Below, in pieces: positions 1-64,000 of a stretch of DNA of 64,000 nt; the first letter of the stretch is position 1, and each line of letters opens with the position of its first letter. The notes under the pieces are model-generated. The model did no database searches, had not been told where the DNA came from, and saw only the letters and a program-made list of their open reading frames with translations. The DNA is from Aquirufa antheringensis (GTDB taxonomy: Bacteria > Bacteroidota > Bacteroidia > Cytophagales > Spirosomataceae), in assembly GCF_004307425.1 (NCBI RefSeq), contig NZ_SEWZ01000004.1:186001-250000 (forward strand). The letters are read 5' to 3'. The translations under genes were made by a program, and so were the position numbers.

Positions 1-196
1 CTACTACTTGAAAACCTTTGGCTTGAAGTGCATCTAGATTTTCATTCAGATTGCAGGCCTGAGCAGTACAACCGGGTGTATTATCCTTGGGATAAAAATA
101 CAAGACTGTTTTCTTTCCACTAGGGATAGCAAAATTGTTTCCGTCAGAGTCCACCATGGATATGGTAGGAGCTGCATTACCTATTTGTAGTTTCAT
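1..196 (-). CDS. bcp: Bcp/PrxQ-type peroxiredoxin (thioredoxin-dependent thiol peroxidase), C-terminal part beyond window
   Basis: Only the first 65 residues are in the window; the gene runs off the left edge. The visible part has the thioredoxin-fold start and the PKDNTPGCTAQAC motif. This gives a peroxidatic cysteine at about residue 43 and a resolving cysteine five residues later, the spacing typical of the PrxQ/Bcp group, which reduces peroxides with thioredoxin in the cytoplasm. The start ATG lies one base after the stop of the FAH-family gene, which is transcribed first, so the two are probably co-transcribed. The family call is firm; the rest of the protein cannot be judged. Confidence 0.9.
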   Translation of the reverse strand, partial: MKLQIGNAAPTISMVDSDGNNFAIPSGKKTVLYFYPKDNTPGCTAQACNLNENLDALQAKGFQVV

Positions 197-197
197 A

Positions 198-809
198 TTA
201 TGAGATAGCTAATTCAAATAAGGGAGAATCCTCTAATGCCCCAGTCAATACATCTCCGATGGCAACAGGACCCACACCCGCAGGTGTACCGGTAAAAATA
301 TAATCCCCCGTTTTTAACGTAAAATACTTAGAGACTTCTTCTATCAGTTCTGCTACATTCCAAATCATCAACTCAGAATTTCCATCTTGAACTAATGCTC
401 CGTTCTTATGCAACGTAAAATGAATAGGGTTTTCTAAAATAGCAGGTACAAAAGGCTGCATTGCACTAACAAAGGCAGAACCATTAAAAGCTTTCGCTTT
501 TTCCCAAGGAAGTCCTTTTTCCTTTAATTTACTCTGTACATCTCTAGCTGTAAAGTCAATACCTAAGCCGTAAGAATCGATGTACTTGTGTGCAAATTTT
601 GCTTCAATATTTTTGCCCACTTTGCCTATCCTAAATACTAGCTCAAGTTCGTAATGAACATCAGAGGAGAATTTAGGATAGTAAAAGTGACTATTTGCAT
701 CTATTAAAGCCGTATCTGGCTTTAAAAAGACCACCGGTTCAGTAGGCCTTTCATTCGATAATTCAGTAATATGATCTACGTAATTACGACCGATGCAAAT
801 AATTTTCAT
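198..809 (-). CDS. Fumarylacetoacetate hydrolase (FAH) family protein, acylpyruvase-like
   Basis: This is a 203-residue single-domain FAH-fold protein, the length of the FAHD1/YcgM acylpyruvase group rather than of full fumarylacetoacetase. HYELELVFRIG near residues 52-62 supplies two of the acidic metal ligands, DFTARDVQ (85-92) a third, KAFNGSA (about 106-112) the active-site lysine region and FTGTPAGVG (172-180) the C-terminal signature. Such enzymes cleave or decarboxylate acylpyruvates and oxaloacetate with Mg2+ in the cytoplasm; the substrate here is unknown. It sits 3 bases downstream of sucC and directly upstream of the peroxiredoxin, suggesting one minus-strand transcript. Confidence 0.88.
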   Translation of the reverse strand: MKIICIGRNYVDHITELSNERPTEPVVFLKPDTALIDANSHFYYPKFSSDVHYELELVFRIGKVGKNIEAKFAHKYIDSYGLGIDFTARDVQSKLKEKGLPWEKAKAFNGSAFVSAMQPFVPAILENPIHFTLHKNGALVQDGNSELMIWNVAELIEEVSKYFTLKTGDYIFTGTPAGVGPVAIGDVLTGALEDSPLFELAIS

Positions 810-812
810 GGC

Positions 813-2003
813 TTATTTCAATACTTCTGATACTAAACGAGCGGCATCTTTTAATAAAACAGCTGAGAATACTTTCAAGCCAGAGTTATTAATGATCGCA
901 GCACCTTCTTCTGCATTTGTTCCTTGAAGACGAACAATGATAGGGATATTAATCTCACCAATGTTTTTGTACGCTTCTACAACTCCATTTGCAACGCGAT
1001 CACAACGAACGATACCACCAAAGATATTGATCAAGATTGCTTTTACATTGGGATCTTGTAGGATAATACGGAAACCAGCTTCAACTGTTTTCGCGTTTGC
1101 TCCACCCCCTACATCAAGGAAGTTAGCGGGATCGCCACCAGATAATTTAATAATATCCATAGTAGCCATCGCCAAACCAGCTCCGTTTACCATGCAACCT
1201 ACGTTACCATCTAATTTAACGTAGTTAAGATCATTTTCAGATGCTTCTACTTCTAATGGATCTTCTTCTTCGATATCACGTAAAACCGCTAAGTCTTTGT
1301 GACGGAATAAAGCGTTATCATCTAAGTTCACTTTAGCATCTACCGCTAAGATTTTATCATCAGATGTCTTCAACACAGGGTTGATTTCGAACATAGATGA
1401 ATCAGTCTCTACATAGGCACGGTACAATGATTGGATGAATTTAACCATCTCTTTCAAAGCAACACCACTTAAACCTAAAGCAAAGGCTACCTTACGTGCT
1501 TGGAAGTCTTGTAGACCTACACGTGGATCGATCCATTCTTTAATGATTTTTTCTGGACTATGCTCCGCTACCTCTTCGATGTCCATTCCACCTTCCGTAC
1601 TTGCCATGATGACATTGCAAGCCTTTGCGCGGTCTAATAAGATCGATAAATAGTATTCCTTCGGCTCAGAATCGCCAGGATAATACACATCCTCAGAAAT
1701 TAAAACTTTGTTAACTTTCTTTCCTTCAGGACCAGTTTGATGCGTAATTAATTGCATTCCCAATATTTGAGAAACGCGCTCTTTTACTTCATCTAAACTT
1801 TTAGCTAGTTTAACACCGCCCCCTTTTCCACGGCCACCCGCATGAATTTGAGCTTTAACAACAAACCATCCCGTGCCAGTCTGAGCTTTTAATTGCTCAG
1901 CCGCTGAAATAGCGTTGTCAACAGAGTCAATCACAATTCCTTCTTGAATGCGCACTCCGTAACCTTTTAAGATTTCTTTCGCTTGATATTCGTGAATATT
2001 CAT
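813..2003 (-). CDS. sucC: Succinyl-CoA synthetase (ADP-forming) beta subunit
   Basis: The 396-residue product has the normal SucC length and order. An N-terminal ATP-grasp domain starts MNIHEYQAKEILKGYGV and carries HAGGRGKGGGVKLAK; a C-terminal CoA-ligase domain carries the GGGANAKTVEAGF and NIFGGIVRCD motifs that bind phosphate and the alpha-subunit phosphohistidine loop. It makes ATP from succinyl-CoA in the TCA cycle together with SucD, which is not in this window. It is divergent from lolD with a 95-base intergenic gap and is followed after 3 bases by the FAH-family gene. Confidence 0.97.
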   Translation of the reverse strand: MNIHEYQAKEILKGYGVRIQEGIVIDSVDNAISAAEQLKAQTGTGWFVVKAQIHAGGRGKGGGVKLAKSLDEVKERVSQILGMQLITHQTGPEGKKVNKVLISEDVYYPGDSEPKEYYLSILLDRAKACNVIMASTEGGMDIEEVAEHSPEKIIKEWIDPRVGLQDFQARKVAFALGLSGVALKEMVKFIQSLYRAYVETDSSMFEINPVLKTSDDKILAVDAKVNLDDNALFRHKDLAVLRDIEEEDPLEVEASENDLNYVKLDGNVGCMVNGAGLAMATMDIIKLSGGDPANFLDVGGGANAKTVEAGFRIILQDPNVKAILINIFGGIVRCDRVANGVVEAYKNIGEINIPIIVRLQGTNAEEGAAIINNSGLKVFSAVLLKDAARLVSEVLK

Positions 2004-2098
2004 TTAGTAAAATTTTAATTTCGTGAAATTACTATTTATTTGCGTAAATATTAAATAACCAGTCATTCATTCGTATTTTCTAAAAAAAAGACAAAAAA

Positions 2099-2752
2099 AT
2101 GTTAGAATTAAAAAATATTTCCAAAAGTTATGGAACTCAATTAATTCTAGACAATATCTCTTTACAAGTAAAGGAGTCTGAAATGGTGAGTATTTTAGGC
2201 CCATCAGGATCTGGTAAAAGTACGCTGCTTCAGATTATGGGCTTATTAATGAAAGCAGATGCTGGTCAGATATACTTAGATGGGATTGATTATGCTGCGC
2301 TGGTAGAAAAAGATCAAGCTACATTCCGAAATCAGAAACTAGGTTTCGTCTTTCAGTTTCATCATTTATTAGGCGAGTTTACTTGTGAAGAAAACATCAA
2401 GTTCCCTCTCTTTATTAAAGGTGGTAAACTGGGTGAAGCTGATTTAGAACTATTTGATAAAATAGTCCAAACCTTAGGCATTCAACCCATTCTGCATAAA
2501 TTACCTTCACAAATATCAGGTGGAGAGCAACAGCGAGTAGCGGTTGCCCGCGCTTTGATTAATCGCCCTACCCTCTTGTTAGCGGATGAGCCCACAGGTA
2601 ATTTGGATAATAAGAATGCAGAAACATTGTATGCTCTGTTTGTTGAATTAAAAGCGGTTTGGCAACAACGGATAATCATGGTTACGCACAATGAGAAATT
2701 AACCTCCCATTCTGATCAGGTTATTTATCTAAATTCCGGTAGAATCGAATAG
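2099..2752 (+). CDS. lolD: ABC transporter ATP-binding protein, LolD type (lipoprotein release)
   Basis: A 217-residue ATPase containing one complete nucleotide-binding domain: Walker [10 protein letters not shown] (34-42), Q-loop glutamine in VFQFHH (about 86), signature ISGGEQQ (139-145), Walker B LLLADEP (159-165) and the switch histidine in MVTHNE (about 197). Length and sequence fit the MacB/LolD/FtsE group, and LolD is the likely role: powering LolCE to extract lipoproteins from the inner membrane. No LolC/E permease lies next to it, so assignment to Lol rather than another MacB-like exporter is inference. It precedes miaB by 52 bases. Confidence 0.85.
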
Positions 2753-2771
2753 AATTACTGCCAAAATGTCA

Positions 2772-2779
2772 TAAATTTG
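2772..2779 (+). promoter_or_regulatory. Predicted -7 promoter box for miaB operon
   Basis: TAAATTTG is an exact TAnnTTTG box, the -7 element of Bacteroidota primary sigma promoters, 25 bases before the miaB start. No convincing TTTG -33 box is seen 19 bases upstream, so activity is inferred from position and box alone. Confidence 0.5.
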
Positions 2780-2804
2780 CAATCTAAATTTCATTGATTG
2801 TAAA

Positions 2805-4220
2805 ATGCAAGATTTAAAAGTACTGACGAAGGAAGAGAAAGAGGGTTTGGATGTTCCGAGAATTTCGGAGGATCAGGTGGCAGAGAACTCTTTTGGAAGA
2901 AAGGTTTATATCGAAAGTTATGGCTGTCAAATGAATTTTGCAGACTCCGAAGTCGTGACCGCCATCCTACAAGAAAACGGTTATTTTACAACGTCAAACG
3001 TTAAAGAAGCGCATACTATCTTATTAAATACGTGTGCTATTCGCGAGAATGCGGAACACAAAATTCGCCATCGTCTTCAGGTATTCACTCATTTAAAGGC
3101 AAAGAATCCTGCATTAACTGTAGGGATTTTAGGTTGTATGGCGGAACGCTTGAAGACTAAATTAATCGATGATGAAAAGATTGTCGATTTAGTAGCCGGT
3201 CCAGATGCGTATCGTGATCTTCCTGCGCTATTAGACGAAGTTTCGAATGGCCAAAAAGCCATCAACGTTTTCCTCTCTCGCGAGGAAACTTACGGCAACA
3301 TCGAACCTGTTCGACTAAATTCAAACGGTGTTACGGCAATGGTCAGTATCATGCGTGGTTGCGACAATATGTGTACTTTCTGCGTTGTTCCTTATACGAG
3401 AGGACGCGAAAGATCACGTGATTTACCATCAATTATCGCAGAATGCGAGAAATTATTCCAGCAAGGTTATCGGGAAGTAACTTTACTTGGTCAAAACGTA
3501 GACTCCTACAAATGGACCTCTGAAGAGGGTCAATTGGTCAATTTTGCCCATTTACTGGAGGCCGTTGCCTTAGTCAGTCCTTTGTTACGCGTTCGATTCT
3601 CTACTTCGCATCCAAAAGATATCACAGACGAAGTATTGTATACGATGAAGAAATACGATAACATCTGTAAGAATATACATTTACCTGCACAGAGCGGGAG
3701 TAATCGAATTTTGGAATTAATGAAGCGTTCGTATACTCGAGAATGGTACCTAGACCGAATTAAGTCCATCCGAAACATTTTAGGTGAAGAATGCGGCGTT
3801 TCTCAAGATATGATTGCTGGGTTCTGCACTGAGACTGAAGAAGATCACCAGGACACTTTATCCTTGTTAGCGGAAGTAGAATATGATTTTGGATATATGT
3901 TCGCTTATTCTGAGCGACCAGGAACACCAGCGGAAAAGAAATTAACGGATGATGTGCCAGAAGAAGTAAAGATGCGTCGTCTACAGGAAATCATTGATTT
4001 ACAACGCATTCATTCAGCTAAACGCAATGAAATGTGGGTAGGCAGAAAGGTTCAAGTATTAATAGAGGGAGATTCAAAGAAATCGAAACTACATCACTTT
4101 GGAAAAATAGATTCAAATAAAGTGGTCGTATTCCCTAAAGGAAGCGAAGTTAAAGGAGATTATGTGTATGTCAATGTAACTCATTGTACATCAGGAACTT
4201 TATTAGGTGAATTATGTTAG
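2805..4220 (+). CDS. miaB: tRNA-2-methylthio-N6-dimethylallyladenosine synthase
   Basis: A 471-residue radical-SAM methylthiotransferase. The N-terminal UPF0004 domain has three cluster cysteines at about 41 ([13 protein letters not shown]), 77 ([13 protein letters not shown]) and 111 ([11 protein letters not shown]). The radical SAM domain has CDNMCTFC at 186-193, and a C-terminal TRAM RNA-binding domain covers roughly 405-470. It adds a methylthio group to i6A37 of tRNAs reading UNN codons. It heads a tight plus-strand run; the next gene starts inside its last 7 bases, indicating translational coupling. Confidence 0.97.
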
Positions 4221-5500
4221 ATAATAGTCATCTTGCCAGTATAAAAGCACGATTTGGGATCATTGGCAATGCCCCTGCCCTTTTGCGTGCCATTTCTGTA
4301 GCGGAACAAGTAGCAGCGACGGATATGACCGTATTGATTACAGGGGAAAGTGGTTCAGGTAAAGAATCCTTTTCTAAAATTATTCATTCCCTTTCTAAAC
4401 GCAAACATGGTGCCTTTATCGCTGTAAACTGTGGTGCAATACCGGAAGGAACGATTGATTCTGAATTGTTTGGGCATGAGAAAGGATCTTTTACAGGTGC
4501 TATTGAAGCGCGTAAAGGATATTTTGAAGTAACGGATGGTGGAACCATCTTTCTAGATGAAATAGCCGAAATGCCTCTAGGTACTCAAGCACGGTTGTTG
4601 CGTGTGTTAGAGAATGGGGAATTTTACCGTGTTGGATCCTCTAAAGTACAAAAGACCAATGCGCGCGTTGTGGCTGCCACGAATCTCAACTTACAGCAGG
4701 CCATTGAAAAAGGAAAATTCAGAGAGGATCTGTATTATCGATTAAGTACAGTTCCTATTTACGTTCCACCTTTGCGTGAACGCGGAGATGACATTGAATT
4801 ACTTTTTAGGAAGTTTACGACTGATTTTTCGGAATCACATCGAGTAAAACCGATTATGCTGACGAAAGAAGCAAAAGATTTGCTTCAAAAACAGCGTTTT
4901 CCAGGTAATATACGTCAATTAAAAAATTTGGCAGAACAAATTTCAGTTTTGGAATTAGGCGATCGAATAATAGATGAATTGCAGTTACAGTATTATTTGG
5001 ACTTCAATGAGCCCAAATTAGGCAATTCGGTTGTCAAATCAGATGCTTTTTCCGGTCCTGAGGGAATGAATGAGCGGGAGATCTTGTATAAAATCTTGTT
5101 TGATTTAAAGCGAGATGTAACAGAATTGAAAAAGATATTATTGAAAGTAGTGGAATCAGATCAGTCCAAAGCGTACGAGATTCTACACGATAATATGGCT
5201 ATCTTTGAGGATGTTAGAAATCATCCTGAAGTGAGTAATACCCCTTCTGGATTATCTTTACCTGTACACGAGCAAGAGGAGATGAAATATGAAGATGAAC
5301 CCATTGATTCGAATTATGAAGAGGTCATCTTACCTGCTAACGATGTGACGTTATCCTTAGAGAAACAAGAAAAAGAAATCATTATCCGAGCCTTAAAGAA
5401 GAATAAGAACAAACGTAAGTACGCGGCAAAAGATTTAGGGATCTCGGAGCGTACTTTGTACCGTAAAATCAAGCAATATGATTTGGAAGAAATGGATTAA
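4214..5500 (+). CDS. Sigma-54 interaction domain transcriptional activator with Fis-type HTH, no sensor domain
   Basis: The 428-residue protein begins almost at once with the AAA+ domain: Walker A GESGSGKE (44-51), a GSFTGA loop at 91-96 in place of the usual GAFTGA, and Walker B IFLDEI (112-117). A poorly conserved, acidic linker (about 265-385) follows, then a Fis-type helix-turn-helix with [19 protein letters not shown] at about 407-425. There is no receiver, PAS or GAF domain, so its activity may be set by abundance or a partner. It overlaps miaB by 7 bases and lptE by 23, so it is embedded in an envelope-biogenesis operon. The targets are unknown. Confidence 0.9.
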
Positions 5501-5984
5501 TGTATTCGTTTTAGGAGCAGTAATAGTGGGTTTATCCTCCTGTTATAGCTTTAAAGGAGCTAGTTTAGATCCTAACCTTAAAACAATACAAGTCAGCAAT
5601 ATCCGCATGGAAACAGCTGGTGGTCCCGCTAACCTTAGTTTGGAATTAAATGAAAAGTTAAAAGAGTACTTTCAGCGCAATACCTCATTAAAGATTAATA
5701 ATAAGAACCCTGATTTATTAATTGAGGGAAGTATTGTAGGTTATGAATTAACGCCTCAAGCACCTACTGGAGATGATAAAGCCGGATTAAATCGCATTAC
5801 ATTGCGTGTTCAATTTCGGTTGATAAATCGCTTAGATGAGGACAAGAATTTTGAACAAGAATTTTCATTCTATCAAGATTTTCCACAAAGCCAGACATTG
5901 ACACAAGTGGAAAAAGCTTTGATTCCTAAATTAGTAGATCAGATTATTTTAGATTTGTTTAATAAAATTGCGGGAGACTGGTAA
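5478..5984 (+). CDS. lptE: LptE-family LPS assembly lipoprotein
   Basis: A 168-residue lipoprotein. A short basic N-terminus and hydrophobic segment lead to the lipobox LSSC, with the modified cysteine at residue 22. The body resembles the Bacteroidota LptE-like family (SLELNEKLKEYFQRNTSL, then DLLIEGSIVGYELTPQAP), one alpha/beta domain that plugs the LptD barrel and helps place LPS in the outer leaflet. It starts 23 bases inside the upstream activator gene and is followed one base after its stop by the next gene. Function is assigned by family and context; LptD is not in the window. Confidence 0.82.
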   Translation: MIWKKWINVFVLGAVIVGLSSCYSFKGASLDPNLKTIQVSNIRMETAGGPANLSLELNEKLKEYFQRNTSLKINNKNPDLLIEGSIVGYELTPQAPTGDDKAGLNRITLRVQFRLINRLDEDKNFEQEFSFYQDFPQSQTLTQVEKALIPKLVDQIILDLFNKIAGDW

Positions 5985-5985
5985 T

Positions 5986-6513
5986 ATGGAAACTTCGAAA
6001 GCACAAAAGCTTTGGTTCTTATTGAACAAAATTGATCGGTCGGATCAAATGGACCTAAATCAGGATAAAGCTATTTATCCCTATTTCTATTTACTTCATT
6101 GGAATGAGCGTTTTTCTATTTTAAAGCAGCAAAAGATTGCGCTTCAGTCTTCTCAACGCAGACAATACTTTGAGTCTATTTATGATATTTCTAGTGAAAT
6201 GGAAGAAATACCAGAAATTATTCCTGCAGAAGAAATCAAAGCCCTACAAGATTCCCTTATTGATCAGTTTATTTTAAATCAGCCTACTTTAGCTAAACCC
6301 AAAAGAAGTGATTTAGATGATACCCCTCAAGAAGATTTAGCAGCCACAACGTTTGCCCTACCCGTATCTGAAACGGTGGCTATTCTATTAACAAAGCAAG
6401 GTAAATATTTACAAGCGATTGAATTATATGAGAAGTTAAGTTTGATTAAACCTGAAAAAAGACTTTACTTTGCAACTCGAATTTTAGAAATACAAAATTT
6501 ACTAACAGAATAA
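5986..6513 (+). CDS. Conserved hypothetical protein with C-terminal TPR-like helix pair
   Basis: A 175-residue soluble protein without signal peptide or membrane segment. The start is taken as the ATG one base after the lptE stop (METSKAQKLW); an earlier in-frame TTG inside lptE is less likely. The N-terminal half is helical and charged and is not recognised. Residues about 135-170 (AILLTKQGKYLQAIELYEKL, then KPEKRLYFATRIL) look like a single tetratricopeptide-type helix pair. It is flanked by lptE and secG (2-base gap), so a role in envelope assembly or secretion is plausible, but no function is known to me. Confidence 0.78.
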   Translation: METSKAQKLWFLLNKIDRSDQMDLNQDKAIYPYFYLLHWNERFSILKQQKIALQSSQRRQYFESIYDISSEMEEIPEIIPAEEIKALQDSLIDQFILNQPTLAKPKRSDLDDTPQEDLAATTFALPVSETVAILLTKQGKYLQAIELYEKLSLIKPEKRLYFATRILEIQNLLTE

Positions 6514-6515
6514 AT

Positions 6516-6833
6516 ATGTTTACTTTATTAATTTCATTGATTGTTATCTTTTCAGCCTTGTTAGTTGTGCTTATTTTAGTACAAAACCCGAAAGGTGGTG
6601 GTATTAGCGGAGAATTTTCTTCTTCTGGGGCTACACAGATGTTTGGCGTTCAGAAAACGGGGGATCTTGTGGAACAATTAACTTGGGGTTTCTCCATTGC
6701 TATTTTGGTTTTAGTTTTAGTTACTAATTTCACTTTATCTGATGCTAAAGAAACAAGTACTTCTGTAAACGTAGAAAAAGCAGCTACTAAAACGGTACCT
6801 GTTGCTCCTGCTCCAGTAGCGCCTAAGCAATAG
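6516..6833 (+). CDS. secG: Preprotein translocase subunit SecG
   Basis: A 105-residue inner-membrane protein with two hydrophobic segments (about 2-20 and 50-71) flanking the loop VQNPKGGGISGEFSSSGATQ, the SecG signature. SecG is the accessory subunit of the SecYEG channel. The tail after the second segment is Ala/Pro/Val-rich (PVAPAPVAPK), common in this phylum. It closes the miaB-lptE-secG run and is followed by a hairpin at 6861-6889, so groES probably has its own promoter. Confidence 0.95.
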   Translation: MFTLLISLIVIFSALLVVLILVQNPKGGGISGEFSSSGATQMFGVQKTGDLVEQLTWGFSIAILVLVLVTNFTLSDAKETSTSVNVEKAATKTVPVAPAPVAPKQ

Positions 6834-6860
6834 TTTTTACTTATATAGCCTTTTTAATAC

Positions 6861-6891
6861 TGCCAAAATTTCAGCAATGAGTTTTGGCATT
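6861..6891 (+). terminator. Probable terminator hairpin after secG
   Basis: TGCCAAAA at 6861-6868 pairs perfectly with TTTTGGCA at 6882-6889 around a 13-base loop, followed by a T-rich but interrupted tract (TTATTATT). It separates the miaB-secG operon from groESL. The weak T-run makes it a moderate call. Confidence 0.55.
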
Positions 6892-6907
6892 ATTATTGTA
6901 TGAGCCT

Positions 6908-6938
6908 TTGTACCATGTTCGCATGGATGTATAATCTC
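6908..6938 (+). promoter_or_regulatory. Candidate groESL promoter with internal palindrome
   Basis: TTG at 6908-6910 is followed after exactly 19 bases by TATAATCTC at 6930, a partial match to the Bacteroidota TTG-N19-TAnnTTTG layout. The spacer contains CCATG-TTCG-CATGG (6913-6926), a 5-bp inverted repeat with a TTCG centre, placed where a repressor would block RNA polymerase. No CIRCE element is present. The promoter is partial and the operator role is inference. Confidence 0.45.
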
Positions 6939-6963
6939 TAATTTAAAATTAAATTTATAACAC

Positions 6964-7242
6964 ATGTCAAATTTAAGTATTAAGCCCTTAGCGGATCGGG
7001 TTGTTGTAGAACCAGCTCAAGCTGAAGAAAAAACAGCATTTGGTATCATTATTCCTGACACAGCGAAAGAGAAACCACAAAAAGGAACAATCGTAGCGGT
7101 GGGAAATGGAAAGAAAGACGAGCCTATCACTGTAAAAGTAGGTGATTCGGTTTTGTACGGTAAATACTCTGGTACAGAAATCATTATTGATGGTAAAGAT
7201 TACCTAATCATGCGTGAGTCTGACATTTTTGCAGTTTTATAA
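6964..7242 (+). CDS. groES: Co-chaperonin GroES
   Basis: A 92-residue Hsp10. It starts with [20 protein letters not shown], then has the mobile loop ending [15 protein letters not shown] and the C-terminal [11 protein letters not shown] segment of GroES. Heptamers cap GroEL and close the folding chamber. It lies 29 bases upstream of groL in the usual bicistronic order. Regulation may act at the palindrome between the putative -33 and -7 elements. Confidence 0.98.
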
Positions 7243-7271
7243 TTTTAACAATTCATTAATTACAAAATCAT

Positions 7272-8903
7272 ATGGCAAAGGAACTATTTTTCGACAGCGA
7301 AGCGCGCGAAAAGATGAAAAGAGGGGTTGATACCCTTGCAAATGCAGTTAAAGTAACTTTAGGACCTAAAGGTCGCAATGTTATTATTGATAAGAAATTC
7401 GGTTCACCATCGATTACAAAAGATGGTGTATCGGTAGCAAAAGAAATTGAATTAGAGGACGCTGTGGAAAACATGGGTGCTCAATTAGTAAAAGAGGTTG
7501 CTTCTAAAACCGCTGATCAGGCTGGTGACGGTACAACTACTGCCACTGTATTAGCTCAATCTATCTACACCATTGGTTCTAAAAACGTAGCTGCGGGTGC
7601 CAATCCAATGGATTTGAAACGCGGTATAGAGAAGGCGGTTGACGCAATCGTAGCTGATTTGAAAAAACAATCTCGTGCGATCACCACTTCTAAAGAAATT
7701 GCTCAGGTAGCAACGATTTCTGCAAACAATGATTCTGAAATCGGAACGATGATTTCTTCAGCTATGGAGAAAGTCGGTCGTGAAGGTGTTATTACCGTAG
7801 AAGAAGCTCGTGGTACTGAAACTGAAGTAAAAACAGTAGAAGGTATGCAGTTCGATCGTGGTTATTTATCTGCTTACTTCGTAACAAATACAGACAAAAT
7901 GGAGGTTGAATTAGAAAAACCATTCATTTTGATCTCTGAGAAGAAAGTTTCTTCAATGAAGGAATTGCTTCCTGTATTAGAGGCAGTAGCACAAACTGGT
8001 CGTCCCCTATTGATCATCTCTGAAGATGTGGATGGAGAGGCTTTAGCTACTCTAGTTGTTAACAAAATGCGCGGAGCATTGAAAGTGGCTGCTGTGAAGG
8101 CTCCAGGTTTCGGTGATCGTCGTAAAGCGATGCTAGAAGATATCGCGATCTTAACGGGCGGTACTGTTATCGCAGAAGAAAGAGGTTTCAAATTAGAAAA
8201 TGCAACGATCGAATATTTAGGTCAAGCTGAGAAAGTGATCATTGACAAAGACAATACGACTATTGTAAATGGCGCTGGATCAAAAGACAATATTGAAAAT
8301 CGTGTGAATCAGATCAAAGCTCAAATCGAGAATACAACATCTGATTACGATCGTGAGAAATTACAAGAGCGTTTAGCTAAGTTATCCGGTGGTGTAGCTA
8401 TTCTTTACATCGGTGCTGCTACGGAAGTAGAGATGAAAGAGAAGAAAGACCGCGTTGATGATGCATTACACGCTACTCGTGCCGCTGTTGAAGAAGGTAT
8501 CGTAGCTGGTGGTGGTGTCGCACTTATTCGCGCTATCCAATCTTTAGATAAATTAAAAGGCGAGAATGAAGATCAATTAACAGGTATCAACATCATCCGT
8601 CAAGCAGTTGAATCACCATTACGTACTATCGTTGCGAATGCGGGTGGTGAAGGTTCTGTAGTAATCAATGCTGTAAAAGCTGGGAAAGATGATTTCGGTT
8701 ATAATGCACGCGAAGATAAATATGAAAATATGATCGCTGCGGGTATTATTGACCCTACTAAGGTTACACGTTTAGCATTGGAAAATGCAGCGTCTATCGC
8801 AGGCTTGTTGTTAACAACAGAGTGTGTGATTGCTGACAAACCGGCAAACGAACCAGCTCACGGACATGGCCCAGGTGGCGGTGGAATGGGTGGAATGATG
8901 TAA
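7272..8903 (+). CDS. groL: Chaperonin GroEL (60 kDa)
   Basis: The 543-residue product has full GroEL length. Nucleotide-binding motifs include [14 protein letters not shown] and the [10 protein letters not shown] loop; the mid-domain has [10 protein letters not shown] and the apical region [15 protein letters not shown]. The C-terminus is the Gly/Met-rich tail [11 protein letters not shown] that lies inside the cavity. It folds cytosolic proteins with GroES. An intrinsic terminator directly follows, ending the groESL unit. Confidence 0.99.
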
Positions 8904-8924
8904 TTTTAATTAGATTAATCCTTG

Positions 8925-8955
8925 AAAACTCCCCATATTTGGGGAGTTTTTTTTT
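8925..8955 (+). terminator. Intrinsic terminator of groESL
   Basis: AAAACTCCCCA (8925-8935) pairs with TGGGGAGTTTT around a 4-base loop and runs into nine or more T residues. This is a strong Rho-independent terminator between groL and the nucleotidase gene. Confidence 0.93.
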
Positions 8956-8967
8956 GAATAAGACCGT

Positions 8968-9498
8968 ATGAAAAGAATTGCCATTGATATGGATGACGTT
9001 TTGGCGAAAACCACGCACGTTATCATTGATCGAATTAATCAATTAGTTGAAAAAAAATATAGTTACGAAGAACTAATGTCAGGGAATACATCCGTGAAAG
9101 AAGAGTTTTACGGCCACTATTTAGCTAATAACTCGTTTTTGTGGGAACCTGGGTTCTTTGAACATATTCCCGTCAATGAAGATGCCGTAGAGGTAGTTAA
9201 AAAATTAACGGAACGCTATGAAGTTTTCATCGTTTCTGCAGCTACCGAATTTCCTAATTCACTAAAAGAGAAAATAGGATGGATGGAGCAGTATTTTCCT
9301 TTTATCACGTGGAAACATATCGTTTTCTGTGGGCATAAACACATGATTCAAGCAGATTACTTGATTGATGATCATGAAAAGAATTTACACACATTTACGG
9401 GCACTCCCCTCCTATTTACTGCACCGCACAATTTGCATATCCATGATTTCCAGCGGGTCAATAATTGGAAGGAAGTTGAAAAATTACTGTTAGATTAA
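8968..9498 (+). CDS. 5'(3')-deoxyribonucleotidase-like HAD phosphatase (NT5C family)
   Basis: A 176-residue HAD-fold enzyme starting MKRIAIDMDDVLAKTTH, where Asp7 is the expected nucleophile and Asp9 the general acid. FIVSAATEFPNSLKEK carries the motif II serine/threonine region and YLIDDHEKNL the motif IV aspartates. Family members dephosphorylate deoxyribonucleoside monophosphates and help balance dNTP pools. The stop codon shares a base with the start of the following MFS gene, suggesting coupling, although a functional link is not evident. Confidence 0.82.
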   Translation: MKRIAIDMDDVLAKTTHVIIDRINQLVEKKYSYEELMSGNTSVKEEFYGHYLANNSFLWEPGFFEHIPVNEDAVEVVKKLTERYEVFIVSAATEFPNSLKEKIGWMEQYFPFITWKHIVFCGHKHMIQADYLIDDHEKNLHTFTGTPLLFTAPHNLHIHDFQRVNNWKEVEKLLLD

Positions 9499-10631
9499 TG
9501 AAAAAGGTGCGTTTTAGTATTGGTATTTTATTTTTTATTTGTGGTTTAAATTTCGCCACTTGGGCTACGCGTATTCCCGATTTCAAATCGTTTTTAAGCC
9601 TTTCTGATGCACAATTAGGAACAGTTCTGATGGGGCTACCGATTGGTTCATTAGTCTCTTTGCCTATTGCAGGTTGGTTATTGACTAAGTACGCCTCTCG
9701 TTGGATTTGCATTATGGCTATTGCCATGTACGTAATTGTGATTCCAGGTTTAAGTCTGATGAGCTCACCTATTACCTTATTTGTGGGTCTTTTCTTTTTT
9801 GGAATGGCAGGGGATATTATGAATATAGCCATGAATACACAGGTGGTTAGTTTAGAGGCTAAAATGAATAAGATCATTATGTCGTCCTTTCATGCGGTGT
9901 TTTCCATAGGTTTAATGGCAGGTGCCTTTTTAGGTGGAATTTTAGAGAAGGAACATTTTACAACTACCGAACATTTTAGTTTAGTGGCCTTATCTAATAT
10001 TTTATTAATTCTATTCAGTTTTCCGAATCTGTTAACGGATAAGCCAGTACAAGATGAGTCCAAACCAAAATCCTCTATCTTGAATTTAGGTCCATATCTG
10101 ATTATTCTTTCCTTTATTGCTTTTTGTGGCATGTTATGTGAAGGGGCTATGGCGGATTGGATCTCTTTGTATTTCAAAGAATACAGCCCAGACTCCCCTT
10201 TCCCAATTACGATTGGTTTTTCTTTCTTTGCTGCGGCGATGGTGATAGGACGTTTTGTAGGAGATAAAATTTCACTGAAATATGGTGTGTCTAACATATT
10301 AATTGTAAATGGCATTTTAATAGGCTTAGGGATGTTGCTTACGCTTTTATTTCCCTCCATTTACCTTAAAATAGGCGGTTGTTTTTTAACTGGAATTGGA
10401 ATATCCACTATTGTCCCGTTAATCTATTCACAAGCGGGAAATCAGAAAGAAATTATGCCTTCCATTGCCATAGCTGGAGTGTCTACGATTGCCTATATAG
10501 GTTTTTTATTAGGTCCCGTATTAATTGGCTACTTATCTGATTTCGTGGGATTAGATAAAGCATTATTTCTGATTGTTGTTTTAGGATTCTTAGCGGCTTT
10601 TATTTCCAAAACTTGGGCAAGTAAAAAATGA
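9498..10631 (+). CDS. MFS transporter, YbjJ-like
   Basis: A 377-residue inner-membrane protein with about 12 hydrophobic segments. The opening (SIGILFFICGLNFATWATRI, PDFKSFLSLSDAQLG) resembles the YbjJ-type major facilitator group, with the loop 2-3 region around LPIAGWLLTKYASR. The substrate is unknown. Its start overlaps the stop of the nucleotidase gene and its stop overlaps the AraC-type gene by 4 bases (ATGA), so all three are probably co-translated, and the regulator may control this transporter. Confidence 0.85.
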   Translation: MKKVRFSIGILFFICGLNFATWATRIPDFKSFLSLSDAQLGTVLMGLPIGSLVSLPIAGWLLTKYASRWICIMAIAMYVIVIPGLSLMSSPITLFVGLFFFGMAGDIMNIAMNTQVVSLEAKMNKIIMSSFHAVFSIGLMAGAFLGGILEKEHFTTTEHFSLVALSNILLILFSFPNLLTDKPVQDESKPKSSILNLGPYLIILSFIAFCGMLCEGAMADWISLYFKEYSPDSPFPITIGFSFFAAAMVIGRFVGDKISLKYGVSNILIVNGILIGLGMLLTLLFPSIYLKIGGCFLTGIGISTIVPLIYSQAGNQKEIMPSIAIAGVSTIAYIGFLLGPVLIGYLSDFVGLDKALFLIVVLGFLAAFISKTWASKK

Positions 10632-11476
10632 TCATCGAATACCGGAAACCTTCTGCGGCCTTAGCGCCATTTGTTGACCATTTGTGGGAAAAACAGGTGG
10701 ACGTAACTGGTATTATACCCTATGATATAGAGACAATTTTTCCTGAGGATCAAACAGTGCTCACCTATTCATTGGGTATAGAGTATTTTCGGTCACATGC
10801 TAACACAGATCACTTTCAGCCGATTAATGGAATACAATTAGAAGGTTTGCATCAAGCTCCTAACTTTTATAAACACCAACCTGGTATTCATATTTTTGGA
10901 GTAAAATTTCGGGTTGGTGGTTTATTTGCCTTCTTGCCCTCTCCTATTTCTGCAACGAATAATGAGAGTTCTGCAGCAGACACGCTCTTGCCAGATCTCC
11001 CATCATTACGTCTTACAAACAATTTTGATGAACGTTGCGAAACAATAGAAGCCTACTTATTAGCCCATTTGATTGAAAAGCAGGCTAAAAAGTATTTGAA
11101 ATTATTATTGATGTTGCAGGAACTCGAAGGTGATTCAACATCGATGCCTAGTTCCTATAAAACACTATCCAGACTATTTCAGGAAGTAATAGGTATCAGC
11201 CCAAAGGAATACGTTCAAATCAAACGAATTAATCAATCTTTGGCCTTATTCGCTTCGACTAAAGACATTAAAAGTCAGGATTTAGCGGATCAATTAGGAT
11301 ATTATGATTCCGCTCATTTTATCAATGAGTTCAAGAAGTATACCGGTAAAACACCTAAGAGCCTTAAGAATAGTCTTTTTGACATGAAGGATTCTGAATT
11401 CATTGATGAGTTTAAGCAATACATTTCTCCTGAGCATTTGCTTCATTACACCTCGATTTTTCACAAGAATTCATAA
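10628..11476 (+). CDS. AraC-family transcriptional regulator (DUF6597-type N-terminus)
   Basis: A 282-residue protein. The N-terminal half (IIEYRKPSAALAPFVDHLWE and following) matches the DUF6597-type sensor seen in many Bacteroidota AraC regulators. The C-terminal half has the paired helix-turn-helix with GISPKEYVQIKRINQSL and SQDLADQLGYYDSAHFINEF. It probably regulates its own operon or the adjacent transporter. The last about 35 residues after the HTH are an acidic helical extension. The ligand is unknown. Confidence 0.88.
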   Translation: MIIEYRKPSAALAPFVDHLWEKQVDVTGIIPYDIETIFPEDQTVLTYSLGIEYFRSHANTDHFQPINGIQLEGLHQAPNFYKHQPGIHIFGVKFRVGGLFAFLPSPISATNNESSAADTLLPDLPSLRLTNNFDERCETIEAYLLAHLIEKQAKKYLKLLLMLQELEGDSTSMPSSYKTLSRLFQEVIGISPKEYVQIKRINQSLALFASTKDIKSQDLADQLGYYDSAHFINEFKKYTGKTPKSLKNSLFDMKDSEFIDEFKQYISPEHLLHYTSIFHKNS

Positions 11477-11541
11477 TTGTCCTTTTTTTACAATTTATAT
11501 CCCATAAAAATTTCTAAATTTTGTGTGGAACAAATATCACT

Positions 11542-12849
11542 ATGAATAAACACGTTATTTTTTGGTCTATTACTGTTGGATTAGGCGGACTCTTATTTGG
11601 TATGGACGTTGCTGTCATTTCTGGTGCAGAACTAGCTATTCAACAACTCTGGCAATTAGACTCATTTACGCACGGATTAGCCATAGCTGCGGCTTTATAT
11701 GGTACAGTAATAGGTGCTGCACTAGGTGGAATTCCGGCTGATCTATTCGGACGTAAGAAGACTTTATTTTGGATAGGTCTAAGCTTTTTTATCTCCTCTA
11801 TAGGGGCAGCCATCGCATCTGACGTAAATTTATTTATGTTATTCCGATTCTTAGGTGGCTTAGGAATTGGAGCTTCATCCGTGGTAGCTCCAATTTATAT
11901 CTCAGAAATTGCCCCAGCTAAGCATAGAGGTAAATTAGTCATCTCCTTTCAACTGAATATTGTTCTTGGTATTTTGATCGCTTATGTCTCTAATTACTTT
12001 ATTCAAGGGATGGAAAACGATTGGCGCATTATGTTAGGTGTTGTGTCTCTTCCTTCACTATTATTCTCTGTATTGATTTTATTAACGCCTGAAACCCCTC
12101 AGTTTTTATTATTAAAACGCAATGATCTAGCAGGAGCACGTAAGGTTTTAGAATTAGCAGATCCTAATCCAGAAGAGACGATCGAACGTATTCAAAATAA
12201 TGCCAAACAAAGCACGGAGAAAGAACGCTTGTTTTCAGGGAAATTTGTTTGGCCTTTGACCTTAGCCTTTCTGTTTGCTTTTTTCAACCAAATGTCAGGC
12301 ATCAATGCCATTATCTATTATGCTCCGCGAATCTATGAATTAACAGGTTTAGGAAAAGAAAGTGCCTTGTTGTCCACAGCCGGTATTGGTATTGCTAATT
12401 TATTATTTACCTTACTAGGCTGGTATTTAATTGATCGTGTAGGCCGCCGAATATTGATGTATATCGGTTCAATTGGCTATATTGTTACGCTAAGTTTAAT
12501 TGCTTATGCCTTCTATACGGAAAGCTACACTTTTGTCCCTGTTTATATTTTTGCATTCATTGCATCACATGCCATTGGGCAAGGATCTGTTATTTGGGTA
12601 TTTATTTCAGAGATCTTCCCTAATTCTGTGCGCGCATCAGGTATGGCTTGGGGATCATTAACACACTGGGTGTTTGCCGCGTTAGTGGCTAATTTCTTTC
12701 CTTTGTTCACTGAAAGTTATGGCGGTATACTCATCTTTGGCTTTTTTGCGGTGATGATGGTAGCTCAATTAGCCTATGTGGCTTTTATGATGCCAGAGAC
12801 GAAAGGAGCGAATTTGGAAGACATTGAAAAACAAGTAATCATGCATTAA
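11542..12849 (+). CDS. Sugar porter family MFS transporter (xylose/galactose-H+ symporter type)
   Basis: A 435-residue, 12-helix permease. It carries family signatures: GGLLFGMDVAVISGAE in helix 1, PADLFGRKKTLFW in loop 2-3, RFLGGLGIGASSVVAPIYIS, the central LLKRNDLAGARKVL region, QMSGINAIIYYAPRIYE and the C-terminal PETKGANLEDIE. These define the sugar porter subfamily, which imports hexoses or pentoses with H+. The ATG at 11542 is chosen over an upstream TTG. The GntR-type sensor gene follows after 10 bases, so sugar-responsive control is likely. The exact sugar cannot be read. Confidence 0.93.
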   Translation: MNKHVIFWSITVGLGGLLFGMDVAVISGAELAIQQLWQLDSFTHGLAIAAALYGTVIGAALGGIPADLFGRKKTLFWIGLSFFISSIGAAIASDVNLFMLFRFLGGLGIGASSVVAPIYISEIAPAKHRGKLVISFQLNIVLGILIAYVSNYFIQGMENDWRIMLGVVSLPSLLFSVLILLTPETPQFLLLKRNDLAGARKVLELADPNPEETIERIQNNAKQSTEKERLFSGKFVWPLTLAFLFAFFNQMSGINAIIYYAPRIYELTGLGKESALLSTAGIGIANLLFTLLGWYLIDRVGRRILMYIGSIGYIVTLSLIAYAFYTESYTFVPVYIFAFIASHAIGQGSVIWVFISEIFPNSVRASGMAWGSLTHWVFAALVANFFPLFTESYGGILIFGFFAVMMVAQLAYVAFMMPETKGANLEDIEKQVIMH

Positions 12850-12859
12850 TGGTATTACT

Positions 12860-13867
12860 ATGATATATTTCGATCCTAACAGTAGCAAACCGAAGTACCA
12901 ACAATTAATTGATGGTATCATTGATGGAATTAATTCCGGCTTATTAGAGCATGGAAAACAATTACCCTCCATTAACAAAGTGGCGAGTGAGTTCAATATG
13001 GCTCGAATGACCGTTACAAAGGCCTATGATGATTTGCGCGAAAAGGGTTTAATTAGTTCCCATCACGGTAAGGGATTCTATGTATCTAGTACAAATACCA
13101 AGAATGCGCTACGCGTTTTTATTCTAATGGATGCTTTAACACCCTACAAAGAGATTTTGTACGAAAGTATTATCCAAAACTTAGGAGAAGACGTAAGCCA
13201 CAATTTGTTCTTCCACTACCATGATATGGAATTGTTTGAGGAGTTAATTACGAACAATTTGGGAAAATACAATCACTACATCATCCTACCCCACTTTAAT
13301 ATAAGTGTAGCTAGAATCGTATCGAAAATACCGAAGGATAAATTATTAGTGCTGGATATTAATATCAAAGAATTTAGTGATGACTATTCGATTCTTTTCC
13401 AAAACTTTGAATCTAATATTTACCAAGGTCTAAGTACCTCTTTAGAGAAAGTTAAGAAATACCAGCAGATCAACTTGGTTTTAAGTTCGAAAAGTTTCCA
13501 ATATACACCGGATGGAATCATTCAAGGATTTACGAAATTCTGCACTGTCAATGACTTAGAATTCGATATCATTCCTGATTTAGATGACGATTATGAACTA
13601 CAAGTGAATCAGGCCTATATCGTCTTTAGGGAATACGATCTGATCAAAATGATTAATTGGACTACAAAGAACAAATTAAAGGTCGGAAAAGACGTAGGAA
13701 TCATTTCCTATGATGATACACCGTTAAAGGAAATCATCGCCGAAGGCATATCTGTCATTTCAAATGATTTTAAGAAAATGGGACAACGCGCTGCTCAAAT
13801 GATCATTAATCGGGAGAAAGGGCGTGAGTCAAACGAATTCTATTTTATTGATAGAGGATCCTTATAG
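12860..13867 (+). CDS. GntR-headed transcriptional regulator with LacI/periplasmic-binding-like sensor
   Basis: This 335-residue protein joins an N-terminal GntR winged helix (PKYQQLIDGIIDGINSGLLE, then ASEFNMARMTVTKAYDDLRE) to a C-terminal region of about 250 residues. That region resembles a LacI-type sugar-binding domain, with YDDTPLKEIIAEGISVISND and an ending KKMGQRAAQMIINRE typical of LacI/GalR sensors. The architecture is that of AraR in Bacillus. It lies 10 bases after the sugar porter, probably as its regulator. Its stop overlaps the convergent GNAT gene by 6 bases. Confidence 0.86.
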   Translation: MIYFDPNSSKPKYQQLIDGIIDGINSGLLEHGKQLPSINKVASEFNMARMTVTKAYDDLREKGLISSHHGKGFYVSSTNTKNALRVFILMDALTPYKEILYESIIQNLGEDVSHNLFFHYHDMELFEELITNNLGKYNHYIILPHFNISVARIVSKIPKDKLLVLDINIKEFSDDYSILFQNFESNIYQGLSTSLEKVKKYQQINLVLSSKSFQYTPDGIIQGFTKFCTVNDLEFDIIPDLDDDYELQVNQAYIVFREYDLIKMINWTTKNKLKVGKDVGIISYDDTPLKEIIAEGISVISNDFKKMGQRAAQMIINREKGRESNEFYFIDRGSL

Positions 13868-14314
13868 ATCTAAATGCACATTGAGCCAGCCTGCATCCAT
13901 TTTTACTCCTAGCGTGTTATAGAAGTCTATAGCCGGTTGATTCCAATCCAACACTTGCCACATCATACCTGTACATTTTGTGCGCTTGGCTTCATCGATG
14001 GCTTCCATAATCAAGCGCTTACCTAATCCTTTGCCTCTGAAACTTTCTTTGATGTACAAATCCTCTAAATAAAATCGTCTACCCTTCCAAGTCGAGAAGC
14101 GGTAATACCAAAGAGAAAATCCGCCTAATTCTCCATTCATATAAATAAGATTCGCGGAAAATAAGGGATTATCAGAAAATCCGCCAGCCACATAATCATT
14201 GATTGTGGAACTAACTTCTTCGGGAGCCTTTTCAAAAATGGCTAATTCCATCACTAAATCACGGACCAAGCTAATATCTTCTTTAGTCGCTCTACGTATT
14301 TCTATCTTATCCAT
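13862..14314 (-). CDS. GNAT family N-acetyltransferase
   Basis: A 150-residue single GNAT domain (IEIRRATKEDISLVRDLVME start). The acetyl-CoA pyrophosphate loop is seen as FRGKGLGKRLIMEAI, preceded by YLEDLYIKESF; WNQPAIDFYNTLGV is the C-terminal motif. It resembles the diamine/thialysine N-acetyltransferase-like branch, but the substrate cannot be assigned. It starts 8 bases inside the end of rluD, so the two are co-transcribed, and converges on the GntR gene with overlapping stops. Confidence 0.88.
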   Translation of the reverse strand: MDKIEIRRATKEDISLVRDLVMELAIFEKAPEEVSSTINDYVAGGFSDNPLFSANLIYMNGELGGFSLWYYRFSTWKGRRFYLEDLYIKESFRGKGLGKRLIMEAIDEAKRTKCTGMMWQVLDWNQPAIDFYNTLGVKMDAGWLNVHLDL

Positions 14315-15338
14315 TAATAGCTCTTAGTTTAGTTAATAAGGTTAAAAAGTCTTCTGGAAATTCTTGTTCAAACTGCATAAATTCGTTCGTTGTCGGATGT
14401 ACAAAACCTAACGAATAGGCGTGCAAAGCTTGCCTTGGACATATTTTAAAGGCATTTTCGATAAAGGATTTATAGCCTGCCATCGAAGACATATAGCGAA
14501 TTTTATCACCACCATAAGTAGCATCCGAGAACAAAGGGTGACCAATTGATTGAAAATGGGCCCTGATTTGATGGGTTCTGCCTGTTTCTAGTTTAAATCG
14601 AACGAACGATGCGAAACCAAAGGATTCTACCACTTCATAATGCGTGATGGCTATTTTACCTAATTCATGATCATCTGGGAAAATGGTCATTACTTTTCTA
14701 TCCTTCGGGCTGCGGCCGATTTTACCTTTTAAAGTACCTTTTGATTCTTTAGGAACACCCCAACAAATCGCGTAATAGGTTCTTTCAATACTATGCTCAA
14801 AAAATTGTTGGCCTAAAAAATTGAGGGCAAATTCTGTTTTACCGATGACCAAAATACCTGATGTGTCTTTATCAATCCGATGTACTAAGCCGGGACGTAT
14901 GTCTTTTTGACCTGGGAGATTTTGGCAATGAAATAACAAACCATTCACCAGTGTTCCAGACCAATTACCCTGTGCAGGATGCACCACCATTCCGGGAGAC
15001 TTGTTGACCAAAATTAATTGTTCGTCTTCGTAAATAATATCGATGGGAATATCTTCTGGATATACTTCTTTATCACGTGGAGGAGTTGCGAATGATACGG
15101 AAATCGCATCGAGAGGCTTAACACGGTAATTTGACTTAATCAACTCTCCCTTTACCTTCACAGATCCAGCATCGATGCCCACTTGAATCTTATTGCGACT
15201 TGTGCCCGCAATTTTAATCATCAAATATTTGTCGATTCTGAGTAATTGCTGACCTTTGTCAACGGTGAAATTAAAATGCTCAAATAAATCATCTTCCTCT
15301 TCGGAATCAGGAGCATTCATTTCTGGATCGATGGACAT
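14307..15338 (-). CDS. rluD: RluA/RluD-family 23S rRNA pseudouridine synthase
   Basis: A 343-residue protein with an acidic N-terminus, an S4 RNA-binding domain (about 30-90: LLRIDKYLMIKIAGTSRNKI) and the RluA catalytic domain. The catalytic aspartate lies in VHRIDKDTSGILV; RTHQIRAHFQSIGHPLF is the second signature. RluD makes pseudouridines in helix 69 of 23S rRNA; assignment to RluD rather than RluC is by overall resemblance. The start could also be the ATG 18 bases further in. The two divergent starts with the neighbouring PLP enzyme overlap, leaving no intergenic DNA. Confidence 0.9.
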   Translation of the reverse strand: MSIDPEMNAPDSEEEDDLFEHFNFTVDKGQQLLRIDKYLMIKIAGTSRNKIQVGIDAGSVKVKGELIKSNYRVKPLDAISVSFATPPRDKEVYPEDIPIDIIYEDEQLILVNKSPGMVVHPAQGNWSGTLVNGLLFHCQNLPGQKDIRPGLVHRIDKDTSGILVIGKTEFALNFLGQQFFEHSIERTYYAICWGVPKESKGTLKGKIGRSPKDRKVMTIFPDDHELGKIAITHYEVVESFGFASFVRFKLETGRTHQIRAHFQSIGHPLFSDATYGGDKIRYMSSMAGYKSFIENAFKICPRQALHAYSLGFVHPTTNEFMQFEQEFPEDFLTLLTKLRAING

Positions 15339-16170
15339 AGCAAATTTCGAATTTAACGCGTTACACTTACCTTCTCCGATAGAAGAGATTTTTGATGAAT
15401 GCTGGAATTCAAAAGGAATTCAGGTGTTTGTCAAAAGAGACGACCTCATCCATCCCATCATTTCGGGAAATAAGTGGCGCAAATTAAAAAAATATCTCCA
15501 AACCTTTTCATTTAGTACCCATTCCGGGCTATTAAGTTTTGGTGGAGCCTATTCTAATCACCTCTATGCCCTCGCCTTCACTGGTCATTCGCTGGGAATT
15601 CCGACAGTTGGAATCATCCGCGGTGAAGAGTTAACTGCAGGAAGTAATACCTATTTGAGCCAAATGAATTCTTGGGGAATGCAATTGCATTTTATCTCGA
15701 GAACGGACTATCGTTCTAAACCCATTCCATCTACTTATGAAAATTACGCTGTCATTGCGGAGGGTGGATTTGGCGAATTAGCGATTCAAGGGCTGGAGAA
15801 TCTAGTGAGTGAGTTACCTGTTTTTGATTTGATATATACCGCTGTTGGAACAGGTGCCACAGCTATAGGAATTGCAAAGCATACCAAGAAACCGGTGATA
15901 GGTGTATTGACATTAAATAACCGTACAGAAATAGAGGCGCATTCACTGCCTACCAATTTGAACATAGAAGATGCCTATGTTTTTGGTAAATATGCTAAAC
16001 AGAATAATGAATTAGACCATTTTTGCCGAGATTTTAGCAACCGTCACGGTATTTCCATAGAACCTATCTACACAGGTCGTATGTTTTATGCCTTATTGGA
16101 ACACATAAAAAATGGCCACATAGCTCCGAATACGAAACTAGTGGCCATCCATACCGGAGGAGTTAAATAA
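15331..16170 (+). CDS. PLP-dependent D-cysteine desulfhydrase / ACC deaminase-like enzyme
   Basis: A 279-residue fold-type II PLP enzyme. VKRDDLIHPIISGNKWRKLK holds the Schiff-base lysine, and LLSFGGAYSNHLYALAF and IYTAVGTGATAIGIA are substrate and phosphate loops. Family members open aminocyclopropane carboxylate or release sulfide from D-cysteine; which applies is not decidable here. The start MDIANFEF is preferred because longer versions run antisense into rluD. It ends 2 bases from the convergent sufB stop. Confidence 0.85.
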   Translation: MDIANFEFNALHLPSPIEEIFDECWNSKGIQVFVKRDDLIHPIISGNKWRKLKKYLQTFSFSTHSGLLSFGGAYSNHLYALAFTGHSLGIPTVGIIRGEELTAGSNTYLSQMNSWGMQLHFISRTDYRSKPIPSTYENYAVIAEGGFGELAIQGLENLVSELPVFDLIYTAVGTGATAIGIAKHTKKPVIGVLTLNNRTEIEAHSLPTNLNIEDAYVFGKYAKQNNELDHFCRDFSNRHGISIEPIYTGRMFYALLEHIKNGHIAPNTKLVAIHTGGVK

Positions 16171-16172
16171 AA

Positions 16173-17624
16173 CTATCCTACCGAACCTTCTAATGAAATA
16201 GCTAACAGCTTTTGCGCTTCGACTGCAAATTCCATCGGTAACTGATTCAATACTTCTTTAGCATATCCATTAACAATTAAAGCAATCGCCGTTTCGGTGC
16301 TTAAACCACGCTGATTGCAATAAAAGATTTGATCCTCCCCAATTTTGGAAGTAGTCGCCTCGTGTTCAACAGATGCTGTATTATTCTTTACCTCAAGATA
16401 GGGGAATGTATGTGCACCGCACTTATCTCCTAGCAATAATGAATCGCATTGTGAGAAATTCTTAGATCCATCCGCTTTTCTAGCCACTTGAACTAAACCA
16501 CGATACGAATTCTGAGAGAATCCTGCCGAAATACCTTTCGATACAATACGGGACTTAGAATGCTTCCCTAAGTGAATCATTTTAGTGCCGGTATCAGCTT
16601 GTTGGTAATTATTAGTTACCGCAACAGAGTAGAATTCACCAATCGAATAATCCCCTTTTAAGATAACTGATGGGTATTTCCAAGTCACCGCAGAACCAGT
16701 TTCTACCTGAGTCCAAGACAACTTTGAATGCGCACCATCACAAATACCCCGTTTTGTTACGAAATTATAAATACCACCTTTTCCTTCTTTATCGCCAGGG
16801 TACCAGTTTTGTACCGTTGAATACTTCACTTCAGCACCCGCATGTACATAAATTTCTACCACCGCAGCGTGTAATTGATTTTCATCGCGCATCGGGGCTG
16901 TACAACCTTCTAAGTACGAAACATAGGATTCATCTTCCGCCACGATCAGGGTACGCTCAAATTGACCAGTGCCTGATGCATTGATACGGAAATAAGTAGA
17001 TAATTCCATTGGGCAACGAACGCCTTTGGGAATATAACAAAACGATCCATCTGAAAATACGGCACTATTTAACGCAGCGAAGTAATTATCCTTCACCGGA
17101 ACAACGGAGCCTAAATATTTCTTGATTAATTCTGGATGCTCTCTAACAGCCTCAGAAATAGAACAAAAGATCACTCCTTTTTCTGCCAAAGTCTCCTTAA
17201 ACGTTGTCGCTACTGATACAGAATCGATAACAGCATCCACCGCCACATTCGAAAGACGCTTTTGTTCGTCTAATGAGATACCTAATTTCTCGAAGGTTCT
17301 ACGTAATTCAGGATCAATCTCATCCAATGAATTCAATTGCTTCTTTTGAACCGGAGCTGAATAATACTTTAACTCATCGTATTTTGTGGGAGTATACAAT
17401 AAATTAGCCCAATCTGGTTCAGCTAATGTTCTCCAGTATCGGTAAGCGGATAATCGCCATTCCAACATCCAATCCGGTTCATTCTTTTTCTCTGAAATAA
17501 AATGAATGATTGATTCACTTAAACCTATAGGAGCTTCGTCTGTCTCGAAATGAGATTCAAAACCGTATTTATAATCGGTTGAAGTTACTTCTTGTAAAAT
17601 ATCGTCTACTTTCTCTGCCATCAT
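16173..17624 (-). CDS. sufB: Fe-S cluster assembly protein SufB
   Basis: A 483-residue SufB of normal length, with the long N-terminal region, the beta-helix core and conserved C-terminal segments such as [14 protein letters not shown]-like residues (here [14 protein letters not shown]) and [14 protein letters not shown]. SufB is the scaffold of the SufBCD complex that builds Fe-S clusters. The expected partners sufC, sufD and sufS are absent here: upstream is an Lrp regulator and downstream a convergent gene, so sufB appears monocistronic. The start may be either of two adjacent ATGs. Confidence 0.97.
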
Positions 17625-17639
17625 TTTGCATTTAGACTA

Positions 17640-17647
17640 CAAAATTA
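17640..17647 (-). promoter_or_regulatory. Predicted -7 promoter box for sufB
   Basis: On the minus strand the sequence reads TAATTTTG, an exact TAnnTTTG box, 15 bases before the sufB start. An inverted repeat lies 30 bases further upstream. No clear -33 TTTG is seen at 19 bases. Confidence 0.5.
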
Positions 17648-17676
17648 CAAAAGGATTTTGGAGAAAAATAGACTTA

Positions 17677-17695
17677 GTTTAGAATAAATCTAAAC
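17677..17695. promoter_or_regulatory. 19-bp inverted repeat upstream of sufB promoter
   Basis: GTTTAGA-ATAAA-TCTAAAC is a perfect 7+7 inverted repeat with a 5-base centre. It lies between the lrp stop and the sufB -7 box, a position suiting an operator; it could instead be a weak lrp terminator, although no T-run follows. The regulator is unknown. Confidence 0.4.
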
Positions 17696-17697
17696 AA

Positions 17698-18162
17698 CTA
17701 AAATAAAGGCGTGTTTCTGATTAAACTTTCTTCCAAAGAGATAAAGGTTTCTGTCCGTTGAATACCTGTAACGCGCTGAATCTTATCATGTAATACTTCG
17801 CGAAGATGTTGGGTGTCACGGCATATAATTTTAGCAAAGATGGAATAAATACCGGTCGTATAATGGATATTGACCACTTCAGGGATTTGTTCCAACTGTT
17901 TGGCCACATCTTCATATAAACTACTTTTATCCAAATAGATGCCTAAGAAAGCGGTTATATCCCACCCTATTTTCGAATAATCAATGAGCAATTGAGCCCC
18001 TTTTACAATTCCCAAAGATTCCATCTTTTTCATCCGTACGTGAACCGTACCACCTGAAACATCTAAGCGAGAACCAATTTCCGTGTAAGGCAAATTCGCA
18101 TCTTTTACTAAAATTTCCAGTATTTTATAATCTAGAGGATCAAGCTCAAACTTCTTTTCCAT
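17698..18162 (-). CDS. Lrp/AsnC-family transcriptional regulator
   Basis: A 154-residue regulator with an N-terminal winged HTH (LDPLDYKILEILVKDANLPY, then IGSRLDVSGGTVHVRMKKM) and a C-terminal RAM ligand-binding domain (about 70-150, including VVNIHYTTGIYSIFAKIICR). Such proteins sense amino acids and form octamers. It is transcribed toward sufB with 73 bases between them, so whether it controls sufB or distant genes is unknown. The tRNA-like gene lies divergently upstream. Confidence 0.92.
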   Translation of the reverse strand: MEKKFELDPLDYKILEILVKDANLPYTEIGSRLDVSGGTVHVRMKKMESLGIVKGAQLLIDYSKIGWDITAFLGIYLDKSSLYEDVAKQLEQIPEVVNIHYTTGIYSIFAKIICRDTQHLREVLHDKIQRVTGIQRTETFISLEESLIRNTPLF

Positions 18163-18232
18163 TGAATTTTCGTAATTATTTCAGGTTCGAATTAAAAATT
18201 ATGCAAAAAAAGACATTTATTTTTGAAAATTT

Positions 18233-18263
18233 TTGAAAAATTAAAAATCTCCTTTTATATTTG
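18233..18263 (+). promoter_or_regulatory. Promoter of the tRNA-like RNA gene
   Basis: TTG at 18233-18235 and an exact TATATTTG box at 18256-18263, separated by 20 bases, match the Bacteroidota TTTG-N19-TAnnTTTG pattern closely. A start near 18270 would lie about 28 bases before the folded RNA, giving a short leader for RNase P to remove. Confidence 0.65.
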
Positions 18264-18297
18264 TCCTACTAATTATTGCAAAGGTAATAATTTTCAC

Positions 18298-18440
18298 TGT
18301 AGGGTGATGAAATTGGCAGACGTGCCCTCCTGTCTCGGGGGTGGTGAGTTCAGGATAAACGCTTCATAATGGGTTGACCACTAAATCAGTTCTGTGTCGC
18401 GGCTAACTGCACCTTGGAGGTTCGAATCCTTCTCCTACAG
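18298..18440 (+). tRNA. Atypical class II tRNA-like RNA with giant variable arm, GUC at anticodon position
   Basis: A cloverleaf can be drawn. Acceptor 18298-18304 pairs with 18433-18439 (7 bp). D stem 18307-18309/18321-18323 encloses a Leu-type loop AAATTGGCAGA. The anticodon stem is CCCTC/GGGGG with loop CTGTCTC (GTC at 18332-18334). T stem GGAGG/CCTTC carries loop TTCGAAT. Between anticodon stem and T stem lie 74 bases whose base pairs as GGTGAGTT/AACTgCACC (18343-18350/18405-18413). A good promoter precedes and a terminator follows. G18440 would be the discriminator, and no CCA is encoded. The total of 143 bases is far above the 85-95 of class II tRNAs. It could be a real unusual tRNA, a tRNA-derived regulatory RNA or a decaying gene; amino-acid identity is unresolved (Asp-like loop, Leu-like D arm). 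Confidence 0.6.
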
Positions 18441-18486
18441 CATTTTAATTAATTTGGTTTTTAGTTTGTTGATGAAGTGTAATGTT

Positions 18487-18518
18487 AAAAGCAATCTTAT
18501 TTTAGGATTGCTTTTTTT
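18487..18518 (+). terminator. Intrinsic terminator of the tRNA-like RNA transcript
   Basis: AAAAGCAATC (18487-18496) pairs with GATTGCTTTT (18506-18515) around a 9-base loop, with the T-run continuing to 18518. It ends transcription from the tRNA-like gene before the peroxiredoxin gene. Confidence 0.88.
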
Positions 18519-18534
18519 ATTGACCTGTAATCTA

Positions 18535-18542
18535 TATATTTG
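18535..18542 (+). promoter_or_regulatory. Predicted -7 promoter box for peroxiredoxin gene
   Basis: TATATTTG is an exact TAnnTTTG box 39 bases before the start codon. No TTTG at the ideal upstream distance is seen. Confidence 0.5.
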
Positions 18543-18581
18543 ATAGACAAACTAGTTTTAAATAACCTTAACCCCTAAATT

Positions 18582-19217
18582 ATGTCATTAAGATTAGGAG
18601 ACATTGCACCAGACTTCAGTGCAGACACCACATTAGGCCATATTAATTTTCATGAATTCATCGGTGATTCTTGGGTATTATTATTCAGCCATCCAGCCGA
18701 TTTCACTCCTGTATGTACCACAGAATTAGGTAAAACAGCTCTTTTAAATGGTGAATTCCAAAAACGTCACGTGAAGCCTATCGCTATTTCAGTAGATAGC
18801 TTAGAATCCCACAATAAATGGGTACCAGATATTGAGGAAGTAAATTCAGTTAAAATGAATTTCCCTATTATCGCTGATCCTGAGAAAAAGGTGGCTTTAT
18901 TATATGATATGATTCATCCGAATGCTTCAGAGAAAGCAACCGTTCGTTCGGTTTTTGTCATTGGACCAGATAAGAAAATCAAATTGACACTTACGTACCC
19001 TGCTTCAACAGGGCGTAACTTTACTGAAATTTTGCGTGTGATTGATTCCTTACAATTAACAGCGAATTACCAAGTGGCAACACCGGCTGATTGGGTCAAT
19101 GGTGACGATGTGATTATCGTGCCAGCGGTATCGAATGAAGATGCGGTAGCTAAATTCCCTAAAGGCTTCACTTCTGTAAAACCTTATTTACGCAAAACAC
19201 CTCAACCGAATTTATAG
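18582..19217 (+). CDS. 1-Cys peroxiredoxin (Prx6 group)
   Basis: A 211-residue peroxiredoxin. The peroxidatic cysteine is at residue 45 in HPADFTPVCTTELG, and the C-terminal extension (VNGDDVIIVPAVSNEDAVAK, then PKGFTSVKPYLRKTP) is diagnostic for the Prx6 subfamily. It reduces hydrogen peroxide and alkyl or lipid hydroperoxides; no resolving cysteine is present, so an external reductant is needed. It has its own promoter box and terminator, hence is monocistronic. Confidence 0.95.
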   Translation: MSLRLGDIAPDFSADTTLGHINFHEFIGDSWVLLFSHPADFTPVCTTELGKTALLNGEFQKRHVKPIAISVDSLESHNKWVPDIEEVNSVKMNFPIIADPEKKVALLYDMIHPNASEKATVRSVFVIGPDKKIKLTLTYPASTGRNFTEILRVIDSLQLTANYQVATPADWVNGDDVIIVPAVSNEDAVAKFPKGFTSVKPYLRKTPQPNL

Positions 19218-19237
19218 TAGGTAGAAACTCATCTTAA

Positions 19238-19275
19238 ATGCCAAAATTCATTACTGGTGGATTTTGGCATTTTTT
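19238..19275 (+). terminator. Intrinsic terminator after peroxiredoxin gene
   Basis: ATGCCAAAAT (19238-19247) pairs with ATTTTGGCAT (19261-19270) around a 13-base loop, followed by five T residues. The stem is nearly the same as that of the secG hairpin. Confidence 0.88.
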
Positions 19276-19287
19276 ATTTTAAAACCG

Positions 19288-19295
19288 TATTTTTG
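19288..19295 (+). promoter_or_regulatory. Predicted -7 promoter box for pgi
   Basis: TATTTTTG is an exact TAnnTTTG box 21 bases before the pgi start. A TTG inside the preceding terminator stem lies 21 bases upstream, slightly longer than the ideal 19. Confidence 0.55.
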
Positions 19296-19316
19296 TAGCT
19301 CATTAATATAATCCGC

Positions 19317-20963
19317 ATGTTATCAACGATTAATTTTACTTCTACTGCTGCCTATAAAGCACTCTTATCAGATCAAACTCGTTTAGCTTCTACGACGATT
19401 CCTGAATTATTTAAAGGGGATGCTTCAAGACAAGCTTCTTATAGCCAAACATTTAATGGTATCTTTTTTGACTATTCAAAAAATCTAATCGATGCAAAGG
19501 CTTTTCAATCGTTACTTCAATTAGCTAAAGAATGTGGTTTAGAAGAGGCCATCAAAGCTCAATTTTCAGGGGATAAGATTAATCAGACAGAGGGTCGTTC
19601 CGTTTTACATACAGCCTTAAGGGCTAAATCATCCGCTTCAATCAAAGTAGATGGAGAAGATATTATTCCTAAGATTCAAGCGGTTAAAGCTCAAATGAAG
19701 GAATTTTCAGAGAAAGTAATCTCTGGCTCGTGGAAAGGTTTTTCTGGAAAAGAAATCACAGATGTCGTAAACATCGGTATTGGAGGATCTGATTTAGGTC
19801 CCGTGATGGTTACTGAAGCATTGAAACCCTACAAAACACGATTAAACGTACACTTTGTAAGTAATGTGGACGGAACCCACATTGCAGAGACATTAAAAAA
19901 AGTCAATCCAGAGACAACCCTTTTCTTGATTGCTTCTAAAACATTCACCACTCAAGAGACGATGGCGAATGCCTTCTCTGCTAGAAATTGGTTCTTAGAA
20001 GCGGCTAAAGATAACGCGGCTGTTGCTAAGCATTTTGTGGCATTATCTACGAATACAAAAGCGGTGGCTGAATTTGGCATTGATACAGCAAATATGTTTG
20101 TGTTTTGGGATTGGGTAGGCGGTCGTTATTCCTTATGGTCTGCGATTGGTTTATCTATCTGTTTATCCGTTGGATACACACACTTCGAGGCTCTTTTAGC
20201 GGGTGCTGAAGCCATGGATAGTCATTTTGCTTCAGCTTCCTTTGAAAATAACATTCCCGTTATTTTAGGATTGCTAGGAATTTGGTATGTTAATTTCTTC
20301 AACGCGCCTACACACGCCATTTTGCCTTATGACCAATATATGCATCGTTTTGCTGCCTACTTCCAACAAGGAGATATGGAATCAAATGGAAAGACGATTG
20401 ATCGTACGGGCAAGCGTGTTAACTATGCAACAGGTCCAGTTATTTGGGGAGAACCAGGAACAAACGGTCAACACGCCTTCTACCAATTGATTCACCAGGG
20501 AACGCAATTAATCCCAGCTGATTTTATTGCCCCAGCAGTAACGCACAATAAAATAGGTAATCACCATACTTTATTGATGTCTAATTTCTTTGCGCAAACA
20601 GAGGCATTAATGAATGGAAAGTCGAAAGAAGTGGTTGTTGCTGAATTACAGAAAGCTGGGTTGAGCGAGACTGAGATTGAGAAATTAGCACCATTTAAGG
20701 TGTTTGAAGGAAATAAACCTACTAACTCATTCCTGGTAAAACAAATTGATCCAGCTACCTTGGGTTCTTTAATTGCGATGTACGAACACAAAATTTTTGT
20801 TCAGGGAGTTATTTGGAATATCTTTAGCTACGACCAATGGGGTGTGGAATTAGGAAAGCAATTAGCTAATTCAATCCTTCCAGAATTAGAGAATGATGAG
20901 AAAATTAATTCCCACGATTCTTCCACGAACGGATTGATCAATCAATTCAAGGCTTGGAGATAA
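19317..20963 (+). CDS. pgi: Glucose-6-phosphate isomerase
   Basis: A 548-residue PGI of the long bacterial/eukaryotic type. Motifs include [20 protein letters not shown] (phosphate binding), [20 protein letters not shown] (first signature region) and [20 protein letters not shown] (second signature). It interconverts glucose-6-phosphate and fructose-6-phosphate in the cytoplasm. Own promoter box and flanking terminator indicate independent expression. Its stop directly abuts that of convergent hisS. Confidence 0.98.
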
Positions 20964-22325
20964 TTAGGCTTTTAACAAAGCAGTCATTTCAGAGATGGAG
21001 AGCAGGTTCTGTTCTCCATTTTTCATATTCTTTACATTCGCTTTACCTTCTTTCAATTCCGACTCTCCTATCACAGCTACATAGGCGATTTTTTTCTTGT
21101 CTGCGAATTCGAACGACTTTTTGATTTTGGCAATATCCGGATAAACTTCCGCTGGAATTCCTGCTTTGCGTAATTCATTGGCCATACCTAAACTAGCTTT
21201 GCGTCCCTCTTCATCGAAGTAGGTAAACAGAATGGCACTAGCACTAGTGGCAATTTCTGGGAATAAATTTAATTCTTCCATTACATCGAGAATACGCTCA
21301 ATGCCAAAAGAGATTCCAACTCCTGACATATTAGGTAAACCAAAAGAACTCGTTAAATCATCGTAACGACCTCCGCCCACAATAGATCCAAAAGGAAGAT
21401 CAACCGCTTTACCTTCATAGATCAAACCGGTATAATAGCTCAAGCCCCGAGCTAATTTATAATCAAAAACAAGATTCTCGGCAGTGAAACCATTCGTTTC
21501 AGATAAAGATAAAACCTCTTTAATTTCTGATAAACCTTGTAAACCTGTGGCATTCGTGTCAAAAAACGTAGTTAGTTTGGCGATTTTCTCTTCATTCGAT
21601 CCATCGAACAAAACTAAATCTTTAATAGCCTCCGTTTTTTCTTCGGTAAATCCATTCTGAATCAATTCCTTCGCTACATTCTCCCAACCAATCTTATCCA
21701 GTTTATCTAAGGCAACGGCAAATGACACAAAACGGGCACTTTCCCCAAGGCTATCTACAATACCCGCTAATATTTTACGGGAGTTTATGAATAAGTTTAC
21801 CCGAAGCTTCAATGAATGGAATATGGATTGAAATAAGGCAATAAGTTCTGCCTCATTTACTAAAGAATCCGATCCAATAATATCGGCATCACATTGATAG
21901 AACTCACGGTATCGACCACGCTGTGGACGATCCGCTCTCCATACTGGCTGAATTTGATAACGTCGGAAAGGAAAAGCTAAGTCATTGCGATTCATGGCTA
22001 CAAAGCGGGCAAAGGGTACCGTCAAATCATAGCGAAGACCTTTTTCAGAAATTTTAGAAGTGAATGATTTAGAACCAGCCTCGATATCTGAAGCTGAAAC
22101 TTTGGACAAATAATCACCACTATTTACTATTTTAAATAATAATTGATCACCCTCTTCTCCATACTTACCCGTCAAGGTAGACAAGTTCTCTATGGCTGGC
22201 GTTTCAATCGTTTGAAAGCCAAATCCTTGAAAATGAGTCTTTATGATGTCAAATACGTAATTACGTTTTGCCATTTCTGTAGGACCAAAATCCCTTGTAC
22301 CTCGTGCGTTTGCTGGTTTCTGCAT
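20964..22325 (-). CDS. hisS: Histidyl-tRNA synthetase
   Basis: A 453-residue class II synthetase. Motif 1 lies around IKTHFQGFGFQTIETPAIEN; motif 2 around QPVWRADRPQRGRYREFYQC, which also holds the ATP-binding arginine; the HisRS-specific LARGLSYYTGLIYE and motif 3 VGISFGIERILDVME follow; and a C-terminal anticodon-binding domain covers about residues 360-450. It charges tRNA-His. It is divergent from the 47-residue protein gene, and each has its own -7 box in the shared 91-base gap. Confidence 0.97.
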   Translation of the reverse strand: MQKPANARGTRDFGPTEMAKRNYVFDIIKTHFQGFGFQTIETPAIENLSTLTGKYGEEGDQLLFKIVNSGDYLSKVSASDIEAGSKSFTSKISEKGLRYDLTVPFARFVAMNRNDLAFPFRRYQIQPVWRADRPQRGRYREFYQCDADIIGSDSLVNEAELIALFQSIFHSLKLRVNLFINSRKILAGIVDSLGESARFVSFAVALDKLDKIGWENVAKELIQNGFTEEKTEAIKDLVLFDGSNEEKIAKLTTFFDTNATGLQGLSEIKEVLSLSETNGFTAENLVFDYKLARGLSYYTGLIYEGKAVDLPFGSIVGGGRYDDLTSSFGLPNMSGVGISFGIERILDVMEELNLFPEIATSASAILFTYFDEEGRKASLGMANELRKAGIPAEVYPDIAKIKKSFEFADKKKIAYVAVIGESELKEGKANVKNMKNGEQNLLSISEMTALLKA

Positions 22326-22338
22326 ATTTCTAAAAAAA

Positions 22339-22346
22339 CAAATTTA
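22339..22346 (-). promoter_or_regulatory. Predicted -7 promoter box for hisS
   Basis: Minus-strand TAAATTTG, an exact TAnnTTTG box, 13 bases before the hisS start; the leader would be very short. Confidence 0.45.
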
Positions 22347-22367
22347 ATTAATTATGCTATAATATTT

Positions 22368-22396
22368 TTGATAATAGTCGATTTTAGCTATTTTTG
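22368..22396 (+). promoter_or_regulatory. Promoter of the 47-residue basic protein gene
   Basis: TTG at 22368-22370 and an exact TATTTTTG box at 22389-22396, 18 bases apart. This is one of the best promoter matches in the window and supports the small gene downstream as real. Confidence 0.65.
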
Positions 22397-22416
22397 CAAA
22401 CCAAATTATCAAAGAC

Positions 22417-22560
22417 ATGGCAGTAACTAGACTAAAACGTAAAGACAGAAGAAATAAAGCAGTAGCTAACAACAAGGTTGCAGCTATCAAAATTTTAAAA
22501 GCAAGACCTATCATCAAGTTAGTTGATGTAGAAGCTATTAAAGCTAGCTTTGCTAAATAA
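22417..22560 (+). CDS. Small basic conserved-type hypothetical protein (47 aa)
   Basis: The ATG at 22417 opens a 47-codon frame beginning MAVTRLKRKDRRNKAVANNK and ending with VEAIKASFAK. It has about 14 Lys/Arg residues (close to 30 per cent) and no cysteine or membrane segment, resembling small ribosomal or RNA-binding proteins. A strong promoter (TTG-N18-TATTTTTG) lies 20 bases upstream, and an intrinsic terminator follows 20 bases after the stop, so it is a complete monocistronic unit. I do not recognise the family; it is not bS20, bL34 or THX by sequence. A ribosome-associated role is inference only. Confidence 0.8.
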   Translation: MAVTRLKRKDRRNKAVANNKVAAIKILKARPIIKLVDVEAIKASFAK

Positions 22561-22580
22561 GAATTATATTCTTTATATTT

Positions 22581-22604
22581 AAACCGGTTTATGCCGGTTT
22601 TTTT
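22581..22604 (+). terminator. Intrinsic terminator after 47-residue protein gene
   Basis: AAACCGG (22581-22587) pairs with CCGGTTT (22594-22600) around a 6-base loop, followed by a T tract. Confidence 0.88.
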
Positions 22605-22629
22605 ATGCTCAATCCAATCCTATTCAACT

Positions 22630-23385
22630 ATGAAAAAGACATTATTTGCCATCTCAGCCCTACTTTTAGGTTCAGCAACGTTAACACTTGCGCAAGATCA
22701 TCGTCACGTAAAAGTAAATCCAACAAACTCGAATGACACGGAATATTGGGAGCCAAGCATTACTGTGGTAACTCCTGGTGCCATTCCATCCGATGCGATT
22801 GTTCTATTTGATGGAAAAAATTTAGACAACTGGGAATCAGCAAAAGATGGCTCTCCTGCAGCTTGGAAAGTAGCTGATGGAAAAATGACCGTCGTAGGTG
22901 GCAAGGGAAATATATCTACAAAAGAGAAATTCTCTAACTATCAATTGCATATCGAATGGCAATCCCCTATCGAACCAGAGACATTAAAAAGTCAAGGAAA
23001 AGGGAATAGTGGGGTATTTATGCAAGGAATGTATGAAGTTCAAGTGATGAACTCCTATCAAAATCCGACTTACCGCAACGGTCAAGCAGGCGCAATATAC
23101 AAGCAAACACCTCCATTAGTAAACGCTACTTCTAAAATGGGGGAATGGAATACCTACGATATCATTTATACTGCTCCCGTATTTACTACGAATGGTGGAA
23201 TTGAAACACCAGCGTATGTAACAGTGATTCACAATGGCATTGTAGTGCAAAACCACACCAAGATTCAAGGAACGACTGAATATATTGGACAGCCTTTAAA
23301 TCCAGTTCACGGACCCGGACCCATTAGTTTACAAGACCACGGAAATGCAGTAAGCTTCCGTAATATTTGGTTAAGAAAAATGTAA
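22630..23385 (+). CDS. Secreted DUF1080 (3-keto-disaccharide hydrolase type) protein
   Basis: A 251-residue protein. A signal peptide (MKKTLFAISALLLGSATLTL, then AQ) directs export. The mature part is one DUF1080/3-keto-glycoside hydrolase-like lectin-fold domain: VLFDGKNLDNWESAKDG near the start, NYQLHIEWQSP and GNSGVFMQGMYEVQVMNSYQ in the middle, and GPISLQDHGNAVSFRNIWLR at the end. It probably acts on glycans in the periplasm or outside. The start at 22630 is chosen for the signal peptide; the upstream ATG lies in the preceding terminator. Confidence 0.88.
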   Translation: MKKTLFAISALLLGSATLTLAQDHRHVKVNPTNSNDTEYWEPSITVVTPGAIPSDAIVLFDGKNLDNWESAKDGSPAAWKVADGKMTVVGGKGNISTKEKFSNYQLHIEWQSPIEPETLKSQGKGNSGVFMQGMYEVQVMNSYQNPTYRNGQAGAIYKQTPPLVNATSKMGEWNTYDIIYTAPVFTTNGGIETPAYVTVIHNGIVVQNHTKIQGTTEYIGQPLNPVHGPGPISLQDHGNAVSFRNIWLRKM

Positions 23386-23402
23386 TTAATTTCTTAATTT
23401 TG

Positions 23403-23440
23403 AAGGGAAGGTTTTCAACATAAAAGCCTTCCCTTTTTTT
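23403..23440 (+). terminator. Intrinsic terminator after DUF1080 gene
   Basis: AAGGGAAGG-TTTT pairs with AAAA-(bulged G)-CCTTCCCTT around a 6-base loop, followed by a T7 run. Confidence 0.9.
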
Positions 23441-23446
23441 GTTTCT

Positions 23447-24211
23447 ATGAAATACATCATTAGCTGGGTTTTACGATTTATCCCGAGAAAATTCATTCAA
23501 TTATTTGCCCACAGACTCATCAAAATATACAGTATTTTCTTAACCGGAAATAAGGTTTATTGCCCTGTTTGTGACCATTCCTTTCGTCATTTTCTACCCT
23601 ACGGTCGATTGACACCTCGCGAAAATGCCCTTTGTCCCTCCTGCTTAAGTTTAGAGCGTCATCGTTTGATGTATTTGTATCTGAAAAATGAGTCCTCCTT
23701 TTTTACAGAAAAGCCTAAATTATTGCATATCGCTCCGGAATATTGTTTTATCGAACGTTTTGAAAAGCATTTAGGTGATCAATATATTACAGCTGATATC
23801 GAAAGCCCTTTGGCTAAAGTGAAAATGGATTTACATGATATTCCATTCGAAGACAACACATTCGATGCGGTGTTCTGTAATCACGTATTAGAACACGTGA
23901 AGGACGATGTGCGTTGTATGCAGGAAATCAGACGGGTATTGAAACCTACAGGTTTTGCTTTATGCCAAAGTCCACAACGCTACGATCTGGCAACGACCTA
24001 TGAAGATGCCAGCATCACAGATCCACGGGAACGCGAAATTCATTTCCTACAAGATGATCATTTGCGCATCTATGGACGTGATTATGGTACACAATTAGAA
24101 ATGTCCGGATTTACGGTAGAACCTGTCAATCTAATTGAGAAATTAGGTTTGACAGAAAGCCAAAGAATGGCATTGCCACTAGAAGAGATTATTTACGTTT
24201 GTCGCAAATAA
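23447..24211 (+). CDS. Class I SAM-dependent methyltransferase with N-terminal zinc-ribbon-like cysteines
   Basis: A 254-residue protein. A hydrophobic and basic N-terminus (about 1-33) precedes a CPVC...CPSC four-cysteine knuckle (about 39-66), which may bind zinc. A methyltransferase domain follows, with LLHIAPEYCFIERF, an acidic residue after ITADIE, and FDAVFCNHVLEHVKDD as the post-I segment. The N-terminal stretch could be a membrane-associated helix. The substrate is unknown; such proteins are often near glycan or surface genes. The next gene starts 1 base after its stop. Confidence 0.82.
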   Translation: MKYIISWVLRFIPRKFIQLFAHRLIKIYSIFLTGNKVYCPVCDHSFRHFLPYGRLTPRENALCPSCLSLERHRLMYLYLKNESSFFTEKPKLLHIAPEYCFIERFEKHLGDQYITADIESPLAKVKMDLHDIPFEDNTFDAVFCNHVLEHVKDDVRCMQEIRRVLKPTGFALCQSPQRYDLATTYEDASITDPREREIHFLQDDHLRIYGRDYGTQLEMSGFTVEPVNLIEKLGLTESQRMALPLEEIIYVCRK

Positions 24212-24212
24212 G

Positions 24213-25502
24213 ATGAGATATACTCCATTTTCAGCTGAATTATTTAAAAAGAATCGGGCCAAATTGTACGCACAATTACCCCCTAAATCCATCGTGGTTG
24301 TTAGTTCAAACGACATCATGCCCACAAATGCCGATGGGACGATGGGATTCAGACAAAACAGTGATTTGTTTTACTTATCCGGTTTAGATCAAGAAGAGAC
24401 CTTTTTGATCTTGTATCCAGATGCTCCAGAAGCACAGTGGCGAGAAATTGCTTTTGTTCGGGAGACATCTGAGTTAATTGAAATTTGGGAAGGGCATAAA
24501 TATACCAAAGAAGAGGCGACGCAGACTTCCGGGATTAAGAATATCCAATGGTCGTCTAATTTTGAATCACTTCTAAAAACCTTAGTTTACTCTGCAAATC
24601 ATATCTATTTAACTGATAATGAGCATTTACGTAATGCTTCAGTCGTTCAGACGCAGAATGCTCGCTTAGGCAATACCATCCGAAAGACGTATCCTAATCA
24701 CGCCATTGGTCGCCTCGCTCCTATTTTGAGTGATTTACGCATGCTGAAGGAACCTGAAGAATTGCAAGCCTTGCAAGTCGCTTGCGATATAACAGATAAA
24801 GGATTTAGACGCGTATTAAATTTCACTAAACCAGGTGTAACAGAATACGAGATAGAAGCGGAATTCATTCACGAATTCACACGCAATCGGTCACAAGGTT
24901 TTGCTTACACCCCAATTATTGCTTCCGGTGCAAACGCATGCGTGTTACATTACATCGACAATGCACTTCCTTGCAGGGACGGAGATATACTTTTATTAGA
25001 TGTGGGAGCTTCATATGCTAATTACAATGCGGATATGACGCGTACGATTCCAGTAAATGGTCGATTTAATCCTCGTCAAAAGCAAGTATATCAAGCAGTC
25101 CATGCTGTATTAAATTATGCTACCGAAATCATGCAGCCGGGTGTGTTTTGGGTAGATTACCAAAAAGAGGTCGAGCGCTTCATGGAAGGCCAATTAATTG
25201 ATCTTGGTTTATTTTCTCGTGCTGACGTAGAAAAACAAAATCTGTCTAATCCACTGTTTAAGAAATACTTTATGCACGGAGTGGCGCATCATTTAGGTTT
25301 AGATGTGCATGATGTTTGGGATAAATACAAACCTTTTCAAGAAGGAATGGTTCTTACCTGTGAACCCGGAATTTATATCCAAGAAGAGGGATTAGGAATA
25401 CGATTAGAGAACAACTTAGTCATTCAATCAGGTACTAATATCAATCTAATGAAAAATATTCCGTTGGATTGGGAGGAAATTGAAGATTTAATGAATCAAT
25501 AA
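24213..25502 (+). CDS. pepP: Xaa-Pro aminopeptidase (aminopeptidase P, M24B)
   Basis: A 429-residue M24 metallopeptidase: an N-terminal creatinase-like domain (PFSAELFKKNRAKLYAQLPP onward), then the pita-bread catalytic domain. Metal ligands are visible as the two aspartates in LLDVGASYANYNADMTRT, the histidine in HGVAHHLGLDVHD, and the glutamates in TCEPGIYI and GIRLENNLV. It removes N-terminal residues preceding proline using two Mn2+. It is probably co-transcribed with the methyltransferase gene. Confidence 0.94.
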   Translation: MRYTPFSAELFKKNRAKLYAQLPPKSIVVVSSNDIMPTNADGTMGFRQNSDLFYLSGLDQEETFLILYPDAPEAQWREIAFVRETSELIEIWEGHKYTKEEATQTSGIKNIQWSSNFESLLKTLVYSANHIYLTDNEHLRNASVVQTQNARLGNTIRKTYPNHAIGRLAPILSDLRMLKEPEELQALQVACDITDKGFRRVLNFTKPGVTEYEIEAEFIHEFTRNRSQGFAYTPIIASGANACVLHYIDNALPCRDGDILLLDVGASYANYNADMTRTIPVNGRFNPRQKQVYQAVHAVLNYATEIMQPGVFWVDYQKEVERFMEGQLIDLGLFSRADVEKQNLSNPLFKKYFMHGVAHHLGLDVHDVWDKYKPFQEGMVLTCEPGIYIQEEGLGIRLENNLVIQSGTNINLMKNIPLDWEEIEDLMNQ

Positions 25503-25527
25503 AACGGGTTAAATGCCTTGTTTTGGC

Positions 25528-25535
25528 TATATTTG
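25528..25535 (+). promoter_or_regulatory. Predicted -7 promoter box for lepA
   Basis: TATATTTG is an exact TAnnTTTG box 42 bases before the start. AAGGAG at 25559-25564, 13 bases before the ATG, is a Shine-Dalgarno-like sequence, rare in this phylum and placed rather far away. Confidence 0.5.
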
Positions 25536-25577
25536 TAGCTTAGTTTATGGGGAAGCCCTAAGGAGAAATAATTCTAT

Positions 25578-27365
25578 ATGAAACACCTGCGTAATTTTTG
25601 CATCATTGCCCATATTGATCACGGTAAAAGTACTTTGGCCGATCGATTAATTGAATTCACCAATACCGTTCAAAAGCGCGACATGATGAATCAATTGCTC
25701 GATGATATGGATTTAGAGCGCGAGCGCGGCATTACGATTAAATCTCACGCCATTCAAATGCAATACCCTAAAGATGGGGAATTGTATACATTTAACTTGA
25801 TTGATACTCCTGGTCACGTCGATTTCTCCTATGAGGTATCCCGTTCTATTGCTGCTTGTGAAGGCGCCTTATTAATCGTGGATGCATCACAAGGTATTGA
25901 GGCGCAAACTATTTCCAATTTATACTTGGCTATCAGCCACGATCTAGAAATTATCCCTGTCTTAAATAAAATCGATTTACCAGGTGCTATGCCGGAGGAG
26001 GTTTCGGACCAAATCATTGATTTAATCGGATGCAAAAAAGAAGATATTATTCACGCCTCCGGTAAGGAAGGAATTGGTATACAGGATATTTTAGATGCGG
26101 TTGTAGCTAGAATCCCTGCTCCTAAAGGAGAACCTGAAGCGCCCTTACAAGCCTTGATCTTTGACTCAACGTTCAACTCTTACCGCGGTATTGAGGTTAT
26201 TTTCCGAGTGTATAATGGAGAAATCAGAAAAGGTGATAAAGTAAAATTCATTAATACAGGTAAAGAATACTACGCGGATGAAATTGGTACGCTGGGATTA
26301 GAACAAGAACCCAAACAAATCATTAAAACCGGTGACGTAGGCTACCTGATTTCAGGTATTAAAGAGGCGAAGGAAGTAAAAGTGGGTGATACGATCACAC
26401 ACGTGGCAAACCCTACCCTTTCTGCGATCCAAGGTTTTGAAGAAGTAAAACCGATGGTTTTCGCCGGTATTTATCCAGTAGAAACATCGGAATTTGAGGA
26501 TTTGCGCGATGCGATGGAGAAGCTTCAGTTAAATGATGCTTCTTTAGTGTGGGAGCCTGAGACTTCAGCTGCCTTAGGATTTGGATTCCGTTGTGGTTTC
26601 TTAGGCATGTTACACATGGAAATTGTGCAAGAACGTCTAGAACGTGAGTTTGATATGACGGTGATCACGACGGTTCCCTCTGTAAAATTCAAAGTCATTA
26701 CCACGGCTGATGAAGTATTATGGGTTTCTGCTCCTGCTGATTTACCGGAACCGAATTTGATTAACATCATCGAGGAACCCTATATTAAGGCACAAATTAT
26801 TACCAAATCTGAGTATACGGGGGTCATCATGAGCCTTTGTATGGATAAGCGGGGTATTTTAGTGAATCAAATCTACTTGACGACGGATCGTGTTGAATTA
26901 ACGTTTGATATGCCCTTATCTGAGGTCGTATTTGACTTCTTTGATCGCTTAAAGACAATTTCGAGAGGATACGCTTCCCTAGATTACGAATACAAAGATT
27001 ACGAGCCAGGTGAAATGGTGAAGCTTGATATCATGTTAAATGGAGACAAAGTGGATGCTTTATCAGCTATCGTACACCGGGACAAGGCCTATGATTGGGG
27101 TAAACGCTTGTGTGAGAAATTACGTGAATTGATCCCGAGACAGCAATTTGAAATTGCGATTCAAGCGGCTATTGGGCAGAAAATTATTGCTCGTGAGACG
27201 GTGAAGGCGTTGCGTAAAGATGTTTTGGCCAAATGTTATGGTGGTGACATCTCTCGTAAACGTAAATTATTAGAGAAGCAGAAGAAAGGAAAGAAACGGA
27301 TGCGCCAAGTGGGTAACGTAGAAATTCCACAAGAAGCATTTATGGCCGTTCTTAAACTAGATTAA
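25578..27365 (+). CDS. lepA: Elongation factor 4 (LepA)
   Basis: A 595-residue translational GTPase. The G domain has G1 [10 protein letters not shown]3 DTPGHVDF and G4 NKID; domains II and III follow; the LepA-specific C-terminal domain includes [14 protein letters not shown] and ends in a basic region [22 protein letters not shown]4 back-translocates or rescues stalled ribosomes. Normal length, nothing missing. It stands alone with its own promoter box; the pyruvate dehydrogenase E2 gene starts 74 bases later. Confidence 0.98.
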
Positions 27366-27439
27366 TACGGAATAATTATCACATAAAATTTTTAAAAACA
27401 GGGTTTAAAGCGTAATTTTAAACTTTCAAACAAAATAAG

Positions 27440-29062
27440 ATGGCTGAAATTATTAGAATGCCCAAGATGAGCGACACGATGTTAGAAGGTGTGATCGCTA
27501 ATTGGCTAAAAAAAGAAGGTGACGTTATTAAATCAGGTGACATCATTGCAGAGGTCGAGACAGACAAAGCAACGATGGAACTAGAAAATTACGAAGACGG
27601 TACTTTATTATATATTGGTGTAAAAGTAGGCGAAGCAGTTCCTGTAGATGGAATTATTGCGATCGTAGGTACACCAGGTGAAGATTATTCAGCACTATTA
27701 GCCGCACCGGCTGCAGCCACATCTCCTGCTCCCGTAGCATCTGAACCTGTTGCCGCAGCGGCTGCTCCAGTAGCGCAAGCGCCAGCTGCAACTCCTGCCA
27801 TTGATTTAAGTGGTGTGAAAGCAGTGGCAGTTCGTATGCCTAAGATGAGTGATACCATGATCGAGGGTGTCATCGCTAAATGGTTAAAAGCGGTGGGTGA
27901 TGTCATTAAGAATGGCGATATCATTGCGGAAGTAGAAACAGACAAAGCAACGATGGAATTAGAGAACTATGAAGATGGTACTCTATTATATATTGGTGCA
28001 AAAGAAGGACAAGGTGTCATTGTAGATGGTATTATTGCCATTGTAGGTGAGCCGGGTGCTAATTTCCAGTTAATCTTGGATGCAGAAGCGGCTCCTAAAG
28101 CAAGTATTCCTGCACCAGCGCCAGCAGCTCCTGTAGCTGCTCCTGTAGCAAGTGCACCAGCGCCTATCGTTACTAAAGCGCCAGTGGTGGAAGAAAAAAC
28201 AGCTTCTAAACCAGGTGCAGAATTGAAGGCTAGTCCTTTAGCTCGTGCTTTGGCAAAAGAAAAAGGATATAACTTAAACTGGATCACGGGAACGGGTGAA
28301 GGTGGACGTATCACGAAAGCTGACGTAGAAGAATACAATCCTAATTCAGGTGGCGCAAATGCGAACTTCACTGGAGGAGTAGAAAGCTTCGAAGATATTC
28401 CGAACAGTCAGATGCGTAAAACTATCGCACGACGTTTATCTGAATCTAAATTCAGCGCTCCAGAATTCTATCTAACGATGGAAATCAACATGGATAAAGC
28501 GATGGAAGCACGTGTGAGCATGAATGAAACATTCCCCGTGAAGATTTCATTCAACGACATGGTGATCAAGGCTACTGCCCTATCCCTTGCGAAACACCCG
28601 AAAGTAAATTCTTACTGGATGGAGGATCGTATCCGTGTCAACAAACATGTACATATCGGTATGGCTGTTGCAGTGGAAGACGGTTTGTTAGTTCCTGTAA
28701 TCCGCTTTGCATCGGAAAAATCAATCGCACAAATCTCTGCAGAAGCTAAAGATTTAGGCGCTAAGGCTAAAGGTAAATTATTACAACCGAAAGATTGGGA
28801 AGGTAACACATTTACGGTTTCTAATTTAGGTATGTTCGGTATTGATCAATTTACTTCCATCATCAACTCACCGGAGTCTTGTATTCTTGCCGTAGGTGGA
28901 ATTAAAGAAACGGTAGGTGTGAAGAATGGCCAATTCTATGCCACCAACATTATGAAATTAACATTGACTTGTGATCATCGCGTGGTAGATGGTGCTACAG
29001 GAGCTGCGTTCCTGTTAACCCTGAAACAATACCTAGAGGACCCAATCAAAATGTTTTTATAA
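27440..29062 (+). CDS. pdhC: Pyruvate dehydrogenase E2 (dihydrolipoamide acetyltransferase), two lipoyl domains
   Basis: A 540-residue E2. Two lipoyl domains, with the lipoylated lysine in VETDKATMELENYEDG at residues 43 and 169, are separated and followed by Ala/Pro-rich flexible linkers. An E1/E3-binding domain (about 264-300, ASPLARALAKEKGYNL) leads to the catalytic acyltransferase core with the active-site DHRVVDG near the C-terminus. It transfers acetyl from E1-bound hydroxyethyl to CoA. E1 and E3 genes are not adjacent. The lipoyl domain copies are almost identical in protein but differ at many silent sites. Confidence 0.96.
   Translation: MAEIIRMPKMSDTMLEGVIANWLKKEGDVIKSGDIIAEVETDKATMELENYEDGTLLYIGVKVGEAVPVDGIIAIVGTPGEDYSALLAAPAAATSPAPVASEPVAAAAAPVAQAPAATPAIDLSGVKAVAVRMPKMSDTMIEGVIAKWLKAVGDVIKNGDIIAEVETDKATMELENYEDGTLLYIGAKEGQGVIVDGIIAIVGEPGANFQLILDAEAAPKASIPAPAPAAPVAAPVASAPAPIVTKAPVVEEKTASKPGAELKASPLARALAKEKGYNLNWITGTGEGGRITKADVEEYNPNSGGANANFTGGVESFEDIPNSQMRKTIARRLSESKFSAPEFYLTMEINMDKAMEARVSMNETFPVKISFNDMVIKATALSLAKHPKVNSYWMEDRIRVNKHVHIGMAVAVEDGLLVPVIRFASEKSIAQISAEAKDLGAKAKGKLLQPKDWEGNTFTVSNLGMFGIDQFTSIINSPESCILAVGGIKETVGVKNGQFYATNIMKLTLTCDHRVVDGATGAAFLLTLKQYLEDPIKMFL
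27455..27667 (+). repeat. Lipoyl domain coding repeat, copy 1
   Basis: The first lipoyl-domain segment of pdhC matches the segment 378 bases downstream (126-codon offset), from RMPKMSDTM through the final IIAIVG. The differences are mostly silent, showing old duplication kept by selection. Confidence 0.85.
27833..28045 (+). repeat. Lipoyl domain coding repeat, copy 2
   Basis: Second copy of the pdhC lipoyl-domain repeat, again running from RMPKMSDTM to IIAIVG with lipoyl lysine at residue 169. Confidence 0.85.
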
Positions 29063-29072
29063 AATTGATTCT

Positions 29073-29107
29073 GCAAGCCTCGAATAACCTCGAGGCTTGC
29101 TTTTTTT
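29073..29107 (+). terminator. Intrinsic terminator after pdhC
   Basis: GCAAGCCTCGA (29073-29083) pairs perfectly with TCGAGGCTTGC (29090-29100) around a 6-base loop, followed by T7. This is the strongest terminator in the window. Confidence 0.96.
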
Positions 29108-29119
29108 AGATTAAATACG

Positions 29120-29983
29120 ATGAGCACAAACAATATCAGAATTGCGGTACAGAAGTCAGGACGCCTTAGCGATGACTCTTTGAAATTATTCAAGGAGTGT
29201 GGCATTAAATTTGAGTCAGGCGGATCTAAGCTTCGTTCTATTTCGAGCAACTTCCCTATTGAATTTCTTTTCTTACGTGACGACGATATTCCGGGTTATG
29301 TGGAAGATGGTGTGGCTGATTTAGGTGTTGTTGGTTTAAATGTGTTAATGGAACATACGCGAAAAGTGGATGTGGTTAAAGAATTAGGCTTTTCTAAATG
29401 TCGCCTTTCATTAGCTATCCCTCGTGGTGAGAACTATACGGATTTAAAACAGTTCGAAGGAAAAAGCATTGCGACTTCGTATCCGAACCTAACAAGCCAA
29501 TTCCTACTCAAGAACGGTGTTAAGGCAGAAATGCACGAGATCTCAGGTTCTGTAGAGATAGCCCCTTCTATCGGACTCGCAGAAGGCATATGTGATATAG
29601 TTTCTACAGGTGGTACGCTACTAAGCAATGGCCTTAAAGAAGTGGCGACGGTTTTCCAAAGCCAAGCCGTGATGATCGCAAACGCGACCTTATCATCCGA
29701 GAAGCAGGCCATTTTAGATAAATTATTATTTAGAATAGACTCGGTTCAAAGAGGCCAAAATGCGAAATACGTAGTTTTAAACGTACAAGAACAAAACATT
29801 GATAAAGTGACCGCTTTTTTACCGGGCATGAAATCTCCTTCGGTCTTGCCATTAGCTACGAAAGGCTGGTTCTCATTGCATTCGGTGATTGAGGAAAATG
29901 ACTTTTGGAATATCATTGAAAACCTACGTGATGCGGGTGCTGAAGGTATTTTAGTTTTACCAATTGAAAAAATGATTCTCTAA
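29120..29983 (+). CDS. hisG: ATP phosphoribosyltransferase, long form
   Basis: A 287-residue long-form HisG that needs no HisZ. The catalytic periplasmic-binding-like domains start with IRIAVQKSGRLSDDSLKLFK and contain the PRPP-binding region EGICDIVSTGGTLLSNGLKE. A C-terminal regulatory ACT-like domain (about 215-285) mediates histidine feedback. It catalyses the first step of histidine synthesis and begins the hisG-hisD-hisC cluster; hisD starts 2 bases after its stop. No histidine leader peptide is visible between the pdhC terminator and the start. Confidence 0.96.
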   Translation: MSTNNIRIAVQKSGRLSDDSLKLFKECGIKFESGGSKLRSISSNFPIEFLFLRDDDIPGYVEDGVADLGVVGLNVLMEHTRKVDVVKELGFSKCRLSLAIPRGENYTDLKQFEGKSIATSYPNLTSQFLLKNGVKAEMHEISGSVEIAPSIGLAEGICDIVSTGGTLLSNGLKEVATVFQSQAVMIANATLSSEKQAILDKLLFRIDSVQRGQNAKYVVLNVQEQNIDKVTAFLPGMKSPSVLPLATKGWFSLHSVIEENDFWNIIENLRDAGAEGILVLPIEKMIL

Positions 29984-29985
29984 TC

Positions 29986-31248
29986 ATGTTTACACAAATC
30001 AATTATCCTTCTCGTATAGATTATGCAGCTATATGTCAGCGTCCGGCTTTAGAGCAGGGACAATTAGATGCCTTAATTTCTGACGTTTTTAGCCAAGTTA
30101 GATCGAAAGGCGATCAAGCCTTACGGGAATTAACGGCAACCTACGAAAAGAGAGAGATTACAGATATTCTGTATACGGCCGCAGAAATGGAGGATTTAGC
30201 CTCAAAAACAGATATAGCATTACAAAAGGCAATCGATCATGCCTACGCTAATATTTATGCCTTTCACGAAGCACAAAAGTTAGAAACCAATAAAATTGAA
30301 GTTAATCCGGGTGTTGTTTGTTGGCAAAAATCAACAGGCATCGATAAAGTAGGAATCTACATTCCTGGAGGAACCGCTCCCCTATTCTCTACCGTATTGA
30401 TGTTGGCCATTCCGGCTCGCATCGCTGAATGTCAGGAAGTGGTTCTTTGTACACCTGCTACTCACCCTGCTATTTTCTACGCTGCAAAATTATGTGGCGT
30501 AACGAAGATGGCTAAAGTGGGCGGTTCACAAGCTATTGCCGCATTGAGCCTAGGAACGGAGAGTGTTCCTTCTGTTTATAAAATCTTTGGCCCAGGAAAT
30601 CAATATGTTACGGCGGCTAAAATGTATGCTAACCGATTAGGCACAGCGATTGATATGCCGGCTGGACCATCTGAAGTAGCTGTCTATGCTGATCACACGG
30701 CTAATCCAGCTTATATCGCTTCCGATTTGTTATCACAAGCAGAACATGGTGCGGATTCACAAGTCATATTAGTGAGCACGTCATCTTCTATAGTTGAAGA
30801 AACGATGGAAGCGATCCATATTCAATTAGCTGAGTTACCTAGAAGAGACTTAGCTGAAAAAGCCCTAGCTAACTCTAAATTTGTCTTAGTAAATACTTCA
30901 TCTGAGGCGGTAGACTTATTAAACGAGTATGCCGCAGAACACTTGATTTTGGCTTGTGACAATGCGGAAGAATTCTCAGGGCACATTAGAAATGCTGGAT
31001 CGATCTTCTTAGGACATTATACTCCCGAATCTGCAGGTGATTATGCTTCAGGAACTAATCATACGTTACCTACTAATGGATTTGCAAGAGCTTATTCAGG
31101 AGTTAATTTGGATTCGTTTACGAAGAAAATCACTTTGCAGTCGATCACTAAACAAGGTCTAGAGCAATTAGGTAAGACCATTATTGATATGGCTGAGGCA
31201 GAATCATTGCAAGCTCACGCGAATGCCGTTAAAATTAGATTAAGCTAA
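29986..31248 (+). CDS. hisD: Histidinol dehydrogenase
   Basis: A 420-residue Zn-dependent dehydrogenase that oxidises histidinol to histidine in two NAD+ steps. Signatures include VGIYIPGGTAPLFSTVLMLA, GPGNQYVTAAKMYA, the IDMPAGPSEVAVYAD segment and SDLLSQAEHGADSQ with zinc and catalytic residues. Full length. It is tightly spaced between hisG and hisC (2 bases each). Confidence 0.98.
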   Translation: MFTQINYPSRIDYAAICQRPALEQGQLDALISDVFSQVRSKGDQALRELTATYEKREITDILYTAAEMEDLASKTDIALQKAIDHAYANIYAFHEAQKLETNKIEVNPGVVCWQKSTGIDKVGIYIPGGTAPLFSTVLMLAIPARIAECQEVVLCTPATHPAIFYAAKLCGVTKMAKVGGSQAIAALSLGTESVPSVYKIFGPGNQYVTAAKMYANRLGTAIDMPAGPSEVAVYADHTANPAYIASDLLSQAEHGADSQVILVSTSSSIVEETMEAIHIQLAELPRRDLAEKALANSKFVLVNTSSEAVDLLNEYAAEHLILACDNAEEFSGHIRNAGSIFLGHYTPESAGDYASGTNHTLPTNGFARAYSGVNLDSFTKKITLQSITKQGLEQLGKTIIDMAEAESLQAHANAVKIRLS

Positions 31249-31250
31249 GT

Positions 31251-32303
31251 ATGAATTTCGAAAACTTCATATTACCCCATATTTGGAACTTAAAGCCTTA
31301 TTCATCAGCACGAGATGAGTTTAAAGGGAAGGAAGGCATATTTTTAGATGCGAATGAAAATCCGTTAGGTTCAGGCGTTTCTGAGAACTGGAATCGCTAT
31401 CCTGATCCGTTACAATTAGCCATTAAAGATCAGTTAGCCGCCATCAAATCGTGTTCTACGAATCAAATCTTCCTGGGAAATGGATCTGACGAGGCTATCG
31501 ATTTACTCATGCGTATGACATGTCAATCAGGTGTCCACAACATTATATTGTGCCCTCCTACTTATGGCATGTATGAGGTGAGTGCATCCATCAATCATAT
31601 TGAGCAGCGTAAAGTTAGCCTAAGCAAGAATTATCAATTAGATGTGGAGGGAATTTTACAGACGGTTGATCAAAATACTCGTTTGCTTTTTCTTTGTTCG
31701 CCTAATAATCCGACCGGAAACAAATTGAAACGTTCGGATATCTATACGCTAATTGAATCCTTTAAAACAGGTTTTGTCGTCATTGACGAAGCATATATCG
31801 ATTTTTCGGATGAACCTAGTTTCATTTTAGAATTAGCGAAATACCCTCAGGTCATTGTGATGCAGACGCTTTCCAAAGCCTATGGATTAGCTTCCTTGCG
31901 ATTAGGAATGGCCTTTGCACATCCCACCCTTATTCAATTATTAAATAAAATAAAACCTCCCTATAATATTGGAGGAGCAACACAGGAGATTGTTTTTAAA
32001 GCCTTAAAAAACCCTTCATTTAAGAATGATTCTGTTCGATTAATTTTGGCAGAGCGAACTCGGCTTGTAGACTCGTTACAAAACATTCCTGATATCATTC
32101 AGATCTACCCATCAGATGCCAACTTCATTTTAGTTCATTTCAAGCGTGCTACTGAGTTATTTAATTACTTAATTGAGTCCCAATTAATCACTAGAAACAG
32201 AAGTTCTGTCGCCTTATGTGAAGATTCTATTCGAATTACGATTGGGTTATCAGAAGAAAACGATAAATTAGTTCAACTAATTAAACAATTCTATTCTGCA
32301 TAA
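31251..32303 (+). CDS. hisC: Histidinol-phosphate aminotransferase
   Basis: A 350-residue fold-type I PLP enzyme. LDANENPLG near the start, LFLCSPNNPTGN, the PLP-contacting VVIDEAYIDF and the Schiff-base lysine in QTLSKAYGLASLRLGM identify HisC. It converts imidazole acetol-phosphate to histidinol-phosphate. hisB, which commonly follows in Bacteroidota, is absent; the next gene is an unrelated envelope protein one base after the stop. Confidence 0.97.
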   Translation: MNFENFILPHIWNLKPYSSARDEFKGKEGIFLDANENPLGSGVSENWNRYPDPLQLAIKDQLAAIKSCSTNQIFLGNGSDEAIDLLMRMTCQSGVHNIILCPPTYGMYEVSASINHIEQRKVSLSKNYQLDVEGILQTVDQNTRLLFLCSPNNPTGNKLKRSDIYTLIESFKTGFVVIDEAYIDFSDEPSFILELAKYPQVIVMQTLSKAYGLASLRLGMAFAHPTLIQLLNKIKPPYNIGGATQEIVFKALKNPSFKNDSVRLILAERTRLVDSLQNIPDIIQIYPSDANFILVHFKRATELFNYLIESQLITRNRSSVALCEDSIRITIGLSEENDKLVQLIKQFYSA

Positions 32304-32304
32304 C

Positions 32305-32826
32305 ATGTTAAAACGCTTTATTCTATTCCTATTCTTCTTTTGTAGCCTGACTTCGGTTAAGGCACAGATGAAAGATTGGGCAGCTGGTTTTAGAGTGGGA
32401 GAACCAGGTGGATTTATGATTAAGCGCTACCTACCTAATGGGAAAAATGCGGTTGAAGTTAATTTTGGGACGTATGGAGGTCTTTGGGGAACTAATCGCT
32501 CATACCAAAATGGGTCATTTCAGAATATTGGTTTTTCCATTAGTGCCCAGTATTTATGGCACCGTCCTACCCTAGTCAATTCCGATTTACATTATTATTA
32601 TGGGGCTGGTCCGCAATTTGTATCCAGAAATCTTTTCTCCGATAATTCAGTTTTTCCTGAAACAAAACGGGGATTAGGTGCGGCAGGCATCGCTGGCTTA
32701 GAATATTTTCCGATTGATGCGCCCAATCTATCTTTTTTTGCGGAGTTAGGGATGTATTCAGAAATACTACCTAACCCATTTTTCCTGCACATCCAAGGTG
32801 GTGTGGGAGTTAAGGTCAATTTTTAA
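32305..32826 (+). CDS. Hypothetical exported protein, probable small outer-membrane beta-barrel
   Basis: A 173-residue protein with signal peptide (MLKRFILFLFFFCSLTSVKA, cleavage before QMKD). The mature part alternates aromatic and small residues in short strands (VEVNFGTYGGLW, IGFSISAQYLWHRP, HYYYGAGPQFVSR, FAELGMYSEIL) and ends with a strand GGVGVKVNF, a typical C-terminal beta signal. It therefore looks like an eight-strand porin-like barrel. I do not recognise a specific family. It follows hisC by 1 base and precedes tRNA-Ala by 1 base, so it may be transcribed with both. Confidence 0.78.
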   Translation: MLKRFILFLFFFCSLTSVKAQMKDWAAGFRVGEPGGFMIKRYLPNGKNAVEVNFGTYGGLWGTNRSYQNGSFQNIGFSISAQYLWHRPTLVNSDLHYYYGAGPQFVSRNLFSDNSVFPETKRGLGAAGIAGLEYFPIDAPNLSFFAELGMYSEILPNPFFLHIQGGVGVKVNF

Positions 32827-32827
32827 T

Positions 32828-32901
<74 letters not shown>

Positions 32902-32904
32902 CAT

Positions 32905-34035
32905 TTACAGTCGATCTTTAAAAGATTCGTAACTGAATGATTTCAGCAGATAGAAATCCCCTTTAAAATCTATCTTACCTATACTAGGTAAATTTACTCC
33001 GTTAAAAGTTGTCGTTTTTACCATCGTATAATGAATCATATCTTCTAAGATAATTTCATCACCGATTTGCAATTCCTTCTCAAACGAATAATCTCCATAA
33101 AAGTCACCCGCAAGGCAGGTCATTCCACCAAAACGATACGTAGGCTTTCCTGCTTCAGGCTCTGAATTCGCTCCTCTTATCCGTGGTTTATAGGGCATCT
33201 CTAAGGTGTCAGGCATATGGGCTGCAAAAGAGACATCTAAAATAGCCACCATAATACCGGCAGACTCAACTATATCTAAAACAGTTGATTTTAAAAAACC
33301 TGTTTGCCAACCTACGGCAGAACCCGGTTCTAGAATAATCTGCAGATTGGGGTATTTTTCTCGAAAACCTTTTAATAATCCAATTAAATGTGTGACATCG
33401 TAATCTGCTCGAGTAATCAAGTGTCCACCACCTAAATTCAACCATTTTAAGCTGGGTAACAAATCCCCAAATTTCGCTTCGATAACCGCAAGCGTACGTT
33501 CCAATACAAAGGAATCATTTTCACATAGCGTATGCGAATGTAAACCCTCAATTCCATCCGGTAAATCGCCTAAATCAGAACGACGAATACCTAAACGCGA
33601 GCCTGCCACACAAGGATTGTACATATCTGTTTCCACTTCTGCATACTCCGGATTAATACGTAAACCACATGAAATTCCTGCAGCGTGTGCACGATCCTTA
33701 AAGTGATGGTATTGATTCAGGGAGTTAAAGGTAATGTGACCAGCATACGAAGCTAATTCAACCCAATCTGCTTCTAAATAAGCAGGAGAATACACGTGAG
33801 GTCTAACACCCATTTCCTCAAAAGCTAAACGCGCTTCATGTAGGGAACTGGCTGTAGCACCTGCTAAATACTGCTTTACGAGTGGAAATTCATGGTAAAA
33901 AGAAAATCCTTTTAATGCACAAATAATCTCTATACCTGCTTCTTCTTGAACTCGCTTCAAAAGTGCAAGATTTGCAACCAATAAATTTTCCTCCAATACA
34001 TAACAAGGAGATGGAATCGAAGGATAATAGGTCAT
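32905..34035 (-). CDS. nspC: Carboxynorspermidine/carboxyspermidine decarboxylase
   Basis: A 376-residue PLP-dependent decarboxylase of the alanine racemase-fold group. The PLP lysine is in IICALKGFSFYHEF; GLHSHTLCEND and WLNLGGGHLITRADY are cofactor and substrate motifs, and ILEPGSAVGWQTG binds phosphate. It makes spermidine (or norspermidine) from the carboxy precursor. The start at 34035 is chosen because it lies one base after the upstream gene stop and matches the family N-terminus. It is coupled to carboxynorspermidine synthase, forming the complete alternative spermidine pathway. Confidence 0.94.
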   Translation of the reverse strand: MTYYPSIPSPCYVLEENLLVANLALLKRVQEEAGIEIICALKGFSFYHEFPLVKQYLAGATASSLHEARLAFEEMGVRPHVYSPAYLEADWVELASYAGHITFNSLNQYHHFKDRAHAAGISCGLRINPEYAEVETDMYNPCVAGSRLGIRRSDLGDLPDGIEGLHSHTLCENDSFVLERTLAVIEAKFGDLLPSLKWLNLGGGHLITRADYDVTHLIGLLKGFREKYPNLQIILEPGSAVGWQTGFLKSTVLDIVESAGIMVAILDVSFAAHMPDTLEMPYKPRIRGANSEPEAGKPTYRFGGMTCLAGDFYGDYSFEKELQIGDEIILEDMIHYTMVKTTTFNGVNLPSIGKIDFKGDFYLLKSFSYESFKDRL

Positions 34036-34036
34036 T

Positions 34037-35251
34037 TTAGTATTCGTGAGGTAAAGTGATGTTATGTTGTTCCTCCCAAGGTAAACCATGGATGTTCAAT
34101 AATTCCATGAAAGGATCTGGGTTAAATTCTTCCACGTTAAATACGCCTGGAGCAAACCAAGAACCATCAATCATTAAAGAGGCCCCAATCATCGCAGGAA
34201 CACCCGTCGTATAACTAACTCCCTGTGCTTGAACTTCCTTATAGCAATCTGCGTGGTGGCAGTTATTCCAAACGTAATAAGTTGCTTCTTTCCCCTCTTT
34301 GATCCCCTTGATTTGGCAACCAATCGAAGTTTGGCCAGAATAATTCTCTCCTAAGGTTCCTGGCTCTGGAAGAACCGCCTTGAGGAATTCCAAAGGAACA
34401 ATATCCATACCATTAAACTTAATAGGTGCAATAGAAGTCATTCCTACATTTTGTAGAACTTCTAAGTGCGTTAAATAGGCTTGACCAAAGGTCATCCAAA
34501 AACGTGCACGCTTTAGCGTAGGGAAATTCTTTGTCAATGACTCTAATTCTTCGTGGTAAAGTACATAAGACTCTTTAGGGCCAATGTTTGGGTAATCAAT
34601 GGGCTTGTGAATCGACATCGGTTCGATCTCAATCCATTCGCCATTCTCCCAGTATTTACCTTTCTGCGTAATCTCGCGGATATTAATTTCCGGGTTAAAA
34701 TTAGTAGCGAATGCTTTTCCGTGATCTCCTGCGTTACAATCGATGATATCTAGGTAATGCATCTCATCGAAATAATGCTTGTTTGCATAAGCCGTATAAA
34801 CACCTGTCACACCTGGATCAAACCCACAGCCTAACAAAGCCATTAATCCGGCTTTCTTAAACTTCTCTTGGTAGGCCCACTGCCATGAATATTCAAACTT
34901 AGCTACGTCTTTAGGTTCGTAATTCGCGGTATCTAAATAGTGAACACCTGCCTCAAGACAAGCATCCATAATGGTCAAATCTTGGTAAGGTAAAGCCACA
35001 TTGATAACTAAGAATGGCTTTTCCTCATTGAAAAGAGCCACTAATTCCGGTACATTATCTGCATCCACCTGACGTGTTTTCACGGCAGTAGGCAAACCTA
35101 TCGCAGCACACTCAGCGGCAATGGCATCACATTTTGATAAAGTACGAGAAGCTAAAACGATCTCAGAAAAGGAAGCAGGATTCATCGCGCATTTCTTTAC
35201 GACTACATTACCCACGCCACCAGCACCAATAATTACAATTTTTTTAGACAT
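34037..35251 (-). CDS. Carboxynorspermidine/carboxyspermidine synthase (saccharopine dehydrogenase family)
   Basis: A 404-residue NADPH-dependent reductive condensing enzyme. The Rossmann motif IVIIGAGGVGNVVVKKC opens the protein; GVHYLDTANYEP and ALLGCGFDPGVTGVYTAYA are saccharopine-dehydrogenase family signatures, and WNNCHHADCYKE lies in the C-terminal half. It condenses aspartate semialdehyde with putrescine or diaminopropane to give the carboxy polyamine that NspC decarboxylates. It is first in the operon, 1 base ahead of nspC, with a TATTTTTG promoter box 20 bases upstream. Confidence 0.93.
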   Translation of the reverse strand: MSKKIVIIGAGGVGNVVVKKCAMNPASFSEIVLASRTLSKCDAIAAECAAIGLPTAVKTRQVDADNVPELVALFNEEKPFLVINVALPYQDLTIMDACLEAGVHYLDTANYEPKDVAKFEYSWQWAYQEKFKKAGLMALLGCGFDPGVTGVYTAYANKHYFDEMHYLDIIDCNAGDHGKAFATNFNPEINIREITQKGKYWENGEWIEIEPMSIHKPIDYPNIGPKESYVLYHEELESLTKNFPTLKRARFWMTFGQAYLTHLEVLQNVGMTSIAPIKFNGMDIVPLEFLKAVLPEPGTLGENYSGQTSIGCQIKGIKEGKEATYYVWNNCHHADCYKEVQAQGVSYTTGVPAMIGASLMIDGSWFAPGVFNVEEFNPDPFMELLNIHGLPWEEQHNITLPHEY

Positions 35252-35270
35252 AGCATTTTAAAAAGAAATG

Positions 35271-35278
35271 CAAAAATA
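35271..35278 (-). promoter_or_regulatory. Predicted -7 promoter box for the spermidine operon
   Basis: Minus-strand TATTTTTG, an exact TAnnTTTG box, 19 bases before the carboxynorspermidine synthase start. A 6-bp hairpin (GCATTT/AAATGC, 35253-35271) would form at the very start of the message. Confidence 0.55.
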
Positions 35279-35302
35279 GAACATCAATGCCTAAAAACCA
35301 TA

Positions 35303-35783
35303 TTAATTTTTAAATGGACGAATAATTTTGACGATACGATCGAGCCAAAACTTTTGGTACAACAAATCCTCTCGAACGCCGTACGTGGTACTCGCATGAA
35401 TAAAGCTAATAGCGGGTTGGTCTTTGGTCACTAAACCGACGTGATTAATGAGCCCCACTTTCCCCGTTGCAAAAAACACCCAATCCCCCAACTGAATGTC
35501 TTTCAACCTAATTTCATCCCCAAATTTCGCTTGATCCGAAGAAACACGAGGGATAGAGAAATCATTAACGGCATAGGATGTGAATAATAATCCAGAACAG
35601 TCCATCCCCTTTTTATCCATGCCGCCCGTTTTGTAGGGAACTCCTTTAAATTTTTTCGCCTCTTTCACGATAGCTTTAATTTCAGAGCTACTATAATACG
35701 AAGAACCTGATCGGTGAAAAATTCTCTTTACAAATGAGCAAGAATCTAAAATCAACACTAAAAAGGCGAGGTAAAGTAAACGC

Positions 35784-35791
<8 letters not shown>
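35303..35791 (-). CDS. NlpC/P60 family lipoprotein peptidase
   Basis: A 162-residue lipoprotein. The hydrophobic leader ends in a lipobox-like LDSC (cysteine 18), and one NlpC/P60 domain follows. The catalytic cysteine is in MDCSGLLF and the histidine in NHVGLVT; a third polar residue is expected near ISFIHAS. These enzymes cut D-Glu-diaminopimelate bonds in peptidoglycan stem peptides. It starts 8 bases inside the end of the large helicase-nuclease gene, an odd functional pairing but clear coupling. Confidence 0.92.
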
Positions 35792-40857
<5,066 letters not shown>

Positions 40858-40863
40858 GTAATC

Positions 40864-42651
40864 ATGGATAGAAATTCCATCACGGGTATTGTATTAATTA
40901 TGGGTATGCTGTTAGGCTACCAATATTTCTTTGCCCCTAAAGAGGTTCCTGCGGTAAAAGCAAAAGTGGTAACTCAAAAAACCATTATCCCTAAGGATAC
41001 TGCCAAAATAGTACCGATTGATTCTAGCATTAAGCAAGAACAAATCTTTACCTTAGAGAACAAGGATATCATCGTTAAGGTATCTTCTAAAGGTGCTAAG
41101 CTAGTAACTGTTCAATTAAAGAACTACAAAACCTATGCTAACTTTAATGTCGGAAAATCAGACGGCTTGTATTTGTACAACACTGCATCAGATGAATTTA
41201 GCATTGAATTACCCACTGCTGCAGGAAAGGTTAAAGTGGCAAATCTCGACTTCAAAGGGGTTCAAACAGGTAATAAAGTAACTTTCTCTGGGGCTTTAGC
41301 TAATGGGCAAATCATTTCATCTAGCTATACTTTACCTGAATCAGGTTTCCTGGTAGACTACCAATTAGATGCTAAATCAGTGACCTTAACGGGCGGCGAC
41401 TATTTCATTCATTGGAAAGAGCAAGTTCATCAATCAGAGAAAGATATTACCGAAGAGCGTAAAGCTACTATTAATTATTTATTGACCGAAGATGAGGAAT
41501 TTGATTACCTATCAGAAAACCCTAGCTCCGTAACGAATGAGAATTTAGATCAAAGCACTAAGTGGATTAGTTTTAAAAAGAAGTATTTTTTAACGGGATT
41601 AATTCCACAGGGGTTCAATTTCAAGTCTGCAGCTTTAACAGCAACGCCTAATTTGACAGATTCTGTCAATATTAAAACCTTAGATGCGCAGATTATTGCT
41701 TCAGCACAAGATTTAGGAGCTGGAAAATCAAACTTCACTTTCTACTTTGGACCTAATGACTATTCGATTGTTAATAAGGTTGAGGCACCTAATTTTGGTA
41801 AGAACGTCAAACTAAGTTATGATTTCTTATTGCCGATTACGAAATACATTTTCGTTCCATTATTCGGATTCCTAGAAAGTTTGTTTTCGAATTACGGTTT
41901 GTTAATTGTTGTTTTAGTCTTAATCATCAAGACCGCATTATTGCCCTTAACGTATAAATCTTACGTCTCTATGGCTAAGACGCGTATTTTAGCTCCTGAA
42001 ATCGCGGCGATTAAAGAAAAGATCGGGGATGATGCAGCGCGCGTTCAGCAAGAAACCATGAAATTATACGGCGAGGTGGGTGTGAATCCATTAAGCGGAT
42101 GTATTCCCGTATTAGCGACGATGCCTGTTTTAATGGCGGTATTCATGTTATTCCCTAATTTGATTAACCTACGCCAAGAATCATTCTTATGGGCCAACGA
42201 TTTATCTACGTATGATTCATTCTTAAATCTACCATTCAACATTCCGTTCTATGGTTCACATGTTAGTTTATTCTGTTTGTTAATGACAGTTTCACAGCTA
42301 GCTTACGGTTATTATAACAACCAAATTACACCAGATCAACCGGGTCAACCGATCAACATGAAAATGATGGCCTATGTTACGCCAGTTATCTTCATGTTCG
42401 TAATGAACTCCTTCCCTGCTGGGCTAAGTTTCTACTATTTCGTATCGAACTTAGTAACGATCGGTCAACAACTAGCGATCCGTAAATTTGTGAACGAAGA
42501 TAAGATCAAAGCTTTATTAGACGAAAATCGCAAGAAAATCGCCGCTGGAGGAGGTCCTAAGAAATCTAAGTTCTCTCAATACCTTCAAACACAATTGAAG
42601 ACTATGGAAGAGCAACAAAAAACTACCGCTAAAAATCCGAAGAAGAAATAA
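40864..42651 (+). CDS. yidC: Membrane protein insertase YidC
   Basis: A 595-residue inner-membrane protein. The N-terminal anchor (TGIVLIMGMLLGYQYFFAPK) is followed by the large periplasmic beta-super-sandwich domain (about 60-330). The 60-kDa insertase domain then has five membrane helices, starting YGLLIVVLVLIIKTALLPLT, with NPLSGCIPVLATMPVLMAVF and AGLSFYYFVSNLVTIGQQ, and a basic C-terminal tail. It inserts membrane proteins with or without SecYEG. Six bases separate it from pyrG. Confidence 0.97.
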   Translation: MDRNSITGIVLIMGMLLGYQYFFAPKEVPAVKAKVVTQKTIIPKDTAKIVPIDSSIKQEQIFTLENKDIIVKVSSKGAKLVTVQLKNYKTYANFNVGKSDGLYLYNTASDEFSIELPTAAGKVKVANLDFKGVQTGNKVTFSGALANGQIISSSYTLPESGFLVDYQLDAKSVTLTGGDYFIHWKEQVHQSEKDITEERKATINYLLTEDEEFDYLSENPSSVTNENLDQSTKWISFKKKYFLTGLIPQGFNFKSAALTATPNLTDSVNIKTLDAQIIASAQDLGAGKSNFTFYFGPNDYSIVNKVEAPNFGKNVKLSYDFLLPITKYIFVPLFGFLESLFSNYGLLIVVLVLIIKTALLPLTYKSYVSMAKTRILAPEIAAIKEKIGDDAARVQQETMKLYGEVGVNPLSGCIPVLATMPVLMAVFMLFPNLINLRQESFLWANDLSTYDSFLNLPFNIPFYGSHVSLFCLLMTVSQLAYGYYNNQITPDQPGQPINMKMMAYVTPVIFMFVMNSFPAGLSFYYFVSNLVTIGQQLAIRKFVNEDKIKALLDENRKKIAAGGGPKKSKFSQYLQTQLKTMEEQQKTTAKNPKKK

Positions 42652-42652
42652 G

Positions 42653-43936
42653 ATGACTACCCTAAGCGCAGCCTATTTTGAGAAAGCCAAAGAATTAATT
42701 CCAGGTGGAGTTAACTCTCCTGTTCGTGCCTTCAAATCAGTAGGAGGAAATCCTGTGTTTATCAAATCAGCTAAAGGAGCTTATTTACATGATGTTGATG
42801 GTAATTCCTATATTGATCTAATTGGTTCTTGGGGACCTATGCTCTTCGGACAAGCACATCCGGGAATTGAAGAGGCTGTTCGTGGAGCCTTAAGTAATGG
42901 ATTTTCTTTTGGTGCTCCTACCTATAACGAGGTATTGATCGCAGAGAAAATCATCTCCATGATTCCTTCCGTTGAAAAGGTTCGTTTAGTGAATTCTGGA
43001 ACGGAAGCAACGATGGCGGCCATTCGCTTAGCTAGAGCTTACACAAAACGGGATAAGATCATTAAAATGGAAGGCTGTTACCATGGTCATGGGGATTCTT
43101 TCCTAATTGCGGCTGGTTCTGGCGTTGCCACCTTAGGAACCCCAGATAGTCCAGGAGTGACCGTTTCAACCGCTAGAGATACCTTAACGGCTGTATATAA
43201 CGATTTAGAAAGCTTAGAGAACCTTTTCAAAGCTAATCCAACTGAAGTAGCCGCAATCATCGTTGAGCCTGTTGTGGGTAATATGGGATTAGTTATACCC
43301 CAAGAAGGTTATTTAGAAGCTGTTCAGAAAATGTGCCAACAATACGGGGCCTTACTTATATTCGACGAAGTGATGACGGGATTCCGTCTATCAGCAGCCG
43401 GATACCAAGGACTGGCTGGAATTCAACCTGATTTAACCACCTTAGGAAAAATTATCGGTGGAGGACTTCCGGTAGGTGCCTATGGCGGCAAAGCTGAGAT
43501 CATGGATATGATAGCTCCTGCTGGTCCTGTTTACCAAGCGGGAACGCTTTCAGGAAATCCATTAGCAACGACGGCAGGTTTAGCCATGCTAAACCTAATA
43601 ACCGAAAATCCGGGAGTATATGCCGCTCTAGAGCAGCGGGGTTCAGCCTTAAAAGAAGCTTTAAGTGCAGATTTGAAGACATTAGGTCTTAATTATACCA
43701 TTAACCAAATCGGCTCCATGTTTACTTTGTTTTTTACTGACAAAGCCGTAAACAATTTTAGTGATGCTAAAACATCAGATACGGCCCTATTTGGTAAGTA
43801 TTTTAAAGGTATGCTGGACAAAGGTATCTATTTACCTCCCTCTCAATACGAATCGTGGTTCTTATCAGCTGCCTTAGGGGATTCTGAATACGATCAAATC
43901 ATTTCAGCTAGCAAAGAAACACTTCGTTCCTTATAA
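42653..43936 (+). CDS. hemL: Glutamate-1-semialdehyde 2,1-aminomutase
   Basis: A 427-residue class III aminotransferase-fold enzyme. Start SAAYFEKAKELIPGGVNSPV, the GSEATMAA-like NSGTEATMAAIRLAR, the PLP aspartate in LIFDEVMTGFR and the Schiff-base lysine in TTLGKIIGGGLPVGAYGG are all present. It makes 5-aminolevulinate from glutamate-1-semialdehyde in the C5 heme pathway. It starts 1 base after yidC and ends 1 base before the glycosyltransferase. Confidence 0.97.
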   Translation: MTTLSAAYFEKAKELIPGGVNSPVRAFKSVGGNPVFIKSAKGAYLHDVDGNSYIDLIGSWGPMLFGQAHPGIEEAVRGALSNGFSFGAPTYNEVLIAEKIISMIPSVEKVRLVNSGTEATMAAIRLARAYTKRDKIIKMEGCYHGHGDSFLIAAGSGVATLGTPDSPGVTVSTARDTLTAVYNDLESLENLFKANPTEVAAIIVEPVVGNMGLVIPQEGYLEAVQKMCQQYGALLIFDEVMTGFRLSAAGYQGLAGIQPDLTTLGKIIGGGLPVGAYGGKAEIMDMIAPAGPVYQAGTLSGNPLATTAGLAMLNLITENPGVYAALEQRGSALKEALSADLKTLGLNYTINQIGSMFTLFFTDKAVNNFSDAKTSDTALFGKYFKGMLDKGIYLPPSQYESWFLSAALGDSEYDQIISASKETLRSL

Positions 43937-43937
43937 G

Positions 43938-44921
43938 ATGAAAGCGCCAGCCTACAGCCTGATTATTCCTGTTTATAACCGTCCACAAGAGTTGGATGAG
44001 CTATTAGGCTGTATTCAATCACAGGAATTCAAAGATTTTGAAGTGGTCGTTATTGAAGATGGATCAACAGAAGATGCTTCCGCCGTTATTGAAAAATATA
44101 AAGAGGCATTCTCCTTAGCTTATTATGTCAAAGAAAATGGAGGACAAGGTTTTGCGAGAAATTATGCATTTGAGCGTGCCAAAGGAGATTACTTCATCAT
44201 TCTCGATTCAGACGCACTTTTAGAGCCCAGCTATTTAACGGAAGTAGACAAAGCGGTGAAAGCAGAAGGATTAGACTTATTTGGAGGACCAGATCAGGAT
44301 CATCCTAGCTTCACTCCCATCCAAAAAGCCATCAGCTATTCCATGACCTCTTTCTTTACCACTGGAGGTATTCGAGGAAAAGAAAAAAACATCGGAGGCC
44401 AATTCCATCCCCGCAGTTTCAATATGGGTATTTCCCGAAAAGTATATGAAGCGACAGGAGGATTTAAAATCACCCGAATGGGCGAAGACATTGAATTCAG
44501 TATTCGGTGCATTTCACTCGGATTTAAATCAGGCCTAATCTCTAAAGCCTTCATCTACCATAAACGCAGAACGGACTTTAGGCAATTCTATAAACAATTG
44601 CATTTCTTCGGACGAGCGCGAATCAACATTAGTCGATTCTTTCCAAAAGAGCTAAAAGCGGTACATTTCTTCCCATTCTTATTCTTTAGTTATTACGTAC
44701 TAACCGGAATTGCGCTTTTAGCTATTCCCGTATATGGATTGATCTTATTATCGGGAATAATTACGTATGGTCTTTTGATCTTTATAGCCGCCTTAATTAG
44801 CACGAGAAGTATCAAAATCGCTATACTTTCCATCTTTGCCGCGAATATTCAACTATTTGCCTACGGCAAAGGATTCGCCGAAGAAGGCTTGAAAAAAATA
44901 CTTAATAATAGAGCTACTTAG
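43938..44921 (+). CDS. Family 2 glycosyltransferase, membrane-anchored
   Basis: A 327-residue GT-A protein. SLIIPVYNRPQELDELLGCI opens the nucleotide-sugar domain, DFEVVVIEDGSTED and YFIILDSDALLEPSY carry the acidic metal-binding residues, and MGEDIEFSIRCISLGF the ED motif. Two to three membrane helices occupy about 232-300 (FFPFLFFSYYVLTGIALLAI, then YGLLIFIAALIS). It probably adds a sugar to a lipid-linked glycan on the cytoplasmic side. The 3' end overlaps the convergent hldD-like gene by 8 bases. Confidence 0.88.
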   Translation: MKAPAYSLIIPVYNRPQELDELLGCIQSQEFKDFEVVVIEDGSTEDASAVIEKYKEAFSLAYYVKENGGQGFARNYAFERAKGDYFIILDSDALLEPSYLTEVDKAVKAEGLDLFGGPDQDHPSFTPIQKAISYSMTSFFTTGGIRGKEKNIGGQFHPRSFNMGISRKVYEATGGFKITRMGEDIEFSIRCISLGFKSGLISKAFIYHKRRTDFRQFYKQLHFFGRARINISRFFPKELKAVHFFPFLFFSYYVLTGIALLAIPVYGLILLSGIITYGLLIFIAALISTRSIKIAILSIFAANIQLFAYGKGFAEEGLKKILNNRAT

Positions 44922-45867
44922 CTAAGTAGTTTTGGACATAATCCTTCACCCCTTCTTCTAGGCTCGTGAATTCTTTCGTAAAACCTATAGCACGCAATTT
45001 AGCCATATTGGCTTCTGTGAAATACTGGTATTTGTCTCGTATATCAGCAGGAGTATCGATGTAATGGATGCTTGGTACTAATCCCAAAGCTGCGAAAGTA
45101 GCTTTCCCCAAATCATTAAATGATCTAGCTTTCCCTGTACCTAAATTATAGATTCCTGAATTCTTACGATGTTCCATTAAGAAAACACACACGTCGATTA
45201 AATCTTTCACATAAATGAAATCCCGCATCTGTTCCCCATCTTTAAAATCATCCCGGTGAGATTTGAATAATTTAAGTGCCCCGTTTGCTTGAATTTGACG
45301 ATAGGCATGCCAAATAACCGACGCCATCCGCCCTTTGTGGTATTCATTAGGTCCATAGACGTTAAAAAACTTCAAACCAGCAAAGAAGAATGGCTTCTTC
45401 TCTTGCTGTAAAGCCCAGATATCGAAGTCATTCTTTGAATCTCCATAGGGATTCAAGGGTTTCAAGGCAGGAATTACCGATTCGTTATCGTCATAGCCTA
45501 ATTCGCCTAAACCATAGGTGGCCGCTGAACTAGCATAGACTAAGGGAATTTGGTAAGCCACGCAGGCATTCCAAACCTTCTTAGAATAATCTAAATTGAG
45601 TTCATCAAAAATTTTGGTATCAAACTCTGTGGTATCAGTCCTGGCCCCAATGTGAAATAAGAATTCCACTTCTCGGTTATTTTTCTCTAACCAAGAAAAT
45701 AGATCCTTGCGATCAACCCGCTCCATGATAGACTTTCCCTCTAAATTTCGATTCTTATCCGCATTCGAAAAATCATCCACCGCAATAATGTAACGAAACT
45801 TTAATTCATTTAACTTCTGAATTAAACAACTTCCAATAAAGCCTGCGGCGCCAGTAACAATGATCAT
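44914..45867 (-). CDS. hldD: ADP-L-glycero-D-manno-heptose 6-epimerase-like NAD-dependent epimerase
   Basis: A 317-residue extended short-chain dehydrogenase. IIVTGAAGFIGSCLIQKL is the NAD-binding start, the catalytic YxxxK is in NPYGDSKNDFD, and FFNVYGPNEYHKGRMASV is typical of HldD. It would epimerise ADP-heptose for the LPS inner core. The start at 45867 is preferred: an exact TAAATTTG promoter box lies 18 bases upstream, inside the longer alternative reading. No other heptose genes are nearby, so the substrate rests on similarity. Confidence 0.88.
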   Translation of the reverse strand: MIIVTGAAGFIGSCLIQKLNELKFRYIIAVDDFSNADKNRNLEGKSIMERVDRKDLFSWLEKNNREVEFLFHIGARTDTTEFDTKIFDELNLDYSKKVWNACVAYQIPLVYASSAATYGLGELGYDDNESVIPALKPLNPYGDSKNDFDIWALQQEKKPFFFAGLKFFNVYGPNEYHKGRMASVIWHAYRQIQANGALKLFKSHRDDFKDGEQMRDFIYVKDLIDVCVFLMEHRKNSGIYNLGTGKARSFNDLGKATFAALGLVPSIHYIDTPADIRDKYQYFTEANMAKLRAIGFTKEFTSLEEGVKDYVQNYLAK

Positions 45868-45885
45868 ATGGGTAGTATTTAAATA

Positions 45886-45893
45886 CAAATTTA
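45886..45893 (-). promoter_or_regulatory. Predicted -7 promoter box for hldD-like gene
   Basis: Minus-strand TAAATTTG, an exact TAnnTTTG box, 18 bases before the chosen start. It shares the short divergent region with the queD promoter. Confidence 0.55.
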
Positions 45894-45915
45894 CACAGAT
45901 TCCCGGAAGGTTTAT

Positions 45916-45923
45916 TAACTTTG
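45916..45923 (+). promoter_or_regulatory. Predicted -7 promoter box for queD/lpxB
   Basis: TAACTTTG is an exact TAnnTTTG box, 59 bases before the queD ATG at 45983. Confidence 0.5.
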
Positions 45924-45982
45924 TACAATAATTGGAACTCTGCTATTGTTTTCCCAGGGTCCCTCCATCAAAACTGAAAACA

Positions 45983-46402
45983 ATGGTACACGTCATCCGT
46001 AAGGAACATTTTAACGCAGCGCATCGCTTATTCAATCCAGCCTGGACAGAAGAAAAGAATTTCGAAGTATTTGGCCCTTGTGCTAATAACAACTGGCATG
46101 GTCACAATTTTGAATTGATCGTAACAGTCAAAGGCATACCTGATCCTGACACCGGATTTGTATATGATCTCAAGCAATTAGGAGATTTAATTAAAGCTGA
46201 AATTATCGATAAGGTCGACCATAAAAATCTAAATTTAGATGTGGATTTCATGCTAGGTAAATTAGCGAGTTGTGAGATTCTTGTGATGGAATTTTGGAAG
46301 ATTCTAGCGCCTAAAATAAAGGAGACATCTACTTCAGCCACTCTACATAAAATTCACTTAATCGAAACGAATAAAAATTCGGTCGAATACTTCGGAGAAT
46401 AA
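45983..46402 (+). CDS. queD: 6-carboxytetrahydropterin synthase / 6-pyruvoyl-tetrahydropterin synthase family
   Basis: A 139-residue T-fold protein. The zinc histidines are in HFNAAHRLF and NNWHGHNFE, the catalytic cysteine in FGPCANNN, and the C-terminal glutamate in IHLIETNKNSVEYFG. The family includes QueD (queuosine/7-deazaguanine) and PTPS (biopterin); the sequence alone does not decide. The start at 45983 matches the family N-terminus VHVIRKEHFNAAH. lpxB follows after 2 bases, an association without obvious functional link. Confidence 0.9.
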   Translation: MVHVIRKEHFNAAHRLFNPAWTEEKNFEVFGPCANNNWHGHNFELIVTVKGIPDPDTGFVYDLKQLGDLIKAEIIDKVDHKNLNLDVDFMLGKLASCEILVMEFWKILAPKIKETSTSATLHKIHLIETNKNSVEYFGE

Positions 46403-46404
46403 GT

Positions 46405-47487
46405 ATGAAATACTTCATCCTAGCAGGAGAAAAATCAGGGGATCTACACGGATCAAATCTAATTCAGGAAATCAAAAAACTGGATAATGAAGCCCTGATC
46501 CAAGCCTGGGGTGGGGATTCAATGGAAAACCAAGGTGCGCAAATACTGATACACCATAATCAACTTGCGATTATGGGCATTTTAGGTGTTATACAGAATA
46601 TTCAACGATTAAAAGGACTTTTCAAGACCTTTGGTGAACAAATAGAAGCCTTTCAACCAGATGCCATTATCTTTATTGATTACGGTGGATTCAATTTAAA
46701 GGCGGCTAAAATAGCTAAGAAAAAAGGGTTTCAAACCCACTTCTACATTGCGCCTAAAGTTTGGGCTTGGAATAAAGGTCGCGTAGAAGAACTTAAAAAA
46801 TGGATAGATCACCTCTATGTCATCTTCCCTTTCGAGCTCAAGCTATTTAGTGACGCTGGAATCCCTACTACTTATGTAGGTAACCCGCTTCAAGATGCGA
46901 TCCAGGCATTTGTTCCTAACGAGCTGTTCAGCCTAAAAGGTCAAAAATACATTGCCTTATTAGCAGGAAGCAGAAAACAAGAAATCAAGACAGCCTTACC
47001 CCTATTCGAACAATTAGCGAAAGCTAACCCTGATTTGTCGTTTGTTATCGCAGGAATTTCAGATTGGAAAGAGTTATACCAAACAAAAATCCCAGTTCTA
47101 TTTGATCAAACCTATGATGTGGTACAACAAGCCGAACTGGCAATTGTCACTTCGGGGACCGCTACATTAGAAACAGCACTATTAAATACACCACAGATTG
47201 TGGTGTATAAGACGGATTGGGTATTTTATTCTTTGGCAAAAATCGTGATTCAGATCAAGTACATCTCTCTAGTCAACATCATATTAGATAAACTAGCGGT
47301 TCCTGAATTAATTCAAGCCAAATTCTCTGTAGACCACATGACAGCCTGGATGAGAGACTTGTTAACTAAAGGGGCCACTTACTCACAACAAAAGGAAGAT
47401 TATAAAAAACTCCAATTCTTAGTAGGAAACGCAGGTGCCTCTAAAAAAACAGCGGAATTAATCTATTCAGCAGCTTCAGCTAAATAA
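46405..47487 (+). CDS. lpxB: Lipid-A-disaccharide synthase
   Basis: A 360-residue GT19 glycosyltransferase. Motifs are FILAGEKSGDLHGSNLIQEI at the N-terminus, AIIFIDYGGFNLKAAKIAKK, YIAPKVWAWNKGRVEELKK, and IVTSGTATLETALLNTPQIV with the UDP-binding region. It joins UDP-diacylglucosamine and lipid X to form the lipid A disaccharide at the inner membrane. Its 3' end overlaps the convergent acyltransferase by 25 bases. Confidence 0.96.
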   Translation: MKYFILAGEKSGDLHGSNLIQEIKKLDNEALIQAWGGDSMENQGAQILIHHNQLAIMGILGVIQNIQRLKGLFKTFGEQIEAFQPDAIIFIDYGGFNLKAAKIAKKKGFQTHFYIAPKVWAWNKGRVEELKKWIDHLYVIFPFELKLFSDAGIPTTYVGNPLQDAIQAFVPNELFSLKGQKYIALLAGSRKQEIKTALPLFEQLAKANPDLSFVIAGISDWKELYQTKIPVLFDQTYDVVQQAELAIVTSGTATLETALLNTPQIVVYKTDWVFYSLAKIVIQIKYISLVNIILDKLAVPELIQAKFSVDHMTAWMRDLLTKGATYSQQKEDYKKLQFLVGNAGASKKTAELIYSAASAK

Positions 47488-48035
47488 TTCTTAATCCACG
47501 ATTTTTGAACACCCGGAATCGATTGATAATAACGCGCGATATCCAATTTGTCTTTTTGGAAATCACCCGTCGTATAATACGGCTCTCTTATTTTAATTTC
47601 CTTATTCACAAAGTCAAAACCAATCATGATTAAAGGAACTTTAGCGCCATCTGCGATATAATAAAACCCCGTTTTTAATTCTTGAACATCTTTACGCGTT
47701 CCTTCCGGCGCTAATACGGCATAAAAGGAATCCTTGGAATTATAAATATCTACTATCGCATCGACTAAGTTAGATTTCGTTCCCCGATTTACTGGATAAC
47801 CGCCTAACCACGAAAATATCCCTCCAAAAGGTCCTTCAAAAAGCTCCTTCTTCCCCCAGAATAAAATAGGAATTTTAAGAAGAGAGCGAGCACCTAACCC
47901 TATGGGAAAATCCTTCCATGTAGCATGAGGGCAAACAATGACCAAAGCTTTCTTTAGATCACGCGGTACCTCCCCCACTAATTTCCAACCAGCTAACTTG
48001 AATAATAAATCAAAAATGGGACTACTAACTAACAT
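47463..48035 (-). CDS. PlsC-family lysophospholipid acyltransferase
   Basis: A 190-residue acyltransferase. The HX4D catalytic motif is HATWKD (about 37-42), motif II is GGYPVNRGTKS, and motif III is LAPEGTRKD. Such enzymes acylate lysophosphatidate or other lipids at the inner membrane; the short form without clear membrane helices is common in Bacteroidota. Its start overlaps the HAD phosphatase gene by 11 bases, so the two are coupled. The precise lipid substrate is unknown. Confidence 0.88.
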   Translation of the reverse strand: MLVSSPIFDLLFKLAGWKLVGEVPRDLKKALVIVCPHATWKDFPIGLGARSLLKIPILFWGKKELFEGPFGGIFSWLGGYPVNRGTKSNLVDAIVDIYNSKDSFYAVLAPEGTRKDVQELKTGFYYIADGAKVPLIMIGFDFVNKEIKIREPYYTTGDFQKDKLDIARYYQSIPGVQKSWIKNYLAEAAE

Positions 48036-48657
48036 AGGTATCTAAAATTTCTTGAATTTGACTGTAGGTACGGCTAGGATCAATTAAAAAGGAATCTATC
48101 CCCATTGATTTGGCAGCTTTAATATTAGCGACATTATCATCAAAAAACAATACCTCTTCAGGAGAAAATCCTTGTTCGTCCAAAACCTGTTGATAAATGG
48201 TGACATCTGGTTTCACTACACCCATTTCAAAAGAATAATAAACATGGTGAAATAGACTGAACAAGTTTTGGCCTTCGGGTCCTAAGGAAATTTTAGTAAA
48301 TCGTGCTGCATGAATAGCACTCGTATTACTCAGTAAAATCAGGTGGAATTGTGAACGCAAAGACGCAATCCATTCATATACACCGGCATGGAAATCTAAT
48401 AACAATGCAGAAAAAGCTTCATCAAACTCCTCATCAGAAATACGTAACTGAAGGCTTTCTCTTAAAAAATTCCTGAATTCCTGATCAGATTGCTTCCCAG
48501 ACTCATAGGGAACCCATAACTGATGATCGGCTATGGCAGACGCTATTTCTGATGAACTAAAAGAAGAATACGCCGAAAATGCCTCGTAAGTCAAGGACAA
48601 ATCGATGGGTAATAAGACATTACCTAAATCAAAAATGATCGCTTTAGGAGCAGCCAT
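48025..48657 (-). CDS. HAD-superfamily phosphatase, YihX-like
   Basis: A 210-residue HAD hydrolase. Motif I is IIFDLGNVLLPID, with the usual second aspartate replaced by glycine, as in YihX-type sugar phosphatases. Motif II is LLSNTSA, motif III the lysine in GVVKPD, motif IV LFFDDNVANI. The start ATG at 48657 lies one base after the accA stop. Its substrate is probably a small phosphorylated metabolite, perhaps a hexose-1-phosphate, but this is inference. Confidence 0.86.
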   Translation of the reverse strand: MAAPKAIIFDLGNVLLPIDLSLTYEAFSAYSSFSSSEIASAIADHQLWVPYESGKQSDQEFRNFLRESLQLRISDEEFDEAFSALLLDFHAGVYEWIASLRSQFHLILLSNTSAIHAARFTKISLGPEGQNLFSLFHHVYYSFEMGVVKPDVTIYQQVLDEQGFSPEEVLFFDDNVANIKAAKSMGIDSFLIDPSRTYSQIQEILDTYVS

Positions 48658-48658
48658 C

Positions 48659-49615
48659 TTATTCAATCACTTCTCCCATCGCTCCAAACTTATCAATACG
48701 CTGTGAAATACGCGTAGCAGGGTCAATGGCAGATAAAATAGCTAATTCCTTCTTAAGCACTTCTTTCAAAGTAGCAGCAGCTTCTTCCGGATGAAGATGT
48801 GCCCCACCTAAAGGCTCAGGAATGATACCATCAATTAATTTGTTTGCTAACATATCGTTAGCCGTTAATTTCAAGGCTTCAGCCGCTTGTTCTTTGTAAT
48901 TCCAGCTTCTCCACAAAATAGAAGAACAAGACTCAGGGGAAATAACAGAATACCAAGTATTTTCCATCATTAAGACGCGATCACCCACAGCAATTCCTAA
49001 AGCACCACCAGAAGCTCCTTCGCCAATAATGACACAAATAACAGGTACTTTCAACATAAACATATCCCGAATATTGCGTGCAATCGCTTCGCCTTGACCT
49101 CTCTCTTCAGCCTCTAAACCAGGAAAAGCACCCGGCGTATCAATTAAGCAAACAATAGGCTTGTTAAATTTCTCAGCCATCTTCATCAAACGAAGCGCTT
49201 TTCTGTATCCTTCTGGATTAGGCATTCCAAAATTACGGTATTGACGTTCCTTCGTATTACGCCCTTTTTGCTGACCGATAAACATGACAGACATCTCCCC
49301 ATCAATCGTTCCAAATCCACCTACCATCGCTTTATCATCTCCCACATTTCTATCTCCATGAATTTCGATAAATTCCTCACATAAATGCTCAATATAGTCA
49401 AATGTATAAGGACGATCCGGATGACGGGATAATTGTACTCGCTGCCAGCGGGTTAAATTAGAGAAGGTATCCTTTTTCAATTCTAAAATCTTTTCAGTCA
49501 ATGATGCCACAGCAGCTGTCACATCGACATTATTTTCTAAAGCAAGCTTGCGCATCTCAATCAGTTTATCTTCAAGCTCTGCAATCGGCTTTTCAAATTC
49601 CAATAATGTTTTCAT
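48659..49615 (-). CDS. accA: Acetyl-CoA carboxylase carboxyltransferase subunit alpha
   Basis: A 318-residue alpha subunit. Typical segments are [60 protein letters not shown] and [20 protein letters not shown]. With AccD it transfers carboxyl from biotin to acetyl-CoA in the first step of fatty acid synthesis. AccB, AccC and AccD are not nearby. It has a TATTTTTG box 18 bases upstream and is followed by the phosphatase and acyltransferase, so a lipid-oriented transcription unit is plausible. Confidence 0.97.
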
Positions 49616-49633
49616 AAGGCGTAAATTTTAATA

Positions 49634-49641
49634 CAAAAATA
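49634..49641 (-). promoter_or_regulatory. Predicted -7 promoter box for accA
   Basis: Minus-strand TATTTTTG, an exact TAnnTTTG box, 18 bases before accA and just after the stop of the nuclease gene. Confidence 0.5.
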
Positions 49642-49644
49642 AAA

Positions 49645-51069
49645 TTAAAGCTCGAAAGTGTCTTCCTTTTGAGGCAAAATAACGTCATTAAATCCTAATC
49701 CATTTAAGATAGACGCGAATTCAAGCATACTTTCTTCCTCGCCATGTGAGAGAAAAACCTTTTTAAGTTTAGACGGCTTCTGTTGCTTCACAAAATCTAA
49801 AAGACCCGTCTGATCCGCATGACCTGAAAACACATCAATTTTACGAATCTGAGCATTGACTTTATATTCGCGATCCTTCACTACGATCACGTCTGTACCT
49901 GCCAAAAGCTGTCTACCTAAGGTACCTTCCGCCGTGTAACCAATCAATAAAATGGTAGCGTAGGTATTAGAAATATTATCTGCAATATGTTGTTCCACGC
50001 GTCCACCAGAAATCATTCCTGATGAGGAGATAATAATGCAAGGCTCGCGGTAATTACGTACTGCTCTACTTTCTTTTTCTGTTTGAAGGAAAATCAAATT
50101 TTCTACATCAAATAACTCATCATTCTCCTTGTGGAACTCACGCGCCTCAGGATTTAAATAAGAAAGATATTTACTATAAATCTTCGTAGAACTACGGCCC
50201 ATTGGGCTATCTGTAAAAACTCGAACAGCTGGGAAATTGCGTTCTTCAATTAGCTTATTAAGCGTATACAATACAGCTTGTGTTCTACCTACCGAGAAAG
50301 CAGGAATAACCAAACGACCTGGACGATCGATACAGGTTTCTTTAATAACTTTTCCCAAAGCATCCATCGGACTATCCTTATCCTCGTGAATTCGATTACC
50401 ATAGGTCGTTTCACATACTAAATAATCCACTTCAGGGAAAGGCTGTGGATCGATGTGCAACGGATAATTAGCTCGACCGATATCACCGCTAAATCCAATC
50501 GTTTTAGTTTCACCTTTTTCTGTTACAGAAATCAATACGTGCGCTGCTCCTAGTAAGTGACCTGCAGGAACAAACGTAATTTCTAGACCAGGAAAAACGA
50601 CGAACTTGCGATTGAATTGTAAGGTGACAAAATTGTCCATCGCATTCTCTACATCTTTTTGAAGATAGAGATCTCCTTTTCGAAGTAAGCGATCCATTTG
50701 TTTGTGTTTCTTACGACTATCCCCTTGCGCGGCGCGTAAACGCCTTAAATGAAGACTCGCGGAATCCATTAATAATAATTCTGCTAAATCTGCAGTGGGA
50801 GGTGTACAAAGAATTTGCCCCTCATATCCTTCCCGATAAAGCATCGGAATATTTCCAGAGTGATCAATGTGGGCGTGAGTAAGAATCACTAAATTAATGA
50901 GTGAAGCATCGAAAGGGAAAAAAGACTTTTGCTCCACCGGCTCATCGAAGTCGATTTTACGCTCCATGTCCGTTCCACAATCGATTAATATTTGATAGCC
51001 ATCTTCCAGTTGTAGCAGGAACATACTTCCTGTTACCTGTCTAGCGGCTCCTAAAAAGGATAATTGCAT
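49645..51069 (-). CDS. MBL-fold beta-CASP ribonuclease (CPSF/YSH1-like)
   Basis: A 474-residue metallo-beta-lactamase protein. LTHAHIDHSGNIPMLYREGY is the zinc-binding motif 2, ETTYGNRIHEDKDSPMDALG marks the beta-CASP insertion, and IISSSGMISGGRVEQHI and VFSGHADQTGLLDFV are the later motifs, with a final RMMBL domain (FLSHGEEESMLEF). Proteins of this kind are RNA endo/exonucleases; this one is not RNase J by length. A promoter box and a hairpin precede the start. Confidence 0.92.
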   Translation of the reverse strand: MQLSFLGAARQVTGSMFLLQLEDGYQILIDCGTDMERKIDFDEPVEQKSFFPFDASLINLVILTHAHIDHSGNIPMLYREGYEGQILCTPPTADLAELLLMDSASLHLRRLRAAQGDSRKKHKQMDRLLRKGDLYLQKDVENAMDNFVTLQFNRKFVVFPGLEITFVPAGHLLGAAHVLISVTEKGETKTIGFSGDIGRANYPLHIDPQPFPEVDYLVCETTYGNRIHEDKDSPMDALGKVIKETCIDRPGRLVIPAFSVGRTQAVLYTLNKLIEERNFPAVRVFTDSPMGRSSTKIYSKYLSYLNPEAREFHKENDELFDVENLIFLQTEKESRAVRNYREPCIIISSSGMISGGRVEQHIADNISNTYATILLIGYTAEGTLGRQLLAGTDVIVVKDREYKVNAQIRKIDVFSGHADQTGLLDFVKQQKPSKLKKVFLSHGEEESMLEFASILNGLGFNDVILPQKEDTFEL

Positions 51070-51084
51070 AGAATAAAGAAAATA

Positions 51085-51101
51085 GGGGCTACAAGAGCCC
51101 C
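51085..51101 (-). promoter_or_regulatory. Hairpin at 5' end of the beta-CASP nuclease message
   Basis: GGGGCT (51085-51090) pairs with AGCCCC (51096-51101) around 5 bases. Because a promoter box lies just upstream (51112-51119), this hairpin would be about five bases from the 5' end of the mRNA. It may also serve as a weak terminator for the DUF6807 transcript. Confidence 0.5.
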
Positions 51102-51111
51102 CTTTACCTTA

Positions 51112-51119
51112 CAAAAATA
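51112..51119 (-). promoter_or_regulatory. Predicted -7 promoter box for beta-CASP nuclease gene
   Basis: Minus-strand TATTTTTG, an exact TAnnTTTG box, 42 bases before the start codon. Confidence 0.5.
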
Positions 51120-51137
51120 AGAGTATTTTCTTAAAAA

Positions 51138-52172
51138 TTACTTGCTATTAGCGAAATCCGATTGAATTTTATCTAATTCCTCCTTCGTATTTAAGCGATC
51201 AGAAATTAACGTGCGGTATCTAAACGTAACTGATTCACCTTTTTTCAAGGTTAAATTACGCTCATCCTTCCCATTACTGAATACCTTTGCACCCAATGGA
51301 TTAACGGCAAATAAGCCATAACCACGAGAATGCCAATAACTTGGGTAAGAAACATTTGAGGGATGATCAAAAATGGTAACTGAAATGGAATGATTATCCA
51401 TTTCACCATGCAAATTCATCCATTTAGCACGCGTACTCCAAACGGCCTCCCCTTTTACACCCTCAGAGCTCCAATAGTCACCATTCACACCCGTATTATC
51501 CATCACAGGTACTTTGGTCTCTATACCGTGCGCATCGGTAAATACATCCGGTTTATTGGAAGGAATTTCTAACTGACGTGCCACGCGAATGGCAAACATG
51601 CCATCTTTCACATCTTTAAATAAAACTTGGTCTGCAACAGCGGTTAATGTGGTAATACGATCTACTGTTCTTGAATCAGCCGTACCCGAAAAAACATAGG
51701 TTGTCTTTTCCTGCAAAACCTTTTGGCCTTTACCATCATTGTCTATCCAATCTGCTGATACTACTAAGGTTCCTGACTTAGTATCTTGCTTTACAATAGA
51801 AGAATGAACAATGGTTCCCATCTTATGATTCTGTAAAGAAGCAATGATATTAGTCGAATTGTTCCAATAGTCAAAACCATTCACATCTTCATAATTCAAC
51901 CACATTCCGACATGATGCGGATGATCTACCCGTTCTCCAGCTCGTGGAGCCATCGGATATCCACGCGTAATTGTTGTTCCTTGAGCAGAGATCAAAGGGA
52001 ACAAAACAGCCTTCTTTAAAATATCCTGACCAGGAAAAAAATAGGAAGTAAAGGGTTTTCCTCCAATCAAAACATCGACAGATGATTGACCATTTTTAAA
52101 AGTAACTGGAAGATTTTGGGCTATAGATGTGAAGCCTAAAAGACCTAAAAACAAAGTGAATAACTTTTTCAT
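51138..52172 (-). CDS. Secreted DUF6807 (PmoA-family) protein
   Basis: A 344-residue exported protein (signal peptide MKKLFTLFLGLLGFTSIAQN). The body matches the DUF6807 family annotated PmoA: GQDILKKAVLFPLISAQGTT, HPHHVGMWLNYEDVNGFDYW, MDNHSISVTIFDHPSNVSYP and SYWHSRGYGLFAVNPLG. Despite the name it is unrelated to membrane methane monooxygenase, and these proteins cluster with glycan-degradation genes. It is encoded after susC-susD on the same strand but beyond a terminator-like hairpin, so co-regulation is uncertain. Confidence 0.86.
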   Translation of the reverse strand: MKKLFTLFLGLLGFTSIAQNLPVTFKNGQSSVDVLIGGKPFTSYFFPGQDILKKAVLFPLISAQGTTITRGYPMAPRAGERVDHPHHVGMWLNYEDVNGFDYWNNSTNIIASLQNHKMGTIVHSSIVKQDTKSGTLVVSADWIDNDGKGQKVLQEKTTYVFSGTADSRTVDRITTLTAVADQVLFKDVKDGMFAIRVARQLEIPSNKPDVFTDAHGIETKVPVMDNTGVNGDYWSSEGVKGEAVWSTRAKWMNLHGEMDNHSISVTIFDHPSNVSYPSYWHSRGYGLFAVNPLGAKVFSNGKDERNLTLKKGESVTFRYRTLISDRLNTKEELDKIQSDFANSK

Positions 52173-52181
52173 AGTGCTTAT

Positions 52182-52217
52182 TAAATAAAATTCCGAAGGC
52201 CAAACGACCTTCGGAAT
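52182..52217 (-). terminator. Intrinsic terminator after susD (minus strand)
   Basis: ATTCCGAAGG (52190-52199) pairs with CCTTCGGAAT (52208-52217) around 8 bases. On the minus strand it is followed by TTTTATTTAA. It separates susCD from the DUF6807 gene, possibly with read-through. Confidence 0.8.
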
Positions 52218-52241
52218 CTAAATTAAGAAATCAAATTAATC

Positions 52242-53909
52242 TTAGTATCCTGAATTTTGAGGGAAACCTCCGTTTTCAGATAAATCAACTTGCTTTTGTG
52301 GAATTGGACGAACGTAGTGTCTGTCAGAAACCCCTACGGCTCCATCTGTGTTATAAAGTTTAACACGCTCCACTAAGTTGTTCCAACGCTTTAAGTCCAT
52401 CCAGCGAGTTTGCTCTCCAGCTAGCTCACGAGCACGCTCTTCCATGATTAAGTTCATGTCTACTGAAGTAACTTTCATCGCATCTGCCTTACCAGCAGCT
52501 GCAGCACGAACACGTACCATATTGATGGCAGCTACTGCTTCCGCCTGCTTACCTAATTTGAATTGAGCTTCCGCTAACATCAAATACGTATCTGCTAAAC
52601 GATGTACAAAATAGTCACGAGAACCATTTTCATACGTCATATCAGGACGAAGTGGATCGAAGAATTTCTTCAGGGTTGGGAACAAAGCAAAGTTGTATAA
52701 ACTTGGAACTAATACTTGGTATTTCTTTGCAGCACGTTCTGCTAAAGACATCTCATACCCAGGAATGAAGATTGTCGTATCACCCGCTTTGTATGTTACT
52801 GTAGCCTTAGATCCGTCAAACGTGGTATTATAGGTACCAGGTTTATTCGATAACCACGTATCCTTGAACGTTTTATTGTAACGCGTATCATTTACTCGTT
52901 CAGCAAAAACTGTATTCAATAGATAAGGCGTAGGCTTCAAACGCTTGAATGGACGACCATTCACTACGTCACGCTGCATTCCAGGTTGAACATCATATTG
53001 CATACCAAAGTATAAGTGAAGCTTATTTCCTTGATTGTCAACAAAACCATTCGTTAATGGATCAGACGTATACTGTACAGAGAAAATGACTTCATCATTC
53101 ACTTGGTTAGCTTGATCGAATACAGAAGCAAAATCAGGTAATAATTTAAACCCATAATTAGCAATTACTCCATTACACAAAGTAGCTGCATTTGCATAAT
53201 CAGTCGCCTCTGCAAATTTAGAAGAAGCACGTGTTAAATACACTTTAGCTAACAAATTCTCAGCCGCTGGCTTAGTCGCGCGACCAAAATCTCCAGCCGC
53301 CTTTACTGCCGGTAAAGCTGGAATAGCCGCTAATAAATCAGCCTCTATTTGCTTGTAAACTGCTTGCTCTGTTGCTCTTGTAGCTGCCTTTGTAGGACCC
53401 GTCGTCTCCTTTAAACGAAGATCCAAAGGGCCGAACTGCTGCACTAGGATAAAATAATAGTGAGCGCGCAAATACTTCATTTCTGCTACACGAGTTGCTT
53501 TTACTGCATCAGTAACACCTGTAACAGCGGGAGCTCGATCAATAACCGCATTGATGGTATTAATTCCTTTGTACGTCTCATCCCACAATTGAGCTAAGAT
53601 ATCAACAGAAGAAGTTAATTGCGAATCATAAAAGTGAAATCCCTTATATGATCCATCGGCACCAGCACTATAAATATCCGTACCATACTCTGACATGGTT
53701 AATCCTCGCTCTGTTGCATAAAATGAACGGAGTGGAGTATAGGCAGCATTCGTAGCAGCTACGAATCCTGGAGTCGTAGCGATGTAATCGTTACTGATAG
53801 AAGAAACTACTGTTTCTTTCAGCAAGTCACTACATGAGGCTGTACCCAACATAATCGCTGAAGCAAAACCTACTATTTTTAATGAATTTTTGATATATAA
53901 ACTTTTCAT
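52242..53909 (-). CDS. SusD/RagB-family outer-membrane glycan-binding lipoprotein
   Basis: A 555-residue lipoprotein with leader ending GTASC (cysteine 26). The SusD-like N-terminal domain (WDETYKGINTINAVIDRAPA, RAHYYFILVQQFGPLDLRLK) leads to the RagB/SusD C-terminal domain (YFVHRLADTYLMLAEAQFKL, then INMVRVRA and LIMEERARELAGEQTRWMDL). It forms the lid on the SusC channel and captures substrate at the cell surface. It starts 11 bases after susC in the direction of transcription. The ligand is not predictable here. Confidence 0.96.
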   Translation of the reverse strand: MKSLYIKNSLKIVGFASAIMLGTASCSDLLKETVVSSISNDYIATTPGFVAATNAAYTPLRSFYATERGLTMSEYGTDIYSAGADGSYKGFHFYDSQLTSSVDILAQLWDETYKGINTINAVIDRAPAVTGVTDAVKATRVAEMKYLRAHYYFILVQQFGPLDLRLKETTGPTKAATRATEQAVYKQIEADLLAAIPALPAVKAAGDFGRATKPAAENLLAKVYLTRASSKFAEATDYANAATLCNGVIANYGFKLLPDFASVFDQANQVNDEVIFSVQYTSDPLTNGFVDNQGNKLHLYFGMQYDVQPGMQRDVVNGRPFKRLKPTPYLLNTVFAERVNDTRYNKTFKDTWLSNKPGTYNTTFDGSKATVTYKAGDTTIFIPGYEMSLAERAAKKYQVLVPSLYNFALFPTLKKFFDPLRPDMTYENGSRDYFVHRLADTYLMLAEAQFKLGKQAEAVAAINMVRVRAAAAGKADAMKVTSVDMNLIMEERARELAGEQTRWMDLKRWNNLVERVKLYNTDGAVGVSDRHYVRPIPQKQVDLSENGGFPQNSGY

Positions 53910-53920
53910 TATTTCAGGGA

Positions 53921-56900
53921 TTAAAATTTAATATTTAAACCAAACGTAGAAACAGAAGTAGCCGGAGTTACATTGTTATCGACGTTACCATTTGATGTTT
54001 CTGGATCCACCCCATTCTCCTTCGAACGGTAGTTCGAGAAAATAAACGGTTGTTGAATACTTGCGAACAAACGTAGAGAAGAAAGACCTAATTTCTGAGC
54101 TGTTTTAGCTGGGAAACTATAACCTACGTTGATATTACGAACTTTGATGAAAGAACCATCATAGTACATAATCGCTGTATTGTACGCTGGGAACTCTTGG
54201 TTAAAGTTCGGACGAGGGTATCTTGCACCAGGGTTATTAGGTGTCCAGTAATCCACTTTAATTTGGTTGTAACGACCTTGTAGGTAGTTAGAGTTTTGGT
54301 GGAATCTGGAAACAATCATTTGTCCTTGACGTGTAAAGATGAAGAATGACAAGTCGAATCCTTTATAAGAGAAACGGTTTGTAATACCACCTGTCCAATT
54401 AGGAACATCAGAACCTAATAGAACACGATCATCTGCTGCAATCTTACCATCGTTATTTGTGTCTTTAACTTTAATTTGACCTACTGTAAAGCCCATTGCT
54501 TTCGCTTTATCAGCTTCAGCCGTTTGCCAGATACCAGCATATTCGTAATCAAAATAAGAGTTCAAAGGCTTACCAATAAACCAACGGTTACCTACGTCAT
54601 CTTTTGCTCCATTGTATAGGGAAACAATTTCCTCCGTATTTTTATAAAATACGAAATCGGTGCTCCATTTAAATCCATTAGCCGCATCGATGTTATTCGT
54701 CGTTAATGAAAGTTCAATACCCCGGTTCATTGTCTCTCCTACGTTACGCGTAACGGCTGCGAAACCTGTTGAAGTAGGCAATTGATCAGATAATAATAAA
54801 TCAGTTGTATTCGTCTGGTAGTATTCAGCAGAACCAGATACACGACCTCTCCATACAGAAAAATCAACACCAATGTTTTGAGAAGTTGAAGTTTCCCACT
54901 TCAAATCCGCATTACCAATGGTATTAGGACGGTATCCATAGGCAGCCGTGTTGTTCCAAGCATAAGAAGTACGACCTTCTAAACCTACCGTTTGGTACGG
55001 AGAAAGACCTTGGTTACCTACTTGCGCATAAGAAGCACGAACCTTTAATTCATCTAACCAAGTCAAATCCTTCATAAAGTTCTCTTGATGAACATTCCAA
55101 CCTAGAGCCACCCCTGGGAAGTTACCCCACTTAGAGTTTTCACCAAAACGAGATGAACCATCACGACGAGCAGTCACTGTCAATAAATACTTGCCTTTGT
55201 AATCGTAGTTAATACGAGCCATATAAGAAGCAATCGTCCATTGAATTAGGTTAGAACCTACTCCTTGAATAGAAGAAGCATTACCTACGTTGTAGAATTG
55301 CTGCGTTTCTACTGGAACACCTAACACACTTTGCGTATACTGCTCAAAATTATCACGTTGCATAGATTGTAATAAAGTTACTCCTAAGTTGTGATCCTTG
55401 AATTGCTTGTTATACGTTAAGATATTTTCAATCGTATAGTTAAATCCAAAACGATTATCTGTCGTAGCCGTAGGGTTACCACCTTTAATATTATTTGTTA
55501 AAGCACCATAGAAACGACCATTACGAGAAATAGTAAAGTCTGGGCCAAAATTTACACGGTATTTCAAGCCTTTCGCTAATTCTAATTCAGCGTAAATACT
55601 ATTGAACATTCGGTATTTCTTCGTCTCATCAACAACAGCACCTGGAACAATTTCATTCAAAGGGTTAGTTAATAAGGCATCATCTGTTTGTTGGAAGATC
55701 AAGTTACCGCTATCATCATACGCTTTCGCTAATGGATTTTGAGACATTAAGAAACCATATGGATTAATATTTGCACCATTCGTTTCAGCATACATTAAAT
55801 ATGATGACGCTCCTACTTTCAAACGCTTGTTCACTTGGTGATCCACGCTAGCACGGAAAGAATAACGCGTAAAATCTAATCCCTGAATGATACCCTTATC
55901 TTGGAAATAACCCGCATTAATAGAGAATTGCGTTTTATCATTACCACCTTGAACACCAATAGCATGGTTTTGCTGAACACCTTTTCTAACCATCATATCT
56001 TGGTAATCAAGTGAACGGCCTTTAGCAATACCATCTAATTCTACAGCTGTAAATAACTTAGAATCAGCAAAAGCATCCACAACACCAGTAGGAACAAGGT
56101 TCCCATTTGCATCTTTGTATGTACCAATCGTACGACGAGACTCACGCTTCATTTCAGCATATTCAGCACCCGTAAATAATTTGATTTTATCTAAGGATTG
56201 AGTAACCCCCACATAGGAGTCATAAGAAATAACCGTTTTACCATCCTTAGAACCACGTTTTGTCGTAATCAAGACAACTCCATTGGCACCACGCGCACCA
56301 TAGATAGCTGTAGCTGTTGCATCTTTCAAGATTTCCATTGATGCTACATCATTCGGGTTCATATCTTCATAACCACCTGAAAGAGGAATACCATCCACTA
56401 CATATAAAGGATCGTTACCCGCATTGAATGAACGACGACCACGAATTAAAACACGTGGAACCGTACCAGGCTTTGAACCCGATTGCGCTACGTCTACCCC
56501 CGCCACGCGACCTTGCATCGCTTGACCTAAGTTCGTGATAGGCATCTCGGTAATTTGTTTAGCAGTAACGGATGAAATAGCTCCCGTTAATTGGCTTTTC
56601 TTTTGCGTACCATAACCTACTACCACTACTTCTTGTAATGATTTCGTATCAGCACTTAATGCCACATTGATTTGTGTTTTAGAGCCTACTGAAACTTCTT
56701 GTGTGTTTGTTCCCACAGCTGAAAAAACTAAAACAGCGGAGTTACCTACTGTTATCTTGTAATTTCCATCCATGTCTGTAGAGGTCCCTTTAGAAGTACC
56801 CTTAACCGCAACACTTGCTCCTGGAATACCAGAACCATCATCAGATGATGTTACTTTACCTGAGACCGTCCGATCTTGGGCAAAAATTTGAATACTCAAT

Positions 56901-56950
56901 AACAGCATTATACCGCTAAGGAGCACCTTGGAAAGTAATTTTTTTCTCAT
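53921..56950 (-). CDS. SusC/RagA-family TonB-dependent outer-membrane transporter
   Basis: A 1009-residue transporter. The signal peptide (MRKKLLSKVLLSGIMLLLSI, then QIFAQ) is followed by a carboxypeptidase-regulatory-like domain (TVSGKVTSSDDGSGIPGASV), the TonB box/plug (VVVVGYGTQKKSQLTGAISS, NLGQAMQGRVAGVDV, DPLYVVDGIPLSGGYEDMNP) and a 22-strand barrel ending STFGLNIKF. There is no STN signalling domain at the N-terminus, so direct signalling to an anti-sigma factor is not expected. It imports glycans or peptides with SusD. An ECF sigma gene lies 228 bases upstream. Confidence 0.97.
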   Translation of the reverse strand: MRKKLLSKVLLSGIMLLLSIQIFAQDRTVSGKVTSSDDGSGIPGASVAVKGTSKGTSTDMDGNYKITVGNSAVLVFSAVGTNTQEVSVGSKTQINVALSADTKSLQEVVVVGYGTQKKSQLTGAISSVTAKQITEMPITNLGQAMQGRVAGVDVAQSGSKPGTVPRVLIRGRRSFNAGNDPLYVVDGIPLSGGYEDMNPNDVASMEILKDATATAIYGARGANGVVLITTKRGSKDGKTVISYDSYVGVTQSLDKIKLFTGAEYAEMKRESRRTIGTYKDANGNLVPTGVVDAFADSKLFTAVELDGIAKGRSLDYQDMMVRKGVQQNHAIGVQGGNDKTQFSINAGYFQDKGIIQGLDFTRYSFRASVDHQVNKRLKVGASSYLMYAETNGANINPYGFLMSQNPLAKAYDDSGNLIFQQTDDALLTNPLNEIVPGAVVDETKKYRMFNSIYAELELAKGLKYRVNFGPDFTISRNGRFYGALTNNIKGGNPTATTDNRFGFNYTIENILTYNKQFKDHNLGVTLLQSMQRDNFEQYTQSVLGVPVETQQFYNVGNASSIQGVGSNLIQWTIASYMARINYDYKGKYLLTVTARRDGSSRFGENSKWGNFPGVALGWNVHQENFMKDLTWLDELKVRASYAQVGNQGLSPYQTVGLEGRTSYAWNNTAAYGYRPNTIGNADLKWETSTSQNIGVDFSVWRGRVSGSAEYYQTNTTDLLLSDQLPTSTGFAAVTRNVGETMNRGIELSLTTNNIDAANGFKWSTDFVFYKNTEEIVSLYNGAKDDVGNRWFIGKPLNSYFDYEYAGIWQTAEADKAKAMGFTVGQIKVKDTNNDGKIAADDRVLLGSDVPNWTGGITNRFSYKGFDLSFFIFTRQGQMIVSRFHQNSNYLQGRYNQIKVDYWTPNNPGARYPRPNFNQEFPAYNTAIMYYDGSFIKVRNINVGYSFPAKTAQKLGLSSLRLFASIQQPFIFSNYRSKENGVDPETSNGNVDNNVTPATSVSTFGLNIKF

Positions 56951-57100
56951 AGGTTAATTAAATTAAGTTGTTTGCAAAGTCATTTGTATCCTTTCCCACA
57001 AGGCTTTGCATTCTTGGTGAGATAGTTTTAAGGGTTTAATTGGGTACTTATTTACTATTTTTAATCTCTTGATCCAGCTCATTCTTTTCGATAACATTTC

Positions 57101-57115
57101 AATCTTATTAAGATT
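57101..57115. promoter_or_regulatory. 15-bp perfect palindrome upstream of susC
   Basis: AATCTTA-T-TAAGATT is a perfect inverted repeat lying about 150 bases ahead of susC, between it and the ECF sigma gene. A further AATCTTA half-site is at 57159-57165. It has no T-run and so is not a terminator. An operator role is inferred. Confidence 0.4.
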
Positions 57116-57178
57116 ACATACCCCGAAAAGCAAAGAAACTATACGATTTACTCAAATTAATCTTACAATTATTCAATA

Positions 57179-57748
57179 TTAACAAGCATAAGCCCGTACG
57201 CTCATTTGATCTTTCATTACACGTAGAGCACCAAAGATTAAATTGTAAACAGATTGAGGGTTAATATTCATTCTTTCCGAAATTTGATCTGTGTCCATAT
57301 TCTCAAAATACTTCAAGGTAATGGCCTCTCTTTGGCGCTTACTTAATCTATTTAGACTCTGATACATAGAGGTATGTGACATTCGTTCCTCTTCAATCAT
57401 GACTAATTGTCTTTCCGCAGAGGGCATATCTTCCATAAATTGGTATTTATAGGCCTCATGATGCGTTTGATTTTTCAATTGCGTCTCTAATTGGCGAACA
57501 ATTTTACGCTTTATAGATGCCATTAAATAAAATTTGACGCTTGTGGTAGGACCTAAACTGGCATGATTTTTCCAAATCTCTACGAATAAATCGTGTAGGC
57601 AATCCTTTATAAGGTCCTTATCACTCGTAATCCCCATACAATAGGTATATAAAGGTTGAACAAAGTGCGAATACAATACGGCAAAGGCATTTTGATCTCC
57701 GGCCCTAAACTGATCCCAAACCTCTACTTCATTAATGGACTTCTTCAT
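57179..57748 (-). CDS. ECF-family RNA polymerase sigma factor
   Basis: A 189-residue sigma-70 factor with only regions 2 and 4. Region 2 starts WDQFRAGDQNAFAVLYSHFV, with KDLIKDCLHDLFVEIWKN at 2.2-2.3; region 4 has LSKRQREAITLKYFENMDTD and ISERMNINPQSVYNLI. It matches the Bacteroidota ECF group that controls SusCD-type loci. No FecR/anti-sigma gene is adjacent, which is usual for such systems when present; control may be at transcription level. It lies upstream of susC on the same strand. Confidence 0.93.
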   Translation of the reverse strand: MKKSINEVEVWDQFRAGDQNAFAVLYSHFVQPLYTYCMGITSDKDLIKDCLHDLFVEIWKNHASLGPTTSVKFYLMASIKRKIVRQLETQLKNQTHHEAYKYQFMEDMPSAERQLVMIEEERMSHTSMYQSLNRLSKRQREAITLKYFENMDTDQISERMNINPQSVYNLIFGALRVMKDQMSVRAYAC

Positions 57749-57860
57749 AAAAATGATCTAAAATTGTACAATAGCGATAAACATTATCATTTGTTATATA
57801 CTACTCAGGGAATATAGACGATAATTGTATAAAAAATCAAAGAAAATATTTAATTTTTTT

Positions 57861-57887
57861 CCGTAAACGTTTACGGAAACGTTTACA
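57861..57887. promoter_or_regulatory. Two overlapping LacI-type operator palindromes
   Basis: CCGTAAACGTTTACGG (57861-57876) is a perfect 16-base palindrome, and a second copy of its core, GGAAACGTTTAC, overlaps at 57875-57886. The core AAACGTTT occurs twice, 12 bases centre to centre, about one helical turn. This is the classic site of LacI/GalR/CcpA-type regulators. It sits between the ECF sigma gene (113 bases) and the APC permease (104 bases) and could serve either. No LacI gene is in the window. Confidence 0.75.
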
Positions 57888-57923
57888 ATTAAAAAAAGTT
57901 CAAAAGACATCTGTCAAATCAGA

Positions 57924-57961
57924 GATTTTAATCGTTTCTTTGAATTTCTGATTAAAATCAG
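57924..57961. repeat. Nested inverted repeats just upstream of APC permease
   Basis: GATTTTAATC (57924-57933) is the reverse complement of GATTAAAATC (57950-57959). A second dyad CTGATT-AA-AATCAG lies at 57948-57961, and another AATCAG at 57917-57922. They end 28 bases before the start codon, so could be operators or alternative mRNA hairpins. Confidence 0.5.
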
Positions 57962-57989
57962 GAATTGCATTAAATCAATAAACACCTCT

Positions 57990-59387
57990 ATGAATAAAAA
58001 ATTAAATACCTTAGATGCCTCCATGTTAGTGATGGGATCGATGATAGGGTCAGGTATCTTCTTAGTTAGTTCAGAAGTAGCGAGATCAGTAGGCTCCCCT
58101 ATTTATTGGATTGGAACGTGGCTTTTGACTGCTTTTTTAACCATTACTGGAGCTTATGCCTATGGAAAATTAAGCTCCGTTTTCCCTAAAACCGGAGGGC
58201 AGTACATCTATTTAAAGGAATCCTATAATTCATTAATTGGCTTTCTTTTCGGCTGGACCACCTTCTTAGTGATACAAACGGGTACTATTGCTGCAGTGGC
58301 TGTTGCTTTTGCTCGCTATGCCGGATTTATTTTTCCTGGTCTTTTGAACGATACGCCATTAGTAGGAGATTATATTACAACACAACAAATTTTAGCGGCA
58401 ACGCTCATTGCACTACTTACTTATATCAATAGTAGAGGAGTTCAATTTGCCTCTTTAGTTCAAAACATCTTTACGATTACCAAAATTGGTGCCATCATCA
58501 TCCTCATCATTATTGGTTTATATGTGGGCGTACAAAATGATTGGGTTCACTTTGAAGGATTCTTTGCTGAGCCATTCACTGTTGACACAACGAATAACAC
58601 AATACATTCCATTGGGGGTTGGGAATTAGCCTCTCTATTCGGAGTGGCCATGATTGGGCCCTTGTTCTCTTCGTCCGCATGGAATAACGTAACATTTGCA
58701 AGTGCTGATTTTGAAGATCCTAAAAAAACGATTGCTAAAGGATTAGTGTATGGTTCGGCACTGGTGTGCCTATTGTATTTATTAACAAACATGGCTTACC
58801 TAAGCATTTTACCATTACAAGGAGAACTAGATGGCATCAATAGTTATGCGCGTGGAATTATGTTTGCGACGCAGGATCGCTTAGGAGCGGCCGCATTAGA
58901 GACCGTATTAGGCGGGATCGGCGCCTTAGTGATGGCGGTATTTATTATGATCTCTACTTTTGGATGTAACAACGGGATCATTTTAGCTGGGGGACGTTTA
59001 TTCCAAGCGATGGCGAATGACCGTTTATTTTTTAAGAAAGCAGCTGAAACGAATGACAAGGATGTGCCAGTCTACTCATTAGGCATCCAAGGAATTTGGG
59101 CCATCCTATTGTGTTTCTCTGGATCTTATGGGGCGCTTTTAGACTTTACGGTATTTGCGATCTTAATCTTCTACTTCTTAACGGTAGCGTCCGTTTTCAA
59201 AACAAGAATCATGCAAAATGAATTACCCCTTTTACAAAAGGTGCTATTTAGTGGCTATTTAGTGTTATTGGTAGGAATCGCAGGAAACCTATTATGGGTA
59301 AAAACACTCTCCTCTTCCATTGGTTTAGGAATCGTACTTTTAGGCATTCCCTTCTATTTTGTGATGAAGAAAACTCAGAGCAATTGA
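57990..59387 (+). CDS. APC-superfamily amino acid permease
   Basis: A 465-residue protein with 12 to 13 predicted helices. The first helix contains the substrate-binding GSMIGSGIF motif, helix 6 the GVAMIGPLFSSSAWNNVTFA segment and FEDPKKTIAKGLVYG follows, all resembling the LAT/SteT exchanger branch. It imports or exchanges amino acids. LacI-type operators and nested inverted repeats upstream suggest tight control. Its 3' end overlaps the convergent esterase by 13 bases. Confidence 0.92.
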   Translation: MNKKLNTLDASMLVMGSMIGSGIFLVSSEVARSVGSPIYWIGTWLLTAFLTITGAYAYGKLSSVFPKTGGQYIYLKESYNSLIGFLFGWTTFLVIQTGTIAAVAVAFARYAGFIFPGLLNDTPLVGDYITTQQILAATLIALLTYINSRGVQFASLVQNIFTITKIGAIIILIIIGLYVGVQNDWVHFEGFFAEPFTVDTTNNTIHSIGGWELASLFGVAMIGPLFSSSAWNNVTFASADFEDPKKTIAKGLVYGSALVCLLYLLTNMAYLSILPLQGELDGINSYARGIMFATQDRLGAAALETVLGGIGALVMAVFIMISTFGCNNGIILAGGRLFQAMANDRLFFKKAAETNDKDVPVYSLGIQGIWAILLCFSGSYGALLDFTVFAILIFYFLTVASVFKTRIMQNELPLLQKVLFSGYLVLLVGIAGNLLWVKTLSSSIGLGIVLLGIPFYFVMKKTQSN

Positions 59388-60277
59388 TTTGCTTTCATCC
59401 AGGTATTTAAACGATCGAACCACAAGTCCCCACTTGTGGTTTTATTGTTTAGTCCAAAACCGTGACCACCTTTTGCGTAAACGTGCAAATCAACAGGTAC
59501 TTTATTCGCCGTTAATTTCTCTGCATAAAGTAGTGAGTTTTTCAAAGGGACTGCATTATCATCCGCCGCATGCACTATAAAAGCTTTAGGCGTTTGTACA
59601 GTTACTTGTTCTTCGTTTGAGAAAAGAGCTAAATCCGCTTCGCTAGGATTCTTTCCTAAGAGATTTTGGGAAGATCCACCATGTCCAAAAGAACGGACAG
59701 AGATTACAGGATATAATAAGATCGAAAAATCCGGTCTAAGGTTAGCACCAGCAAGTAAACCCGTATAATCTTTACTAAAGTGGGTAGATGCAGTCGCGGC
59801 TAAGTGCCCTCCGGCTGAGAAACCCATGATACCTACTTTGGCAGGATCCACATTCCATTTTGCAGCATTTGCACGAACTAATGCGATCGCAGATTGTGCA
59901 TCTTGCAACGGTGCATACTTTTTCTCTACTTGTGCGGAATCAGAAGGTAAACGATAATACAACACTAGCGCAGAAACACCGATTTCATTGAATTTAGCGG
60001 CAATGTCATATCCTTCATGAGAGGAAGCTAAAATGCGGTATCCTCCGCCAGGACAAATCACCACGCAACTCGTCGGTTTAGTGAAACCTGGCGCTGGAAA
60101 GAATCGATAGGTAGGTATAGTCACCTCTGAAATGCGCTCAATACCATCTGCGCCTTTAGAGGCTTTTTGCTTATTCACTACGGGTTTTGAATTGGGAATA
60201 CCAGCAGGATACAGAGGGAGGAAATCTTGTGCCATAATCGGTGAGGCAAAAAGAAGAAAGAGGACTAATTTTTTCAT
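59375..60277 (-). CDS. Secreted alpha/beta-hydrolase, acetyl/xylan esterase-like (BD-FAE type)
   Basis: A 300-residue exported hydrolase (signal peptide MKKLVLFLLFASPIMAQ). The oxyanion region is VVICPGGGYRILASSHEG, the nucleophile serine is in GIMGFSAGGHLAA, the aspartate in VHAADDNAVP and the histidine in AKGGHGFG. It resembles Bacteroidota carbohydrate esterases that deacetylate plant glycans. It starts 4 bases inside the end of the EamA gene and so belongs to the trmD-downstream transcript. Confidence 0.88.
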   Translation of the reverse strand: MKKLVLFLLFASPIMAQDFLPLYPAGIPNSKPVVNKQKASKGADGIERISEVTIPTYRFFPAPGFTKPTSCVVICPGGGYRILASSHEGYDIAAKFNEIGVSALVLYYRLPSDSAQVEKKYAPLQDAQSAIALVRANAAKWNVDPAKVGIMGFSAGGHLAATASTHFSKDYTGLLAGANLRPDFSILLYPVISVRSFGHGGSSQNLLGKNPSEADLALFSNEEQVTVQTPKAFIVHAADDNAVPLKNSLLYAEKLTANKVPVDLHVYAKGGHGFGLNNKTTSGDLWFDRLNTWMKANQLL

Positions 60278-61188
60278 TTGGTTGAGGTCTTTTCCGTCGT
60301 AATTAACAAGACAGCGGATAATATCAAACTACTTGCGAACAACAATATACTACTTAAAGACTCACCTAGAATAATATTACCCAAAAACAACGCAATAATC
60401 GGATTCACATACGTGTAAGTGGAAACCAATGTGGCATCTAGGGCTTTGGACAAATAACCAAATAATCCAAAACCAACCATCGAACCAATAAGCGCTAAAT
60501 AGATAAATACATATATAGCTTTCAATGGCAATTCAGAAATAACAACGGATTGTGCGTCACCCCGAAATAAAGCTATACCAAGCAGTATAAGTCCACCGGT
60601 TGTCATCTGAATCCCGCAAACCTGCGTAAAGTGATACGTATTCGCCTTCATAAACTGGATATAAAATACACCTAAATTCCAGGCAACTACTGCAATTAAC
60701 AGAAAACCCATACCCCGGTAAAAGTCTATTTCCTTTCCCGGAATCGCTAAGTTTTTTTGAGAGGCTAATAAGATAATTCCCACAAAGCCAATCAAGGTTC
60801 CTAACAGCTTACGATTAGTGGGTTTTCGACCTGAAATCCAAAAGAAAATAATCAATAAAAGTGGTCCAACTGCCATAAAAACAGAGGATAATCCTGAGGG
60901 GATCGTTTGCCCAGCTAGGGCCATAAAACCATTACCTAACGTAATTAATAATACACCGGCTAAAAGATGTACTCCCCAGTGCTTAATAGGCAATTTCTTC
61001 CAATGTCCGCCTAGGAAAGACCACACTAAAAAGAGCAAACCAGCAACTAAATTTCGGGAAAAAGAGATAACTAAAGGGGGTAAAAATTCCAATAGGATTC
61101 GAACACTCAGAAAGGTGCTCCCCCAAATAAGGTATAGGCCTCCAAGCGCTAACATCGTCACCAGCGATATGGATTCCTTTTTATTCAT
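60274..61188 (-). CDS. EamA-family (DMT superfamily) transporter
   Basis: A 304-residue protein with ten predicted helices in two EamA repeats: LGGLYLIWGSTFLSVRILLE and SGLSSVFMAVGPLLLIIFFW in the first, MGFLLIAVVAWNLGVFYIQF and TLVSTYTYVNPIIALFLGNI in the second. Such permeases export amino acids or other metabolites; the substrate is unknown. It starts 1 base after the trmD stop and overlaps the esterase start by 4 bases, so both ride on the rpsP-rimM-trmD operon. Confidence 0.92.
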   Translation of the reverse strand: MNKKESISLVTMLALGGLYLIWGSTFLSVRILLEFLPPLVISFSRNLVAGLLFLVWSFLGGHWKKLPIKHWGVHLLAGVLLITLGNGFMALAGQTIPSGLSSVFMAVGPLLLIIFFWISGRKPTNRKLLGTLIGFVGIILLASQKNLAIPGKEIDFYRGMGFLLIAVVAWNLGVFYIQFMKANTYHFTQVCGIQMTTGGLILLGIALFRGDAQSVVISELPLKAIYVFIYLALIGSMVGFGLFGYLSKALDATLVSTYTYVNPIIALFLGNIILGESLSSILLFASSLILSAVLLITTEKTSTK

Positions 61189-61189
61189 C

Positions 61190-61864
61190 TTAATCTAATA
61201 AATCAGGTCTTCTAGTCTGCGTACGCAAAACGGCCTGCTCATGACGCCACTCTTCAATTTTCTTTTCGTGACCTGATAATAATACCTCAGGTACGTCCAT
61301 CCCATCAAAACTAGCGGGACGAGTATACACAGGAGGCGCTAATAAACCATCTTGGAACGAATCCGTCAATGCTGAACTCTCATCCCCTATCGCGCCTGGA
61401 ATCAAACGAATGATCGCATCAGCCGTCACAGCGGCTGCTAATTCCCCACCAGACAACACATAATCTCCTATCGAAATCTCCTTCGTTACATACTTCTCCC
61501 GTATGCGTTCGTCGATTCCTTTATAGTGACCACAAATAAATAATAGGTTTTCACCTAAGCTTAATTGATTCACTAAGCCTTGTTTTAAAACGATACCATC
61601 CGGACTAAAATAGATGATCTCATTATATTCGCGTTCAGACTTTAAGAATTCTATGCATTTTGACAAAGGCTCCACGGCCATCACCATGCCTGCCCCACCT
61701 CCAAACGGATAATCATCCACTTGTTTGTGCTTCTTCTCAGAAAAATCATGCAAATCATGAAATACCACTTCAACAAGCCCCGCCTTTGCAGCGCGCGCGC
61801 AGATAGAATGCTCAAAAAAGCTATTCATTAAAGCAGGAACTACAGAAATGATATCAATCCGCAT
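61190..61864 (-). CDS. trmD: tRNA (guanine-N1-)-methyltransferase
   Basis: A 224-residue SPOUT methyltransferase. [20 protein letters not shown] opens it, [14 protein letters not shown] and [20 protein letters not shown] precede the trefoil knot [20 protein letters not shown], and [13 protein letters not shown] ends the core. It makes m1G37 in tRNAs reading CNN/Pro codons and prevents frameshifting. It starts 11 bases inside rimM. rplS, often next in this cluster, is not here. Confidence 0.97.
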
Positions 61865-62390
61865 CTTCTTGAGTATAAACTTCTAATAAACCATCCGGCA
61901 ATATACTGTGAACGATTTGGTTCTTTTTATCCACTTTCGGGATAATGGCATCGATTAAGGGAATGAGTACTTCGTGGCTTTGGTAAATCATCACCACTAC
62001 ATCCTGTGCACCGGTACTATAAATCTCCTTCACGGTACCTAAGTCTCCTAAGTTTTTATCTACTACCTGATAACCAATTACCTCATGGTAATAAAACTGA
62101 TCATCTTTTAATTTAGGCAAAGCAGAAAGAGGTAAAAATACCTTTAAGCCTACTAAATCCTTCGTAGCGTCTAACGAGTTAATCCCCTCCAAGGTGATCA
62201 AATTCAAATTATCTCGAATCTGAATATCCTCCACAAAATAGGGGACCATCTCGTTTCCTTGTTGTAAGAAAATAGCATCTAGATCCTCGTACTCATACGG
62301 ATCATCTACATCTAAATAAAGGTGAAAGGCGCCTTTTAAACCATGCGGTTTAGAAAGGGTTCCTAATTCGAAATATTCAGTCTTTGCCAT
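61854..62390 (-). CDS. rimM: Ribosome maturation factor RimM
   Basis: A 178-residue protein: N-terminal RimM beta-barrel ([20 protein letters not shown]) and C-terminal PRC barrel ([20 protein letters not shown], then [17 protein letters not shown]). It binds ribosomal protein S19 and aids 30S head maturation. It lies between rpsP and trmD in the canonical order, but an intrinsic terminator stands between rpsP and its start, so its expression should be lower than that of rpsP. Confidence 0.95.
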
Positions 62391-62396
62391 AGGTAC

Positions 62397-62437
62397 AAAA
62401 AAAAATCATACAAACTTGAGAACAAATTTGTATGATT
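62397..62437 (-). terminator. Intrinsic terminator/attenuator between rpsP and rimM (minus strand)
   Basis: On the minus strand AATCATACAAA (62437-62427) pairs perfectly with TTTGTATGATT (62414-62404) around a 12-base loop and runs into nine T residues. It lies 17 bases after the rpsP stop and 6 bases before the rimM start. Confidence 0.93.
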
Positions 62438-62454
62438 CTACATGAAATCAAAAA

Positions 62455-63126
62455 TTATTCAGCTGCTGGAGCCTCTTCTGCTGCTTCTTCAGCTGCTGGA
62501 GCTTCTTCTACTGCAGGAGCTTCTTCAGCTACTACTTCTTCCACTACTGGTGCTTCTTCAACTGCTGCAGGAGCCTCAGCTACTACTTCGTCCACTTCTA
62601 CACCTGTAGCTTCTTCTTCCGCTTCGTTGATAGCTTCTACTACGCTAGCTACTAAAGCTTCTTCAGCTACTTTGTTTTTTGCAGCAATATTTTCAGCACG
62701 AGCGCTAGATACTTTAGCCTCAGCTTCTAAACGAGCCGCCTTAGACTTCGCTTTAGACTGTTGTAAAGTAGTCGCTTTCGTTTGAATAGATACTTCTTTC
62801 TCTGCTTTCCAAGCCTCGAACTTCGCGTCTGCTTGTTCTTGCGTGATCGCACCTTTGTTCACACCTACTTGTAAGTGTTTTGCATACATAATTCCTTTGT
62901 TAGAAAGGATTGCACGAACTGTGTCAGTAGGTTGAGCACCGTTCAATACCCATTGTATTGCTTGTTTCTCGTTTAAAACGACAGTTGCTGGGTTGGTGTT
63001 AGGATTGTATGTTCCGATTTTTTCTACAAAACGTCCGTCACGTGGTGCACGAGCATCCGCAACTACAACATCGAACATTGCTAACTTTTTGCGTCCGCGA
63101 CGCGCTAATCTGATTTTAACAGCCAT
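62455..63126 (-). CDS. rpsP: 30S ribosomal protein bS16 with long acidic Ala/Glu-rich C-terminal tail
   Basis: A 223-residue bS16. The first about 85 residues are the normal fold ([60 protein letters not shown]). A Lys/Ala-rich helical segment (about 100-150) and an Ala/Glu/Val/Pro tail (about 150-223, repeated VEEAPA-type units) follow. E. coli bS16 is about 82 residues, so the tail more than doubles the length; extended bS16 is known in the phylum. A consensus promoter precedes it and a terminator follows. The tail is not recognised as a domain. Confidence 0.95.
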
Positions 63127-63176
63127 TAGATATGGGTTTGTGAGGGATCTCGTCCCCCTGGTTTATAAATAGTCTG

Positions 63177-63207
63177 CAAAATTAAGTCTTTTTGCATTCA
63201 TTTCAAA
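63177..63207 (-). promoter_or_regulatory. Consensus Bacteroidota promoter of rpsP
   Basis: On the minus strand TTTG (63207-63204) is followed after exactly 19 bases by TAATTTTG (63184-63177). This is a perfect match to TTTG-N19-TAnnTTTG and the best promoter in the window. The transcript would have a leader of about 45 bases containing a GGGG/CCC-rich short stem. Confidence 0.8.
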
Positions 63208-63215
63208 CAAAGAAA

Positions 63216-63576
63216 TAGAGAAAATAAACCGATAAGCCGAATTCTGTCAATGGTTGCCCACCGTCCTATCATTTATCTTCGATAAACATCACTGTTTACC
63301 TGTAGCAATCTACCCACTAGCATCGGACGAGCCACCCTTTTGCCTTGCGGCAGCTAGCCTATTTGATCTTGCAACGCGTGAGGTTTACCTAAGCCTGTTT
63401 TGTCACCAAAACAGCGGTGGGCTCTTACCCCACCTTTTCACCCTTACCCGAAGGCGGTAATTTTCTGTGGCACTTGCTGTTGAATCCGAAGATCCCCCTT
63501 CCAGTTAGGAAGCACGCTGCTCTTTGTTGTTCGGACTTTCCTCTTTAAAAAGCGATAGGATAGTCTATTTTCTCTA
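63216..63576 (-). ncRNA. rnpB: RNase P RNA (M1 RNA), bacterial type A
   Basis: The minus strand carries the conserved core blocks: GAGGAAAGTCCGAAC (P4/CR-I), CACAGAAAATTACCGC, GGTAAGGGTGAAAAGGTGG, GGTAAGAGCCCACCGC, and near the 3' end GACAGAATTCGGCTTATCGG. The termini pair as an 11-bp P1 helix (TATTTTCTCTA at 63566-63576 with TAGAGAAAATA at 63216-63226). The RNA is the catalytic subunit that trims tRNA 5' leaders. Ends are set by P1 and may be off by a few bases. A short plus-strand reading frame inside it is spurious. Confidence 0.95.
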
Positions 63577-63579
63577 ATG

Positions 63580-63587
63580 CAAAGGTA
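63580..63587 (-). promoter_or_regulatory. Predicted -7 promoter box for rnpB
   Basis: Minus-strand TACCTTTG, an exact TAnnTTTG box, just ahead of the P1 helix so that transcription would start near base 1 of the RNA. A TTG lies 21 bases upstream of it. Confidence 0.55.
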
Positions 63588-63592
63588 GGATT

Positions 63593-64000
63593 TTATTTGG
63601 CCAAAGACCAATTCCCCTCAAAAGCCCCCTCAAATAACACCGAGCTGCTATCGAAATAGATCTTTTGAAAACGAACGCGTCCATTTTTTGCCAGGGTAAT
63701 CGAACTAGGAAGACGATTAAGAATTTGCTTCGACTGAAAACGGAAAGCTGCCGCCTGTGACTGCAATTTCTTTTGAATGCGTCCCTTAAATAAGGAAGCA
63801 AGAAAAGAAAGACCTTGAAGTCGTGTTTCCTTTAGCTGGATTCCCACGGAATTATCGGGATAAATCACAAAATCAAAATCGATAGCTAATTGAGATGATT
63901 TGCCTTTAAATTGAGCTAATTGAAAGCCTAAACCCTCTTTTTGGAACACAAATGCCCCATTTCCCTTCCAAGAAGGATTGCTCTCCTTAATGGCAGCGAT
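63593..64000 (-). CDS. Unidentified protein, C-terminal part only (N-terminus beyond window)
   Basis: An open frame of 135 codons runs from the right edge (first complete codons read IAAIKESNPSWKGNGAFVFQ) to the stop at 63593. No start codon is needed within the window, so the gene probably begins outside. The visible part has alternating hydrophobic strand-like segments (LAIDFDFVIYPDNSVGIQLK, RFQKIYFDSSSVLFEGAFEG) around a basic helix (FKGRIQKKLQSQ), suggesting a beta-rich envelope protein. It might be of the DUF4403 sort, but I do not recognise it with confidence. Confidence 0.7.
   Translation of the reverse strand: MAAIKESNPSWKGNGAFVFQKEGLGFQLAQFKGKSSQLAIDFDFVIYPDNSVGIQLKETRLQGLSFLASLFKGRIQKKLQSQAAAFRFQSKQILNRLPSSITLAKNGRVRFQKIYFDSSSVLFEGAFEGNWSLAK

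Follow-up and report, generated by a model that had tools for sequence, protein, structure and literature searches.

The 64,000-nucleotide stretch of Aquirufa antheringensis DNA analysed here (the window) encodes a tRNA-like RNA with a long variable arm, which is present in a single copy in its own genome. The RNA is one of a widely distributed family that has no match in Rfam, and it is more than a chance resemblance, as attested by blastn conservation and by the covariation of its helices. The family combines aspartate identity positions with a pair recognised for amidation and has lost positions needed for decoding; hence, it probably represents a dedicated non-decoding tRNA that acts as the carrier for a conversion of aspartate to asparagine. 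The wider proposition is more tentative and finely balanced, namely that this RNA gene has replaced the asparagine synthetase gene in much of Bacteroidota, as a never-decoding, AsnC-switched gene that phages carry in the manner of an RNA-encoded metabolic gene.

The RNA forms a complete cloverleaf. The acceptor stem, the D arm, the anticodon stem and loop, the T arm, and the G at 18440 all lie where the original prediction had placed them. An 8-bp stem had also been proposed at the base of the variable arm (18343-18350/18405-18413); its outer 4 bp are retained, and the comparison of family members replaces the rest by a bulge and a 3-bp stem. The coordinates are collected in Table 1.

Table 1. 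Features of the tRNA-like RNA and its surroundings, in window coordinates
Feature	Position	Strand	Basis or remark
tRNA-like RNA, positions 1 to 74	18298-18441	+	blastn, family alignment, covariation, coordinates
Acceptor stem, 7 bp	18298-18304 with 18433-18439	+	100% paired in alignment A1
D arm, Leu-like, 3-bp stem	18307-18323	+	pair 10-25 as A-U, G-C, U-A in A1
Anticodon arm, 5-bp stem	18325-18341	+	covariation, invariant positions
Anticodon loop CTGTCTC	18330-18336	+	G34 18332, U35 18333, C36 18334, U37 18335, C38 18336
Variable arm, whole	18343-18413	+	covariation in two alignments
Variable-arm stem, 4 bp	18343-18346/18410-18413	+	comparison; 4-nt bulge next
Variable-arm stem, 3 bp	18351-18353/18407-18409	+	comparison; strong covariation
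Variable-arm internal loop GATAAA/CTAA	18354-18359/18403-18406	+	followed by a tip of very variable length
GGGTTGACCAC word, variable-arm tip	18371-18381	+	kept in part of the family
T arm, 5-bp stem, loop TTCGAAT	18416-18432	+	cloverleaf reading, covariation
Discriminator G73	18440	+	invariant in the family
Invariant 3' end, C74	18441	+	family comparison
AsnC-like (Lrp/AsnC family) regulator	17698-18162	-	divergent from the tRNA-like RNA, 135 bp apart
Promoter-like TTG-N20-TATATTTG	18233-18235 + 18256-18263	+	motif upstream of the tRNA-like RNA
Terminator hairpin, then T run	18487-18515	+	folding z -5.28

The own genome yields 32 ordinary tRNA matches, including tRNA-Asp(GUC), tRNA-Asn, and tRNA-Leu (UAA and UAG). 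ARAGORN does not call the tRNA-like RNA in the window, nor at the loci of 17 relatives. A covariance hit to a known family had been envisaged in the original prediction; none of the 4227 Rfam families, which include tmRNA and the group I introns, matches the RNA at gathering score in the window, and none matches it at nine viral loci. A loose Rfam scan around the RNA returned weak matches to unrelated families only, and a plasmid search returned no match to it. The folding energy of the lone window sequence is not unusual (z +0.31) and is uninformative. Elsewhere, the window contains an ordinary class A RNase P RNA (63217-63571, minus strand) and an ordinary tRNA-Ala(GGC) (32828-32902, plus strand).

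The cloverleaf and the two helices of the variable arm covary. In alignment A1, composed of 19 copies and used for the structure count and then for covariance model R1, 98.1% of the cells pair and 16 of the 28 pairs change on both sides, whereas slid versions reach no more than 59.4% and 6. Another 100 distinct copies, with no sequence in common with A1, give 98.3% and 16 pairs when aligned to R1 (at most 59.4% and 7 for slid versions), an alignment that leans towards the R1 structure because it was fitted to R1. The arm stem, for which a covariation check in relatives had been proposed, thus covaries as the 4-bp and 3-bp stems. Within the arm, the word GA[UCA]AAA is found in 78/106, 32/55, and 73/97 distinct copies of three sets, and CUAA in 102/106, 41/55, and 92/97. 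A word related to GGGTTGACCAC occurs in 42/106, 45/55, and 32/97; its carriers include many viral copies and some cellular ones. The copies range in length from 108 to 211 nt. An arm-less form of 77 nt exists in genome G047 (L141:5338-5414) and retains U1-A72, G2-C71, the loop CTATCTC, and G73; five more genomes of this genus give R1 scores at the same level. It was considered, by eye only, whether the anticodon loop might pair with GAC or GGGAU in the arm; this idea was dropped.

A lack of conservation in close relatives, which the original prediction had allowed for, was not observed; blastn finds the RNA in 44 of the 59 genomes of the order, the own genome included, and in tandem in some. 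With R1, 218 of 291 genomes drawn from the order match at E < 1e-18 (hand count) and 289 match at E <= 0.001, the weak matches being largely ordinary tRNAs, judging from those on viral loci. At E <= 1e-18, matches are found in 27/149 genomes drawn from the class and in 15/148 drawn from the phylum. The phylum-draw rows shown, 113 unmatched genomes being unlisted, all belong to the class of the window, and therefore no claim is made beyond the class. A pattern scan of named genomes gave at least 119 stretches, and the 80 matches listed are all Bacteroidota by title, with the genera Chitinophaga, Segetibacter, Dyadobacter, Algoriphagus, Cyclobacterium, Pontibacter, Flammeovirga, and Portibacter among them. 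More than one copy occurs in 50 of 159 cellular loci, some of which overlap, with a maximum of six. Tandem arrays of four to six copies, some nearly identical, are situated at L134, L135, L136, L160, and L240. In the 59-genome table, RNA-positive genomes are those with a best R1 E < 1e-19, plus G049, the copy of which is cut by a contig end; RNA-negative genomes could hide arm-less forms, which are scored poorly by R1.

The identity positions were counted in 106 full-length copies obtained by blastn and R1 without a motif filter, that is, 110 distinct rows minus the four short or cut ones (L041, L141, L155:4718, and L145). These counts are the unbiased ones, because the searches of named genomes and viral contigs used patterns in which part of the anticodon arm was already fixed. 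U1-A72, G2-C71, U35, C36, C38, G73, and C74 are invariant in 106/106 copies, and position 34 is G in 94, A in 11, and C in 1. The Asp-like hints of the original prediction (GUC, C38, and G73) accordingly extend to the family. According to the accessible portions of PMC9976931, G73, G34, U35, C36, and C38 are strong aspartate determinants, G1-C72 and G2-C71 are crucial pairs that bacterial tRNA-Asp conserves, and U1-A72 is the pair on which amidotransferases rely; the portions of PMC4206432 at hand describe the U1-A72 of tRNA-Asn as recognised by GatCAB. The own tRNA-Asp possesses G1-C72, G2-C71, the loop CTGTCAC, and G73, and the own tRNA-Asn possesses U1-A72, C2-G71, the loop CTGTTAA, and G73. 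Since the Asp set and U1-A72 co-occur in the tRNA-like RNA, the code for aspartate is joined there to the mark for amidation. The G1-C72 of bacterial tRNA-Asp is absent, with U1-A72 in its place in all 106 copies, which counts against efficient charging; the long variable arm might also hinder AspRS. A 251-copy table was filtered on T1, G2, U35, and C36, leaving out 28 rows, among them L342 and L175, which hold full-length RNA-like copies without U1.

The positions that serve decoding are lost. Position 33 is T in 87, G in 17, and C in 2 of the 106 copies, and position 37 is T in 97 and C in 9 and a purine in none, so that the U37 noted earlier as unusual proves to be a pyrimidine throughout. 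As controls, U33 and a purine at position 37 are present in 30/30 own tRNAs and, at each position, in 242/244 tRNAs of the viral loci. If a tRNA with such an identity decoded, asparagine would be placed at aspartate codons; the loss of a constant U33 and the pyrimidine at position 37 would prevent this. The invariant Asp set and the lost decoding positions support the earlier suggestion of a non-canonical tRNA or a mimic acting outside translation.

Above the cut-off, the 59 order genomes contain AsnRS in 59, GlnRS in 25, and GatB in 53 cases, the GatB marker being its N-terminal domain. GatB is present in 43/43 RNA-positive genomes. Where AsnRS and GlnRS are both present, translation needs no GatCAB. 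Among the 25 genomes with both synthetases, GatB and the RNA are both present in 21 and both absent from 4, and no genome has only one of the two (Fisher p 8e-5, kinship ignored); the four genomes without GatB fall into two families. The occurrence of GatB in 10 RNA-negative genomes is explained, as all 10 are without GlnRS.

A housekeeping AsnB was found in 6/16 RNA-negative versus 0/43 RNA-positive genomes (p 1.8e-4, kinship ignored), mostly by match span. The calls in RNA-negative genomes were made by PRK09431 above cut-off in the five scanned and by TIGR01536 span in G078. In RNA-positive genomes, absence was judged by the TIGR01536 match span (end near 386 versus 517), save in G047, G052, G072, G083, and G085, from each of which one AsnB-like protein was scanned, with PRK09431 scores of 267-318 against a cut-off of 499. 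Of 12 TIGR01536 matches scanned, 7 are under the housekeeping AsnB cut-off; TIGR01536 itself was rejected as a marker of asparagine synthetase, being too broad (51/59 genomes pass). Exopolysaccharide-type AsnB-like proteins, present in most RNA-positive genomes, might make asparagine. AsnA was found in 8/149 class genomes, and the only RNA-positive one is G047, with its arm-less form. The own genome gave no AsnA match; it has an AsnB-like gene, broken across two reading frames, that scores under the TIGR01536 cut-off.

Around the RNA, the divergent regulator of the Lrp/AsnC family is the sole widely recurrent neighbour, found at 23 of 41 loci (40 loci and the window) by protein clustering; the next commonest, SufB/SufD, is found at 8/41. 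In the window, sufB adjoins the asnC-like gene (16173-17624, minus strand). A peroxiredoxin gene had also been linked to the RNA, but the Prx cluster occurs at 3/41 loci and the link falls away. With tblastn, an AsnC-like gene is divergent from the RNA within 700 bp at 24/40 and 48/79 cellular loci, the gaps listed starting from 122 and 124 bp, and no other arrangement of such a gene near the RNA was found at these 40 and 79 loci. It is not adjacent at 16/40 and 31/79 cellular loci, nor at 77/77 viral loci. The window regulator shares 40% identity with E. coli AsnC over 147 residues, and AsnC is its best NCBIfam match, although the 158.7 bits fall short of the curated cut-off of 227. It contains the segment YTTGIYSIF, which is like AsnC and unlike the Lrp segment given in the available part of PMC4875751. 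The strict AsnC segment is present at only 16/40 and 13/79 loci. The E. coli asnC gene lies divergently 151 bp from asnA, which AsnC reportedly activates, to go by how Kolling and Lother 1985 is titled. Neither asnA nor housekeeping asnB was found to have asnC nearby in the relatives examined, and those stretches were without the tRNA-like RNA.

The original prediction had also given the RNA a promoter and a terminator of its own, and a promoter-like motif and a hairpin (z -5.28) were indeed found. In addition, 89/143 distinct cellular upstream stretches have TANNTTTG 10-60 nt upstream of position 1, versus 6.1 on letter shuffles, and 67/143 have TTG-N17-23-TANNTTTG, versus 0.95; the stretches are related and thus not independent.

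The family extends to viruses. A pattern search located the RNA on 78 viral contigs, some of which may be host fragments, and blastn located a copy with 72.7% identity in the 636-kb uncultured phage record LR756504.1 (L359). R1 detects a full-length copy in 78 of 79 viral loci, the copy in L344 being cut by the contig end. A tRNA gene lies within 1 kb of the RNA at 43/78 viral loci, and at 22/78 the RNA directly follows a tRNA-Ser gene; one viral stretch holds 25 tRNA genes by ARAGORN, and tmRNA is present on some of the contigs that carry the RNA. Ten viral-locus proteins were scanned, giving three PHROGs matches; on L330, these include a DNA ligase and an RNA ligase/tail protein. Should a phage substitute its own tRNAs for the pool of its host, it would need the tRNA-like RNA as well if the host copy were lost.

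Several further structures were observed at the viral loci. Copies at L285, L287, L312, L314, L318, L320, L351, and L357 have a D loop enlarged by a hairpin-like insert some 20 nt long. A second tRNA-like kind resembles tRNA-Leu in its acceptor, D, and T parts, has a long run of unrelated sequence where the anticodon arm would be (L297:4907-5050, L292:7682-7830, and L348:5064-5185 and 5269-5412), and is missed by ARAGORN. L359:4081-5241, immediately ahead of the genes for the RNA and for tRNAs, encodes a protein like a class II aminoacyl-tRNA synthetase (tRNA-synt_2b and HGTP_anticodon). GOLLD RNA is found at L312:8203-8609 and L287:1-301, and both contigs also contain the tRNA-like RNA and tRNA arrays.

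In the proposed mechanism, the RNA would be transcribed from its own promoter, trimmed in the fashion of a tRNA, and supplied with a CCA end. AspRS would then read G34, U35, C36, C38, G2-C71, and G73 and attach aspartate. Subsequently, GatCAB would read U1-A72, which is absent from true tRNA-Asp, and amidate the aspartate to asparagine on the RNA. Hydrolysis would free the asparagine, and AsnRS and metabolism would use it again. In response to asparagine, the divergent AsnC-like protein would control the RNA gene, as AsnC does with asnA in E. coli. Expression, charging, amidation, release, and AsnC control are thus all predicted steps. The carrier reading accounts jointly for the invariant set, the lost decoding positions, the asnC neighbour, the presence of GatB, and the scarcity of synthetases.

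Several alternatives share part of this evidence. The RNA could carry Asp or Asn for a transferase acting on a lipid, a peptide, or a cell-wall precursor, without the amino acid being freed; staphylococci, which have a tRNA-Gly outside protein synthesis, provide the model. The invariant Asp set, U1-A72, the dead decoding positions, and the presence of GatB would all fit, but no transferase gene recurs near the RNA, where the asnC-like gene is the sole widely recurrent neighbour over 41 loci, and neither asnC nor the scarcity of synthetases is explained by such a role alone, which makes it unlikely. A regulatory or decoy RNA appears equally unlikely; it would bind AspRS or GatCAB, or serve as a nuclease target in place of tRNA-Asp, thereby sensing or protecting, with charging not used for synthesis. 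The kept identity positions, the tRNA genes beside the viral copies, and a transcription regulator as the neighbour would suit this role. However, a decoy for AspRS does not need the invariant U1-A72, and the tie to GatB among GlnRS-positive genomes is unexplained unless GatCAB is the target. Decidedly improbable is a third alternative, in which GatCAB is retained because a non-discriminating AspRS lets asparagine be made on tRNA-Asn (the Bdellovibrio route), while the RNA does another job and is lost with the pathway. The own tRNA-Asn does have U1-A72, and such a pathway was demonstrated in bacteria with AsnRS and GlnRS according to the sections of PMC4206432 consulted; the Asp set and U1-A72 on a non-decoding RNA, and its site beside asnC, would nevertheless be unexplained.

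The long variable arm, G73, and the 22/78 viral copies directly after a tRNA-Ser gene could indicate a substrate of SerRS, an enzyme that recognises the arm and G73 as far as the text of PMC7609411 at hand goes. Such a substrate has no need of U35, C36, C38, and U1-A72, all of which are invariant. Furthermore, the G047 form retains the loop and U1-A72 without the arm, and the acceptor and the T stem measure 7 bp and 5 bp; a serine role is therefore very improbable. Hardly tenable is the view that the RNA is a decoding tRNA in decay or of an unusual kind, or that it belongs to a known family (such as Y RNA, tmRNA, or intron-bearing tRNA). The cloverleaf, the viral copies beside tRNA genes, the tmRNA on some contigs, and a UUGAC word in the arm, which recalls Y RNAs, could be counted in its favour. 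Decay is contradicted by deep conservation, by covariation, and by a position 37 that is never a purine, and a known family is contradicted by the absence of any Rfam match of the RNA. A Y RNA was rejected, as the own genome lacks the TROVE partner domain and 43/59 order genomes do so too (it is present in 16/59).

The accessible text of PMC4206432 leaves open why GatCAB is retained alongside AsnRS and GlnRS, and calls it perhaps vestigial in some other bacteria. If the carrier reading is true, it accounts for the retention of GatCAB in those members of this group that possess AsnRS and GlnRS, and for a supply of asparagine without a usual synthetase. It would also present a tRNA that was freed from decoding via positions 33 and 37 while its synthetase code stayed invariant. 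The RNA is of a class rejected by tRNA finders and is consequently missed in genome annotation. A literature search, with thin coverage of subscription journals, found no account of such an RNA.

Among known RNAs, bacterial Y RNA (YrlA) mimics a tRNA and in this respect resembles the tRNA-like RNA. The latter differs in being without an Rfam match and in the absence of the TROVE partner from its own genome. The divergent AsnC-type regulator recalls asnC-asnA of E. coli (151 bp there versus 135 bp here); however, asnA encodes a protein, whereas the partner here is an RNA gene. The pseudo-tRNA 'tRNA-Other' of Bacillus cereus is likewise tRNA-like and outside translation, but it belongs to a single lineage and lies beside a genomic island, and a link to GatCAB or asnC is not mentioned in the available part of PMC3399842. 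In the accessible portions of PMC7609411, the allo-tRNAs and the selC* tRNA-Cys are similarly class II with enlarged arms, some with GUC anticodons; they possess 8/4 or 9/3 acceptor domains and Ser identity, in contrast to the 7/5 domain and the Asp identity set here. A further parallel is the tRNA-dependent synthesis of asparagine on tRNA-Asn, known from Deinococcus, Thermus, Bdellovibrio, and Staphylococcus in the portions of PMC4206432 at hand. As in that route, GatCAB is proposed to convert Asp to Asn on an RNA with U1-A72, with AsnRS present and the usual synthetases often missing (PMC4206432, in part). The tRNA-Asn route, however, uses a decoding carrier and a relaxed AspRS, whereas the RNA described here carries the Asp anticodon set and does not decode, so that an ordinary AspRS would suffice.
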